The position numbers and the translations under genes are program-made. The notes beneath the pieces are model-generated. The model was not told the DNA's origin, did not search any database, and saw nothing but the letters and a program-made list of their open reading frames with translations. A stretch of 64,000 bases of DNA from Polytrichum commune (lineage: Eukaryota > Streptophyta > Polytrichopsida > Polytrichales > Polytrichaceae). The stretch is taken from assembly GCA_950295325.1 (NCBI GenBank), contig OX485803.1, positions 33,659,554 to 33,723,553 of the forward strand, read 5' to 3'. Position 1 is the first letter of the stretch. Every line of letters begins with the position of its first letter. Of the stretch, positions 1-64,000 are shown one piece after another.

Positions 1-1466
1 ATTTTATACCATTACGCCTAGTTGCATGAACTTTATTCAATGCACATCGATCATTGAAAACTATGCATTAATTTGTAGCTAAAACTAACAAGCATGCTAG
101 TAAACTTCTATCACCTAGGATGTCATGGTCATATGCTACTAGGGAGGGTGAAGTGTGGTGGCGACATCAATGATAGGCCAATTATTTTTTCATATTAAAA
201 AACAATGTAACGCGACATATGTTAAAACATGTTCCATCAAACTTGGGTACAAATTTGATGTCAACTTTAAACCGAGTTGACATAATTCCTTGATTTCACA
301 ATTGTTGATTTATGATGGAAGCAATTTCAGTTTTGGATTTTCATTCACCAAAAATAATACATGTGCAACATAAGTTAATTCAAACATTCAATGAATGCGC
401 ATTCAATTGACTCTCTGATCATTGTGTTACATGTGTTAAGGTCCAAAATCTTTTTTCCTCCTACAATGATTTGATCAAGACTACAAAATTTTATTAATTT
501 GCAACAATTCTTTATTCACTACAAATTGTGAGAATGAGGTGTACATAGATTAGAAGTTTGAAGATTGTTTGAACTTTGACATGTAAATAAATTTTATTCA
601 ATCACTCTTGTCACTTCCATTGTAATTTGGAGAAATTATTCCATCATATTCATGGGTGTTTTGGTTGGCTTCAAAGCCTACTCTTAAGTGCTCGAATAAC
701 AAAAGTACCACTCAGATCAATTCACAATATACTTAATCAATCATAATTACTTTTAAACATTCTTTGATTCCATAAATTCTCATACTATTGACACAATTCT
801 CTAAATGTTTGAATCTCGCCGGTTTCAACATTAGGAACATGCTGAAGAATGTTGGTGATACACATCTTTCTAACATCTTAGAAACCTATTTCTGAGACAA
901 CAAAATTGAATCAACCCGCTATAATACCATGTTGGAACTAACAAATGAGAGATAATGTAGAATATGAAGAATGAATCATTGAATTATTGAACTAAGAGCT
1001 TTTGCTCTTATACAACAGTGGGAGATACGATGAATGTCTTTTGGGATCATGTCCTCTGATGTCCATTTACATCCGAATCCGAGCTAACTATGTGTTGTAT
1101 TCACAGTATTCACAGTATGTACAGTCCTTGTAAATACTAGAGAACAAACTAGGCATATGTGGCCGGGGATTCGTGGCACTCATGTATTTTCATTAGTGAG
1201 AGTTTATTCATCTTTGCGGATGAGATGAACCACTTTAGACACTACCTTACATCATCGGCTTCTTGTCTCAAGGGTTTCAAAAATACCAAGTTTTAGTAGT
1301 TCTAAATAATCCTAGTCTAATCTAATACTTAAGGCAATAATACAAAGGGGGTTAGACACAATTTTATTTTTATTTTTATTTTTAAAATGCCTCATATAAA
1401 AGCAAGTGGGTGCATCATGCGTTGCCAACCTATCATTACTAGTCTCGTTATTTTCAAAAAAATAAA
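1..1466. other. AT-rich intergenic DNA, no gene seen
   Basis: No reading frame with recognisable protein content on either strand. The few short open frames are low-complexity and AT-driven. No RNA gene or element terminus was recognised. Confidence 0.6.
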
Positions 1467-1765
1467 ATTGAACCCGACCGAAAATTGTTGCCCATCCCAT
1501 CTAACTTCGAAAAAAAACATTGCCCTTGCATTCTTGAAGGCCGCTTGACTACAAACCCCATATTGAGTGCACTTCACCTTCAAGGTCTAAAATCCAATAT
1601 ATATGTGCACTTCCAATTAGTAAATAATCAATTCATTGGGATTTCATTCCGAAAGTGAAACTATCACATAATTAACTTGGAGGTCTTAAACATTACAAAA
1701 TCCTCATTAACATTGAGGTTATAATTTTGTGATTTACCATTTAAAATTATATTTGTTATTCTAAT
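1467..1765 (+). repeat. Dispersed repeat, copy 1
   Basis: This stretch matches 14,535-14,808 in the same orientation over about 270 bp. Shared blocks include 'attgcccttgcattcttgaa', 'gggatttcattccg' and 'taattaacttggaggtc'. Copy 1 carries an extra 40-50 bp around 1,577-1,612. No coding capacity or terminal inverted repeats were recognised, so its class is unknown. Confidence 0.7.
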
Positions 1766-2658
1766 GATAGATTAGTGCAAGTGTTCATAAGATGACCAAA
1801 ATGAAACAATGAAGATAGAATATAAAATATATAACAAAAATAGTATATAAAATCAATTTTATTTTGTAGGTAATATAATATGATATATAAATAGATGGTA
1901 TGTTATTTGGAATTAGACTTGTGGGACAATGTTATGGATGGGGTATACTCAGAAAATCATATGTTTCTGACTATAGCCTATCTGAATTATTGTAATATTT
2001 TATCCTCGTCATATTAATATACACCATGCATTGTATTATCTTTAAAATTGCATGGTGTATATTAATTATTTTCAAATAAATTTCATTATATAGTAGTAGT
2101 AGTAGTAATAATAATAATAATAATAATGAATTGATCTTTTGAGTTCACCAATTTACCATAAGGTGATATATGTTATTTTGACATATTACAAAATTGGAGC
2201 AATCACACCTGTGCAAAATAAATGAATTATGAACAAACAGAAAATGTCAATGACAACACCTCATAATTATATGTTGCACACGTTGATATCTTGCAATATT
2301 TATCAAAATAATAATGAGGAATTCAAAGCCACATCGTGGCCTTGGAAACAACTCACGGGAGATCATAAAAAAGACTTAGAGCATCCAAGGCACATCATTG
2401 CCCCTTGCCAACTAATTAATATTTACAATATAGCTAATAATTCACAATAGCTATGAGAAAGAAAATAGGTCTTACATGCCAACTCGGAGGCGTTTCACTA
2501 AAATAAACTCCATCCAAACTTCTTGATGGACTCATCCGATTTTTGGTACCGGATGACTTTACTTGAGTGCCACGAATCCCCGGTTGGCATTTGTAGCGCG
2601 CTAACACCTTTTTGAAGTAAATAAAATTTCCCATCAACCAATTTAAGTGAGTCACCTC
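1766..2658. other. Intergenic DNA downstream of the receptor kinase, with a TAG/TAA microsatellite
   Basis: AT-rich sequence. A trinucleotide microsatellite, (TAG)n followed by (TAA)n, lies at about 2,091-2,127. The part near 2,434-2,658 is the 3' flank of the minus-strand kinase gene and may include its 3' UTR. No gene was seen. Confidence 0.5.
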
Positions 2659-5600
2659 TCACCTAGCTCTGACTGAACTAAGTTCAAGAGCTTGAACACC
2701 CTGTATAGAACTCGAACTCTCTCCCACATGAAAGGCTTGACTTGCTTCAGCTTCAGGGATATAAGTAGTTATATTGTTGGTCATACCAAGCACATTACGA
2801 TGAATTTGGTTCAAATTTTCACTCGATCGGCCCCTGATAGACTGACCAGCTTCAATGTCACCCTGCAACATTCCTACTACTTGGGCCATGGTTGGTCTTC
2901 TATCCGGAGTTGTTTGTATACACGCAAGGGCGGTATTTATGACTCGGTGCACCAGTTCCTCCTCATCGAATTGAATTGAAAGAATATGATCAACAAGGTC
3001 CATTAAGCTTCTAGAATCTTGTAGTTTCCATGCCTGCACCATTGCCGAAATTTGATAGTAGAGGTTAGTCTTGAGATTTCCTCCAAGCAAGTCTTGATGC
3101 ATGTTGAAGTTTCAGTTTACTTGATAATTTGCAAACTAGTAGCACTTTGTGGTCATACAAATGAACGATTTTCAAATACACATGATTTTTTTGCAATGAA
3201 GACACCTTTGTTCTAAGAAGATACATGCCCAATCTGTAAGATATGCTTCGCTTATGGGAACATCAAAATTGATGTTTTTTCTGCCACTCACAACCTCCAA
3301 AGCCAACACTCCAAAACTATAGACGTCGACTTTGTCACTGAGTTGCCCTAATGTTGCATATTCCGGGGCTAAATAGCCTCTGCACATTAATTTGCAACAT
3401 TAATATGGATTGATTCATAGAATTATTTATTTTCACGTTCAACAATCCAAAAAGTATATTCAACAAAGTATATGTGTTCAGTTAGTTTCCACTTACTTTG
3501 TACCAGCAATTTGTACAATTGTGATGTGAGTATCCTCATCTGGATATAACATAGCCAACCCAAAGTCTGCAATTTTGGGTTGCAAATTGGAGTCCAAGAG
3601 AATATTGCTTGCTTTTATGTCACGATGAATGATTCTTGGATGCACTCCCGCATGTAGATAATGTAGACCATGTGCCACTCCCAAACAAATGTTGAATCTC
3701 GCAGGCCATGTAACTAATTGATCGCCTTTGTGCTCTACATAACAAATATAATCATGAAACCATTTTTTTAGGACCACAAATCCAAAATATCAAGGATTGT
3801 CACAAATCAAAGTATGCAATTTTAAGAGCCAACTAAGATTTGAAGATATGTTCCATGTTAATAGTCATTGGTTTTTAACAAGATCTAAATCATTTTAATA
3901 TTTTACATGAAGTGTTTTGCATTCAAGGATGTGCAAATGGATGTGAAGTAATTTGGTTGTCATGTCTACTCTTCATATGTAATTTTTTGTAATGTCTATT
4001 TTTGTAAAACCAAATTACTTACTTGATCAACTTCTCTAAGTAATTGATACTTGCAACCATTTTTCAATAGAACAATTAAATGGACTTTAAATATTTCAAA
4101 AATCTCCAAACCAATTGATCTAGTTGGTTGCAAGATCTAATGGTCCATATTTTTTTGAATTTTGTAGTTGTTTTGAATTCAAAGTTGGTAAGCAATCGAC
4201 TAATAGTTGATTGCTCAAGGTCTTACTGATTAGGATTTTCGAGAATTTTTTTTTTTTTTGTTTTCTTAAGTTTCTTTGTAGTTGATTATGTCAACCTCTA
4301 AGCAGCAGTATACCAGCATGTCGACTACAAAATAGCAGTTGACCAAGGATTGATCATGTAAGTGTACCCTTGGGTAAACCATTAGACTTACCCTTTGTTG
4401 ATGTGATGTTTTTGGGTCTACTGTCATGTGGGCATCACAAGATATGACACCGGATGTGACATCCGCCAATGTGTAATCGATGAACACACTACTTGTCTAC
4501 AAACTTTCATCTATCATATTTGTTACGTACCAAATAAAGTTTCGGCAAGATCATAGTTGTCCACATACTCATACACCAAGAGTCTCCGGTCTCCATGGAG
4601 GCAACAACCTTTAAGCTTGACCAAATTTCGGTGTTTCACACTAGTGAGAAGAATGACCTCATTCAAAAAATCATCCATATTTTGTTGTGCCTTGGGGAGA
4701 AGTTGCTTAATAGCTACTACAGTACGATCTGCAAGGGTCCCCTGCATGCATGGGTAGAGTTTAGCAAATCTCTAGAACCAGTCATCAAGTACATTCCAAC
4801 AAAATCCACATCATATTAAATTTTCCCTTCATTGATGGTCGATGCCACTTAGATGATTTCAGGACTTCATGGTTATCCATAGACATGCAATTATGGAGCT
4901 TGGCAATTACCAATCATAGAAGTTGATGATAATGGTATAAGTATCAAGACAACGTGATGTGGGAATACCTTGTAGACTGTACCAAAACCTCCTTCACCCA
5001 ACTTTAGGTCCGGATGAAAATCTCGTGTTGCCTTTTGGAGTTCGCTGTAAGCAAATAATGTTGGCTTCAATTCGTACTCCGCAAACTCTGAGAAAACGTC
5101 ACATCACACAAGCATATAAGCATGGGAAATTCTAATGAAACCCCTGAAGATTGATTGAATTGCTAGTCACCGTAAAAAATATTAATTTATGGAACATTGA
5201 TTGAAAGTTGAACTTACTTTCATGTACTGTAAGCAGAAGGTATTTTGTGTCCCTTTTATTCTTCCAATACAACATGGCTGCGATGATCATCATCACTGCT
5301 CCTAATGATCCGCCGACAGTTGCCCCTATAATAATTGCCTGCGTAGACCTAGGCCCTGCATCAACACATCATTTCCCTCAGATACAAACTTCACGAACAC
5401 AATGAAAAGCATGTGACAATTTGATGCAAATCATCTGAAAGCGCCAGGTTGATTCTCCTCCACAGCAATTTCAACAAGTGAATCATGTACAAAATTGGCA
5501 CAGATAACCCAAGGGTGTTGTTTCTTCTCCATGGCCAGCAACTAGCCCATAGTTAATTGATATGAACCAGGCTCTTTCATTCTAATATATAAAAAAAAAC

Positions 5601-8600
5601 CAATGTGCAAAACCCTCCGGAGAATCAGCTCGGTTCAGTGCCTCACTTGGAGTGATGAAACAAACTTGCTCACAAAGACACCGTCTTGTATCAGTATTTT
5701 CACCATCGCAATACGGGTTCTTGTATAAACTGTTGAAATTGCCAAGATCAACACAAAGAAAATACCATGTAAGTTTCTACTGTTAGCATCTAGATGCTTA
5801 TACATTGACATCACTTTGAGATTCATCTGGCTTCCAATGCCACATAGTCGGACTAGCCACGTCTTTAACCAAATAAATGCAGCAGAACAAGGGTCAAGAA
5901 AATGCTTACTCAATGGTAATATTTTTAAGAGCTGTAACATTATAGCTGAATATGACGTTGGAAATGTTATTGTACTTCAGGGATACAGAACGCAGGCCGG
6001 GGATATTCAGTAGACGGTCAACGTCTAGTGTTCCGTTGATGTAGTTATCATCTAGTTCTCTGTAACACAGAAGACGAGCTTTAGGTTGCGTGGCTTAATT
6101 CCTAATATCCGAGGATCTTCGTACACATGTTAGAGGGACTTCTGACTGAGTCTCTCTAGTGGTACTTAATCCCGAACAATTGATGAAATTTTCTGTTTTG
6201 AGTCGGCACTGGGCAGATGCTACGATTGGAGCTCAACATTATCATCGACATGCATAACCCTCAGGGATTGTAGAGGTAGCAAGAATGAGAATGGTCTGCT
6301 ACTTACAATATCTTCAACTGCGTGAAGCTATTGAACATAGACGGATTGAATTCGCCTGTCAAGGAAGTGTCACTCAGACTCCTGCAATCATGAGACAACT
6401 AAATAAAGATGTTGTGATTCACATAAAAGAAATAGCCACAAAGTTCTACATCGGTCTGAAATTGCAAAAAACAAATGAACAGAAGACCAAATACTGTAAA
6501 GATTGCTCAAGAGTTTGCTAACAAAGGGCCTGGACATGGCAGCCAACAGAACCTAGAAATCGAAAACTACTCACAGTGTTTCTAAACTCGTAAGGTTTGA
6601 CAGCCAAAAAGGAAGTTCTTGCCCATCAAAATTGTTGCCGCTCAATTTCCTGAAAAAACAAAGTCACTAAGTTTGTTATAGTATTCGTGATGCACCTATC
6701 CGTCGACATTACGCAGTGCTGGCGTATAATATTCTGAAACCGTAGTGTACAGTCTGTTATACACAAACACCTTTTTTTAGGCACTCATGATGCTAGTCTT
6801 AGATCACTACAATCATGCTTATACTCTTCATCAATACTCCATCAAAATATTTATGCCGCATTTAAGTGTGGAGAATCCCAGTCATTTTTGACGCAGGACT
6901 TACAGTATTTGAAGGGTAATCCAGCTGCTTAGATTTGGCAGGGGACCTGTGAAATTGTTGTGAGAAAGGTCCAAGATTGCCAAGCTATTATATGTCTCAT
7001 TATTGAGACCAGTCATGAACGTGTCTATGCTCCTACCGACTTCATTATGGCTGAAGTTCCTGTCAAATTGAGGCATAAGGAAATAGCGAAATAAGCTTAT
7101 ACTGCCTCAGTATTATTCACCTTCTCTGCACCTCATAATCTACGCATGTCAGATATGTAAAATAGAGAACGCCAAAAAATGTGGGAAAACTGAAAATTTC
7201 CTAAAAGTCTGTACACGGTCCGGTCTTACAGTGTATGAAGAGATACTGCGGAGGTGAAATTGAGTATACCGGCCACGGTGAACTTGTACTTGAGAAATCC
7301 CTGACACAAACCACAATCACCCTCAATCATACACGTACACATACTCGAATCAGGTTGAAAATATCAGACCTCCTTGAACTCTGGATCAGAAGCTAAGACA
7401 TGATTTTTAATATTCAGCTAGTTCGGAATTAATTGCGCCATCCTTTTCTATCAAATGTCATCACTGAAAAAGTCGTTTCCCTATAACTACGAGATTCATG
7501 CCCTGCAATGGGAAAGCGAAAGTAAAGAATAATGTGAATGCTTACGCTGTGACAAGACTGTTCCAATACATAGCAATATTCGATTGTATGGGTCCTATGA
7601 GGCTGTTGTTGGAGAGATTCAGGTTTCGCAGTCTAGTTGCGTCAGCACCAAGGCTTAATGGTAGCGGCCCTTCCAGACGATTGCTGCTTAAATCTCTGTA
7701 AAAATGTATAGTTGGAACGAATTAGTAGTGACTCTTGATTTCCATTTATACCGATTTGCCACAGAACTGCAAGCCTGAGCCTATCTGGCAATGGGAGGAA
7801 CCACAAAGGCAGGCTCAAAGGAGCGCAGTGAGTATCAAAGCACTTACAAATCTTCGACATAATCACACCATTCAAAAAGCTGCTCTGGGATGGATCCATT
7901 GAATCCGTTTCCATGAAGATCCCTGGGTAAACAATAACATATTTTCATTTACAGTCAAGAAGTCGGTGGGCCGAGCAACAAGGACCAAGAAGTTCAGTTG
8001 TGTTCCAAAACTTTACCAGTTCTGCATACGGTTGGAAAGACCATGAGATATATCTTTTTAGATTAGGTCAGAAACGTAAACTACAAAAGTGATTAGCTAA
8101 AGATGTAGATCGTCAAAGACCTACGGATCAAAGATGTGTATGTGAAGATAACAGGGAACATCAGGAAGCATAACGAAGGACAATGGCAACAAGACGCTTA
8201 CAAGCTTTTTAGAGACCAGAGTGACCCCGTTGTGCTTGTATCTACTGGTGGCGGGGGGATTGGCCCAGTCAGACCAGGATTTCCTGTCAGGGTTCTGCAT
8301 CAGCAACACACTTCCATGAGAGTGCTTCTTCCAAGCAACCCCTAAATTTCACTAAATTGTTGGTCCGCTGCAAATGACATTAGTATTAAAAGAAAAAGTG
8401 TAGATTTCATATTCACTGTTGAAAAATACAGGGGATTCATCAAGAGTGAGTGGCAGATATGCTCACAAGGAGACCAGTTTTGTGAAGTCCCATATTGTCG
8501 ATGGCAAAGTGCCCACGATTGATGCGTCGTTGACTGCACTGTGATCACCAATCCCCTACGTTCAGATACTTAGCCTAAAGATGGAAATCGGTACAAACTG

Positions 8601-9523
8601 CATTACGGCGCTCTTCAGTATAGGGCAACCTTACAAACTGAGCAGTGCAAATCCTGGAAGACCATATAATATTAAAATGGAACACAAAGAATAGAGGCTA
8701 TGGCTGGACGTCGCCTCGCAGTGCACTTAATCTGAGAAACACAAGTAGTAGTTAACTAGGGGACTAACATGATTGGCATGGGACTGCAAATTCAATTTGA
8801 CATATGTGGTGTCAAGGAATCTTACACACTCACAACATGAGCTTCCCAGTATTTGATATTGTTGTATGTTTCATTCACGGTAATAAAACAGAAGACACCT
8901 CGCCAAGAGTGGAAAAAGCAGGGGTCCTGCGTCGGATCGGAAGCATTGTACCATTGCCAACCCGGCAGACTACTGTTGAAATCTTCTGTGCTCTTGTTCC
9001 AGTTAGCAAACATGTCCAGTAGCGCAATCACTGTCTCCGGCACCGTCCATAGCCAGATCAACAAGTTCGGTCAACAAGGATGTGAGTAGTCAGAAATTAT
9101 ACATTGACCGGCAGAATGTCACCAAGGACTATGGACTCCTTTAAAGTCTAAACCCGTTTCCTGATGTAAGAGGACACGACGAAGGTGTGTACCTGTACAA
9201 GCATCTGCTTTTTGAACTAATTTTTATTTTCTTCTACTCTCTTCCCCTCAAGATTCCTCCCTTCCTTGTTCCATGTCCCAAAACCTCCAAGTTTCACAAC
9301 TTCCTAAACTTCTGGAAATAGCAAACTGCACCATGACCGGGATGAATACATAGTTTGTACGAGTATTGCGAGCTACACGTATATTGAAGAGATTAGAAAC
9401 CGTACCTTCCTCTTCTGGTAACAGAATTACGTCGGCTTGCGCATATTTGACGTTGCTGATGACATGAAAAGAAAGAAGCACAGCGATTCCGACCAACACG
9501 AAGTACTTCTGCCTGAGCTTCAT
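2659..9523 (-). CDS. LRR receptor-like kinase, 18 exons, LRR-VIII-like kinase domain
   Basis: Plasma-membrane receptor kinase. Exons read from splice sites and phase: 9523-9406, 9030-8826, 8538-8467, 8294-8202, 7922-7848, 7695-7546, 7300-7230, 7059-6904, 6649-6575, 6381-6307, 6059-5910, 5729-5647, 5355-5218, 5087-4969, 4741-4531, 3734-3497, 3379-3229, 3033-2659, about 851 residues. The start at 9,523 gives a signal peptide ([19 protein letters not shown]). Then come an LRR N-cap, about ten LRRs in 72-156-nt exons of equal phase, an NPYC cap and a TM segment ([20 protein letters not shown]). The kinase keeps [27 protein letters not shown] and RRPTM, so it is a predicted active RD kinase. The kinase resembles LRR-VIII-2, but no malectin domain lies between LRRs and TM. 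Two oddities: exon 7 is 71 nt and breaks frame, and the last intron needs a GC donor. The ligand is unknown. Confidence 0.85.
3034..3228 (-). other. Kinase final intron with probable GC-AG borders
   Basis: The kinase reading requires the exon to end at ...LTDW and the next to start AWKLQ. The only in-phase junction is TGG|GCATGT ... tgcag|GCATGG, which is a GC donor. Nearby GT donors (TTGGGCAT|GTATCT, CAAAG|GTGTCT) give the wrong phase. The GCAT repeated at both borders leaves some ambiguity. Confidence 0.45.
7230..7300 (-). other. LRR exon 7 of the kinase, one base short
   Basis: With acceptor cag|GG and donor CT|gtaag the exon is 71 nt. Every neighbouring LRR exon keeps phase 2 (lengths 72, 75, 93, 150, 156). 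The first third reads DFSST in the frame coming from exon 6. The last two thirds read [14 protein letters not shown] in the frame required by exon 8. A single-base deletion near 7,284-7,290 would explain it, as would an assembly error. I found no alternative canonical splice pair that restores phase. Confidence 0.55.
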
Positions 9524-10300
9524 ATCGATCTTCGATGGCCAACTGTTAGGTTGCGACGTCTGCGTGAGCAATATCATCGCTTGAACTCGTCTATCGTGCT
9601 ACACAATTGTCTAGCGCCGGCCAGCTTGCAGGTCTAGCCACAAACAATTCCTCTAACTTCCACCAATGTGTGTGCTCTCCTCATTCACGCCAAAGTAAGA
9701 ATCCACAGTCCAAGCTTCTCAAGTTCCGCACAAGGCAAAATAGAAGTACTTGAACACTAACGACTAGTGTCACACTCCAACGCTTCTCTTCAAACAAGGC
9801 AAGTCAAGAATTGTGGAAGAAACATCATCACATCGGATACAAAACTTACAAGCACATCATTGTCAACCTGCCAAAACGAGGCAACTCTGAAATATCTACA
9901 GCAGCCTTCGAGAACGAAGTGAATCTCGAGAGAGATTAAGTTGCACTTGTCGGTACATCCAACATCACGGAGGCCATCAGCGGCATTTAAGAAACATTTG
10001 TATACTCTACCGACGATGCCAAGCCTGCGGCGCACCATAATTTGATGTTCTGTTAGTATTTTATGATTTTAACCCCCTTAAGGCCCGGTAGCCGGGCACT
10101 CCAATTCGTTCGGTGAGCCCCCGTAGAAGCAGTTTGGACTTGGAACCCCTAAAGGCTGGGCCGGCCCAGTCAAGTATCAAATTCATGAAGTCAACCTACT
10201 CTGCATTTGGCCGCCCAGTGCATTTCGATCGGATCCCCCGTGATAAGCTAGAACCATGTCAGATTCTTCACGCCTTGTAGTACTGTATCTGCCCAAGGTG
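9524..10300 (-). promoter_or_regulatory. Upstream region of the receptor kinase, with GC-rich palindromes
   Basis: This is the 5' flank of the minus-strand kinase. Two palindromes stand out in a GC-rich island at 10,060-10,250: GCCCGG-TAG-CCGGGC at 10,083-10,097, and a perfect 14-bp palindrome CTGGGCCGGCCCAG at 10,156-10,169. No convincing TATA box was identified, so the assignment as regulatory rests on position only. Confidence 0.3.
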
Positions 10301-12029
10301 GGGTGGGAGAGATCTGTCTGTATGCTCCCTAAGGTAGAGATGCATGCTGTTAAGTGCCTATAGATACTTGTTCCGGCTACCCCATTTCTCCTAACATAGG
10401 AAATAAGCTAGCACATTCAAAACGCGGCCAAGGCCACTTCCCTCACAATTTTCAGAGCTCATATATACAAACATCTTATTTGACATCAAATGATCATGAT
10501 TCTCGTGCTCATTATATTATGCTCATAGAGGTCTCTCTCAATTAAATTGATTATTGAGCCGCGAGTGATTAGCTAGTGTGTTTCGAACAAATAGTCATGT
10601 GTCTTTTATATAAAGGGGATTTTAAAATCAACCACGTACTTGTTAAAACAACCACATAGACGCATATAGAAGCATTGGCGAAGTTGTTTAATTCATTCAG
10701 TTGCCCAATTTTTATTAACACAAAGTTGATATCTTGCTCCTCTTTTCATGTGACTATAAATGTGTCTTTGTGGTCATCAACACACTACGTGGTCGATTTA
10801 ACAATCTCCTATAGAATTGCCATTTTAGTATATGTTTTTGGAGGCAAACCTAGGCTACATACCACTCAAATACAAGTATCTTAATAAGAAGTTTAACAAA
10901 ATAAGGGTTGTGATTAACGCCTATTGTCCCAAGAGCCCCTCCAGAGGACATGTTAGTCCAAATGAGAATTTGGAAAGGATGAAAGATGAGGATGCAAATT
11001 ATGAGGTCATTTTTGCTCAAATGTTTTTGTAGCAATAGTTGGCATATATGCATATACTAACTCCCAATTCAACATCTTCAACAAGTTGGATTCAAAATGT
11101 TTGAATGTGGGGAAGTCTTCAACAAAGGGTGAGATGCTTCCACACAAGCAAAAAATATGATTAATAGAGCTAAAATCCTAGAAACAAGTGCAGAGAAGTG
11201 TGACAACCTTGTTGAAGCTAACCAGCTTACGAGTGACTATGGAAGTCGGAGATGATGATATGAATGCCCGAGTAAAATTGAAGTCAGATTTGTAAAACTA
11301 CGTAGTTTTCATTGGCTTTGATGTTTTATGTGTGGAGTGCTTCATTTGATGAAGAGTCACATTGATTACTACCAAGTGAAATTATGTATTCAATTTTGTG
11401 TGTAGGCTATGTGTGTTCAACTATGTGTAAAAAAGGTGTGTGGTGTATGTAATTCATGTTTTGATTCCATGTAGAGATGATTCTATGAGAGTCAAATGAT
11501 GAAATAAGCAATTTTATTTTGGAAGAAGAGAGCATGGCACATAGAATTCAAACAAATTGCCTATATTTGATGATCACCACTGTCACTATATGGTGTTATG
11601 ACCTTTTCATGATTACCAATTATCTCTTTTGTGAAGTCCATTTTTTGTGTATGTAGAAACTTTATCATCAAAGTGCATGCTCTTTAATGAAGAGATTATT
11701 TTCTTTGGGCTTTGTACAATCAAACATCTTCGTAAGTTGCCACCATTTTGATTTCACGCCTCACATACCTCATTCAACTCTAACTCGGTAGCCCGCATGC
11801 AACTTATTGTAAGTGTTGAGTGCGAGGTCATCGACGCCGGAAGGCACTTTATGAACTCCCGTTCAACGCATAATGAACATTGGATCACCCCCAAGTATTT
11901 GAAGTATCCGTTAAAAGCATTGTGACATGTCTAGTGGTCCAACAAACTTAGAGCACTGACTCCATCCTAAAGAAAGCATGCATACCATATTTTTGCCATG
12001 TCTTGGACTTTCTGGATTCTCTTAAGGAA
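10301..12029. other. Intergenic DNA, no gene seen
   Basis: AT-rich sequence with short open frames only. A segment at about 10,835-10,890 ('ctacataccactcaaata') resembles 45,010-45,045 inside transporter intron 4, so a short dispersed repeat is likely. Confidence 0.5.
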
Positions 12030-13388
12030 CACTAGTAGAAATTTTGCCTCCGGATCAACAAAAAATCAACAGAAAGGCGTTGGTCGCGGTTGTTACTTAG
12101 GACGCGTTGACCTGGACACGATGTAACACAGTTTTGTTGATTTTTTCTATTGATCTGGTCACAAAAATATATATATTTAAACTTGTTTTTTTACTGCCCG
12201 GATTTTGCAGGCAAGAAAAATGTTTTTTTTATTGTCCGGATTTCTATGGCAGCCTAACTCTATCACCACGGTTCGCAATCATGTTTGAACTTGAGACCTC
12301 ACGCTTAACACTCACTCTAACCAACTCACCATACTTTGAAATTAATGAACAAAGAGAAATGTTTTTCTTACATAAACACTTCCAAAACTGAATCCGCCAC
12401 TATACCAACCTATCTTATTCATACCTAAATTTGCCTCGCATCCATTTGACTATTTCCTACCTCCCGCATTCATCCAACCCTGAAATAGATCACCCTATTT
12501 GATTATTTTTTGTCGGTCCCTATATACGTCATAATCCATTCAACCCCACCCATCCACCGCACTTATATCTAAGTGTGTCCAAACCCATTCTTGTTTCCTA
12601 TACCTACTTTCAATCGGACCCTAAGTAAATGCAAATTATGACATTTTTTTACCCTATATACATACCCCTGTTTACCCTCAACCCTAAAATAGATCACACT
12701 ATTTGCCTAATTTTATTCTACCCCTAAATAGATCGAAATCAAATCCACCCCGCCCATTCACCGCACTTATACATAAGTATCATTAACCCCATTCTTTTTT
12801 CGTATACCTACTTTCAATCGGGCCCTAAATAAATCCAAATTCCAACCTCTTTTTACCATGTTTTCCGACCCTGAAATAGATATCACTTTTCACACTATTT
12901 ACCTAATTTTAGTGTGCCCCTAAATCAATCATAATCGAATCCACCCGACCCATGTACTGCACTTATACGTAAGTGTATCAAAACCCATTCGTGTTTTGTA
13001 TACTTAATTTCAATCAGGCCCTAAGTAAATCCATAATCGGACCCCTTTTTACCCTGTTTTCCGACCTTAAAATAGACAACATTTTTCACAATATTGACCT
13101 AATTTTAGTATACCCCTAAATAGATCATAATGGATTAAGCCCGACCCATACACCACACTTATACGTAAGTGTGTCCAACCTCGTTCCAAAAAAGATCCCA
13201 CAGAGATTCCACAGTTACTAATTTTTTGTTGATTTGGTCATTGTACTATTCAGATCAACAAAAAAGTAGGCAGCAAACTGTTGATTTTTACAAAAAGTTC
13301 AAAAATCAATAAAATCGGTCATTGCAGTGCCCGGATCAACATAGATCTGTTGGTTTTCTATTGATTTGGTCATGATTTTCAAGTAGTG
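12030..13388. mobile_element. Non-autonomous CACTA-like (En/Spm) DNA transposon
   Basis: The left end begins CACTAGTAGAAATTTTGCC. The right end, read on the other strand, begins CACTACTTGAAAATCATGACC. Both match the CACTA...GAAA termini typical of plant En/Spm elements. Subterminal motifs such as 'gatcaacaaaaaatcaac' and 'tattgat(c/t)tggtcat' recur at both ends. The 3-bp flanks are gaa and gac, so the target duplication is imperfect. No transposase is present, and the interior is a tandem array. CACTA elements move by cut and paste with an enzyme supplied by autonomous relatives. Confidence 0.6.
12440..13195 (+). repeat. Tandem array inside the CACTA-like element, about 195-205-bp unit, four copies
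   Basis: The marker 'gcacttata(t/c)(c/a/g)taagtgt' recurs at about 12,560, 12,764, 12,959 and 13,154. Between markers the phrases 'cctattt...cctaatttta' and 'cccctaaata(g)atca' repeat in order. The marker itself is nearly palindromic (ACTTATACGTAAGT). Confidence 0.7.
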
Positions 13389-14534
13389 GACGTAGAGCAC
13401 ATTAAGTAGAATCATTAATATTCGATTGTTTAAGTCACTAAAATGTCTAGTATATTTGTATGCATTCATTGAGGAGTTAATCCCTACAAACAAATAAACA
13501 AACAAACAAACCCTAATATGCAAGCATGTGGTAGTGTGGAGCAAATGTGGCATCGACCAGCAAGACTTCGCCGCCCCTCAGCCAACCTCTCGTGGCCGTC
13601 GCAGAGAGAGAAAAAAAAACTCACCCACTCAACCAACAACCTCCAATCCCGAAACCCGGATTCTTCTAGGGTCAACAATGCCTTCTCCCCACAACGGACA
13701 GCGACAGATCCTAATCCGGTTAATATAACCCTAGCTTGCAAGGCCTAAGCTTCAAAGCTTGAGAACCTAGGGAAATTGCAAAGTTTAGTTTGTATTTAGG
13801 CTCATCATTTTATTAAGTCCACTTGATGAAATATCACATGAAATGAATTGTTACGATGGTGTCTATTCCACTAGAAATTGTGTAGTGTAGATTTGCATAT
13901 GATGTAATATTCTATAGTTGCATTTTGATCAGCATGCTATATACTGATCAAATTAAAGACTCATTAATAGGAAGACTTTCCTCATGGATCCCATCATAAA
14001 GAGGTTGCAATATCCAAAAGCAACTACACTCTTAAGTACAATGACACTAGGTTGATCTTTGTTGGTGGCAGTATGGAGGTTCAACTTAAGGTAAGAAACC
14101 CACTAGTTTTTGTCCTATTTTTACATTTGTATTGTTTTGTAAATGAGCAGTCCAAATTGACGTTTGGTATCCATTGTAGTGCGCTTTATGTTAGTGTTGT
14201 TTGTTTCTTCAAGGAAACAAAAAATGTGTTTAACTATAGTATTTGTTATCAGCATTTGATTGGTTAGTGAATGCATGAGTGGCTCTAGACCCATTTGAAT
14301 AAGAGAATTTTGATTGAGAAAGAAGCACAACATCACAGGCGGTCAACTGGTGCTAATAAGGTCAAAATCATGCCATCCAATTAAACATGTTTTTCTTTTC
14401 TGATATGAGAAATTCCATTGCTTTACATTCATTGCATGTTGTCTTGAACTTGGACGGACGTTAAACTAGCCCCTACGAACTTGTAGGGGAAGCATATACA
14501 GGCTAGGGCAGCCCCCCATAGTATTTTTTGAGAT
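13389..14534. other. Intergenic DNA, no gene seen
   Basis: Overlapping short open frames on both strands at 13,484-13,748 share the same GC-richer patch and show no recognisable domain. Nothing else was identified. Confidence 0.5.
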
Positions 14535-14808
14535 TTTTTGAACCCAATCAAAAACTGCTACCCACCCCACCCAACTTCAAAAAAACCATTGCCCTTGCAT
14601 TCTTGAAGGCCGCTTGTCCACATAGCCCATATCGAGTGCACTTCCAATTACTAAATAAGCAATTGATTGGGATTTCATTCCGGAAGTGAAACCATGAATA
14701 AAGCATGTAATTAACTTGGAGGTCCAAAACATTACAAATTCCTCATTAACATTGAGATTATAATTTTTGTACCTTACCATTTGAAAGTGTCTTTGTCATT
14801 CTTAAATG
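14535..14808 (+). repeat. Dispersed repeat, copy 2
   Basis: Direct-orientation partner of 1,467-1,765. The shared order of blocks runs from 'aaccattgcccttgcattct' to 'taccatttgaaa'. No coding capacity was recognised. Confidence 0.7.
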
Positions 14809-16844
14809 AAATTTAAATTAGTGTGTTGATTTAGTATGTATAATTTATAAAAATGTTGCCAAAAATATATTATTAAAGGATTCAATTATTTCATAATAAA
14901 GTAAAAGATGTGTTTTTATTTAAAGATCTTTGACTTTTTATTGTTCAGAAATTATTCATAAAAATTAAAGCAGCAAATTTATGAAATTCATGTAAATAAA
15001 TATATATTTAATTGGGTGAGTGGTCTTTGGCTTTTCTATGTAACTTATCTCCACGAGGCCTTCAATAATTCAGCAGAGGCTCATCAGGTAGGAAATAATT
15101 TGGGTGGTCACTTGGGTTTCTAAGAGTTTGAAGAGCGAAGTAGTCTGAACTTATTATCCTTTCGACGACCTTGTTGGTAGGGTTGGAATGCTTATGTTGC
15201 TTAATATCAAATGTTGTTGGCTAGGTTGAGTGCCAGGAGTATTGAGAGTCCGTTCTTGACGTGCTGGCTCATCATTGAATATGACTAACTTAGGCTAGGC
15301 TGGACTCCCCTCTCTAACCTGTCAAGGCACTCTTTCGGCTTTATTATTTATTATACTGCCACTGGTAAATTCTCAAATCATACAAAATAGTTATTTGGAT
15401 GATGCAAAAAACTAGGGTTTACCTGTTTTTTAAAACATTAGTAGTCCTTTGTAAGCCAGTGCATCCGAGTCAAGTCTGCTGTAATTCCTAATAGTTATAC
15501 GAAGTGATTATCGATATTTGTTACCATTGAACTGCTCCAAATAAAGTTGTCTCCCTTCTCTAGAAATTCTTGGATTAGCAATCTGGTGAATCAGATTTCA
15601 TACTAAGAGATAAGAGTATATTCAATTGATCATCATGACAATTTGTATGTGACCGGGATCAAAGAGATGATACACAGTTTGAGCTGGCACATTTTCGCAA
15701 ACACCGCCTAAAACCCATAAAGAAACAACCTGGGAAGAATTCTCATAAATCACATGGTTTCAGGTGTGCTTGGGAAGGGTGGTGTAGGTTCAAAACCTAG
15801 GAAAGTATCATTGATTCTCTTTTGAACTCATTCAATTTGGGTGTGTGATATCATCACAAGCAGTTTCATACAATTCTCATCACCTATTTGTGATAAAAAT
15901 AAACCAAAAAATTACATGGAAAAAAAAGGCTACTTAGATTGTGGTATTATATTACTATTGTTACCAAAAATCAAGTGTACAACATCCTCACTTCAAACAG
16001 GTTATGAAAATCATGTTGACGCGACATGCAACGAAGTGCAGTCATTGACACGTGTTTTAATAAATATTGTTAAGGTTAGAGCATTAGGTTGCTCATAATC
16101 ATAAAGTTCTAAAGGTTAAAGGTATATGAATGAATAGGGTTTGAATACTTCCATATGCTTTGCAGGAAGTGACAGTTAAGATATCATATATTCATTGTAT
16201 GAACCAAAGTGGGAAAATGCAATAAAGAGCAAGGCAATGATGGTGATGGTGACCATCTCACTCAAAATATTGTTCATATGCCTTTGTGTATGTGTATTTG
16301 CTTATGCAATTTGATCTCTAGTTCTATTGTGTTTCAATAGGTTATGGGCCCACTCACAAAATTTCCAGGGTTAGAGATTTGATTGCTAGTTGGTTAAGAA
16401 GTAGATCTTGAGTGGTTTTAGAGCTTGGAGGGTTTTTTGGGGTGCTTTATGTTGGAGGTGCATTGGTGCACATTTGGAGCATTGGTTTGGTGTCCAAGGT
16501 TTGAAGATTGGAAGCATTGTAGGTGTCCAAGGATACATTTGGAGGATTGTAACTATAATTGCATTGAGTGCTTGTAATCTTTGAATGCATATTTGATGCC
16601 ATTGAATGTTGATTTGAGTTGGTTAGATGCAATTGTGCATATTTGATGATACTGAAGCTTGATTTGAACGATTTGAGGCTACAAAGGCACATTAAACATG
16701 ATATTCAATATTTTGAGAAAGTGGGATCCTCTCAAAATAATATTGGCCATTCGGACACCTAAAAGTCATGTTAGGTTGATAAATACTAGATTATACTTCA
16801 GACGTGTAGTTTCCATTAAAATGAGAGTATGTTAAGCTGGGAAA
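14809..16844. other. Intergenic DNA, no gene seen
   Basis: AT-rich. No protein-like frame or RNA gene was recognised. Confidence 0.5.
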
Positions 16845-16928
16845 TCGACTCATTTAGGTTGAGTCGACCTAAATGAGGACAATATTTTATCAATTTAGAT
16901 TGAGTTGACCTAAACGAGGACAATGCAC
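16845..16928 (+). repeat. Duplicated quasi-palindrome at the edge of the RT relic
   Basis: The phrase 'atttaggttgagtcgacctaaatgaggacaat' occurs twice with small changes (about 16,850 and 16,890). Each copy is itself an inverted repeat (AGGT...ACCT arms). The RT-like frame begins immediately after the second copy, so this may mark an insertion or truncation boundary. Confidence 0.5.
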
Positions 16929-18440
16929 CTCCTCACAAGCTATGGAGAACAACATAGACTGCTACACTTTGGTCAAGAAAGATTTAGACCACAACGCAAC
17001 ATTGCAAGACAAATCCAAATGATTAGAGTAACCCTTGAAGATGCATGACTCACCAACATAGACATATACCTAACATACATTCACTTCTGGATTGTTTTTA
17101 ACTCCATTGACCACACTCAGTTATTGGTCCTTATGGAAGACCTAGGATTCCTACTAGATGTTGTAGAAATAGTTGGAAACATATACACAAACTCCACCAC
17201 ATCATTATCTAGATGTCATTTCAAAATGATATTCCCAATACAAATTAGTCGTGGAACCATACAAGGTGACACCCTCATTCCCTACCTGATCATTAAATTT
17301 CTAAAGCCACTCCTACGATGATTGGAAAAATATGACCTTAGATACCACTTCAATGCATCCTTTCCACATACGTTGATGGCCTCGCAATAATTACCAACAA
17401 CTTCCAGCACATCCAACCACAAATACACAAACTACAAATGCTTGTTGAATGCTCACAGAAGGATCTCAACCTCTCAAAATGTGCCATCACATGTTACCCA
17501 AATAATTCCAAACTCAAGCCAAAAACCTTCAAAACCTACATCCAATCACAAACATTGCCTACAAATCCAAAAATATCCTCACCCTAATCCAAAATGAATC
17601 ATACGCATACCTAGACATCCACCTCATGCCATCACTTAAATGGAAGCTTTAGAAAGAAACCACAACTCAAAAAGCCAAACAACAAAATGAACTATTATAT
17701 GTATCCCCAACCAACCTCAAACAAATAAATAAAATCCTAAACATAATCATCAAGCATGGCAACGCATGCACCTACTATGTGGTCCCCTTCTCCAAGCATG
17801 ATATCAAAAAACTCAACAAATTACTCTACAAACTAACCAAAAAAATGTGCAACATACCCAAAAGTATTGGGAACATTCTCACACCCCTCCCGCATAGATT
17901 TTGATATAAATGTAACCTCCCTCCTACTAGACTACATAAACTACATCAAATGATCATGGGCAACTAGGCATCATTTACCAAGGTCTCATCAAACATATAA
18001 TTGCCAAATATGAAGGCTCACTCCACCTCCCCAAACTCAAACAACAAGCTTGCACCCGATCGTCCATAGCCCAAACACTCTTTCTACTCGAAAGAGAATA
18101 TGAAACCCACACCACCACCTCAAACCTCTCATTTCCCATAGAAGGTACTCCCTTTGAACAAGAATGGTTATCCAACCCAACATACACCAACCCAACATAC
18201 ACCAACCTTGCAACGGACATAAAGGCCAAACCCAACAATACCTTGACAAACTATACATGTATGGCATCACAACACTACCACAAATCCAAAACAAATCGAC
18301 TTTGGCTATACTAACCCCTGAAGAATTTTGCACCACATACAAATAGAAACCCAAAACCATCAAAGATGCCCTACAACAAGCCTACGTACCTTGTAGTTGG
18401 TCAAAACATCAACACCTCACATGAAAATTACGTACTCTAG
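16929..18440 (+). pseudogene. Decayed reverse transcriptase of a LINE-like retroelement
   Basis: Reading across stops and shifts gives consecutive RT blocks. They are a finger/palm start (FGQERFRPQRNIARQIQMI), the first palm strand (DIYLTYIHFWIVFNSIDH), MEDLGF, the RGTIQGDTLIPYLI block, YVDGLAIITN at 17,369 where active RTs have YADD, the DLNLSKCAI block, and YLDIHLMPSLKW. A thumb-like region follows (PFSKHDIKKLNKLLYKLTKK). In-frame stops lie near 17,028, 17,318 and 17,650, with a frameshift near 17,350. The final block (TPEEFCTTYK...IKDALQQAY) resembles the start of the linker in the 51-kb element (SPNDLKNYY...IKSALNIAQQ). It is therefore probably the RT half of the same family. No endonuclease was seen upstream. 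Confidence 0.75.
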
Positions 18441-19078
18441 ATGCACGGGTGATGTATTCACCAATATATATTTAGACTTCCTATTGGCTAGACATTGTAT
18501 CTTCAACCCCCATGTCACGGACATATATGGCTTGGCTAGACAATGTACCCTTGTACTTAACCATCATCTCATCCTTCATTATCTCTTGTCTTAGATTCCA
18601 TTGTTCTTTACACCTATCTTGAAACTCATCTAGGAACCATCACACCTTCAACATTTTGTCATACTCACTACTTGTACGATCATCACAAACATGTCTACTT
18701 TATACCAAATGCAAACATCTACATATGGTCAGATACCTATCCAGCCCCATAATATTAGATATTATTGGGCACCAAAATAGTGCTTCACTACTTGTCAAAT
18801 ATAGTTTCACAAATAAAGCGATTTCTCTACCCCCATATATAAAGATATAGCCAAGAATGCTTTTAGCTCCGGAATATCCAAGGACACCCAACCAACATCA
18901 ATTTTCATTAATTTACATTAAATACCCCACTAGTGCATCCATTGAGTGATTTCTTTGTGGCATAAACATTAGTTTGCACACAAATTCTCCTAAATGTGTC
19001 TCTTGACCAAAACCCACCAAACAATTCTAAGAATGTAGGGAACTCACTTGTGAGTCCTGGTGAAGGTCCACAAATGCT
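18441..19078. other. Intergenic DNA next to the RT relic
   Basis: The C-rich plus-strand composition of the RT relic fades out here. I could not assign the sequence to an element domain. Confidence 0.4.
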
Positions 19079-19108
19079 TTGGGGGTGGGGGTGGGGGTGG
19101 GGGTGGGG
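19079..19108 (+). repeat. (GGGGGT)n minisatellite
   Basis: Four to five tandem GGGGGT units. The G-run spacing is compatible with a G-quadruplex on the plus strand. A T10G10 run follows at about 19,340-19,361. Confidence 0.8.
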
Positions 19109-22100
19109 AGCATGATGGAAGTGTCAGTTTTTTTGCTCCAAGTGCTTCTTACATACATATTCTTGATTAAGTTTGGGTCTATGTCCACCTTCTTCCCCCT
19201 TCTAAGGCCACCTCCTCACTTGCCAACCTTGATGCCCCACCCCCTTAATGATGTACTCACCCCCTCAACATGTGCAACATACTTTTTCATACCAACACCT
19301 TGGGTGTCCTCAATTTCAACACACAGTTTTGGTGGTTTTTTTTTTTTTGGGGGGGGGGGTTATGGTCCCCATGTCCACATTGCCCCCATCCCCCATTCTC
19401 ATCCGATTGGAGATGTATTGGTCATCTTCATTGCCTTCAACATCACTAACTTCTAGGCATGCATAATAGAGATTGCAAATTGGTGCTTCCACAAGGAAGT
19501 CCAACAATTTGGGAGTGTTGTCATAAATAATTTTTAGGTCCTCTTTGCCTTAGAATAGGCACACAATGTCTTACATGTGGGTGCAAGCATGGTAAAGTGG
19601 ACCCAAAGAAATGCTCCAATATCTTAAAACCATAAATATTTGGGTAAACACCTAAAAGTGGTAGCAAATGGTGTTTAAATTGAATAATTGTTCATAGTGA
19701 CCTCACTTGTTGTGTTAAGTACTCAAATGTAGAGTACCATGTTGAGATCTTCAAAACCTTACATTAAAAGTAATGCTCAAAAGCAAATGACTAGTTTTGG
19801 TTTTGGATGTGAACTTCATGACCTTAACTATTTTGAACTTGATTTTATTTTGCATATTCCTTGAATTTAAGGTCATCATCAAATGTTTGTGTAGAATTTC
19901 ATTAATATAATGTAATTTCATCATGTTTTAGACAAAAATTTGGCAATTATTGGTTCACTATCACCACTTGCATTGTCTCCTAAAAATATGTAATCTTTTT
20001 TAAGATTGTTTTGGTCACAATAAAATTGTCTAGTTTTGTAGATTAATGTGAATGTTTATGATTTTGTCACAAAATTAAAAGTGAGTATATTGTTTTGAAT
20101 TACTTTCATTTAAACTCATCCAAGGATCAAGAGTTGTCCACTTAACTGTGCTTGCACTAAGGTAATGAATTTTCATTCCATTAGCCAACTCAACGTTATA
20201 CATGTCCTCTTCAGTGGAGGGGCTTAAATATGCGTGCATTGCAGTACCTAGCATACAATCACCTACATCTGCTAGAGTGGAGCCCATTGTACAATAAACA
20301 TCAAGGGATAGGTGTCAAGCATGTAATTTTATGGGTATGGACAAGTCTAACTAGTATTGGGATCCATCTAGGCTACTAGGTAATTCAACACCTACTATGA
20401 GAAAGGGCTTAGAAGTTGTTGCATGTTCATTCAAGGCTAGATTGGTCATGACTCCGAATATTAAATGTTCTAAACATATGTTGGTCTTTGCCTACCAAAC
20501 ATCATCGCATATTGATGCAACACCTTGATTGGGATCCACATTGTCAACCATTAGCCTCTTTTGTCTCGCGGATGCCTTCAACCCCCTCACTATTGGCCTC
20601 AAAGTTCGAGCAGGTGGGTGTGGAGGTATTACCAAGAGAACTAGACTTCCTACTGCGTGTTGTTGGATCTACATACATGGGCCTTCTAGTCTACTTCATC
20701 CTTGCAAGTTGAAATCGGCAAAGCTAATTGAGATCAATATTATTGGTCGTAAACATAAATCAAGACTTGTATAGCTAAATACATGATCCCACATCCTAGA
20801 TCCCGCATTTCAAGCAAGTTGCTCCATGTGCTCCATGTATGGAGTTTGCAGTGTTGTCTAGAGACAACCTTTGTTTTATGCCTTTCTTTGAACCTCGAGG
20901 TGCCAACTCATGATACCCCGGTAGCAATTAAGTGGCCGTGTGATTTGACACAATCTCAACAGTCTGAGAGAGCTAAGAATTAGAGCTCGGGCATGCTTGC
21001 CCATAGCTAGTAATTTGGATTGTAATTTCAAGACCAATTGAGCAAGAGGATTTGGCTCAAAGGTAGAAATTCTCACAAATGCATGCTCATGCCGTGCCCA
21101 AAGCTAGGAAGCATGTCTAAAATAATCATGGAAGTGTCTAACAACTATTGAACGAATGTAGATAGGACCTTGCCAAACCCGGTTCACTACCTTATTGAAG
21201 TTGTTTGCATCTCCTTCACTTTTGCGATCTCGCCACCCTAAGATCTTAGATCATTGATGGCAAAAGGAAAATCGAAATTGCCTAGGCTCAAGATTCTCTC
21301 CAAGGGAATTTCCAAGCTTGGGGTCCACACAATTGCAAAGGAAGTCATTATCAAGTCGCCCTAGGATCCATGCCAGTTGTGGCAATAGCTCATTGCTCCA
21401 TAAGAACCCAATATAAAATGACAATTGCCGGAGGGGACTGAAAAAGATAATTGAAGGAGCCATATTGGTTTGATACGTGTTGGGTTTGAAGGAGTTATGT
21501 TTAGATGTAGGGTGTTTGCTAAAGAAATTACAGGGACCAACAATGGGATTGCATGCTTTTCATTGCACCATTGTAGCCATGTTGACCAAATTTTGAACCT
21601 CCCACCAATTCTAATTCTCATGCCTCGTAGATGTGGCATTCTTCTTTGCGGTGTGTGTTGTGTGGGTAATAACCTTGGGCCGTGATTGGTCCTACCCAAT
21701 CGTGGAGGCAAATGAGGGTGGGCATATAAGCCCTTTATTTGTTGTATGTTGCCCTTTAGCTGCATAAAAGGTTGGAAAGCCCACATTGAGTGTTGCCCAT
21801 GGACACGTGGCAGCTTGCCAGTTGCTTTCGGCCAACTAATTGGCCAATAATTTATGATGTTCCAGTCTATCAAGGCAATACTCACGAACTCCAATATTGA
21901 TTTTGTTAGAGTAGAGGCTTATTTGTGATAAAAGAAATACAACAAACATAAAATGTTCATTTTTTAAATGTGTGAAATTTAAATTAATTGCGTGACCAAA
22001 AACATTTGGGGAGACCTATTTTGCCCAATTTGGTCCTTTAAGGGTTAAATAGGTTAGTGAGTTGTTGGGTGGCGGCGTTGTGTTTTGCTACTATGAGGCC

Positions 22101-25030
22101 TTTGGGGAACTTATGATTGCATAAGTATAGCAAAAGTGACCATACGTTCTTTTCAGTACTTTGGCATAGTGTGCAATTAGGATCAACGGACTTTTGGGAC
22201 CAAAGTAGGATTTTCATGTGGTTCCCCGTGTATTGAGCTTATCCAAATTAAAATATTTGTGTGATTTGGGCATTGGTGGTTTGTTATGTTTTCCAAAATG
22301 AGTTGGATAGTTTAGGTTGGATTTAGTCATTGGAGATCCATATTTTGGTATCATGAAAATGTTTGGCTTCTCAAATTTAAAATATAGTAAATCTTCAAAA
22401 TTATGCGTTCCACCATGATTATTGTCCAATACTTAGATTTCCACTTCACTTGAAAAGAATGATGTGGTGTTCCCACTATAATTCAATAGTGTATTTACAA
22501 AGTCATGGGTTCAAAAAGATGGCCTCCAATGGTATCTTTCCATTAAGGGGTTTATTTGACAACACTTTGACAATCTACTAATTTGACAATTGTTTTACTA
22601 GGAGGTATGCAAAAGAAATATATGCCAATAATGACATAATAGAGGAGGTATTTTCAAAACTATGATACATGTTTTTTCACCCAAATTATGTCAAAGGATA
22701 TGTCCAAAGAGACCCCTCGTCCCTACTTGTGGCATCACTTCCCATTACTAAGTCCACCCCACATTGGACGCGGAATCTAGAATTGATTGTAAGTGATCTT
22801 TACCAAAACTATTTCATTTATGCCACATAGGCTCCATGTCAAGGCATATGAGACTCTCTTCATAATCACTTGTGCTCCACTGTAAAGTGACTTGAAAGTT
22901 CACTTTTGATTCACAACATGACTGATCCCCACAAAGGTACACATAATATTGACCAAACCTACCAACGTGGGTGCACAAAAGAGGTATCACGCAAGGGCAA
23001 GTGATACAAAATACAAAAAACCAAAGATTCTTAAATTTTTTTCATTTTGTTGATATATTAAGCTAACTTTATCATGCAATAAGATTTTTGAGCCTTCATT
23101 CAAGTTTTTAGACATCATGTTTTTGGGATTAATGTTTGTTAAGCATTTCATTGTTTTACTTCTATCAATACTTGAAGATATTTCCTATCTATGAGTTTGT
23201 ATGTATGTCCTTTTTGTGACCTAAAACTTAATAATATCTTGAAGTGTTGGTTTAGGGGTGCTGCACTTATGTGACATGTCATAAATTTTCAACATTGTGT
23301 GCAACCCCCGGGGATGTATCCAAAGAGCATGATGTGATGATCAATTTCAATTTGCCAACTAATATGGATCTAAATAATTTAACAACTTATGAGCCTCCTC
23401 TTATCCTCGTCATCCATGTGTAAGTACCTATATCCACAATTGAGACTTTGTGCATGTTCATGGTTCTCCGGTCAATTGGAATCGTGTGAGCATCAACTTC
23501 AACGACTTCATGTGCACGCTTGATGTGGCACTTAAAGGCCTTCATCATGGCCGTTTGACTCATCACCTAAGTTCCTACATCCACTACTTTACCAATGCTT
23601 TAACCTCTCTTTTGTGTCATTCCATGACCCAAGGGCGGGTTCAATTTTGAAGAAGAAAACTTTACTCTATTGCAGACAAAAAGGGTGACTTAACTTTCAC
23701 TAGGACAACACCACATAGATGGATACCTAAGTCCCCCGTGGTATGAGTGAAGTGGCTCTAGTAATAGTAAACTTTGTAGGGGTTGAGGGTTGATTCATTT
23801 TATTGGGCCCCATCATGGTGATTCAAGGTCTCTTCATGCCATTTGAGGAATCAAATGTTCATAGAGATATTTTCTTTAGGTTGTAGAATTATCATGAACT
23901 TTTTCTATAGATAATTTCTTCCTCCCAATGCCCATGAATGAATTCATCAAAAATTAAATAATTGCAAATATGCATAATTTCATTGTTCTTATGGATGCAC
24001 CGCTTGGGCTTCATGGCGCCTTGGTACTTTGAAGAGCTCCAATAAATACAACCCTCCTAGAGGTTGAGGGCCAACTCATACTAATTAGACTATAGACCCC
24101 ACCAAACCGATTCAATGTCTATTGAGTGCCATTTTCAAAGTTAAACTAAATATATTCTTACTAAAAATAGTTCATGCTCAAATATGATTATTAGATTTTT
24201 ACTTTTTTAACATATGAGTTTACCAAGACACTAGGAAGCCCAAGCCTAGTTACAATAATGCCAACTTGAGTTTGTCTCGCCTAAAAATATACATATTGTG
24301 GGCCAAATGCAAGGCAAACCATTGAGCTCATTTCCACACTAGAATCATCAAGGATATTACTTACCATGAACATCAATGTTTCCCAACTAACAATATGTAG
24401 CATAATAGTTTGGGTTCGTGTCATCTTGGCCCATTGCATTGAGGCATATGTTATATGTTATTTGTTTTTATTTATTTATTTTATTGGCACCCACGCACAC
24501 ATGGCTCCAACTATAAAAGAAGAGTGCCCCGTCCCGCCCCACCCCCATCCCATGTGGCAATCACATCACGTGAAGGTCACTAAATTGCCACTTAAAAACA
24601 TTGTGACATAATAATCAATGTTCCATGTCATTTAGATCACCCTGGTATATGTTAGGTAATTGTGACAAATGACAATAAGAAATATGCGCTACAAGCTTGA
24701 ATAGTTGACCCAAATGATAAATTTTGGAAGGGTGAATTGGGGTGTACACCAAGTCATTTCACTTCAAGTTTTTGCATGGAGACAAATTATGAAACATGTA
24801 GGGTTTTTTGCATAGATTTTTAACTCAAAAACTTTCCATATGTTTAAAATTTTTTCTCTTAACTGATGAAAAATCCTCATTAGATGGATGCAATGAAAAC
24901 AAAATAAAAATAAGGGTTTCACATTTTAGTATCGCTTCTCAAAGTTCAAATTTGTAGGTACATCCTATTTAAATATTCATGCACTTGAAATCTTAATCCT
25001 TATTATATGTTAGAATTTATTTTGAACTAT
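19109..25030. other. Long intergenic tract, no gene recognised
   Basis: The longest open frame is a 177-residue minus-strand frame at 21,361-21,894 with no recognisable domain. Overlapping frames on the plus strand at 21,470-21,685 and 20,488-20,774 are equally anonymous. The composition changes in patches, as expected for old transposon remnants. I could not name any. Confidence 0.45.
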
Positions 25031-25035
25031 TGAGA

Positions 25036-25068
<33 letters not shown>

Positions 25069-25069
25069 C
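25036..25069 (+). repeat. (AC)n(AT)n microsatellite
   Basis: An uninterrupted AC run continues into TATATA. Confidence 0.9.
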
Positions 25070-25794
25070 TGATTTCTAATAAAAATTTTTGCAAATCGAC
25101 TCACAAAGTCTATGCATTACCTAGTAATTTTCCACTCAAACTAACATATTGTTTTGGTAGTATCAATAAATTTTCATCAATGAGTTACACTAGAGATGCA
25201 CATCTGCTAAGCACATGACAAAAAAGTTCAACCCAACTCATGAATACTTCACTTAAATCATATAATGGTTAATTATGTCTAGTTTACTTAGTTTGAAGGT
25301 TGAAAGTATCACACGGAAGTTTATGAGTTATATGAGAACATCACCCATATGGACATGAACCAAAAATCAATTTCAACATCTTTGTTATCAAACCTTGCAA
25401 CCTTGATTACGTAGCAAATGACATTGTAGAATGCATTATATGCTGTCAATTGGTTTAAAAAAATAGATGATTTGTGAAATGTTGCCACATGACAGTCTTA
25501 CATTGCATGAGACCATCAAAATCCAATGTGGATTCTATAATTCGGCTTCAAAAATGATGAAATGTGAAGCACCTTAGAATAACGTGCAAAGTTTAGGTAT
25601 GTGGAAAAAGGCTTGATCATGTAGGGGTAAATTTTATAGTAGAACCTCTCAAGTGTGACAAGTATACCGCTTCCCAACGTTTAGAGTTCCAAGAAATCAC
25701 GGTAACCAAAAACATCGTGGGAATGCCACACATTTGTGTACAAACTTCAAGATAATGGCAATTTTGTCTAGTACCCAACATTCAAATTGAGGTA

Positions 25795-25798
<4 letters not shown>
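25070..25798. other. Intergenic DNA, no gene seen
   Basis: AT-rich with no recognisable coding or structural feature. Confidence 0.5.

Positions 25799-25835
<37 letters not shown>
25799..25835. repeat. (TA)n microsatellite
   Basis: Uninterrupted TA dinucleotides, about 18 units. Confidence 0.9.
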
Positions 25836-25837
<2 letters not shown>

Positions 25838-26994
25838 CGCTCTTTAAAAACATAAGTGTACGAATTACAAACCTTCCCTAAACCTTGGCTGAAACATCCT
25901 AGTGAGCACATAGAAGGAGAATCGTAGATGCAGGATGGATGCGCGGCTTGGCTTTTGATCCTCCCCTTCAATCTAAGCTTATGTATGTTGGCACATGTTG
26001 TCAATGCGTGGCTTGGGATCAAATCTTGAATCCTGCAATAAAGTCAAGCAAAGTGGGGAATAACGTGGACTTATGGCGCCAACAACTTAATTAACTTAGC
26101 CGCATGATGAGTATCTTTGGTTGTATATATATCTATTGTAGACATGCTACTAACCGTGCATATTTGGGTTTCAAATGGTTTTCCACAAGGTGGGTTAAAC
26201 CTTTTTAATTTAATTTTTTAAATTTGCAATTAGTAAATGAGATGAGAGTATTGTGGTAAAATGAAATGACAATTGTATTTGAAAAGTTATAACCTTTCTA
26301 CAATCAAGTTCACAACTATATGCATCAATGTGTGATCAATGTGCCATTCACTAACCGTGCATGTTAGGTTTCACTAAAGGAGCTACAAATGTTGCCCTCT
26401 TCTTTGTAGGCATAGGAAATTGATGAGGTTTTGATATTGTCCTTTTGACTTGTGTAGCCATTTTCTTCTCAAGTTGTTGTTGAAATTTTTGCTTCTTTTT
26501 TGGCCATGGCAAGGTCTGCTCTTTTCATCTTCATCAAATTGCTACATCTACACCTTGCTATGTGATTCGACCGAAGGAAACTCCATGATGAGTGTGAGTT
26601 GACAGTGATGTTTTAGGTCATTGGCGCGGTCATGATTGAGTTTGAGAGACATCGGACGGTTGAGATTGCATGTGATATAATTTGACGGCCGAGATTATAA
26701 GTACACGGTAAGTGGCATGGTGGAGTATCGTGACATGCACGGTAAGTGGTGTTGCACGGTTAGTAGCATGTCTACAATATATATAAGAGCCGGATAATGG
26801 AGCAACTGTCCGGATTGGTGAGACTTTTCCACCACGCCTGCATCAATACAATACAATACAATAACTTCATATTCGGCTGCCCCTTCCCTCCCCTGTCACT
26901 GCAGCGCTGTCAACATTCCCCGGCCATATGGTCGCGGCTTACGAACATCCGGCCGTCCATGCCAATCTCACACATCTAAAGGCTCATATATATA
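25836..26994. other. Intergenic DNA; possible old LTR-like patch at 26,580-26,990
   Basis: From about 26,580 the GC content rises. A 'cacggt(a/t)agt(g/a)g' motif recurs at 26,703, 26,740 and 26,757, then a TATA-like 'atatatataag' at 26,778, then pyrimidine-rich DNA. This order resembles an LTR promoter, but no partner LTR, primer-binding site or TG/CA ends could be established. Confidence 0.3.
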
Positions 26995-27014
26995 TATATA
27001 TATGTATATATATA

Positions 27015-27045
<31 letters not shown>
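26995..27045 (+). repeat. (TA)n(TG)n compound microsatellite
   Basis: A TA run interrupted by two TATG steps, then 13-14 TG units. Confidence 0.9.
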
Positions 27046-28086
27046 TGCCTTCTCTTGTGGCTTCTCTTCCCCTCGGGTAGAGGTTGAAAATTTTCACGTT
27101 GGATGAAATCTCCACCTCCGTCCACTCATGAATCTTGGATGAAAATTTTCAAACTAAGTCCTTCATTGAAATGACTTGCGGAGGAGATGATGCCAACTTG
27201 GGGAGGGAGGTTCAAACTCCTACCTTGTCCTTCTGAAAGGTAGAATCAAGAGTACTAGCCATCAACTCCAAGCCCCCTTATGATGACCGACTAACGGAAT
27301 GAAACGAAAATTTCGCCGGTTGTATGAAAGGAACTCCATTGGAAACGTAAGGAAGCCTATGAGAACCTTCGAGGTCCCACACAAATGCTCTCATATGATG
27401 GGATGAATAATCAACCCCTTCATCTTGCAGGCATTGGTTTCTCATCCGCCAAAATTTCATCCCTCGGACGTTCTTTTTCGGACTGCCCGAACCGTTTCGT
27501 AGACCATAGGATGGGGCGTTGTGAGTGGATGCCTTGGATGTGGTCTGCCCACGACCACATACCCTCCAATTACAGCGCATCGCCTCAGTGACATGGCAAT
27601 GACTGCTGGTGCTGGTGCGGGCAGAGCGAGCATGGTGGTTTCAGTCAGTGTAAAGAATAGAGTATTAGGCAGCCACCCGATTAGTTAGTGAACAGCTAGC
27701 TATACCACATTATTTGTGGACATGTTCCCAAAGTGACCAACAACAGTCAAGTCTCATGGTCCATATGATACCCATTCCTTACGTTACCCATTCCTCCTCT
27801 TGTTTTGATGCCGTGGAAACTAAACAAGATCCATTTTCCCATTCGAACTAATGAAGAGTTGGCATGGGGTTTCCTCGATACTCCCGTATATTGGTCGTAC
27901 CCATTCCCATTTGGAACTTTTTATGGGGCAAGTCCTCCAGGGCCGTTTGTATACAACTTTACTGACATGTGCAGTTGAGTAACATTGTTAAGCAGCGTGC
28001 GTTCATTCATGTGGCTTCCGACAATGTAATCATGGATGCCGTAGCTCGTACAACTTCAGTGTGAACGTGCATTGGCTGCGGCATCC
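27046..28086. other. Intergenic DNA, no gene assigned
   Basis: Overlapping open frames on both strands at 27,278-27,591 fall in a GC-richer patch. Neither shows a recognisable domain or convincing splice context. Confidence 0.4.
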
Positions 28087-28230
28087 CATGCTTATATTCT
28101 CGGGGTCCACATGAACGAGTGCAAAGTGCTTAATAATGTTTGCGCTAGATGCGGCATCCATGGTTATATTCTTGGGGTCCACATGAACAAACGCATACTA
28201 CTTGATAATGTTGTGTGGGCTGCCTTTGCA
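28087..28230 (+). repeat. 72-bp tandem duplication, in frame
   Basis: Two 72-bp units start at 28,087 and 28,159. The period is a multiple of three, and both units translate in the same plus frame to HAYILGVHMNE... and HGYILGVHMNK.... The host open frame is 28,072-28,281. A decayed helical-repeat (PPR-like) gene is possible, but the evidence is thin. Confidence 0.55.
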
Positions 28231-31023
28231 AATAGGTTGCCTCTTTACCCATGTGGATTACCTTGCATAAGCATCAAATAAAATTGGTATTTTTGTTCAT
28301 CAAGCTATCTGGCAACCACAATAGAATTTCACTTCACGTTCTAAGCATTAGTCACTAATGAACATAAGGATAACATACCAAAATGTAAACTCCATTAAAT
28401 TATAATATTAGTGTGGGTCAAAGTAATTATCTAGAGTCCACATTAAATTCTAACCTATGCCAAACTTCTAGTATAACCTTTACAAACATACAACGTCCCC
28501 ACCAAGCTAGATATTTGACAAGTTAATGAAACTTTGGGTATTCGACAATCGAGGCCACCAAGCCCTCACATCCACAGACAATCAAGAACAATGAAAAGGG
28601 CTCTCGGGCGGTCATTTGATAGGAGTGTGCTAGACATTTTCGCCTTGGGTAGTGAGCTTGCTATGACATCGCCATCGCCCATATTATCTCTTTAGATTGA
28701 TTCCACTATGTCATTGAGGGGAGAAGATGTGACAAAATGGGTGGCAGGACTCACTACAAACTTCTACCACATTAGTGTGAGTCACACTAATTGCTTCATA
28801 GAAAATTGGTGTGGGTTAAAAACATTTACGTAAATTTTGATATATAGTGACTAATTTGTTTTGTGTAAGGTGTTGGTTGAAATGACGTGGGATCTTAAAC
28901 TTGGCACGTTATTTCCACCCAACTAGACCATTGGAGTGGCCCATGTCAAACATTTCCACACTAATTTCCCACCTACACTTGTAGGATTTTAGTGTACTAA
29001 TGAGAAACTAATATGCTATAAATAAGGTTTGTGTGTGCTATCATAATATCTTATGTACTCAAAGCATTGAGATAAGTTAGTGAGCACATAATCTAGGTCA
29101 AGGCATCCATAGTTAACTAGGTTCATTTAACTGCTCACTAGGGTCATGTAATGTTGACATATATAAGATTTGTTAGGCGAACAAAGTTGAAGTTTATGTG
29201 ATGGCGGCTTGTGATTGATTACCCTTGTAAGAGTTTTGACAATTATTGTAGCCAAGGAGTAGCATTGAGATGAGCGATTATGGGTTAACCTATAGATCAA
29301 CTATGTGTAACCCTAAAATTTACACTTTGAAATTTGTAGCAATTTCCATGTTCATGAAAAATTATTTAAAATAATTACATTCTTCTTAGAATTTGCTTCT
29401 CTTTGGAGGTATTCCCTGCTAATACTCCTCCTAAACAAATGAAAACTCTCTTATTTTATCAGTTGTAGAGGCCTCAACCTTAATGTCAAATGAAGCGAGA
29501 AAGGAAACAAAACATGAAAGTTAAAAATTAGCAGGTCAAGAAAGCAAAGCACTTTTTGCTGAACTTTTGGGCTGATCTGAGCTCAAATTGTGTTTCATGG
29601 ATAGCTTTACCACATATCTACCAAGCTACCACTTAAGGTCCATTCTCACACGGCTTTACCAAATAACCAAATTCTTCCAAAAATCGGGTAAAGCTCTCAC
29701 AGTCAGAGTGGAGGCACCCAACTATCCCAGTACACCTACAAGAATTTGCTCCAAAGATTTTTGCGTAGGTTTTAGTTAATTAGCTTTCACACATGTTCTA
29801 TTTTTATTTTTTTTATCTACCGAGCAATGACATGCTGGATAATTTTTGGCCCATCCCCAAATGCCTTATCACTTATTTGTCGTACCATCGGTTTTTTGTG
29901 TGTTAACGAAGCTCCTCGTGCCCTCATAGCTAAGACTAAAAGCAATCAATCACAATGGTTGGAGGCAACACCCTTAAAGGTCATATGAATCTTGCCTCAT
30001 CTCTAGGTACCGATGGGAGGGTCGGTGCTTGAGACCAAAAGCCTCTGCTTTTAAACCATGCCATGCCCTTTGCCAACTAGGCTCGCGACTAGAAAGCTTT
30101 GCTAATGGGAAGGCGGTGTTTCTAGAATGAACTTCTAGGCTAAGCTAAAGTCAAGTGGGATTAGGACATAATTAGTGATACATATGGACAATGATCAAAC
30201 TTTTGGATATAGTCTGGGCAATCCAATGACCAATCAAACTAGAGTGATGCAAGGTAAGTGGACCTAATTTACTTGATTATCTTCATCGGACACCTACATT
30301 TAAGTGATTTGTGATCAGGTGTGGATCTAAGAATGGACACCAAAAAGACATGCGTGCATAACAAATTGGATTATCTTCAAAATATATTAATTGTTATAGG
30401 TGCAATATTCCACAATTTTTGTTTTGTTTTAGGGGGGTTACCAATCAACAACTATATGATAATCACCAACAAGAATTAACACTTTGATGATGATTAAGAT
30501 ATTCATGTGAGCTCCAAAACCCATCACGAAAATAGCTACATAGTACGACCTAGGTTTGGATTTACTGATCATCTTGAACTAATTATGTCTTTAATATCCC
30601 AAAAGAAGTGAGTGCAAAGTTCAAAAATGTACTTTCTAGGACCACTTGTACCTCATCTGCTCTCAACAAAGATTCATGAATGTATATGTAAAATCCTAGT
30701 ACAATGTCATGTAATTCTATGGGCCCCAATCAATACATATACATGTACATATACATACATACATGTATGTATATTGTGAACATGATATCTGAGCCTTCCA
30801 TATCATAATTAAAACATTTGAGGATTATATAAGAAGATGCAATATATACACACTATAAGTTAGCTGCCAAGCTAATCTCTACAATGTGCCTCACAAAAAG
30901 ACTAGACTATTATACACTACACTAAACATATGATTTAGTGTGGTCCACACTACTATTCATCATCGACCTAGATTAATTGCCTTGCAATCGTTGGATGACA
31001 ACAAGAGATGGTGCCATATGATT
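28231..31023. other. AT-rich intergenic DNA with decayed repeats
   Basis: No gene. 'attagtgtg(g/a)gt' motifs at about 28,410 and 28,775 resemble the terminal motif of the 33-kb MITE. A dispersed repeat at about 30,290-30,535 is listed separately. A short palindromic run of tacatgta/tacata steps lies at 30,735-30,773. Confidence 0.45.
30290..30535 (+). repeat. Diverged dispersed repeat, copy 1
   Basis: It shares an ordered set of phrases with 46,170-46,395 in the same orientation: 'ggacacctaca/ta', '(g)gacaccaaaaagaga/ca', 'attcatgtgagctcc' and 'catcac/tag'. Heavily diverged, class unknown. Confidence 0.45.
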
Positions 31024-31600
31024 GTTACACTAGATATTGTATTTAGTGGTACTTACTATTTGGAATTACACAATGCCATCATTATTTCTTGAATTTCTCA
31101 TTTATTTCCTCCGCCAAAGTTCAATTTGGTTAGTTGGACATTATAGGACATTAACATCTTTACTTCGTAGAAAATTACATTGATAGAAAAATATATAGCA
31201 TTGTCTAACTCGAAATAGTAAGTAATTCAAAATACGATATTTTGTGTAATGTTTTATAAAAAATCATAGATATTATTGTAATTAACATGATGCACCAAAC
31301 CAAATTAAATAAGATGATTAGTGTCCTGAATATCTATGTAACTAAAGAAATTACTAAATCATGCCACTGCAATAGCTACACATCATATTAGATTTAGTGT
31401 CACTTACTATTTAGAATCACATGGTGCTATATGTTGATATTGCTAACGTAGTTTTTCACCAAGTAAAAATGTTAATGTTTTGTAATATCCAAACAACCCG
31501 GTTGACTTTTGTAAGCAAAAAATGAGACATATAGTAAACAATAATAGCATTGTGAAATTCCAAACAATAAGTGACGGTAAATACAATATTTAGTGTAGCT
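31024..31600. mobile_element. MITE-like element with inverted termini
   Basis: The left arm starts ttacactagatattgtattt at about 31,025. The right arm, read on the minus strand from 31,600, starts agctacactaaatattgtat. The match continues through 'acttaytrtttggaatt(a/t)cacaatgc'. A third related arm at about 31,373-31,430 suggests nesting. There is no coding capacity. Confidence 0.6.
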
Positions 31601-33042
31601 ACCAATATTTAGTACCTTTGAATTGCCTTTGAAAAGTGGGAATATGGGCAAAGTTGTCAACACACGTGTGCTCCACACCCTTAGACCTAAGGTCACCCTC
31701 CCCTATACCAAACAAAAAGTGCCTTGGACTTCCTTGCCTTCTAACCTCCCACAACTGTCTTAGGAAGGACTGAACCAACGATTGGGTGATGGTGATTGAA
31801 ACCGTACTCCATCCTCCTTGTCAAAAAGAAAAAATCGATGAGTGTGAGACATATGGTCCTAGCTATAGGTGGTATGGCATGGCATGGCACATGCCGCTAG
31901 TGAAATCCCTCATTTGAGGGCATTGGAAATTGGAGCTATGGGTATGGGGATGGCATGGCCCTACTGTTTGCATGTTGACCACCTCTTACTACACCCCTTA
32001 TTTTAACTTATAGTAGTGTTGACCGTAGTCATGATTTATCTAAAATAAAAAATAAAAAATAAAAAATAATTGGTTAACAAGCAAATTGTGTGCACTGGCA
32101 TGTAATCTATGTCACCATGAACAAGTCAAATTGGTGGTAAAAAATGGGTTGTCATTTGAAGTAATTAAATGTAAAGAATCTTGTGTAGGTGTATTCATAG
32201 CATTCACTAGCTCTATTCCCGGCTAATATATCCCTTGTCATTATGTTTGTTGAAATTGTGAGCCCATCGTTCTAGTTTATGTTGAAATTATTAAATGTCA
32301 AACATTCTTACAAATGATGTTTGGGCCCCACCCACTAGGCTCGACTAGTTATGTCACTTGGTGTGCGATATGTTTCGTGTTAAACTGAAATGCAACATGA
32401 AATCTCTCCATGAAAGGACATGACCACATCTTTAGGTTTTGAGCTTGAAGGTGGCCTGAAGCGGCTCCCTAATCATCAAAAGGTGCTTCCTAGAGCCCAC
32501 ACTCACCAAATGGTTCACATGGCCCATTGTAAATAGCATGTTTAAAAACAATGATGGGTTCCTCTCCAAGGGCGGTACGAGCATCGAGGAGAACACAACC
32601 CCATAAATGTCTTCACTCTTGTGTATATATATTATGTGGCACCACCTTTGTGACCAGGTAATGTGCATCACACCAACCAATTATCATGATTGCGCCTTTA
32701 TTTGCTTATGTATCTTGCCATGACACGTGATACATCACACCACATGTGACTTGTTGATGATAAAGCACTATAATATTTTTAAACTCCAAAGTCCGCCAAC
32801 CACCTAAGGAAACAAAATATTGGTGTCTAGTAGGTGTGAGACTTAGTATCATGCCAAGTTCTCCAAGTTTTCCATTTTGACTTGAAGATATGCTTGCCAA
32901 AAACCAACACTATGTACAATAACCATTACTCCCCATCCACCGCAAAAGAAGAAAAAAAAAGAAAAATAGTAGGAACGTGGTACATAATGTTGGTATTAGG
33001 TTTAGTTTTGATTTTGAGTAGATGAGGTAGGTGATGCAAAAC

Positions 33043-33243
33043 AATGAGATTAGTGTGGGTTACCACTCGGAGTTATGTGTTGCTATGAATTATTTACTGT
33101 CATCATCGTTCTTTAACAACTAAGTTATATCATATTCTTTGGGGTGCATACAAACTACTTATGTTACTTGGGTAAGAAATGATACTCTTAGTAAGATGTT
33201 ACAACAATGCATGACTCCAAATGGTAACCCATACTAATGTAGA
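33043..33243. mobile_element. Short MITE, about 200 bp, with about 40-bp inverted repeats
   Basis: The left arm is 'attagtgtgggttaccactc' followed by 'ggagttatgtgttgct'. The right arm on the minus strand is 'attagtatgggttaccattt' followed by 'ggagtcatgcattgtt'. A partial relative sits in intron 3 of the sugar transporter (43,701-43,782). Confidence 0.7.
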
Positions 33244-33261
33244 CAAAATAGTGTAGGTACA

Positions 33262-33895
33262 GGTGAACCAGTTGAGTTTGAGGAAAACAGCGGTTGAAAC
33301 TCAAGACTTCAGGAGGATTAGCGGTTATTTTTGAGGAAATTTATGACATACCCCAAGTTAATAGTGAAATTGTGAAAAGATGTCAGCATGTAACTGGTTG
33401 GACTTGGAAATATATATTAAGATGTCGACCGGTTATGCCCTAAAATCTCCCTGGACACCAGTGCAAAATCAACACCCTTAAATATACTCCAACTCTCATT
33501 GGCTTGACTTCCCATTTCGTGCACCCTCAAAACAACATTGATGATAAATAACTTAGTGCATTTCAAAGATTCCACTGGAGGGTTCAAAGAAGACTCTGTT
33601 TTTGTGCATTTTCGTTATATATATATATATATATATATGTTACTTTGGTTTGATGTTAAGCAACAATTTCCCTTAACATTATTGGTTGCCCAAAGAAAGA
33701 AGCATGCTGTTCATGAGGCAATGAATGGGGAGAACTGACAGCTGGTTACAGATGAAGCAGTTGAGTTTGAGAAATAACCGGTTGAAGTTCAAGACTTCAG
33801 GAAAACTACCGATCACTTTAGAGGAATCTATAGAACATACCACAAATCAATACCGAAAAACTGGAAGATGCTAACATGTAACCGGTTGGACTTGG
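33262..33895 (+). repeat. Pair of diverged 150-bp direct repeats
   Basis: 33,262-33,415 and 33,744-33,895 share 'cagttgagtttgag', 'ggttgaa', 'tcaagacttcagga', 'acataccac/ccaa' and 'catgtaac(c/t)ggttggactt'. The spacer holds a (TA)n run at 33,616-33,638. Function unknown. Confidence 0.65.
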
Positions 33896-35264
33896 AATCA
33901 CTAGGAATCTAGGATCTTGAGCGACGTCCTATGCCCAAAATTGTCTTCGGACTCTGACATGAGGTACAGAATACAATAAGTTATGAATCGAAAATTATAA
34001 TACATTTGAAGAAGAAAAAGATGAGCGTTACATTCAACCTTGTTGACCTCCATGACAAATCAAAGCATGACCTTACATTGCAGATAAGCTTCATATCCGT
34101 AGCTAGCTAAGATGACCTACCTGCCCTTGGGTCACGCTTCCATATGCCGGTGAAGTCGGCAATAGCCACTAATCACAAATTAAGTTCACCTCCATCCACA
34201 TGAAAGTATTTAGTGTGTAATTCCCCTCTACCAAACGAGGATAGGTGACTGTTATATATCTAGGGAGAACTAGGAATTTGAAGAGTGCGGGTTGAATCCC
34301 TCTCTTTTCCGGATTAGGAATTTAATTGATTTGAGTTGAAAATAATCGATAGAAACATGGTGGTGTGTGGCCAAGATTATCTTATTCAACACTATTTTTT
34401 TTTTTAAGATATGAAATGTTTAGTATTTTATGGGGAAGGGGAGGGGCACTCAATGTATCATATACAATACCATGTGGGTGTACAAAATAAAAGTTGATAT
34501 CTTGGGGATGGGTAATTGTCTTCACTGCCGAACAATAAGGCAAAGTACATTCACACAACTTACACACAACCTACAACAACTTTTGGAACAACTCAAGCAC
34601 CCCACCACCAAAGTCCAAACCTAACAAAAACACCTCCATGCCATTGTCCTTACCTCCCTTGTTGCCTCAGTACTAAACAAAAAAAAACTCAACCACAAAA
34701 CGTACGGCTTCACATCACCCACCTTACCCCTAATATGTAACAAACCTCCACAATTGCATCGACCACATGCAACTCTCTCCGCTCTCTATATATGGGATGC
34801 ATATTGTATCCACCTTGTTTTGTAGAAATCATTGGGGGACTATGAATTTGGGTGGAGTGGAATGTGTGCCTCATGTCCCCCTTAGGTTTCTCATATGAGG
34901 AGTTTCTTTCATCCAAGTCTACCTTATACCCCCAAAAAATTTCATATTCGGAAATTCATGAATCAATATTAGTCATCCCCCACGTAAAACTCTAATGACT
35001 TTGTCTATAAAAATAGATTTATGAGCATATATACTAGATTTAGTGTTCATCTTTCCTCAATCTCTTTTATTTGGTATTGTACATATTAATAAAAGAGTAA
35101 TTACACTAGGAGGTCAACATTGCCATATATACATACATGAGATGATTATGTAGGATATGATTTGTATTTAAAGTCTCTTTTTTGATCATGAGAAATTGTT
35201 GAATGGAGAAGGACATGAAAACCTTGTGGGATCCAAAGTTTGTAGCCTCCTCAACACCATGCAA
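33896..35264. other. Intergenic DNA, possible 5' part of the following relic
   Basis: At 34,520-34,760 the plus strand becomes C-rich and relatively free of stops (for example LEQLKHPTTKVQT), like the retroelement relics elsewhere. I could not align it to a named domain. Confidence 0.3.
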
Positions 35265-36255
35265 TTAACCAAAGACTCTAAGGATCCCAAAATATCCTAT
35301 GTATGGAATTATGTACCATATAATTAGCACTTGCTAACACACAAAACACCCCCCATGACATCAACATATTCACTAATAGCCTAAATTATCTACCTCATAG
35401 GCATATGCGTCTCCATTGTTCATCACATCACCTAGTTTTGCCAAAAAAATCTCAATTCCAAAAGATAGAGTTCACGAATGAATAAAAAGAAATGATGAGC
35501 AAACACACTCCCCATAAACATCAACTTCCATACCTTACATCCACATAGCGCACATCATACCCCTACCAAGCAAACTAGCAAAAGCAACCTCATGAATGAA
35601 CCTTGCGGGAATAATCGGAAACATACCAACCTTCATTGAAAACAAACCAAACAAACTCACACTTGAATATGCCAAGTTATTCCAATACGCAGAAAAATAG
35701 GTCTTGAATGCCAAATTAAGGAAACTCTTGAATCACTTTTGGGTAATGCAACGAACCACCTACGCACAAATTAAACATCTTTTAAAGTTTAGTTATGCTC
35801 AATGTAGGTAATCATAGAAAAATCTCTCATGACCTTGGACACACACAAACCTCACCTGCACACCATTCCAAAACTATGATAAAGAAATTTGACCACTCCT
35901 ACCATCCCTATGCAACAACAATTTTCTCAAAGGCCTCATAATTGCACGGCACAATGCCAGTAGTTACCAACTTAATTCATGCATATAAACACAACATCCC
36001 ACGCTCTCCAAAGTTGGCACATGAAACGACAATCCGTAAGACAACACCATCGTACCATGGATTTTAAATTACGCATGCACATGTCTAGCAAATTTAAAAC
36101 CAGACATTGCCAACATCAACGGAGTTGCATTTGAACAAACCGGACCATTAATACCCACACAAAACACCCAAGCTTTCCATCTAAATAATCAAATTTAATT
36201 CAAATCCATGGATGATAGATACATGGACCAAGCCATCAAAATAGAACATGATTAA
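35265..36255 (+). pseudogene. Decayed RNase H plus PD-(D/E)XK endonuclease end of a retroelement
   Basis: Three-frame reading recovers, in order, the same blocks as the 48.5-50.0-kb relic. These are DSKDPKISYVWN (there SFKEPKLISTGVW), IFTNSLN (there IFTDSLN, with the catalytic Asp now Asn), and a NHFW...IKHLLKF...GNHRK block (there NEFWNNP...CLIKFRTG...GQARK). Then come a Cys-x-Cys remnant with W-I-L, KPDIANINGVAF (there KPDILCVKGLPY), and FKSMDDRYMDQAIKI...YDTPI (there FTYCNDRF...KYQPLI). Many stops and shifts are present. It lies in the opposite orientation to the 49-51-kb copy. RNase H would remove the RNA strand, and the terminal nuclease would cut target DNA. Confidence 0.6.
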
Positions 36256-38477
36256 TACGATACCCCAATAAGCAAAAGAAGCTCAAGGATGGAAAGTGAA
36301 CCCCCTCGTGATCATCAAAGCTGAGGTGAGAGGATCCATACATATACGGGGCACAATCGTACTAGAAGATTACCCGATACAATGAAAGCCATACATCAAA
36401 TGGTTGTCAAATACCTTACATAACTCATTCTCAACAAAAGGAAACTTGATAACAACAAAGCAGGGACTAAGTACTAATACGAGTCCCCCCCAACCCCCCA
36501 CACTTTACTACTTAACACCTAAACAAAGGCCCATAAACATCATTAGTTTTTGGTTGCAGGGTAGGAAATAAACCCTAACATGCACCAAGAGAACTCTTGA
36601 GTATGTTAGGATCAACGTGCTCAAATTTAAGGTGGTCATGAAAATTTTGCATGTAGGAATGTTAATTTCGGACATTGTTGCATGCTCGTGGCTGTATCTC
36701 TAAAATTGTTACAATAACAATTTATGAAATTTTAATATACACAACAATATCAACATAAATATTTTGTACTATTCTTGGAAGCCTTTATACGTTAATGGCA
36801 CTTGATGCAAAATTTACCAATCATGGCATATTGTACTTATGTCCTCCCAATTGTAAATATATAAGGATGTGTACATTATTTGTCCTTACTAGACATAAAA
36901 AAGCTAAAAATGTAGTTGCTATGTATGTGAGAGTCATGACAATATTTGATGAACAAAAGATTGACGGTCTACATTACTCCAACTACAACAAATAAACTTG
37001 GATAAATAAATATAAATTTACTTGTAATTATAGATGATCACATGGACAGTCATATTTTCGTCCAAAAGGAATGTCAAATTTTCATGATGACATTGTTCCC
37101 TTCATTTTTTACGGGCATCTTCTTGTGTTTTGTTATAGCAAGCAAAGGTTGGTAGAAGCACAACACAAACTTTAGACCCCCCTCACACTTTGCTAGGAGT
37201 TTGAAATGTGCTTTGACCATGAATATGTTGAAGCAAGGGGAACTTCCAACGTTTATGATAAGCAACCAACTTAGTTGAATATGTAGTAGGGTGGCTTATT
37301 GTTCTTGAATGTGCAATAAGTGCGTTGCTAATGTATATACACACATCATATAAAGGGATTGCAAGAGAGCAATTTTCTGTCTATCTCCTTCATACAAAGT
37401 TAGGCACATGTTATTTACAAATGATTCACTTTTGACTACAACACATATTCAAACCCAAAACACCACGTTAAAATATTACATGGCTAAATAACGCCCAAGG
37501 GTACGTGGCAACCAAATAAGGTGATGACTTATACATTGGGGACCTCTTCTAATTTAGACATTTTCCTTTTGAGTTAATTTCATCCCTTTGAATTAGAATC
37601 AAAGATATTGAATTTGTCTAGTGTTGTAATGAATAAATCACAAGCTTACAAAGGGCCAATATAATTCCACATCTTCAATATCGTTGCAATGACTCACAAG
37701 ATAAGAACTGACCCCATTGAAACATATTTGTGGGTCTTGCTTGAATACAACCCAAACTCACATGATTGGTGGTTGTTTTTGCCTTGGAGCAAATGAAGGG
37801 CATGATTCTTTTGAGAAGCGGAAACATAACACATGTCATGTAGGAATGTATCGCAAAATATTTCATCATAAATAGAAAATTCAAATATAGATTTTCGCCC
37901 CTTCCTCTTTGTTATACATGTATAACAAAGTGGTATGAAGAGTACACTAGGTCAAAACTATCATTCTACATGTGCTAAAAAATACGAATTAGAATTTATT
38001 TCTTCAAGACAATTACGATACTTGAACAAAGTAACACATCGTAACTTAAAATCCCAAATAGTAGTGACATGTAATATAGCATTCTACAAAAAAATGCTAA
38101 ATTTATGTTAAAATATGGATGTACCTTGGATGACAAGGATAAAAAGGTAATTTGGGACCTTATTACATGGATTTTTTTTAAAAGGAAATATTCTCCCATG
38201 AAATTTATGTTAGATTTAAATAGAAATACTAAAGCACCATTCACCAAAAAGTGATCCCTATGTTTTTATTTTAAAAATTTAAAAACATAAATCTTTAAAC
38301 CTAGATATGGATTACAAAGATTTATTTGATCAAAACATGAGAACCTATTCCAATGAAGGCCTACGGTCAATTGGGTCAATCTTGAGTTACATCCAATGCA
38401 AACATTTTGTTCTTTTTGTCTCCTCTTCTTTTTTGGTTTTGTTTTATTTTGGAACAAAGGAGGCCCATGGCCACCTT
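36256..38477. other. AT-rich intergenic DNA, no gene seen
   Basis: No recognisable coding or RNA feature. Short open frames are AT-driven. Confidence 0.5.
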
Positions 38478-38857
38478 GCTACACTAGATGTGATATTTAG
38501 TGTCATATGGTATTCAATGTCACTATGATAACTTTTTGGATGACACTTCTTATGAATAAGTGAACAAATATTGTCATGGATGATGGATGAGTTCATCCAT
38601 TGGCCAAAACCCCACCTTCTCTTGTCAGCAACTCGTGATGAAGTATTGTCATGGATGATTGAAATTTGGATGAAAAATCACTTGGTAAGTGACAGTGATT
38701 GCAACACCGTCATTATATAATCCCCCCAAAAATCTACAAGTCATGACAAATAATGTTGGGTTAACTTTGAATGTTGGTGACAATACATTGCGGTTAACAA
38801 TTAGTATTGAGCAAGACATTTAGAATTGATGACCCTAAATATCACATTTAGTATAGC
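38478..38857. mobile_element. MITE-like element, about 380 bp, 27-bp inverted repeats
   Basis: The left terminus is 'gctacactagatgtgatatt'. The right terminus, read on the minus strand, is 'gctatactaaatgtgatatt'. The same 'gctacactaratrt' terminus bounds the 31-kb element, so they are probably one family. There is no coding capacity. Confidence 0.65.
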
Positions 38858-41005
38858 TGTCTCCTTCAAATAGAAAGAAAATTTCACAGCCGAAAACCAA
38901 ACTGTCAACCACTCCTTTCGATTTTGGGTACCTCTCCACTATCATATCATCCGTTAGTTTAGGGTCATCTCGGACCACCAAAGGACGAGCTCCAAACAAT
39001 GCATGGTAATGAAGATGCCTTGGCACCCTCATCTCCTTTCAGTTGTTGGCAAGAGCTCGGAGAAATGAAGAAATCAGAAATGATGAGGACCATGCTGAAC
39101 TTGCCGCTTCAATGAAAGACAAGTGGAAGTTAATTAATGGGCATTGGGTGGAGCGGGCCACCCAAGCATGGTCATTAATTATCTGATCGAATGCAGAATT
39201 AAGTTATGTAAGTAAGTATGGTGCGAGATGTGTTCAGAAGTGAGTGATTAGAGTCTTAATTACGTGATAGGCTTAATCTACTGGGCTTAGCTTAGCTTAG
39301 TTCAGTTCAGGGGTTCATAATTACTCCCTAGCTAGCTAGCTAGCTAAGTGGTTAGCCTAGATGGCATGTTGAATATAATTGTGGTTACTAATCTAGGTTG
39401 TGTTAGCCTACATGGTTGTGGCAGTGAGAATGGTTCCTTAATTAAGGAATAACTTAATTACAAGGGCGGGCGGGCAGCCAGGAGCGAGCGAGCATAATAA
39501 TAAGTTAACTTATTACTTAAGAGGAGGGAGGGAGGGAGGGAGGGAGGGGAGTGCAGGCAGTACAGAAGTCCGGCGCCTGTGTAAAGACAGGATGAATGTC
39601 ATCCATTCACTCTCCGGTTCCATCCATGGCTTAGTAAGCATAGGACGATAGCGATAAAGTAAAAGGATGTTAACTCTAGTTACACTATATCTTAACTTGA
39701 GTTAACCAACTATATTTCATCACTATATGACCATAATGGAATAGAGCTCCGGCTCATTCTTTTTGATGCTCATATGTGTGTTTATGCTTGTCTCTCAACA
39801 GCCTGATTGCAGCAGGCTGCTCTGACACTGCACAGCCCACGAGCGTGACATGTACTCCACAGGTACATTTCCAAGCCCTGCCAAGGTCAGACTGCGGCAA
39901 CGACCACCGGCTCGTCGTCGTACGAATCCGCTACGTATGCAGCTGCTGCAGGCCGACGAAGAAGCTGAGAAGCAGAGATCCTTGTTGGATGGATCATCCG
40001 CCCCACTTCGATGACGATCTACATAATTACCTGAACATAATCACATAATCTGACATTCCTTGGCCCTCCTTTCTGTTCCAGGCGTCCCCCAATTTCGGCT
40101 GCACTTTCAACGCTGTACTAAACACGAGTCAATGCATCACAGGCGCCGGCTTGCAGGATTCTGTACACTAGCTTAGCTTGTCTACTCGACTTATAAATAA
40201 TGTAGCGTGATTACTTAGACAAGGTTGTTTCAGTGCAACGGCATGGCAGCCGGGGGGAACTCAAGCAGTCGATGATAAGTTAAAGCTGAGCTGGTGCCCT
40301 GTACGTAAGATCGGGAGGAGGATATAATTACCATTGACTTTTATGGCAACAAGCTGTGGATAAGTCCTTGGACGAGGATTATAAAGCCTGTCTGTAGTGT
40401 GAGATTGTTTCTGTTTTGCAGCGGTGGATGGATTAATATTTTGGCTGCGAGGGTTTCTAAGCTTCGGAAGGTGCGCACGTGCAGCTAATTCTACTGTAGG
40501 AGGTGGATTTTCACCCTTACGGCCGCTCATTATTTCCATACGATTCCCAGCTGTTGCGTATTTTGTGCTCAACTCGCCTCGTCTTGTCACAGTTGCTGTA
40601 GGTTAACTTTATGTTTGGAGATGTTTCCCGGAGTCCTTTGTTGGGCTGGTTTTGTGGCTTGAGTTTTGTGACGATCTTCTTGGGCTCAAGTTTTTGCAGG
40701 TTTAAGGCTCGTTGAGTGAAGTGGATGTGATTTGAGCTGTTGCTTGTTAGCAGCAAACTTACTTGCGGTGCAATGTGTTGTTCTCGGCAAGCTTCGAAGC
40801 CGAATCTGCTAAGTTAGCCAGCTGTGTTAAGTGAGCTTCAAAATAGAGAAAGTTTTCTATTATGGAGATACACCGCAGGATGCCGGCAAGTTGACGGAAA
40901 AGAGGAAGATTTGCCAAACATTGGCCCCGTGAGTGACCTTGGAATCTGCGGCCGGCTTAAGGTGTGTTGTGAGTTGAGGAGATTCAAAAAAGAAGGAAAG
41001 AAGCC
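38858..41005 (+). promoter_or_regulatory. Upstream region of the sugar transporter
   Basis: GC content rises from about 39,440. Simple repeats (GCTA)n at 39,328-39,346 and (GGGA)n at 39,521-39,549 lie in it. The last tens of bases before the ATG are purine-rich with a good initiation context (gaagccATGGcg). No TATA box or transcription start could be fixed. Open frames at 40,261-40,606 on both strands look like chance. Confidence 0.35.
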
Positions 41006-44000
41006 ATGGCGGGGGGTGTGGTGAACGTGGTCGGACCGAAGCGCACCTATGAAGGGAGGACCACTGTGTACGTGGCCCTGGCATGCATGGTGGCAGCCAG
41101 TGGCGGTCTCATCTTCGGTTATGATATCGGAATCTCCGGTACGCACATCTCCACCACTCTTCACATCCCCCAACAACCGAACATGCTTTTTTAAACTGTT
41201 GCCATCGATACTTCAACCGAGCTCATTTTCAGCAGATTAAGAAATCATGGTGTTTCTTCAGATTCTTGTACACTAGTGAACAAGTAGAGCCTCGGCAAGT
41301 TGGTGTTGTATGTTTGGCATGCATGCTTTCCACCGCCGCCTTTTTAAGCTCTCCCTTGGGGGCACCTCCGATCACTAACTTGGACAAGTATAGTACAGTT
41401 CTAGTTTCAAAGGGCAGGAGGGTAACCAAAATGACATCGATGTATTTGTGCTTCGTGCTCACCATGCATCCTTGAACTGAAGCCGAAGAAATAAAAAACT
41501 TCCTTGAACCTCACAGTACTTACGGTTCGTTCCGAACTAAGTGCAGGAGCTATCTATCTCCCTTTCCGTCATCGTTTCGCTCTCTTGCTGTTTCTGCCCT
41601 GAAAAACTTGGGCAGCCATATGGGGCATTTTGCATATGGTTCAGTGTTGCAGCTTTGTGTGCCACTAAGAGTTTCATTTCTCTCCTCTCAAGGGATATAA
41701 GAAAGTCATTGGGTTCGAGATTAATTTTTCTTGTAGAGATCCGAATTCGGGCGGCGTGCCTCCAATTACTGATGAGTAGACGTTTGAAAATAGTTTTAAA
41801 GAGCGCTGTAGTCTGGAATGACTGCCGGGTGGATTCTCTCAAAAACAAAAAAACACATTTTATTGTAGCTGCAAGTGCCTCACTAAGATTCATTCGGAGC
41901 TCATCAAGAGCTGAGCTATGTTCTCTTTCGTCGATTTCTTGCAACCTGTTCATAACCTTTGGCCCAGTTTCGGCAACAATGCTGCAAATTCGGCAGTTGT
42001 TAGTACATCACCGCTAATGTAATGGTGCTATAAGTCTTCTCTAGTTCATTCCGAGTGGAGAAATTTGACCAGAGATAGATGCTTTTGTCCGAGCCTTTTT
42101 GTTCAGCTACTGTTTAGCGGGTATCTAGTCAGGTAGCAGTTGGAAGTGAAGGTGCAGGGTAGAAGGAATTAAGCGGAGGATGAGTGTGGATTATTTGCAG
42201 GGGGTGTGACGTCTATGGATGATTTCTTGGTGAAGTTCTTCCCGGTGGTGTACCGCGCGAAAGGAGTCCAAGAGAGCCATTACTGCAAATATGACAACCA
42301 GGGGTTGCAAGCGTTCACATCTTCGCTCTACCTGGCTGCTCTGGTCGCCAGTTTCGTCGCTTCCGTCACCACTCGAGTGCTGGGCCGTAAAATTACCATG
42401 CTCATCGGAGGATTGTCATTCCTTCTTGGTGCCAGCTTGAATGCCGCTGCCCAGGACCTAGCCATGCTCATTGTGGGTCGTCTCTTCCTTGGATTCGGCG
42501 TCGGCTTCGCCAATCAGGTCTGCAACATCTCTCGTTCAAAATCTTTCACACAATGCTCCAGGCTTTTGTGGTTGACTGTATGTGGATAATGTACCAGAGA
42601 TGATAAGCATTGGGTGTACCTGAGTGGGGTGGGTGGCCGCAAGCCGGATCCCCCCAATGCCCATTCTCTATCGTTGAAAGAGAATAATTATGCACATTCA
42701 TTGAACAACTTGGTTAACAACTTGTTAGATTATATGACATTCTTCTGAATGAACTCGAGGTAGATCATGTGTTTGAATGTAAGATTCACCATGAGAAACT
42801 TCGGGAGGAAGGCAAATTGATCTCTTCCTGATGGAAATGACAAACTTGAATTTCACTACTATGATAATGCTGGGTGGAAATTCTGACATAAAGAAGAAAT
42901 TTTCATACATTAATGCTAATATACCATGGTACAGTTTCTAAATTTAACCCTGTATTCTGTCAAAAATGAGATACAGAATACTGACAAATTCAGGAACTGT
43001 GTTGGCATGCAGGCTGTGCCATTGTATTTGTCGGAGATGGCACCCGCGCACATCCGAGGCAGACTCAACATCATGTTCCAGATGGCCACCACCATCGGAA
43101 TTCTTGTCGCCGCTCTCGTGAATTATGGCACGCAGAGTGTGACACCGAATGGTTGGCGCATCTCTCTCGGGTTAGCCGGTGTCCCTGCCATTTGCCTCAC
43201 TTTGGGCGGCCTCTTCTGCCCGGAGACACCAAACAGCTTGATTGAGCGAGGCAAGCTGGAAAAAGGGCGGCGCGTGCTGGTTCGAATTCGCGGCACAGAA
43301 CATGTTGATGCCGAGTATGACGACATGGTAGAGGCGAGCGAGATTGCCAAAAGGGTAAGCAAGATGCTTAAGTGCTTTCTAATCATGTGCACAAGTGCCG
43401 CACACTGCGTTCAGTTTCGGACACCCATGTGATGAGATAATTAGTTTCAAACATGCCACAAAGGATTTATTATCACTCTTAATCAATGACAACATGCCAT
43501 GTGGCACTTAGGCATTCTCGACTAGAATAATCATGTATGAACTGACAGACCCATAGAGTAGAAGAGGAAGAAAATTAAAAATAGACCAAGCTTGGGAAAG
43601 CTTGTCGTCATAACTTTGATAAGAGATCAAGTGATCTCTTCAGTAATCTCATTGACAACCACACCAATTTGTCGTATTCCCATCCTGTTGGAATGCATTA
43701 ACATTTGGAGTTACACGTTGTTATAACTTTTTATTGAGAATAACATCTTTTACCAAGATAACATAAGTAGCTAGTATGCACATCAAGCAAATGGAAATGG
43801 AGTTGCCTTTGTTAAATTTTGGAGTTTGTAATTTCTGCATTTTGTTTAAACCATGAGTTTTCTCGCAGGTGAAGCACCCGTTCCGCAACATATTGCAGAG
43901 GAGGAACCGACCTCAACTCATAATGGCACTCCTCATCCCATTCTTCCAGCAGTTCACAGGCATCAACGCCATCATGTTCTACGCCCCTGTCCTGTTCAAC

Positions 44001-45574
44001 ACCATTGGCTTCGGCAGTAACGCATCCTTGTACTCATCTGTCATCACGGGTGCTGTGAATCTGGTGGCCACGTTTGTGTCACTCATTTATGCGGATAAAG
44101 TGGGACGGCGAGTGCTGTTTCTAGAAGGAGGTGTCCAGATGCTTGTCTCCCAGGTTCGTGGACACTAATTCCCATTCAATGATTGGCCACTTACTTCAAA
44201 GTTATATATAAATTTGGTGACAATGCCAATTACAACCATCATGTTCACATACAATTTAAACCCATAGACAATGTTATGTATTGTCAACTACAGTACATAA
44301 CGTTGTGAATCCAGTAATTGCCTTTATTGAGAACATGACGAGAGTCAGAGAGAATCACGTACTTCACCTCAACGGTGTAGACCCATGAGGTAGGTGATCA
44401 GAATCCAGATAAGAATTTCATTTCTTTCCAAAACCTGTCAATCAGGAACTTGACAACGCTGTTGTCATTGTTTGCGGGAATGGAAACTCACTCAGCCTTC
44501 ATTGAGTGAGTTAGACAGAATTTATCATCTGACAGCTTCTTCAAACACTTCTAATTTTTCTGGTAGAACAGCAAATCAGTCAACAGATCATTACTGCACC
44601 AATTCATTTAGATTTCATGATTTATAGGCCCAATAATGACACAGTACGGTATTGATATGTTGACTGATTTATTGTTGGCTGATTTTCTTGAGCGTGTTTA
44701 AGATAGACGGGTCTTAAATGGTTACTTCTCTGACTAGCTAGCTCACTTCTCCTAGGATATGAAACAAGCGAACAGTACGAGAGGGTTAGCAAATCCAAAT
44801 TGAGGTTGTAGCCACTTTTCTCATAAATTTTGAAGTTCACATGAGCACCTTATTCATTATCAAAGTGTAGATTCTTGTGCTTATTAAATTTTCATGTAGG
44901 TCCCCTCAATAATGTTGACTATTGAGTCTAGACTAGTCATCATATTCGAGCATGCAATTCAATCTTTTATAAATACGTGTCTTTGGTATCTGTTCTTGGA
45001 GCCACACCAAACTACATACCACTCAAATATAGGTGTCCGATTAAGAGGGCATGTCTACCTTATTCCATTCTCGCCAAATTGTTTGTTGTTATTCATGCAG
45101 GTGGCGATCGCAGTCATTCTGGCACTCAAATTCGGAGGCAATACAAGTCTCTCGAAAGCCGATGCGACAGCAATTGTGGTGCTCGTGTGCATCTATGTCT
45201 CCGCATTTGCATGGTCGTGGGGTCCTCTCGGGTGGCTCGTGCCAAGTGAGATTTTTCCTCTAGAGACTCGCTCGGCCGGCCAAAGTATCACGGTTTCCAC
45301 CAACATGTTGTTCACCTTCGTCATCGCCCAGGCGTTCCTCACCATCTTGTGTCACTTCCAGTATGGAATCTTCCTCTTCTTCGCGGGTTGGGTGGTCATC
45401 ATGACAATTTTCATCTACTTCTTCTTGCCGGAGACCAAGAATGTGCCAATTGAGGAGATGATCTACGTGTGGCGCCGACACTGGTTTTGGAAGCGCATCG
45501 TTCCGGCCGAGGATCCCGAGCATGAGTATTCTCACGGACCCTCCAACGGCATGAAGAAAAGTGCCGATGTCTGA
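41006..45574 (+). CDS. STP: STP-type monosaccharide/H+ symporter, five exons
   Basis: Major-facilitator sugar transporter of the plasma membrane. The plant STP family imports hexoses with protons. Exons are 41006-41138, 42201-42517, 43013-43354, 43869-44153 and 45101-45574. All introns are GT-AG, phases agree, and the protein is 516 residues, the usual STP length. Seen in order: cytosolic N-terminus, TM1 with [14 protein letters not shown], the STP loop with C ([13 protein letters not shown]), the RVLGRK loop, [14 protein letters not shown] with [10 protein letters not shown], and [11 protein letters not shown] before the central loop. The second half has [19 protein letters not shown], the DKVGRR loop, [18 protein letters not shown] and the terminal [12 protein letters not shown]. 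All sugar-transporter signatures are intact, so it is probably functional. Intron 1 is 1,062 bp, and intron 3 carries a MITE fragment. The exact sugar cannot be read from sequence. Confidence 0.92.
43701..43782 (-). mobile_element. MITE fragment inside transporter intron 3
   Basis: It matches the minus strand of about 33,141-33,225. Shared phrases are 'catttggagt', 'aacatct', 'aacataagtag' and 'gtatgcac'. Only one arm and part of the interior remain. Confidence 0.55.
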
Positions 45575-45604
45575 GTAGGTGCCAAAGTATGTAATGTGCA
45601 TTAG

Positions 45605-45692
45605 CTGAAGGATCCCCTTTGAGGGGAGCCAGCCACGCCAGGCCCAAAGTGCATTTAAAGCTGAAGGATCCCTTTGATGGGAGCCAACCACG
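45605..45692 (+). repeat. Duplicated motif in the transporter 3' UTR region
   Basis: 'agctgaaggatccc(c)tttga(g/t)gggagccarccacg' occurs at about 45,605 and again at about 45,659, 54 bp apart and just after the stop codon. It can fold locally (ggatccc/gggag). Function unknown. Confidence 0.6.
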
Positions 45693-46700
45693 GGGACCAT
45701 TTTTGTTCGAGGTTTAATTTGACACACCCAGTGGACTGTCAAGCATTGTACTTCATTGTAAACAGAAAGGAAAAAGCAGGTTACCCAGAAACATGGACTG
45801 GAGTTTGTCTATTTTTAATTTTTTGGAAAGGTTTCTTAGTTGTGACCAGGGTGTACTATTAGCTGCTCCAAACTTGCTTGCAAATTCATACATGTATACT
45901 ACACCAATATGAGTTACATAACTTGAAACTTTCTGCGCTATATGGTGAGTTTACATTGCAAATGTCACTTTGTGATCTTTTAAACAGCTTCTCTTCGAAG
46001 TGTTTCTACACACTGGGGAGCTTCATATCTATTTCAATTTATGTTGTCAATTCATTCAAAACTCATTCAAAACTCCAAGCACCTTACTATTATCTGTACA
46101 GAATGTGAGAGTTTTCATAAATATCAAGCCCTACACACAAGGAAGATGTGCCTAAATCGAACACAACATTAATCTGGACACCTATATTTTTGAGTGGTGT
46201 AAGGTGCGTTGCAAACCTAAGCTTTGGCACCAAAAAGAGATTGGACTATATGCTCAAAGTATGCTAATTATTCTAGGCTCAATAGTCAACATGATTTGGG
46301 GGTACCTATACGATCACTAATTGACCACGAGAATCCCCACTTTCATAATGAATTTGATATTCATGTGAGCTCCCAACACATCATAGATTTGGGATATTAG
46401 AACATATAATATATTTGAGATTGTTGACAATATAGTTTTGGGCATCTTCATGTTGTTTGATCCATATATTAATTTGAGACTAGAGAAAGTCTCAATTTAA
46501 CGTATATAGTGTTTGTGGGAATTAACACTATATTCGTTAACTTCAAGGATCGGACTTTGGGATTCATTCAATAATTTAAAATGATAAAAAGAGTGGGATT
46601 TAGCATTTAGCATTGTAACGGAGTGAAGGGGTGAGAATTACATTAGGCTAGAGCTTGAAGTGTAAGTGGGAATTAACTTATTAGGGGGAAAAACTTAGAA
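45693..46700. other. 3' flank of the transporter and intergenic DNA
   Basis: No gene. A second copy of the diverged repeat of 30,290-30,535 lies at 46,170-46,395. Confidence 0.5.
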
Positions 46701-48000
46701 CTAAAAAGAGTTTAGAATTGAATTTAGTTATGGTGGAGAATTACGGCTTAGGCTTGTTGTGTGTTCGTTTTAGGTGTGGGTGTTGTTGGTTGGGGGGGGG
46801 GGGGGGTTTGGGTTTTAGATAAGAGGAGCCTGGATTTCCGGCAGGCAAGGGAGCGTCCAGCAGCCAACGGAGTGCATGGATCTTAGAGAAGGAGGAAGGC
46901 AACCAGGGGGGGTTCATGAAGATCTACGCACACTTAAGGGTTGCTGGTTCGAAGAAAACAGGGGGGAGACAGGAGAAAGTGCTATCAGGAGATGGCACAA
47001 CGAGTTACAGATGAAGGGGATGGATTTTGAGCTGGGGAGAGAAGGACCAAGCGCTAGATTGAATGTGAGGGGGCGAGTAGGCAGCTGGGTGAATCGCCAC
47101 TCGGCAACAGAGGAGTAATGAAGCTGGAGTGGGAGGGGTTAGAAATCTGCAGGGTCCCTGGGAATGAGAGCGGAGAAGGTTGGATTACATTCTGCAAGCA
47201 GAATCACTGCTGGCCGGGGGCATGAGGATTGGGATGAATGCAATGCCGCAGCAGCTGGCAACTAAATGTGGTCTGGTAGCATCTGGTCTCCGAGGTTAGT
47301 CAATTATGGTTACACACTGCCGAAATGTGGCCGGTGGGTTTGAGGTCAGTGGGCTTGGACGGTTGCGGTGGGCAAAATCCCAACTCTCCATCAATTGTTG
47401 AGCTCACACAGGCTCATGGGGCAGCAAACATCAAAATGCGACTGTGAAGCCGCAACGCAGGCTAGGGCTGAGGCCACCGAAACCGGAAGGATCGGCGTGG
47501 GGATGCCTGGATAGTTGACATTGCAGTCTAGCGGCGAGGATCAGACATGGGGTATCTAGCAACGAGGACTAAGCAGAAGCAAAGGAGGTTGGCTTCATGA
47601 CCAGGGGATGGCCCTTGGGTGAGGACTAGCCAGGGGGTGACAGTACAGAGGAGGAGTAATTAGCCTAGGCCACTAGGCATTCCAGCTGGGATTCCGAGGT
47701 TGAAATGAGTTGGATGGGTTAGGGAAGTAGAACAACTAGTCTAGGGCTTCTTAGGTAGATGTGAATGGGGAGTTGTGTTAGTGTGGCTGGGGGCTAAGTA
47801 CTTGTGAATACTTGTGGCCTTGTGAGCATGAATAAAGAAATGTTGTGAAAATTATGGGTGGAGCATTAGTAGACAATGTTTTGATTGAATGATGTGACTG
47901 AAGCTCGAATGCGGCCTTAAATTCTCACCCGGACCACGACGCTTAAGGGTGGGGGTTCATTGCTGACATGGAGTATGCTCATAAGGACCAGATTTGGAGT
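46700..48000 (+). repeat. Long diverged direct repeat, left copy
   Basis: It shares ordered phrases with 52,230-53,690: a G-rich tract, 'ttccgg(c)agg', 'gtccagcagccaac', and near the end 'cacc(c/t)ggac(c/t)a(c/g)gacgc' followed by 'taagggtggggg/aggtt'. A G15 run lies at 46,792-46,806. No coding frame was recognised. The pair brackets the minus-strand retroelement relic. Confidence 0.45.
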
Positions 48001-48245
48001 GGAATATTGTGAGGTATGTATGTGTAGGTAGATATTTCTTGTGTGGACTAGTTTGGGTTGATTGTTTCGAGTCGGCCAAGGGACCAGATTTGGAGCTTAA
48101 TGTCGTGAGTCATCTTTGTGTAGATAGAGTTGACTTGTTTAGACTAGTTCGGCCTAGTTGTTAATGGGCTAGACTTGGACCCTCTCGGATCTGAGAGGGT
48201 CATGGGGTAGGATCATAAGGACCAGATTTTGATTGGAATGTTGTG
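47985..48245 (+). repeat. Tandem repeat, about 90-110 bp, three partial units
   Basis: 'aaggaccagattt(g/t)gag...tg(g/t)aatgt(c/t)gtgag' recurs at about 47,988, 48,080 and 48,215. The first two units continue with matching 'gtgtag(g)taga...gactagtt(t/c)ggg/cct' text. Confidence 0.65.
48178..48201. repeat. Perfect inverted repeat GACCCTCTC-6-GAGAGGGTC
   Basis: 9-bp perfect arms around GGATCT. The arm resembles the core of the 54-62-kb arrays (ctctcgg...ccgagag). A half copy, 'ccgagagggtcatg', lies at 51,567 in the relic's linker. Confidence 0.8.
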
Positions 48246-48499
48246 AGGCAGACAAGAGAAGAAACTTCGATCCCCGGGGGGGACCGACGTGAATGAAGTG
48301 TCTGTTCATTCCACCCCTAAACCTATGTCCACGGGACATAGGAGTAGAAGTGAGGAACTACTTCCCCCTTTCGAGAGTAGACACTATAGTCACAAGTAAC
48401 CAGTAACAAATAAGAGCCAGTAACCAATATTGGTTAATGGCACAAAGGGAGACTGTACCCAAGGGATGGTTTAATATAGGGTTTGTTTTGTTTAGTTTG

Positions 48500-49165
48500 A
48501 TCTAGGGAGTTTTTAGGGGGGATCTTGCATTTGAGGTAGAGGTTGGTGATTTTCAAGTCTTTTTTTGTGGAGCAAGATGGACATGGCGTATTGTATCGCA
48601 ATGGTATTAATGTTTTTGAAGGTATTTCGGATGGATGGCATAGGTATTTTAAATTTGTCTTCCAGTAGTTTCATTGATGGGATGTGTGTTGCGGCTCTGG
48701 CGCCTGCTGTAATAACAATAAGCGGGTAGGTTTTCCAACCTAGGGTAGCAATGCTTTCTATCAGTGGTTGGTATTTGTTAGTTTTGGCTTCTAGAGTTGC
48801 TGGTGAAAATCAATCATTACAGTATGTGAATTCAATGAATTGTATGGTAACTGTTTGGTCTACATTTGTGGGGGGTGTATTTTGATATGGTAGTCCTTTA
48901 ACGCAAAGAATGTCGGGTTTAAAACGGGAGTTGCAATGGCATCTTTGGGTTCCACATGTGCAGGGTAATAACCAGTTAGGGACGGTGTTTTCTTGGGGGT
49001 TGTCATTAAAGGTGCCAACGTTCATAAGGGTGTAGCATCGGGATTTTTCAGATGAGATTAGTAGTTTCCTTATTTCCCATACTGCTTTGTTATGTCTTTT
49101 TACGTGTAGAGAGTGAATATGTTGTTGCCTACATGTGAGTAGTACATGTAGCCATGTGTCAGGTC
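48500..49165 (-). pseudogene. Cys/His cluster plus PD-(D/E)XK (restriction-like) endonuclease of the retroelement
   Basis: The reading follows the RNase H frame after a frameshift near 49,165. It shows WLHVLLTCRQQH (a C..H..C zinc-type tail after CPIYNS), then PNWLLPCTCGTQRCHC, RFKPDILCV, IQFIEFTYCND, and in a third frame TLEAKTNKYQPLI, LGWKTYPLIVITAGARAATH. The order PD..., hydrophobic strand with E, then K..KY is that of the restriction-like endonucleases found at the C-terminus of some non-LTR retrotransposons. Those enzymes nick the target DNA to prime reverse transcription. A TGA after YCND and one more frameshift break this copy. Part of it (48,810-49,025) is an open frame. Family assignment is by motif order only. 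Confidence 0.6.
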
Positions 49166-50032
49166 GTATGAGTTATAGATGGGACAGGTGATGGTGGGGA
49201 ATCTTTGTCTACCAAAGAAGAGTTGTTTTCTGGCTTGGCCCATGTAAGTTCCTGTACGAAATTTGATAAGACATGACTTCTGTTTGTCCGTAATAGTAGG
49301 GTTATTCCAGAATTCGTTAGAAAATTCCTTGTCAATGTGTTCATTGCCTATCCATTTCCAAATATTAGGGGCTTGTGTGGCCATGTTTTCTAAATTGTTT
49401 GTTCTGTCATATTTTTTGATTTGTTTTTCTAGGAATCTGACTGGGCCCTTGTCTGGCGTGTCTATCATGGAGGGCCATTTGTCTTTTTGATAGTAGTAAG
49501 GTGTGGCATGAGCGTGTTCGTGTGGGTGTATGGCATTTCTATGGGTAAGGTCCAGTCCTTCTTTTGCTAATTTATCTGCTTGTTCGTTGCCGTCTATGTT
49601 GACATGTGCTCTAACTTTGTACAATGTGGTTGGTTGAGAGCGTTTTTGGAGTAATTTTACCATGGAGGCAAGTGTGACTTGGTCTGGGTGACTATTGTGT
49701 AGTGTGGGGTGTTTGATTTGTGTGTTTAGTAGGTATAGGACATTGAGGCTATCGGTGAATATATATGCAGGCTCGTTTGGGTATTGGTCGTTGATAATTC
49801 GCAATGTTTTATGTATAGCCATCATTTCTGCTCTGAGGATATTCTGGTGTCCATATAGCCTTTCGGCTATACTTAGTCCTTTAGGGCTATAGATACCATA
49901 TCCTGCCGTTTCTTTCCTCCATACTCCGGTAGAGATTAGTTTGGGTTCTTTGAATGAGCCATCGGTGTAATAACTAAATTGTGGATGGTATTTCAATGGT
50001 AAGTTAGTTTGGTAGTCCGGTAGTTGAGGCAT
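49100..50032 (-). CDS. RNase H domain of the retroelement (fragment of a broken polyprotein)
   Basis: An open frame of 310 residues. The RNase H fold is plain: YYTDGSFKEP (first Asp), LRAEMMAIHKTL (Glu), AYIFTDSLNVLYLL (second Asp), and HVNIDGNEQADKLAKEGL (final Asp). All four catalytic acids are kept. RNase H removes the RNA strand after first-strand synthesis. About 130 residues follow, with FWNNP...KSCLIKFRTGTYMG, leading into CPIYNS. Then the frame is lost and the zinc-type/endonuclease region goes on in another frame. Upstream, the frame is separated from the methyltransferase-like ORF by a stop and a shift around a C14 tract (50,101-50,114). The methionine at 50,032 is probably not a natural start. 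Confidence 0.8.
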   Translation of the reverse strand: MPQLPDYQTNLPLKYHPQFSYYTDGSFKEPKLISTGVWRKETAGYGIYSPKGLSIAERLYGHQNILRAEMMAIHKTLRIINDQYPNEPAYIFTDSLNVLYLLNTQIKHPTLHNSHPDQVTLASMVKLLQKRSQPTTLYKVRAHVNIDGNEQADKLAKEGLDLTHRNAIHPHEHAHATPYYYQKDKWPSMIDTPDKGPVRFLEKQIKKYDRTNNLENMATQAPNIWKWIGNEHIDKEFSNEFWNNPTITDKQKSCLIKFRTGTYMGQARKQLFFGRQRFPTITCPIYNSYDLTHGYMYYSHVGNNIFTLYT

Positions 50033-50079
50033 AGGTGATACATTGAGTATGGGGGTAAGTTAATTTGGACCACTTTTTG

Positions 50080-51201
50080 TTAGGGTTGACATGAGTATTC
50101 GGGGGGGGGGGGGGTGTGCATGGCAATCTGTGTGTATAGTTGTGTTATTGAGAGGTTATTTGCAATATGGGTGAGTTGATTTAGTTGTTCATAGGTGCCT
50201 ATGTGGTTATTTTGGTGGTGTATGCAGAGTATTTGTAGTGTGGAGAGTTCTTTCATAGGTATATTAAGTTCAAGTGGTATAGTAGGTTCTTCGTATGTGA
50301 TTGTATATGCCGCAAAGTGAGCGATAATATGTGTATCTGGGAATGGGCCCGAGTATGGGTTGAAGTTTTGGTACCAATTTGTGTCAGGTGAGATGATTAT
50401 TGTGATGTTGCTTGGGTCATCTTTGGCGGCAAGACGGGCCCAATGTGTAGCCTGTAGTAGGTCTGTAGCGTTGTTGGGGTGGACAAAGCCTATTCCATTC
50501 CATTTGTGGTCGAAGGCTTTCCCTAATGATCCAAATATTTTATCTCGTGCGAATGGAGAGTAAAATCTATTAAGTTGTGTAGGGCATGTGACTGGGGATG
50601 AGAAGTATGAATGGCTAATGTTGAATGATGTGATGAGAAAATTTAATATTGGAGTTGGTAATGTGTATTGGGCTAGTTTTAGAGGGTCATTTTTTGGGAT
50701 CCGGTATTTGTACCTTTGGTATAACCATACTATTTCAGTTTCGAATGATTGTGTAGGTGGTTCTAACCCATGTGGGGTATTTTGTGCGAGTTGGTATTGT
50801 TTCCAGAGCCAATGTAGTCTAGTTTTGGGAATGGTAATGAGGTGCCGTCCCTTGTCTTCATATATGTGGGCAACATCAAAATGCGTTTGGATAGTATTTG
50901 TGGCGGTTTCTATGTCACTTTCGAGGTTACACTTATGGATAGAGATACGTGCCATTGGGATAATCGTTGCGGGGGTGACATATCTCGTGTCTCGTTGTTG
51001 TTCTGTGGCAAAGTGAGCATTTATTAAGTTTGAGTAGTGTTTATGTTGTTTTTCAGTATAGTATTGTGTTAGTAGTCCAGAGTTGTGTGCACATGTGTTA
51101 GCTTCGTACCAAGGGAACATGTCTCTTTGGGTTAGCCATTTATTATAGGTGTTATGGTTGTTTATTATCCATTGGCATAGATATGATGTGTCTTTTTTCA
51201 T
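50080..51201 (-). CDS. PCIF1-like methyltransferase-like domain of the retroelement (broken polyprotein segment)
   Basis: An open frame of 373 residues with no RT motif. The core reads LHWLWKQYQ, FETEIVWLYQRY, LPTPILNFLITSFNIS, HSYFSSPVT, FYSPFARDKIFGSLGKAF, GIGFVHPNN, ATHWARLAAK, NITIIISPDTNW. This order (W-rich lead, F-S-S-P, FGS-x-G, a strand ending at an N/H-P motif, a helix, then a hydrophobic strand ending in W) matches my knowledge of the PCIF1/CAPAM family, which methylates cap-adjacent adenosine. The NPPF catalytic motif is replaced by HPNN, so activity is doubtful here. It lies between the linker (51,226-51,657) and RNase H. An unrelated function is possible. The start at 51,201 is arbitrary. 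Confidence 0.5.
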   Translation of the reverse strand: MKKDTSYLCQWIINNHNTYNKWLTQRDMFPWYEANTCAHNSGLLTQYYTEKQHKHYSNLINAHFATEQQRDTRYVTPATIIPMARISIHKCNLESDIETATNTIQTHFDVAHIYEDKGRHLITIPKTRLHWLWKQYQLAQNTPHGLEPPTQSFETEIVWLYQRYKYRIPKNDPLKLAQYTLPTPILNFLITSFNISHSYFSSPVTCPTQLNRFYSPFARDKIFGSLGKAFDHKWNGIGFVHPNNATDLLQATHWARLAAKDDPSNITIIISPDTNWYQNFNPYSGPFPDTHIIAHFAAYTITYEEPTIPLELNIPMKELSTLQILCIHHQNNHIGTYEQLNQLTHIANNLSITQLYTQIAMHTPPPPEYSCQP

Positions 51202-51225
51202 TATTCCATTGGAGTTAGTGTATTG

Positions 51226-51720
51226 TCATTTTTTATGGTCAAGGATGGTGTGAATAGGAAATTGCCTAGGGTTTTTAAGCACGTCTCTTGGTGGGGGTGG
51301 GTAATGTGGGTGGGGTGGGTTTGGGGGGTGTAGTGGCGGCTCAGGTTGTCTGGGGAGAATGTTATGATTTGTTATTATGTAGTTTTCTTTTAGGGTTCTG
51401 GGTAGGTAGTGGTGCGGGCATGGTTGTTGACATTGAGGGGGACAGTGGGGGTGACAAAATAGTTGTTGAGCAATGTTTAGTGCACTTTTGATTAGTTTGG
51501 TAGGGTTGGAATAATAGTTTTTTAAATCATTTGGGCTCATCATGTTGAGGCCATTGGGTAGAGTATCCGAGAGGGTCATGAAGCAGGATGGGAAACTTAG
51601 GAGTGTGAGCGGAGAGCGGAAAATTTTGACTTTGTTGGGTAAAAATAGGACAAGCAATGCCTATTTCCGTGGAATTTATAGATAGTTTGAATTCAATTTG
51701 TTGGAAAGACACCCCAATCT
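51226..51720 (-). pseudogene. Pro/Cys/His-rich linker of the retroelement
   Basis: The open frame at 51,226-51,657 reads NMMSPNDLKNYY, KLIKSALNIAQQLFC, HPHCPPQCQQPCPHH and a long Pro/His tract ending ...DHKK*. The Cys/His spacing could bind metal. Its first part resembles the last part of the RT relic at about 18,310-18,400 (TPEEFCTTYK, IKDALQQAY), which places RT upstream of this linker in an intact element. Nothing upstream of about 51,720 aligns with RT, so this copy is probably 5'-truncated. Confidence 0.5.
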
Positions 51721-52229
51721 CGTGGGGATATTAACCCAACCTAGGTCGAGGAACAAACGGAACCTAAAGGCGTGGAAGAATGTATTTGTTATCAAAGATC
51801 TTATAGTCTAGGTTTTGAAATGGTTTCATATTAAAATAGGGCTGACGTCAACAATTGTGTGAAATAGCCCTTAAATGTAGTTAAGTGTACTTAAATGATT
51901 TCCAAAAAGTGATGCATTGCCCCAAGTGGCTACGGTACTCTTTCCAAGAACTCTTAGATGTCCAGAATTCCCATACACAAAATATTTGATTGGCCGAGAT
52001 GATGTAGGTGAAGTTAGGTGCCAAAGTCAAGACTTACAAAAATGTGTATCCAGTTTAATTTGCTATAAATAGTTTACTTTAGAAAATAAAATAAAAGGTG
52101 TGCGCAAAAAAATCCATTTGGCTCCTCCATGTGTTTACACCCTATCGGCCAAGCATGTCCGATACGGTGCACCTGGACAAAAACATAAAAAGAGTGTAAG
52201 TTAGGGTGTTGGTGCTTAAGAGTCGTTTA
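51721..52229. other. Sequence between the retroelement relic and the right direct repeat
   Basis: No gene recognised. Confidence 0.4.
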
Positions 52230-53690
52230 GGAACTTATTCACGTAGGATAGATTAGAAACGTGTGGGGTTAATTAGTGAGTGAAGGGTTGGGGGCGAGGT
52301 GTTCATATTAGAATGAACTACTGTTTGTATAAGGGCAGAACCCTTATGCCCTAGTGTTTTCCGGAGGTTGGGACGGGGGTCCAGCAGCCAACTGCCGGGC
52401 CTGGTTTTCTCTCATTCTGGTTTAATAGCAGGGGGACGGTGAACAGGGTGTGAAGCAATGCGGCTGCGGGGGCAGGTTAGGGAGGAAGATCCTAAACTTC
52501 AAGGTGGGCAGCTCTAGGTGTGACCCTGGAGCTATGGGGGATTGACCTGGGGTGAAGACGACGTGAATTAGCAACCAAGGAGGGGAATCTGACCTATCAA
52601 GGAGGAATGCACAAGGGCGGCGGGCATTGTCTCAACCTGGCCGAGCATAGAGTTCGGCCACATCTACTGAGGGATATTGTAATGTCAAGGTGGCTGCGGA
52701 ACCAGCAAGTATGATGAGCAATCTGATAAAGTTTGCAACTCGGAGAAGGTACGGTTCAGACGGGGCAATCATCCCAATTTCAGAGGCATATTCTTTTAGG
52801 TTAATATGGTAGGACCCTGAATCTCACGATTTGCGAGCAGAACCAGTATGAAGGGCGGTCAAGGTGAGGTGAAGGCGCTAGGACGATCAGCGAAGGGTAA
52901 CCAATATTAGATGACATTCTAGCAGGGTCAATTCGGGACTATAGCCACGAGGAGTTTACATAGGAATTGAAACCGAGGAGCTGGCTGCTACCAAAAACTG
53001 GAGGGGCCCCCAGAAAGGGATCGAGTGTGGATAATGCCGGGATGTAGAAATTGAAAGTAGCGCAGGGTGAAGGCAACCCATAGTCGCAAGGCTCCTCTGA
53101 GGAGGAACAGAGGCTGCTAGGGGATGGGAGATCGAGGTAACTTGCTGGCAGCCACAAGGAAGCCACCTGTCCCGATGACGGGTGTTGACAGCTCGTGACG
53201 GGTGGATGACGGGCGCCCAGCCGTTGGGGAACAACGTTAATTTAAGGCCAAATTACCGAGACTGAACTGGATTAATTAGGTTCTAATTAAGGGAGAAGGG
53301 GGTGTTTACTGGGGAGTAGGACACTCGGCCCAAATAGAGTAGCCAAATTAGGGGGAGGAAGGGTTGAGTAGTGGTGTTAGTGTGTTCCTTAGCTGAATAG
53401 GAAGATGTTAGTGTAGAGATAGTGATTGTGATCCTTTGGGTGTGTTCTTTATTGTTTTATGGAAATCATGCAATGAGTAATCGATCACAAGGGGTTAGAG
53501 TGTTCTTAAACATTGGTTACCTTATGATTTTTGGAGTAAACGTTGTATGATGCGTGGGATTCCTGCATTGGGGCAGCTTGGCTTAATGATACAAGGGTAG
53601 CTAGAAGATTTAGGTGCATGTTAGCCTTAGCACCCACCTGGACTAGGACGCATAAGGGTGGAGGTTTAGGGTTGACAGGTGTCCAATGCC
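52230..53690 (+). repeat. Long diverged direct repeat, right copy
   Basis: Partner of 46,700-48,000 (see there). GC-richer than its surroundings. Open frames at 52,939-53,234 and 53,506-53,831 on both strands have no recognisable domain. Confidence 0.45.
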
Positions 53691-53839
53691 GTCTTTGCAC
53701 CCATATCCACCTTTGCGGCACCCACCAACAAGTTTGGAACCAAGACCGTCAATTGTACATCTTCGTCCAAATACAATGCAAGAGGCTCCATCACGTGGGA
53801 TTGGCGCGATCTTCCCCAACTTGATGCGCAAACCTCAAC

Positions 53840-54275
53840 GAGTTACAAAATGAGAAACATTCATCATATGAATCCAACCTTTATGAAATGTGGCCAAGAG
53901 CTAAACATTTACTCAAACATTAAAGATTTCTGAAATATGGCCGAGAGCTAAAACTTAACTCAAACATTCTAGATTTTTGATATTCGGCCGAGAGGCAAAC
54001 CTTAAGTCAAACATTCAAGCATTGTGAAATGTGGCCGAGAGCTAAAACTTAACTCAAACATTCAAGATTATTGATATTCGGCCGAGAGCTAAACCTTAAG
54101 TCAAACATTCAAGCATTCTAAAATGTGGCCAAGAGCTAAACATTGACTCAAACATTCAAGATTTCTGAAAAGTGGCCGAGAGCTAAAACTTAACTCAAAC
54201 ATTCAAGATTTTTTATATTCGGCTGAGCGCTAAACCTTAAGTCAAACATTCAAGCATTCTGAATTGTGGCCGAAT
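53840..54275 (+). repeat. Tandem array of 'tggccgagagctaaa' units
   Basis: About nine units of 45-50 bp, built on 'gtggccgagagctaaaactt' plus 'aactcaaacattcaagatt'. They alternate between 'gaaatgtggcc' and 'gatattcggcc' starts. The same unit reappears once at 62,788-62,835, beyond the right-hand array, and partially at 55,388 and 55,876. Confidence 0.8.
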
Positions 54276-55349
54276 CCTCTAGCCTATCAGAACCGAGACC
54301 CTTAGATTACACACATGATCAACCAAAAAAAACACCAAAATTTGGTGAGAGGGGCCGAAGCCTCTAGCCTCTCGGAACCGAGACCCTTAGCCTATCCACA
54401 TGATCAACCAAAAAAAGATTCAAAATTTGGTGTTAGGGGCCGAATCATGTACCCTCCAAAAAAAACTTCAAAATCTGGTATAAGGGGCCGAATCCACAAG
54501 CTTCTCGGAACCGAGACCCTTAGCCTACCCACATGATCAACCAAAAAAAATTCAAAATATGGTGTAAGGGGCTGAATCATGTACCCTCCAAAAAAAACTT
54601 CAAAATATGGTATAAGGGGCCGAATCCACAAGCCTCTCGGAACCGAGACCCTTAGCCTACCCACATGATCAACCAAAAAAAACTTCAAATCTGGTATAAG
54701 GAGCCGAATCCTCTAGCCTCTCGAAACCGAGAATCTTAGCCTACCCACATGATCAACCAAAAAAAGATTCAAAATCTGGTGTTAGAGGCCGAATCATGTA
54801 CCCTCCAAAAAAAACTTCAAATATGGTATAAGGAGCCGAATCCTCTAGCCTCTCGGAACCGAGACTCTTAGCCTACCCACATGATCAACCAAAAAAAGAT
54901 TCAAAATCTGGTGTTAGGGGCCGAATCATGTACCCTCCAAAAAATACTTCAAAATCTGGTATAAGGGGCCGAATCCACAAGCCTCTCGGAACCGAAACCC
55001 TTAGCCTCCCCACATGATCAACCAAGAAAAACTTCAAAATCTGGTTTAAGGAGCCGAATCCTCTAGCCTCTCGGAACCGAGACTCTTAGCCTACCCACAT
55101 GATCAACCAAAAAAAGATTCAAAATCTGGTGTTAGGGGCCGAATCATGTACCCTCCAAGAAAAACTTCAAAATCTGGTATAAGGGGCCCGAATCCTCCAG
55201 CCTCTCGGAACCAAGACCCTTAGCCTCCCCACATTATCAACCAATAGAAACTTCAAAATCTGGTATAAGGAGCCTAATCCTTTAGCCTCTCGAAACCGAG
55301 ATCCTTAGCCTACCCACATGATCAACTGATAAAAATTCAAAATTTGGTG

Positions 55350-56115
55350 TAAGAGGGCGAACCTCTAACATCCGACCTTCTTGAATTGTGGCCGAGAGCT
55401 ACCCAACCAACACTGGCATTTGTTATGTAGCACATGGGCTTGGAAGTATTCCAATGTGAAAAGGGTGCACAAGGATGTGATCATCATTGGGATGATATTC
55501 GTTTGGATTGCTCTAGATTAATGGGGTGAATCTTACCTTGATTGGGGGATCATAGCTAATACTAACGAGCTGCAATCTTTATCATTATGACTATAATGCC
55601 ACATGCAAAAATCTGGTGGATACCCCCAACCCCCAACCCCCCAACCTCTCAACCCCCCAACCCCTCAACCCCCCAACCCCCAACCTCTCGGAACCGAGAC
55701 CCTTAGCCTACCCACATGATGAACCGAAAAAAAACATCAAAATTTGGTATAAGGAGCCGAATCCTCTAGCCTCTCGGAACCGAAACCCTTAGCCTACCCA
55801 CATGATCAACCAAAAAAAAATTTCAAAATATGGTGCAAGGGGGCAAACCTCCAACATCCAACCTTCTTGAATTGTGGCCGAGAGCTACCCAACCAACACT
55901 TGCATTTGTTATGTAGCACATGGGATTGGAAGTATTCCAATGTGAAAAGGGTGTACGGGGATGTGACCATCATTGGGATGATATTCGTTTGGATTGCACC
56001 AGATCAATGGGTTGAATATTAATTTGATTGGGGGATCATAGCTAATACTAACGGGGATGCAATCTTTATCATTATGACTATAATGCCACATGCAAAAATC
56101 TGGTGCATACCCCCA
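55350..56115 (+). repeat. Duplicated 265-bp block within array A
   Basis: 55,350-55,620 and 55,845-56,115 are nearly the same, with shared 'attgtggccgagagctaccc', 'tgggatgatattcgtttgga' and 'ctataatgccacatgcaaaa'. A 'ccccaacccccaac' minisatellite at 55,623-55,684 sits between them. Confidence 0.85.
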
Positions 56116-56460
56116 ACCCCTTAACTTGAGAAATATCAAGCCAACCAACAAAGATTCAACCTGTCCACCCGAACCTCCTTAGACAACAAAAAATGTGGTG
56201 CATACCCCCAACTCCTGAACCCTCTCGGAACCGAGAGGGTCCCGACATTTTCCAACCCCTTAACTTGAGAAATATCAACCCAACCAACAAAGATTCAACC
56301 CGTCCACCCGAACCTCCCTAGACAACCAACAATCAAGTGCATACCCCCAACCCCTAGACCCTCTCGGAACCAAGAGGGTCCCTACATTGTCCAACCCATT
56401 AACTTGAGACATATCAATCCAACCACCAAAGATTCAATTCGTCAACCCGACCTCTCTAGA
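56113..56460 (+). repeat. Three 140-bp repeats separated by long palindromes
   Basis: 'ttaacttgagaaatatca' with 'caaccaacaaagattcaa' occurs at 56,117, 56,260 and 56,399. Between units lie ACCCTCTCGG-AA-CCGAGAGGGT (56,219-56,240, perfect) and a one-mismatch version at 56,357-56,380. Confidence 0.85.
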
Positions 56461-56606
56461 GAAGTGAAATCAAACACCACCATAAGATGAATAAGAAGTT
56501 GAATGGGGTTTGCAAAAGGTACATGGAAATTCAACAAATGAACTTATGAAAAACTTAAACATAAACAATACATAGGAGATGGAGGTTCCAAACGCACGAG
56601 GCGTAA

Positions 56607-59600
56607 TCAAGAACTTCGACTACCATGTCTATCACTATCCTCGCCCTGCTCGGCCTTTATGTCTAGGAAATCCAATACTAGTTTGTTGAAAGGGCGGGTG
56701 CGACTAGGAGGTGGGGACGGTGTTTCCGCCAAAAGATGGGCAAACTCAGCAGCATAGAAAAGGAGCTCAAACGTCGTCGAAGGCGTTGCAAACATGTCCG
56801 CATTAAGGACGCGGATGGGACTCTCATTTTGAACTCTGTACACACACGAAGATTAAAAGAAATATGAATACATGTCCAAAATTCCAATACAAGAAGATAG
56901 AAATGCAAACAAGTTAGAATCCAAGAACGAACTTACGCACACAGCAAATCAAAATTGCGTTTTACCATCTTCCGGGGAAGAGGAGTAAAAACCAAGCCTC
57001 ATTGAGGGGTGGCGTGTTGAGAGGTGTATTCTTGCTCATGCTCACGAATGTGGAGGAGGATGGACTTGAAGACATCAATGTCCGATTCAAGCGCAAAAAT
57101 ATGACGTTAAATGGAGCGGCATGCAATGATGGAACTTCCTAGAACAACAAAATACGAATAGGTGAGGATAAAGAAATGAATGAGAGATGAACCAAATACA
57201 AAAGAAATTAAAACATAAAAAATCAAAGACATAAAAGACAAGGAGGTGAAGAACGAACCAACGCTATATTACCAATCCAAGATAATGTCGTCCTTGTCCG
57301 TTAGGGCGGAGAAAATGATGGAGAAAAACTCGAGACGTTTTTCACGAACACCTCTCCAAGGCATTCCGTCTTCCCTCATGAATTGGTTCTTCACATCGGT
57401 GAAGTTGTTGAGCCAACCATCTCTTTTGATATTGTAACTCATGTCCTCGAAGTCGGAGGTCTGGACATTCAAAACATAATCATTACACACAAACACCTTG
57501 ATGAAGAACTTGCGAGTCTGCACGAAATTTGAAGGGTAGAATTAGGAATATATAAATGAAAAAAAGAAGGTAAGAATGAAAATGAATGAAGCCGAAAAAG
57601 AATTATCAATTCAGAAATAGTAGTGGGCGATTGGAGATTGAGGTTATTCATGCCAAACCAATCTTCGGCAACATAGAATTCCTCGGTGTATGCCCAGTTG
57701 TGAATTGATCTAGAGACCTCAGGATCAGCGGCGTGTGCAAAGACGAGTACGCTATTATCATGGAGGTTGGCATTTACGAAGGCAAATAAAACCTTAAAGT
57801 ATATGGAAGAACGTTTGTTCCACTAAGGAACATGCGAGGATAAGGCCGAGATGCTCGGCACACGTAAGTTGTCGGGCATATCTGCAAAGAGTAGATCAAT
57901 GTCTGTGTGAACTTTAGGCTTGGTGTTTGGACGAATACGGCCCGCTTCAACTTGAAAAGCTAAAATCCAAAGAAAATCAAAATAAAAAATCGAATGTAGA
58001 ACTCTATTGAAAGAATGGATAAAACAAGTGAACGGCATACAAACCTTGGTAAAGAATTCTTGTATGCGGCGGTAGGCGGGAGGGGAAACCTTCGTCTTCA
58101 TGAGATCCTCAATGAGCTCTCCCATGTCTACATTCTCAATCAATAAAAGACTATATGACCTCTCCGAGGAAGTTGCCGATGTATCCGGTGCAACAACCTT
58201 CTTCTTGCGAAGCAGCGATGGGATGGTTGCGCCGCTATGGGAAGAAGCGGCAATAGGATCGGGAGCAGGGACAGAAGGAGTGGCGGTTGGACTTCCAACC
58301 ACGGTGGTGGATGAAGCAAGAGTGCGATGAACATTGACTTCTTGAAAGAACAAGTAAATACTTGAGAAGAGGCATGGGAGACAACCTTCCTACCCTTGTC
58401 TTTAATTTTGACCGACGCAACATCCTTGTCATTGGATAGAGGAGCTGGATTATCTTCTTCTGGCTCTTCCTCTAATTCAATCACCTCAGGGGAAGAGCTT
58501 ACAAAGGTGTTGTAAAGAACTGCTTCCACCTCGGGCACGAATCCACGAGAGCAATCCAAGTACCAACCACCAGCCTCCAAGTGCACGTGTGGAAACTTTG
58601 TAACTTGCATGGCCGTATAGACACAGAGATTGGAGTTAACATCGACCCAATCTAAGAGGAAAGTGGGCAAGTACGAAGGAGGCAAAGCATTCTTCACAAT
58701 GAGCTCACGATGAATGTACCTGGGAAATGAAGGACATGGAATAAGAAAACGGTGGTGAAAAATAAAGGAAACGAAAACAATATGTACGAAATGAGAACTG
58801 AGAAATTTACCGGTAAGCAACGCGTTTGATTGCTATGGGGCCTTCCTCCAACTCCGTGAGGTCAAGGCCTTTAACAAATTTCAAATCGCCTTTGTCGTCA
58901 AAATACACCCGGAAAGCCTTGTCCCACAAAATGAGCCTCCAATGCTCAACATAATTGGAAGGTTGCAAAATCTCCGTAGAAATCCAATCAATGTCCATGG
59001 AACACTCGTTCTCAAACGATGCGATCTCGGCCTCAACCCCCTTCTCCAACTACGTTAAGAGATAGCAACAATTAGAAGTGACAAAGAATAAAAAAATTAA
59101 ATTAAATTAAAAAAAAAACTTGAAGATGTACCTGGGCCCAGAAAGAAGATTTGTTAAGCCAGTCGTCAAGGACTTTCTCATGGAAAAGAAGAGCCGAGGG
59201 AAAATGGTTTTTGATTTTGACCTCGGCGGGAGAATTCCACCACTTAAGCCACTTGACTCTGAAGGAGGCATCGACATGGGTGGTTGCAACCTTTTGAAGC
59301 TTCTTTATTGTCATATCTGTGACGAGGAAGGTGGAAAAATGACGGTCAATCTGCAACACATGCGAGTGTAAGAAAAGATAGAACAAGTAGAAATTGAAAA
59401 GGAAAGTAAAAGCAAAAAAGAAAGAAAGAGAGGAGGCGCACCTCGTAGAAGAAATCTTCGCCATTATCCTTATGGGCCACCGGATTAAACTTCTCAAAAT
59501 TTTGAGACCAAATACTTTTGATGAGTCTATCTTGGGCTTTGTTCATAGTATCCCAAATTTCGGGAGCAGACCTGAGCGACTCGGGTGTATTCTCCCGGTA

Positions 59601-60800
59601 CAAACTTGCTGCAGTGTCGGCTGCGTTTGATAACTCTCTCTAAAACAAAACAAAAAAATGTAAGGGAATGACAAAAATCAAGAAGAAAAACACATAAGCA
59701 TAATGGAAGGGAGAATTACCTTATACAAGAATTTGACGAAGACGTCCAAGGTAAGGGGATATCAAATAGGATGTTTATCCATTTTGGACTCGCACGTTTT
59801 GTAGCCGGCGACAGAAATGAGGTCCTTGAACTCCTCAAGCTTCATTTTCCCAAATGTTCGAATGCGGAGTAGCTTTGCGGGAAGGTTGTCCTTGACATGG
59901 TCATGCTCCGTGGACCTAAAGAAAAAGGCAAGAGAGAAACAAAATGAGAATAAAATTAAAAAAAACAAGAACAACCAAAAAAACAACAAACGTACCAGTT
60001 GATGTCATTCATGGCATTAAGGAAGATGGCGGTGTAGTTTCTCGGGTCCACAACAATGCAATCCACGGAGATGTGTCAATCTTTGTCCATGGAATGGTGC
60101 TTGTTAATGTGCCTAAACCAAGCCATCAATCGATGAATTTCCTCCCACACGAAAAACATCTTGCCAACAAGGTGAGAGAGGTCGGAGTCATTTTGGAGAA
60201 TGAAATCAAACTCATCATTGGCCTCCTGCCATAATAAACTCCAGGAGGCCCGTATGTCCTCGGAAACATGAAACACCTCATCAAGGTTGTTGTAGGGAGA
60301 GACATACATGCATGGCACGGTCACCGTCACGGTAACCCATAACGAACTCATTTTGCAACCGAGCGACATCAACCTCGCTGATGGGCCGAACTAGAGGAAG
60401 ACATTGCAAGCGACACAAAGGAACAGAGAAATGTGACTTAACAAGAGGTTTTATTGGAACCCGATGAATCACAACATTAGAGTCTTCTTTTTGAGTTCTC
60501 CGAATCAAGAGCTCAATCTCGTCAGGGTTGGACTCATCAAGAGGACGGAAAGAGTCGGGTTCAACAGATGAATCCTTCTACAAGGGTGAACACAATATCA
60601 TGAGTTAGAGCCCAAAATAATAGAAAACATAAGAACTTGACGTGATTGGAAACCAAAGGAAAAGTTAATGAAGGACACACCTCTACGCGCACGACATCAA
60701 CTAGGGTCTCAACTCCCAACAAGGAAGGCTCCAAATGAACATTACCGTCCTCTGTTGATGGCTCCTCAAAAAGAATGAGATCCATAGCTTGTGATTCCTA
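56607..60800 (-). pseudogene. Broken multi-exon gene with a beta-class N4/N6 methyltransferase-like C-terminus
   Basis: Exons inferred from splice sites: 60800-60681, 60577-59996, 59915-59720, 59639-59442, 59350-59132, 59049-58811, 58719 to about 58045, 57950-57607, 57517-57273, about 57142-56937, 56835-56607. The N-terminal two thirds is unrecognised (for example SPYNNLDEVFHVSEDIRASW). The C-terminal part runs DIDLLFADMPDNLRV, then NSVLVFAHAAD, then WRGVREKRLEFFSIIFSALT, KDDIILDW, a shortened Gly loop and SSIIACRS...RHIFALESDIDVF. That order (target-binding half first, SAM motif last) is typical of beta-class N4/N6 DNA methyltransferases. Motif IV is not canonical (DMPDN). Lesions: stops at about 60,076, 59,762 and 57,823 and one in the SAM exon; frameshifts near 60,310 and 58,350; a donor changed to AT after exon 8. 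A nucleic-acid methylase relic is the best reading. Confidence 0.6.
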
Positions 60801-60835
60801 CACAAGTTGAAGTCACATCAAACCAATCAACTTAA

Positions 60836-62760
60836 AAACCCGGTCAAAGAGGAAGAATCCTCCAGCCTCTCGGAACCGAAACCTTTAGCCTACACACATT
60901 CTGAACTACAAAGAACTTCAAATTCTCGTGTAAGGGGCTGAATCAACTAGCCTCTCGGAACCGAGACCTTAGCCTACCCACATTCTCAACCAAAAAACAA
61001 CCTTCAAATTCTGGTGTAAGGGCCGAATCAACTAGCCTCTCGGAACCGAGACCTTTAGCCTACCCACATTCTCAACCAAAAACCAACCTCTAATTCTGGT
61101 GTAAGGGGCCGAATCAGCTAGCCTCTCGGAACCGAGACCTTTAGCCTACAGACATTCTGAACTACCAACAACTTCAATTCCTGGTGTAAGAGGCCGAATC
61201 AACTAGCCTCTCGGAACCGAGACCTTACCCTACCCACATTCTCAACCAAAAAACAACCTTCAAAATCAGGTCAAAGGGGCCGAATCAACTAGCCTCTCGG
61301 AACAGAGACCTTTAGCCTACCCACATTCTCAACCAAAAAACAACTTCAAATTTTGGTGTAAGGGGCTTAATCAATGAGCCTCTCAGAACCGAGACCTTAG
61401 CCTACCCACATTTTCAACCAAAAAACAACCTTCAAATTCTGGTGTAAGGGCCGAATCAACTAGCCTCTCGGAACCGAGACCTTTAGCCTACACACATTAT
61501 GAACTACAAATAACTTCAAATTATGGTGTAAGGGGCCGAATCAACTAGCCTCTCGGAACTAAGACCTTTAGCCTACACACATTCTGAACTACCAACAACT
61601 TCAATTCCTGGTGTAAGGGGCCGAATCAACTAGCCTCTCGAAACCGAGACCTAACCCTACCCACATTCTCAACCAAAAAACAACCTTCAAAATCAGGTCA
61701 AAGGGGCTGAATCAACTAGCCTCTCGGAACAGAGACCTTTAGCCTACCCACATTCTCAACCAAAAAACAACTTCAAATTCTGGTGTAAGGGGCTTAATCA
61801 ACGAGCCTCTCGGAACCGAGACCTTAGCCTACCCACATTCTCAACCAAAAACAACCTTCAAATTCTGGTGTAAGGGCCGAATCAACTAGCCTCTCGGAAC
61901 CGAGACCTTTAGCCTACACACATTCTGAACTACAAAGAACTTCAAATTCTAGAGTAAAGGCCGAATCCTCTAGCCTCTCGGAACCGAGACCTTTAGCCTA
62001 CACACATTTTGAACTACAAAGAACTTCAAATTCTAGTGTAAGGGCCAAATCAACTAGCCTCTCGGAACCGAGACCATTAGCCTACCCACATTCTCAACCA
62101 AAAAACAACCTTCAAAATTAGGTCAAAGGGGCCGAATCCTCTAGCCTTTCGGAACCGAGACCTTTAGCCTACACACGTTCTGAACTACAAACAACTTCAA
62201 ATTCTGGTGTAAGGGGTTGAATCAACGAGCCTCTCGGAACCGAGACCTTAGCCTACCCACATTCTCAACCAAAAAATAACCTCCAAATTCTAGCGTAAGG
62301 GCCGAATCCTCTAGCCTCTTGGAACCGAGACCTTTAGCCTACACACATTCTGAACTACAAACAACTTCAAAATCTGGTGTGAAGGGCCGAATCAACTAGC
62401 CTCTCGGAACGGAGACCTTAGCTTACACACACTCTCAACCAAAAAACAACCTTCACAATCTGGTCAAAGAGGCCGAATCCTAGCCTCTCGGAACCAAGAC
62501 CTTAAGCCTATCCACATTTTGAATTACAAACAACTTCAGATTATGGTCAAAGGGGCCGAATCAACTAGCCTCTCGGAACCGAGACCTTAGCCTACACACA
62601 CTGTCAACCAAAAAACAACCTTCACAATCTTGTCAAAGAGGCCGAATCCTCTAGCCTCTCGGAACCGAGACCTTTAGCCTACACACATTCTGAACTACAA
62701 GCAACACTTCAAATTCTGGTGTAAGGGGCCGAATCCTCTGGCCTCTCGGAACCGAGAGCT
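60836..62760 (+). repeat. Tandem array B, about 85-bp unit, 23 near-palindromic cores
   Basis: Cores CTCTCGGAACCGAGACC recur about every 85 bp from about 60,870 to 62,744. The unit continues 'ttagcctacccacattctca', 'accaaaaaacaaccttcaaa' and 'ttctggtgtaaggggccgaa', then 'tcaactagc'. Two alternating linker types occur ('cattctcaaccaaaaaaca' and 'cattctgaactacaaa'), giving higher-order pairs. It has the same core and orientation as array A but a different linker. Non-coding. Confidence 0.92.
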
Positions 62761-63354
62761 ACACCTTAACTAAAAATATTATACCTTTTTGAAATGTGGC
62801 CGAGAGCTATACATTAATACAAATATTCAAGCATTTTGTTGTCGTGTTTCCATTAAACTATATCTTACGATGACCCGTTGTTCATATAACCTCAACAACA
62901 AACTTATTTTAAGAATCGAATTATCTTTTGTCTCCTCGCGAGACCCGCTTTGATTAGAACTGTTGTGATGCTCGCTCTCTGCCATAAATGGTGCCGGTGA
63001 ATCACTATCCTCCCTCTGTTCCTCTATCGGCTGCAGATTCAAATGCCGATTCAAAGATCCTCTCTTGCTCTCTCCACATGTATTTTGCAAGTCTGATGGA
63101 GTGCCTCTTCTTTCTATGTACGATTCCTCCTTCTTCTTAAGTTCTCTCCGTCTCCTCTGTTTCGAATTGAAGAAACTCGTGCCTCCTTTTCGTTTCTTTC
63201 GTTTTTTTCCTGGATCTATTGTGGAATTTGTAATGTGCTCTGGTTTTTTCCATGTGTGCGTCCATGTTCCCCTCTTATTCCCTTTTTATGCTCTCTACTC
63301 TCTCAGCATCCCTATCCTTCACTCCCAAAATGACCCTTCCCCAACCCTCTCTGA
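62761..63354. other. Array edge and CT-rich upstream region
   Basis: 62,788-62,835 carries one 'gaaatgtggccgagagcta' unit like those at 53.9-54.3 kb. From about 62,930 the plus strand becomes pyrimidine-rich, typical of a plant 5' region. The long open frames on the minus strand here (from about 63,280 to 62,827) are Lys/Arg/Glu-rich as a consequence. Confidence 0.5.
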
Positions 63355-63458
63355 CCTATATAGTACCAGGGTTCAAGGTTTAGGGTTTACAATTTTCTGG
63401 TAACTGTGACTTGTTTGCCCTTTTTGAACTATTTTCATATTCCTCCCTCTCTTTGTCC
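63355..63458 (+). promoter_or_regulatory. Putative core promoter with TATA box and telo-box
   Basis: 'ctatatagta' at about 63,356 is followed at about 63,374-63,390 by 'gtttagggttt', the reverse of the plant telo-box AAACCCTAA. The ATG of the next frame lies about 100 bp downstream of the TATA-like element. Confidence 0.45.
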
Positions 63459-64000
63459 ATGGCTTCCTCGTCCACCGTGCCCTGTGTATCAGAAATGGTT
63501 GAGCTCCGTGCCAATGGCCTCGGAATCCCTATTCTTTTTCCCGTAGATGCAAACGGTTTTGTTTCTGTCTCTTGCCTTCACCTTAGTATCAGGTTCTCAT
63601 TGCAAGATAGCACAATATGGGTCGAACGCAAGATTTATGATAGTGTTATTTCCTTGCTATCATTGACCATGCGCGAGAATCCTAGGGTTGCCGACAACAG
63701 ATCTTCAATGTGGGAACTCTGCGCTGGTCAATACAGGGTGTACGGACTCCCAGGTCCTTGCACAAATGTATCCACGGATATCCGTACCCCTCCCCATTCC
63801 TCCGCTTCCACTTTCAATATTCCTCCCTTGGTCAAAGTTAAGATTGAACCCGGTATGCACAATGTCATACATTTTTCCGATTTTTCCGATTCCTCCGATG
63901 GTGATGAACCCCCCGTATCCACTCCCATTCACAAGCCATCCCCATCCTCCTTCCGTTCCACCTTTGTTACCCTGCGTCTTCTTTCTCCTCTTCCTCCATC
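63459..64000 (+). CDS. Unrecognised gene, 5' part, running off the window
   Basis: An uninterrupted frame from ATG at 63,459 (context gtccATGGc) through the last base: 180 codons with no stop. The first 110 residues look globular (SEMVELRANGLGIPILFPVD, VSCLHLSIRFSLQDSTIWVE, MWELCAGQYRVYGLPGPC). Then comes a Ser/Pro-rich, probably disordered, part with VKVKIEPG, a good match to the SUMO attachment consensus (hydrophobic-K-x-E). Right after it come VIHFSDFSDSSDGDE, a hydrophobic-acidic stretch resembling a SUMO-interaction motif, and more Ser/Pro. No known domain was recognised. A TATA-like box and a telo-box precede it. It lies beside array B, divergent from the methyltransferase relic, so a link with that locus is possible but unproven. 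Confidence 0.6.
   Translation, partial: MASSSTVPCVSEMVELRANGLGIPILFPVDANGFVSVSCLHLSIRFSLQDSTIWVERKIYDSVISLLSLTMRENPRVADNRSSMWELCAGQYRVYGLPGPCTNVSTDIRTPPHSSASTFNIPPLVKVKIEPGMHNVIHFSDFSDSSDGDEPPVSTPIHKPSPSSFRSTFVTLRLLSPLPP

Follow-up and report, generated by a model that had tools for sequence, protein, structure and literature searches.

PCIF1/CAPAM is a cap-adenosine N6-methyltransferase in which a WW domain precedes the helical and methyltransferase domains, the helical domain binding the m7G-cap. In Drosophila, as Franco is said to have reported in 2023, Pcif1 is catalytically dead yet functional. 2A peptides reportedly occur in APE-type LINEs, an observation attributed to Odon in 2013, and the 2A/StopGo motif is of the D-x-E-x-N-P-G-P type. 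To our knowledge, R2 elements carry neither an RNase H nor a PCIF1-like domain. As set out in parts of PMC3636483, a PD-(D/E)XK-like endonuclease follows the reverse transcriptase (RT) in the R2 group, which is separate from the AP-endonuclease groups. Dualen/RandI, according to portions of PMC3636483 and PMC4640811, unites two endonucleases, one AP-type and one PD-(D/E)XK-like, with an RNase H in the same element.

The element described here is similar to Dualen/RandI in having both endonucleases, the second by motif only, and RNase H, but it has two additions, a 2A-like motif ahead of the AP-type endonuclease (APE) and a PCIF1-like domain flanked by RT and RNase H, neither of which appears in the portions of the descriptions compared. 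By its domain set it would be classed as Dualen/RandI-like, a placement in which the RT was compared with R2 and L1 only, and the likeness suggested in the initial annotation was thus supported. It resembles R2-type LINEs in that theirs is the closest RT of known structure and a C-terminal CCHC is followed by a restriction-like nuclease block. As in APE-type LINEs with 2A peptides, NPGP precedes the AP endonuclease; unlike them, the element also has RNase H, restriction-like motifs and the PCIF1-like domain. In the titles and abstract openings of the open-access paper matches listed, no LINE with such a domain was noticed, and an earlier description is possible.

The truncated copy in the window

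The window, the whole stretch of 64,000 nucleotides analysed, contains a dead, 5′-truncated and frame-broken copy of a multi-family LINE of Polytrichum commune (Table 1). The four blocks reported in the initial annotation, a Pro/Cys/His linker, a PCIF1-like frame, an RNase H and a PD-(D/E)XK-type nuclease, were all present on the minus strand in the order claimed, while its edges, 48500 and 51720, were corrected to about 48250 and 51564.

Table 1. Features of the LINE copy, in positions of the window
Feature	Positions	Strand	Basis
LINE copy, 5′-truncated, ~3.3 kb	48250-51564	-	blastn against seven other genomic copies; flank comparison
5′ breakpoint; 3′ end	51564; about 48234-48255	-	
Post-RT region including Cys/His/Pro-rich linker; stop codon 51226-51228	51226-51564	-	
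PCIF1-like domain; Pfam match 50446-50763	50107-51225	-	PF12237; end set by alignment to a relative
HPNN where PCIF1 has catalytic NPPF	50470-50481	-	
RNase H domain (Pfam match 49553-49975) and following region, another frame	49163-50068	-	
Last part of CCHC and restriction-like endonuclease motifs KPDI, IEFTYCND, third frame; stop 48810-48812	48516-49163	-	motif level only
3′ UTR with pyrimidine-rich (TTCTC-type) tail at end	48250-48515	-	flank comparison

In blastn comparisons, homology of the window copy to the seven other copies ended at the breakpoint (at 51560 in one). Aligned to the ORF2 of a relative, it fell into three main pieces in three frames, each with one stop inside, plus a 19-residue overlap piece, and the second Cys of its CCHC is replaced by Tyr. 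The longest stop-free sense frame is of 381 codons; when this A/C-rich strand was shuffled 1,000 times by mononucleotide, no such frame exceeded 207. Its nearest relatives lie at 3-4% distance. A complete non-autonomous element of 3.3 kb, to which the ending of most listed copies at the same query position had pointed, was rejected, as the seven other copies, compared by eye over 150 bases of 5′ flank, were found to be alike beyond the breakpoint and reading frames lie upstream of it. A 25-base flanking repeat (48189-48213 and 51565-51589, 84%) was not accepted as a target-site duplication because it stands about 36 bases off the 3′ end, has diverged beyond 3-4% and lies in locally repeated sequence. 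In the antisense 3′ UTR, ARAGORN detected no tRNA in 6 loci, and no Rfam match for a tRNA-like antisense 3′ UTR was obtained in four loci and the window.

Domain order and enzymatic blocks of the fuller copies

The element has many relatives in the genome of about 408 Mb. In four copies (L011-L014) picked for their long frames, ORF2 is uninterrupted over 2,746, 2,757, 2,601 and 2,612 residues and holds, in this order, a 2A-like NPGP, the AP-type endonuclease, RT, the Cys/His/Pro linker, the PCIF1-like domain, RNase H, CCHC and the restriction-like nuclease motifs. Thus, relatives with RT in the same frame do exist, the window copy is the relic of one former polyprotein as had been proposed, and separate genes were rejected, since in these copies every block falls inside a single unbroken ORF2 of 2,601 residues or more. 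The AP-type endonuclease and RT share one frame in L011-L014 and lie upstream of the point at which the window copy is truncated, so that the contrast drawn in the initial annotation with LINEs of the AP type was incomplete, the element itself having such an endonuclease. A long frame upstream of ORF2 was clear in one copy. In all 32 loci (31 fetched and the window, all selected because they matched the element or PF12237) the blocks present followed one order on one strand, and in every locus with RT, RNase H and the PCIF1-like domain, the last stood between the other two.

When places were sought by the restriction-like endonuclease (RLE) first, 91 of 147 had a listed PCIF1-like place upstream; every fifth of the remaining 56 was fetched, and 11 of these 12 contained all or part of the PCIF1-like domain, a control which spans near relatives only (83-100% identity). 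No relatives were found in viral_contigs by domain, RLE or RT alignments, nor in genome_contigs by the PCIF1-like domain alignment, both being collections other than plant genomes. The lineage seems to have been recently active, because a 258-residue segment is 100% identical, with equal top score, at four places (the query's own included) and two of the four long-frame copies share 99.6% identity across 8.2 kb. Movement would most likely occur by target-primed reverse transcription, as is suggested by the 5′ truncation, by the tails of short repeats at the 3′ end and by the family to which the element belongs.

RT of L005 matched PF00078 (E 1.1e-29); in the PDB, the RT of the element matched R2 (E 6.6e-33) and L1 (E 3.5e-20). 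The RNase H frame (49103-50059) matched PF00075 with E 4.8e-13 (4.1e-13 in L006, 1e-11 in L005), and its four acidic residues, as first read, are D, E, D and D in YTDGS, RAEM, FTDS and GNEQAD of the window copy. For the APE, PF14529 was matched by five of five members at E up to 0.1 and PF03372 by three of five, the first member scoring below both curated cut-offs; a PDB comparison of the segment gave ExoIII (E 0.008), and N12, E41, D168, N170, D227, D252 and H253, which we take to be catalytic, were invariant in all five. Ahead of it, the putative 2A, named by motif, reads GDIESNPGP, GDIETNPGP or GDIEPNPGP in three of four copies and GDIKPNPGP, which is without the E, in L012. In the C-terminal block, the CCHC spacing and D126, E153, K169 and K172 were invariant in 17 of 17 relatives and the P of (R/K)PD in 15. 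The block and its motifs are present; no Pfam match was found in two window pieces and none credible in the 17 relatives, and the PDB gave one chance-level match (E 0.4) to an unrelated synthase. The restriction-like nuclease is a putative one, called from motifs alone.

The PCIF1-like domain and its missing catalytic motif

The frame at 50083-51225 matched PF12237 over residues 155-260 with E 4.3e-10 and 39.9 bits, above the cut-off of 31.1, and all 10 members of the domain alignment A1 matched this family and no other Pfam family at E 0.01. The likeness to solved PCIF1, taken alone, is weak, and PF12237 might itself include LINE-derived sequences. A LINE-specific linker resembling the Pfam model by chance or contamination would agree with the fact that solved PCIF1 was reached only at E 0.07-0.11: a PDB profile search with the domain, at E up to 1, reported two vertebrate PCIF1s (E 0.069 and 0.11), and a further comparison gave E 0.089. 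Yet these two were the sole reports, hhalign to PCIF1, as one pairwise comparison, gave E 3e-6 and a probability of 88%, and a 120-residue vertebrate PCIF1 fragment retrieved 117 genome matches with E not above 1, the lowest being 8.8e-4, of which the two best lie in element copies L033 and L006. We consider a spurious match very improbable, and the PCIF1 resemblance first noted is upheld. As for a cellular PCIF1 gene as the source, no match stronger than the elements appeared in the genome search, where introns could hide one. A single-sequence fold model of the window domain was too poor to use (mean pLDDT 37).

In the region of Pfam PCIF1_WW, the FGSxG stretch included, the domain resembles PCIF1/CAPAM in sequence; it differs from it in lacking NPPF, in showing no WW match in the pieces scanned and in sitting within a retrotransposon polyprotein. 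The WW scan, which took in parts of ORF2, found nothing with E of 1 or below, either in L005 1415-5017, which runs from RT to the domain, or in the other pieces. An RNA-methylation role had been suggested for the domain in the initial annotation; this was not supported, because NPPF is absent from all 31 readable copies of the 32 examined (HPxx in 30, LPNN in 1; 1 unreadable). N and F are altered in all 31 and the second P in 29, and a search of the rest of the domain in 32 rows gave no [DNS]PP[YFWH]. As stated in part of a review (PMC10544176), substitutions of N553 and F556 have served to inactivate PCIF1. These facts make it quite improbable that the domain is a still-active methyltransferase with an altered motif (HPxN for NPPF) acting on element RNA or DNA, a reading to which the PCIF1 likeness, the strong conservation around SSPVTC and FGSxG, the retention of both prolines in 2 of 32 copies (HPPN) and the selection on the domain would lend themselves.

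Judged from substitution ratios, the PCIF1-like domain is under purifying selection: pairwise dN/dS was 0.04-0.19 in the 11 of 14 pairs in which it was computable, from stop-free pieces only, which favours intact copies, and with many dS values above 1 or saturated. Divergence of the domain tracks that of RT (r 0.79 over 26 loci; none of 2,000 permutations as high). Its mean p-distance, 0.353 against 0.217 for RT, shows that the domain changes faster; this and its constant position would suit a captured fold which merely spaces RT and RNase H and binds no ligand. However, its dN/dS falls within the range of the element's enzymes, and many polar and aromatic residues are invariant in 10 rows, also around the lost active site, so that we find a purely structural connector unlikely.

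Possible role and significance of the domain

We favour, with reasonable but incomplete confidence, the reading that the window copy is a dead insertion of a LINE whose PCIF1-type fold is probably a non-catalytic RNA- or cap-binding module. The domain is an integral and selectively maintained part of the ORF2 enzyme and, because NPPF is gone in every readable copy, would most likely act without methyl transfer, binding element RNA. It may perhaps bind the capped 5′ end, or keep the template close to RT and RNase H. Drosophila Pcif1, a PCIF1 homologue reportedly dead as a catalyst yet functional, is a comparable case, but belongs to a cellular gene and not to a mobile element. More speculatively, and we think it rather doubtful, a LINE lineage may have captured a PCIF1-type cap methyltransferase and lost its chemistry, giving a cap- or 5′-end-sensing pseudo-enzyme that would signal to RT and RNase H at the capped 5′ end of the template, or select full-length capped element RNA for retrotransposition.

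A cap-methyltransferase-like fold would be an addition to the protein parts known from LINEs, here in a seemingly recently active lineage. Since the conserved PCIF1-like module is placed next to RT and RNase H, one answer to how LINEs recognize capped full-length RNA and complete the 5′ end of the copy becomes directly testable. Many of the matches to Pfam PCIF1_WW in a plant genome thus come from mobile elements, by which surveys of the m6Am machinery could be misled; all 150 scored genome matches, drawn from 697 candidates, were above the cut-off of this family.

The truncated copy and its intact relatives

On its minus strand the window carries a copy of a dispersed repeat. When the genome of P. 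commune (~408 Mb, 64 contigs) was searched at DNA level with 48500-51720, there were at least 41 matches of 81-100% identity, itself included, with the best 40 of 1,551 candidates scored. The plastid contig of this assembly, with rbcL beside a short accD-like frame, points to a non-seed plant, probably a moss, and its seven large contigs would agree with mosses that have n=7. Comparison with seven other copies and their flanks located the 3′ end of the element, while at the opposite end these copies cease to match the window at 51564 (51560 for one of them). As the seven remain alike beyond this point (by eye, over 150 bases), the window copy is 5′-truncated. It is also dead: its alignment to ORF2, the long enzyme frame of a relative, falls into three main pieces, each in a different frame and with one internal stop, plus a 19-residue overlap piece. 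Its longest stop-free frame is 381 codons, the maximum in 1,000 mononucleotide shuffles being 207. The initial annotation had read here a PCIF1-like frame, an RNase H and a PD-(D/E)XK-type nuclease; Pfam supported the first two, while the nuclease block of the window gave no profile match and is called from motifs alone, so that this reading is confirmed only in part.

The single polyprotein that had been supposed, with reverse transcriptase (RT) in the same frame, was found in four copies (L011-L014) picked for long open frames, whose uninterrupted ORF2 frames span at least 2,601 residues (2,746, 2,757, 2,601 and 2,612 within the stretch fetched; the second and third copies are 99.6% identical). 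In each, a 2A-like NPGP motif is followed by an AP-type endonuclease (APE), RT (motifs YIDFKNAFGS and AYADD), a Cys/His/Pro stretch, the PCIF1-like domain, RNase H, a C-x2-C-x9-H-x4-C motif and a C-terminal block carrying RPDI/KPDI and FIEFTY. In a further copy, on contig C7, as read from two overlapping stretches, the long ORF2 is interrupted by one frame change and two stops; the frame ahead of it, 688 residues from stop to stop, had no Pfam match and possibly encodes the ORF1 protein of the LINE. Block order on one strand was constant, for whichever blocks were present, in 32/32 loci (31 fetched plus the window, selected by match to the element or to Pfam PF12237), RT being unseen in three, the window among them.

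RT matched RVT_1 (E 1.1e-29), and its best solved relative was R2 (E 6.6e-33), above L1 (E 3.5e-20). The APE segment matched PF14529 in 5/5 members and PF03372 in 3/5, the first member lying below the curated cut-offs of both, and RNase H of two loci (L005, L006) matched PF00075. The 2A-like stretch differs by 15-49% among four copies, all with a conserved MP after NPGP (alignment A6). The presence of this motif points to release of the preceding region from the enzyme part; alternatively, translation could start at the methionine of this MP. L011-L014 have short-repeat 3′ tails of the (TATC)n type, and the tails of the window copy and several relatives are of TTCTC or CTT type. Within ~500 bases after ORF2, the 3′ UTR of L011-L014 ends in GGTCCC/GGGACC-type hairpin sequence, then (TATC)n; its antisense strand shows by eye a tRNA box-B-like stretch, and ARAGORN and Rfam found nothing in this UTR.

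Coordinates of the element and of other features in the window and genome
Feature	Location	Strand	Remark
Element copy	window ~51564 to ~48250	minus	dispersed repeat
Element 3′ end	window, near 48234-48255		from seven other copies
PCIF1-like frame	window 50083-51225		PCIF1_WW, E 4.3e-10
RNase H frame	window 49103-50059		RNase H, E 4.8e-13
Satellite-like arrays	window 53825-56390		47- and 85-base spacings; palindromic CTCTCGG-type repeat
CTCTCGG-type repeat, recurrence	window 48178-48201		
Sugar transporter gene pieces	window 43857-45574	plus	PF00083
Upstream frame, C7 copy	L008 2489-4552		
2A-like region	L008 5272-5988		GDI(E/K)xNPGP ahead of APE
2A-like region	L011 1150-1815		as above
2A-like region	L012 1139-1861		as above
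2A-like region	L014 8478-9197		as above
rbcL (PF00016)	plastid contig, L047 1021-3768		adjoins 315-residue frame taken for accD

Dualen/RandI LINEs are characterised by an AP-type together with a PD-(D/E)XK-like endonuclease, and RNase H is also listed for them (PMC3636483, PMC4640811). Our element has APE and RNase H, and its second endonuclease is seen at motif level; by domain set it is Dualen/RandI-like rather than a proven member. Other reports place Dualen in Chlamydomonas relatives (PMC8226300) and cryptophytes (PMC12747079), and no description from moss, bryophyte, liverwort, fern or hornwort was found among the best literature matches.

A PCIF1-like domain lacking the catalytic motif

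PF12237 (PCIF1_WW) gave at least 150 matches over the genome, all above the curated cut-off (150/150 scored, of 697 first-look candidates); the open frames that hold them reach 2,924 residues. It was matched by 10/10 members of a diverse domain alignment, in which no other Pfam family appeared at E 0.01. Among 177,635 distinct PDB sequences the domain profile picked out two vertebrate PCIF1 sequences (6irx, 0.069; 6irv, 0.11) and no others at E up to 1, and hhalign against their fragments gave E 3e-6 for a single comparison (probability 88%). Reciprocally, a 120-residue 6irx fragment had 117 matches in the genome at E up to 1 (best 8.8e-4); the two best, the ones placed individually, fall in element copies L033 and L006. 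This fragment showed no stronger candidate for a cellular PCIF1 gene, which introns could hide. The solved-structure E-values are each weak alone and the PF12237 model may itself include LINE-derived members; even so, we consider a spurious match very improbable.

As NPPF is missing and the pieces scanned gave no WW domain, the domain is called PCIF1-like and not PCIF1. According to a review (PMC10544176), PCIF1 requires NPPF, and changes of N553 and F556 are used for inactivation. At the aligned position the 32 copies have HPHN (13), HPNN (7), HPHT (5), HPYN (2), HPPN (2), HPHP (1) and LPNN (1), one (L034) being unreadable. With NPPF in 0 of the 31 readable copies, the RNA-methylating role suggested in the initial annotation is not upheld; [DNS]PP[YFWH] was likewise not found in the domain rows searched. 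The stretch with SYFSSPVTC and FGSxG is nearly invariant among element copies and aligns with FECFASPLNC and FGSRG of PCIF1. The likeliest reading of these motifs is that the fold is kept for binding, not methyl transfer.

LINEs move by target-primed reverse transcription. The element would presumably do likewise, its PCIF1-like module binding element RNA, possibly at a capped 5′ end. We favour, with moderate confidence, a dead, 5′-truncated copy of a multi-family LINE maintaining a PCIF1-like domain that most likely binds without methyl transfer.

Constraint on the domain and its association with RT

In a control starting from the C-terminal restriction-like nuclease (RLE) block, a PCIF1-like place lay upstream in 91/147 RLE places, among the matches listed. 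When every fifth of the other 56 was fetched, in stretches too short to extend to RT, 11/12 carried all or part of the domain, and in the twelfth the match starts only inside the RNase H region. Since every one of the 147 places is closely related to a single query (83-100%), this control covers only near relatives.

Pairwise dN/dS (Nei-Gojobori; 14 chosen pairs, stop-free pieces only, many with dS >1) was 0.04-0.19 for the PCIF1-like domain (11 pairs computable, 3 saturated), 0.05-0.08 for RT (7 pairs), 0.07-0.12 for APE (4 pairs), 0.06-0.23 for RNase H (11 pairs) and 0.05-0.40 for the RLE block (11 pairs). At dS near 0.5, the pair L012/L014 gave 0.10 for the domain versus 0.05 for RT, and the domain values of three further pairs (dS 0.34-0.54) were 0.11-0.15. 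Across 26 loci, with rows stitched from tblastn pieces, domain divergence correlated with RT divergence (r 0.79; 0/2,000 permutations as high), mean p-distance being 0.353 for the domain versus 0.217 for RT. We conclude that the PCIF1-like domain has moved together with RT and is under constraint, though less tight than that on RT.
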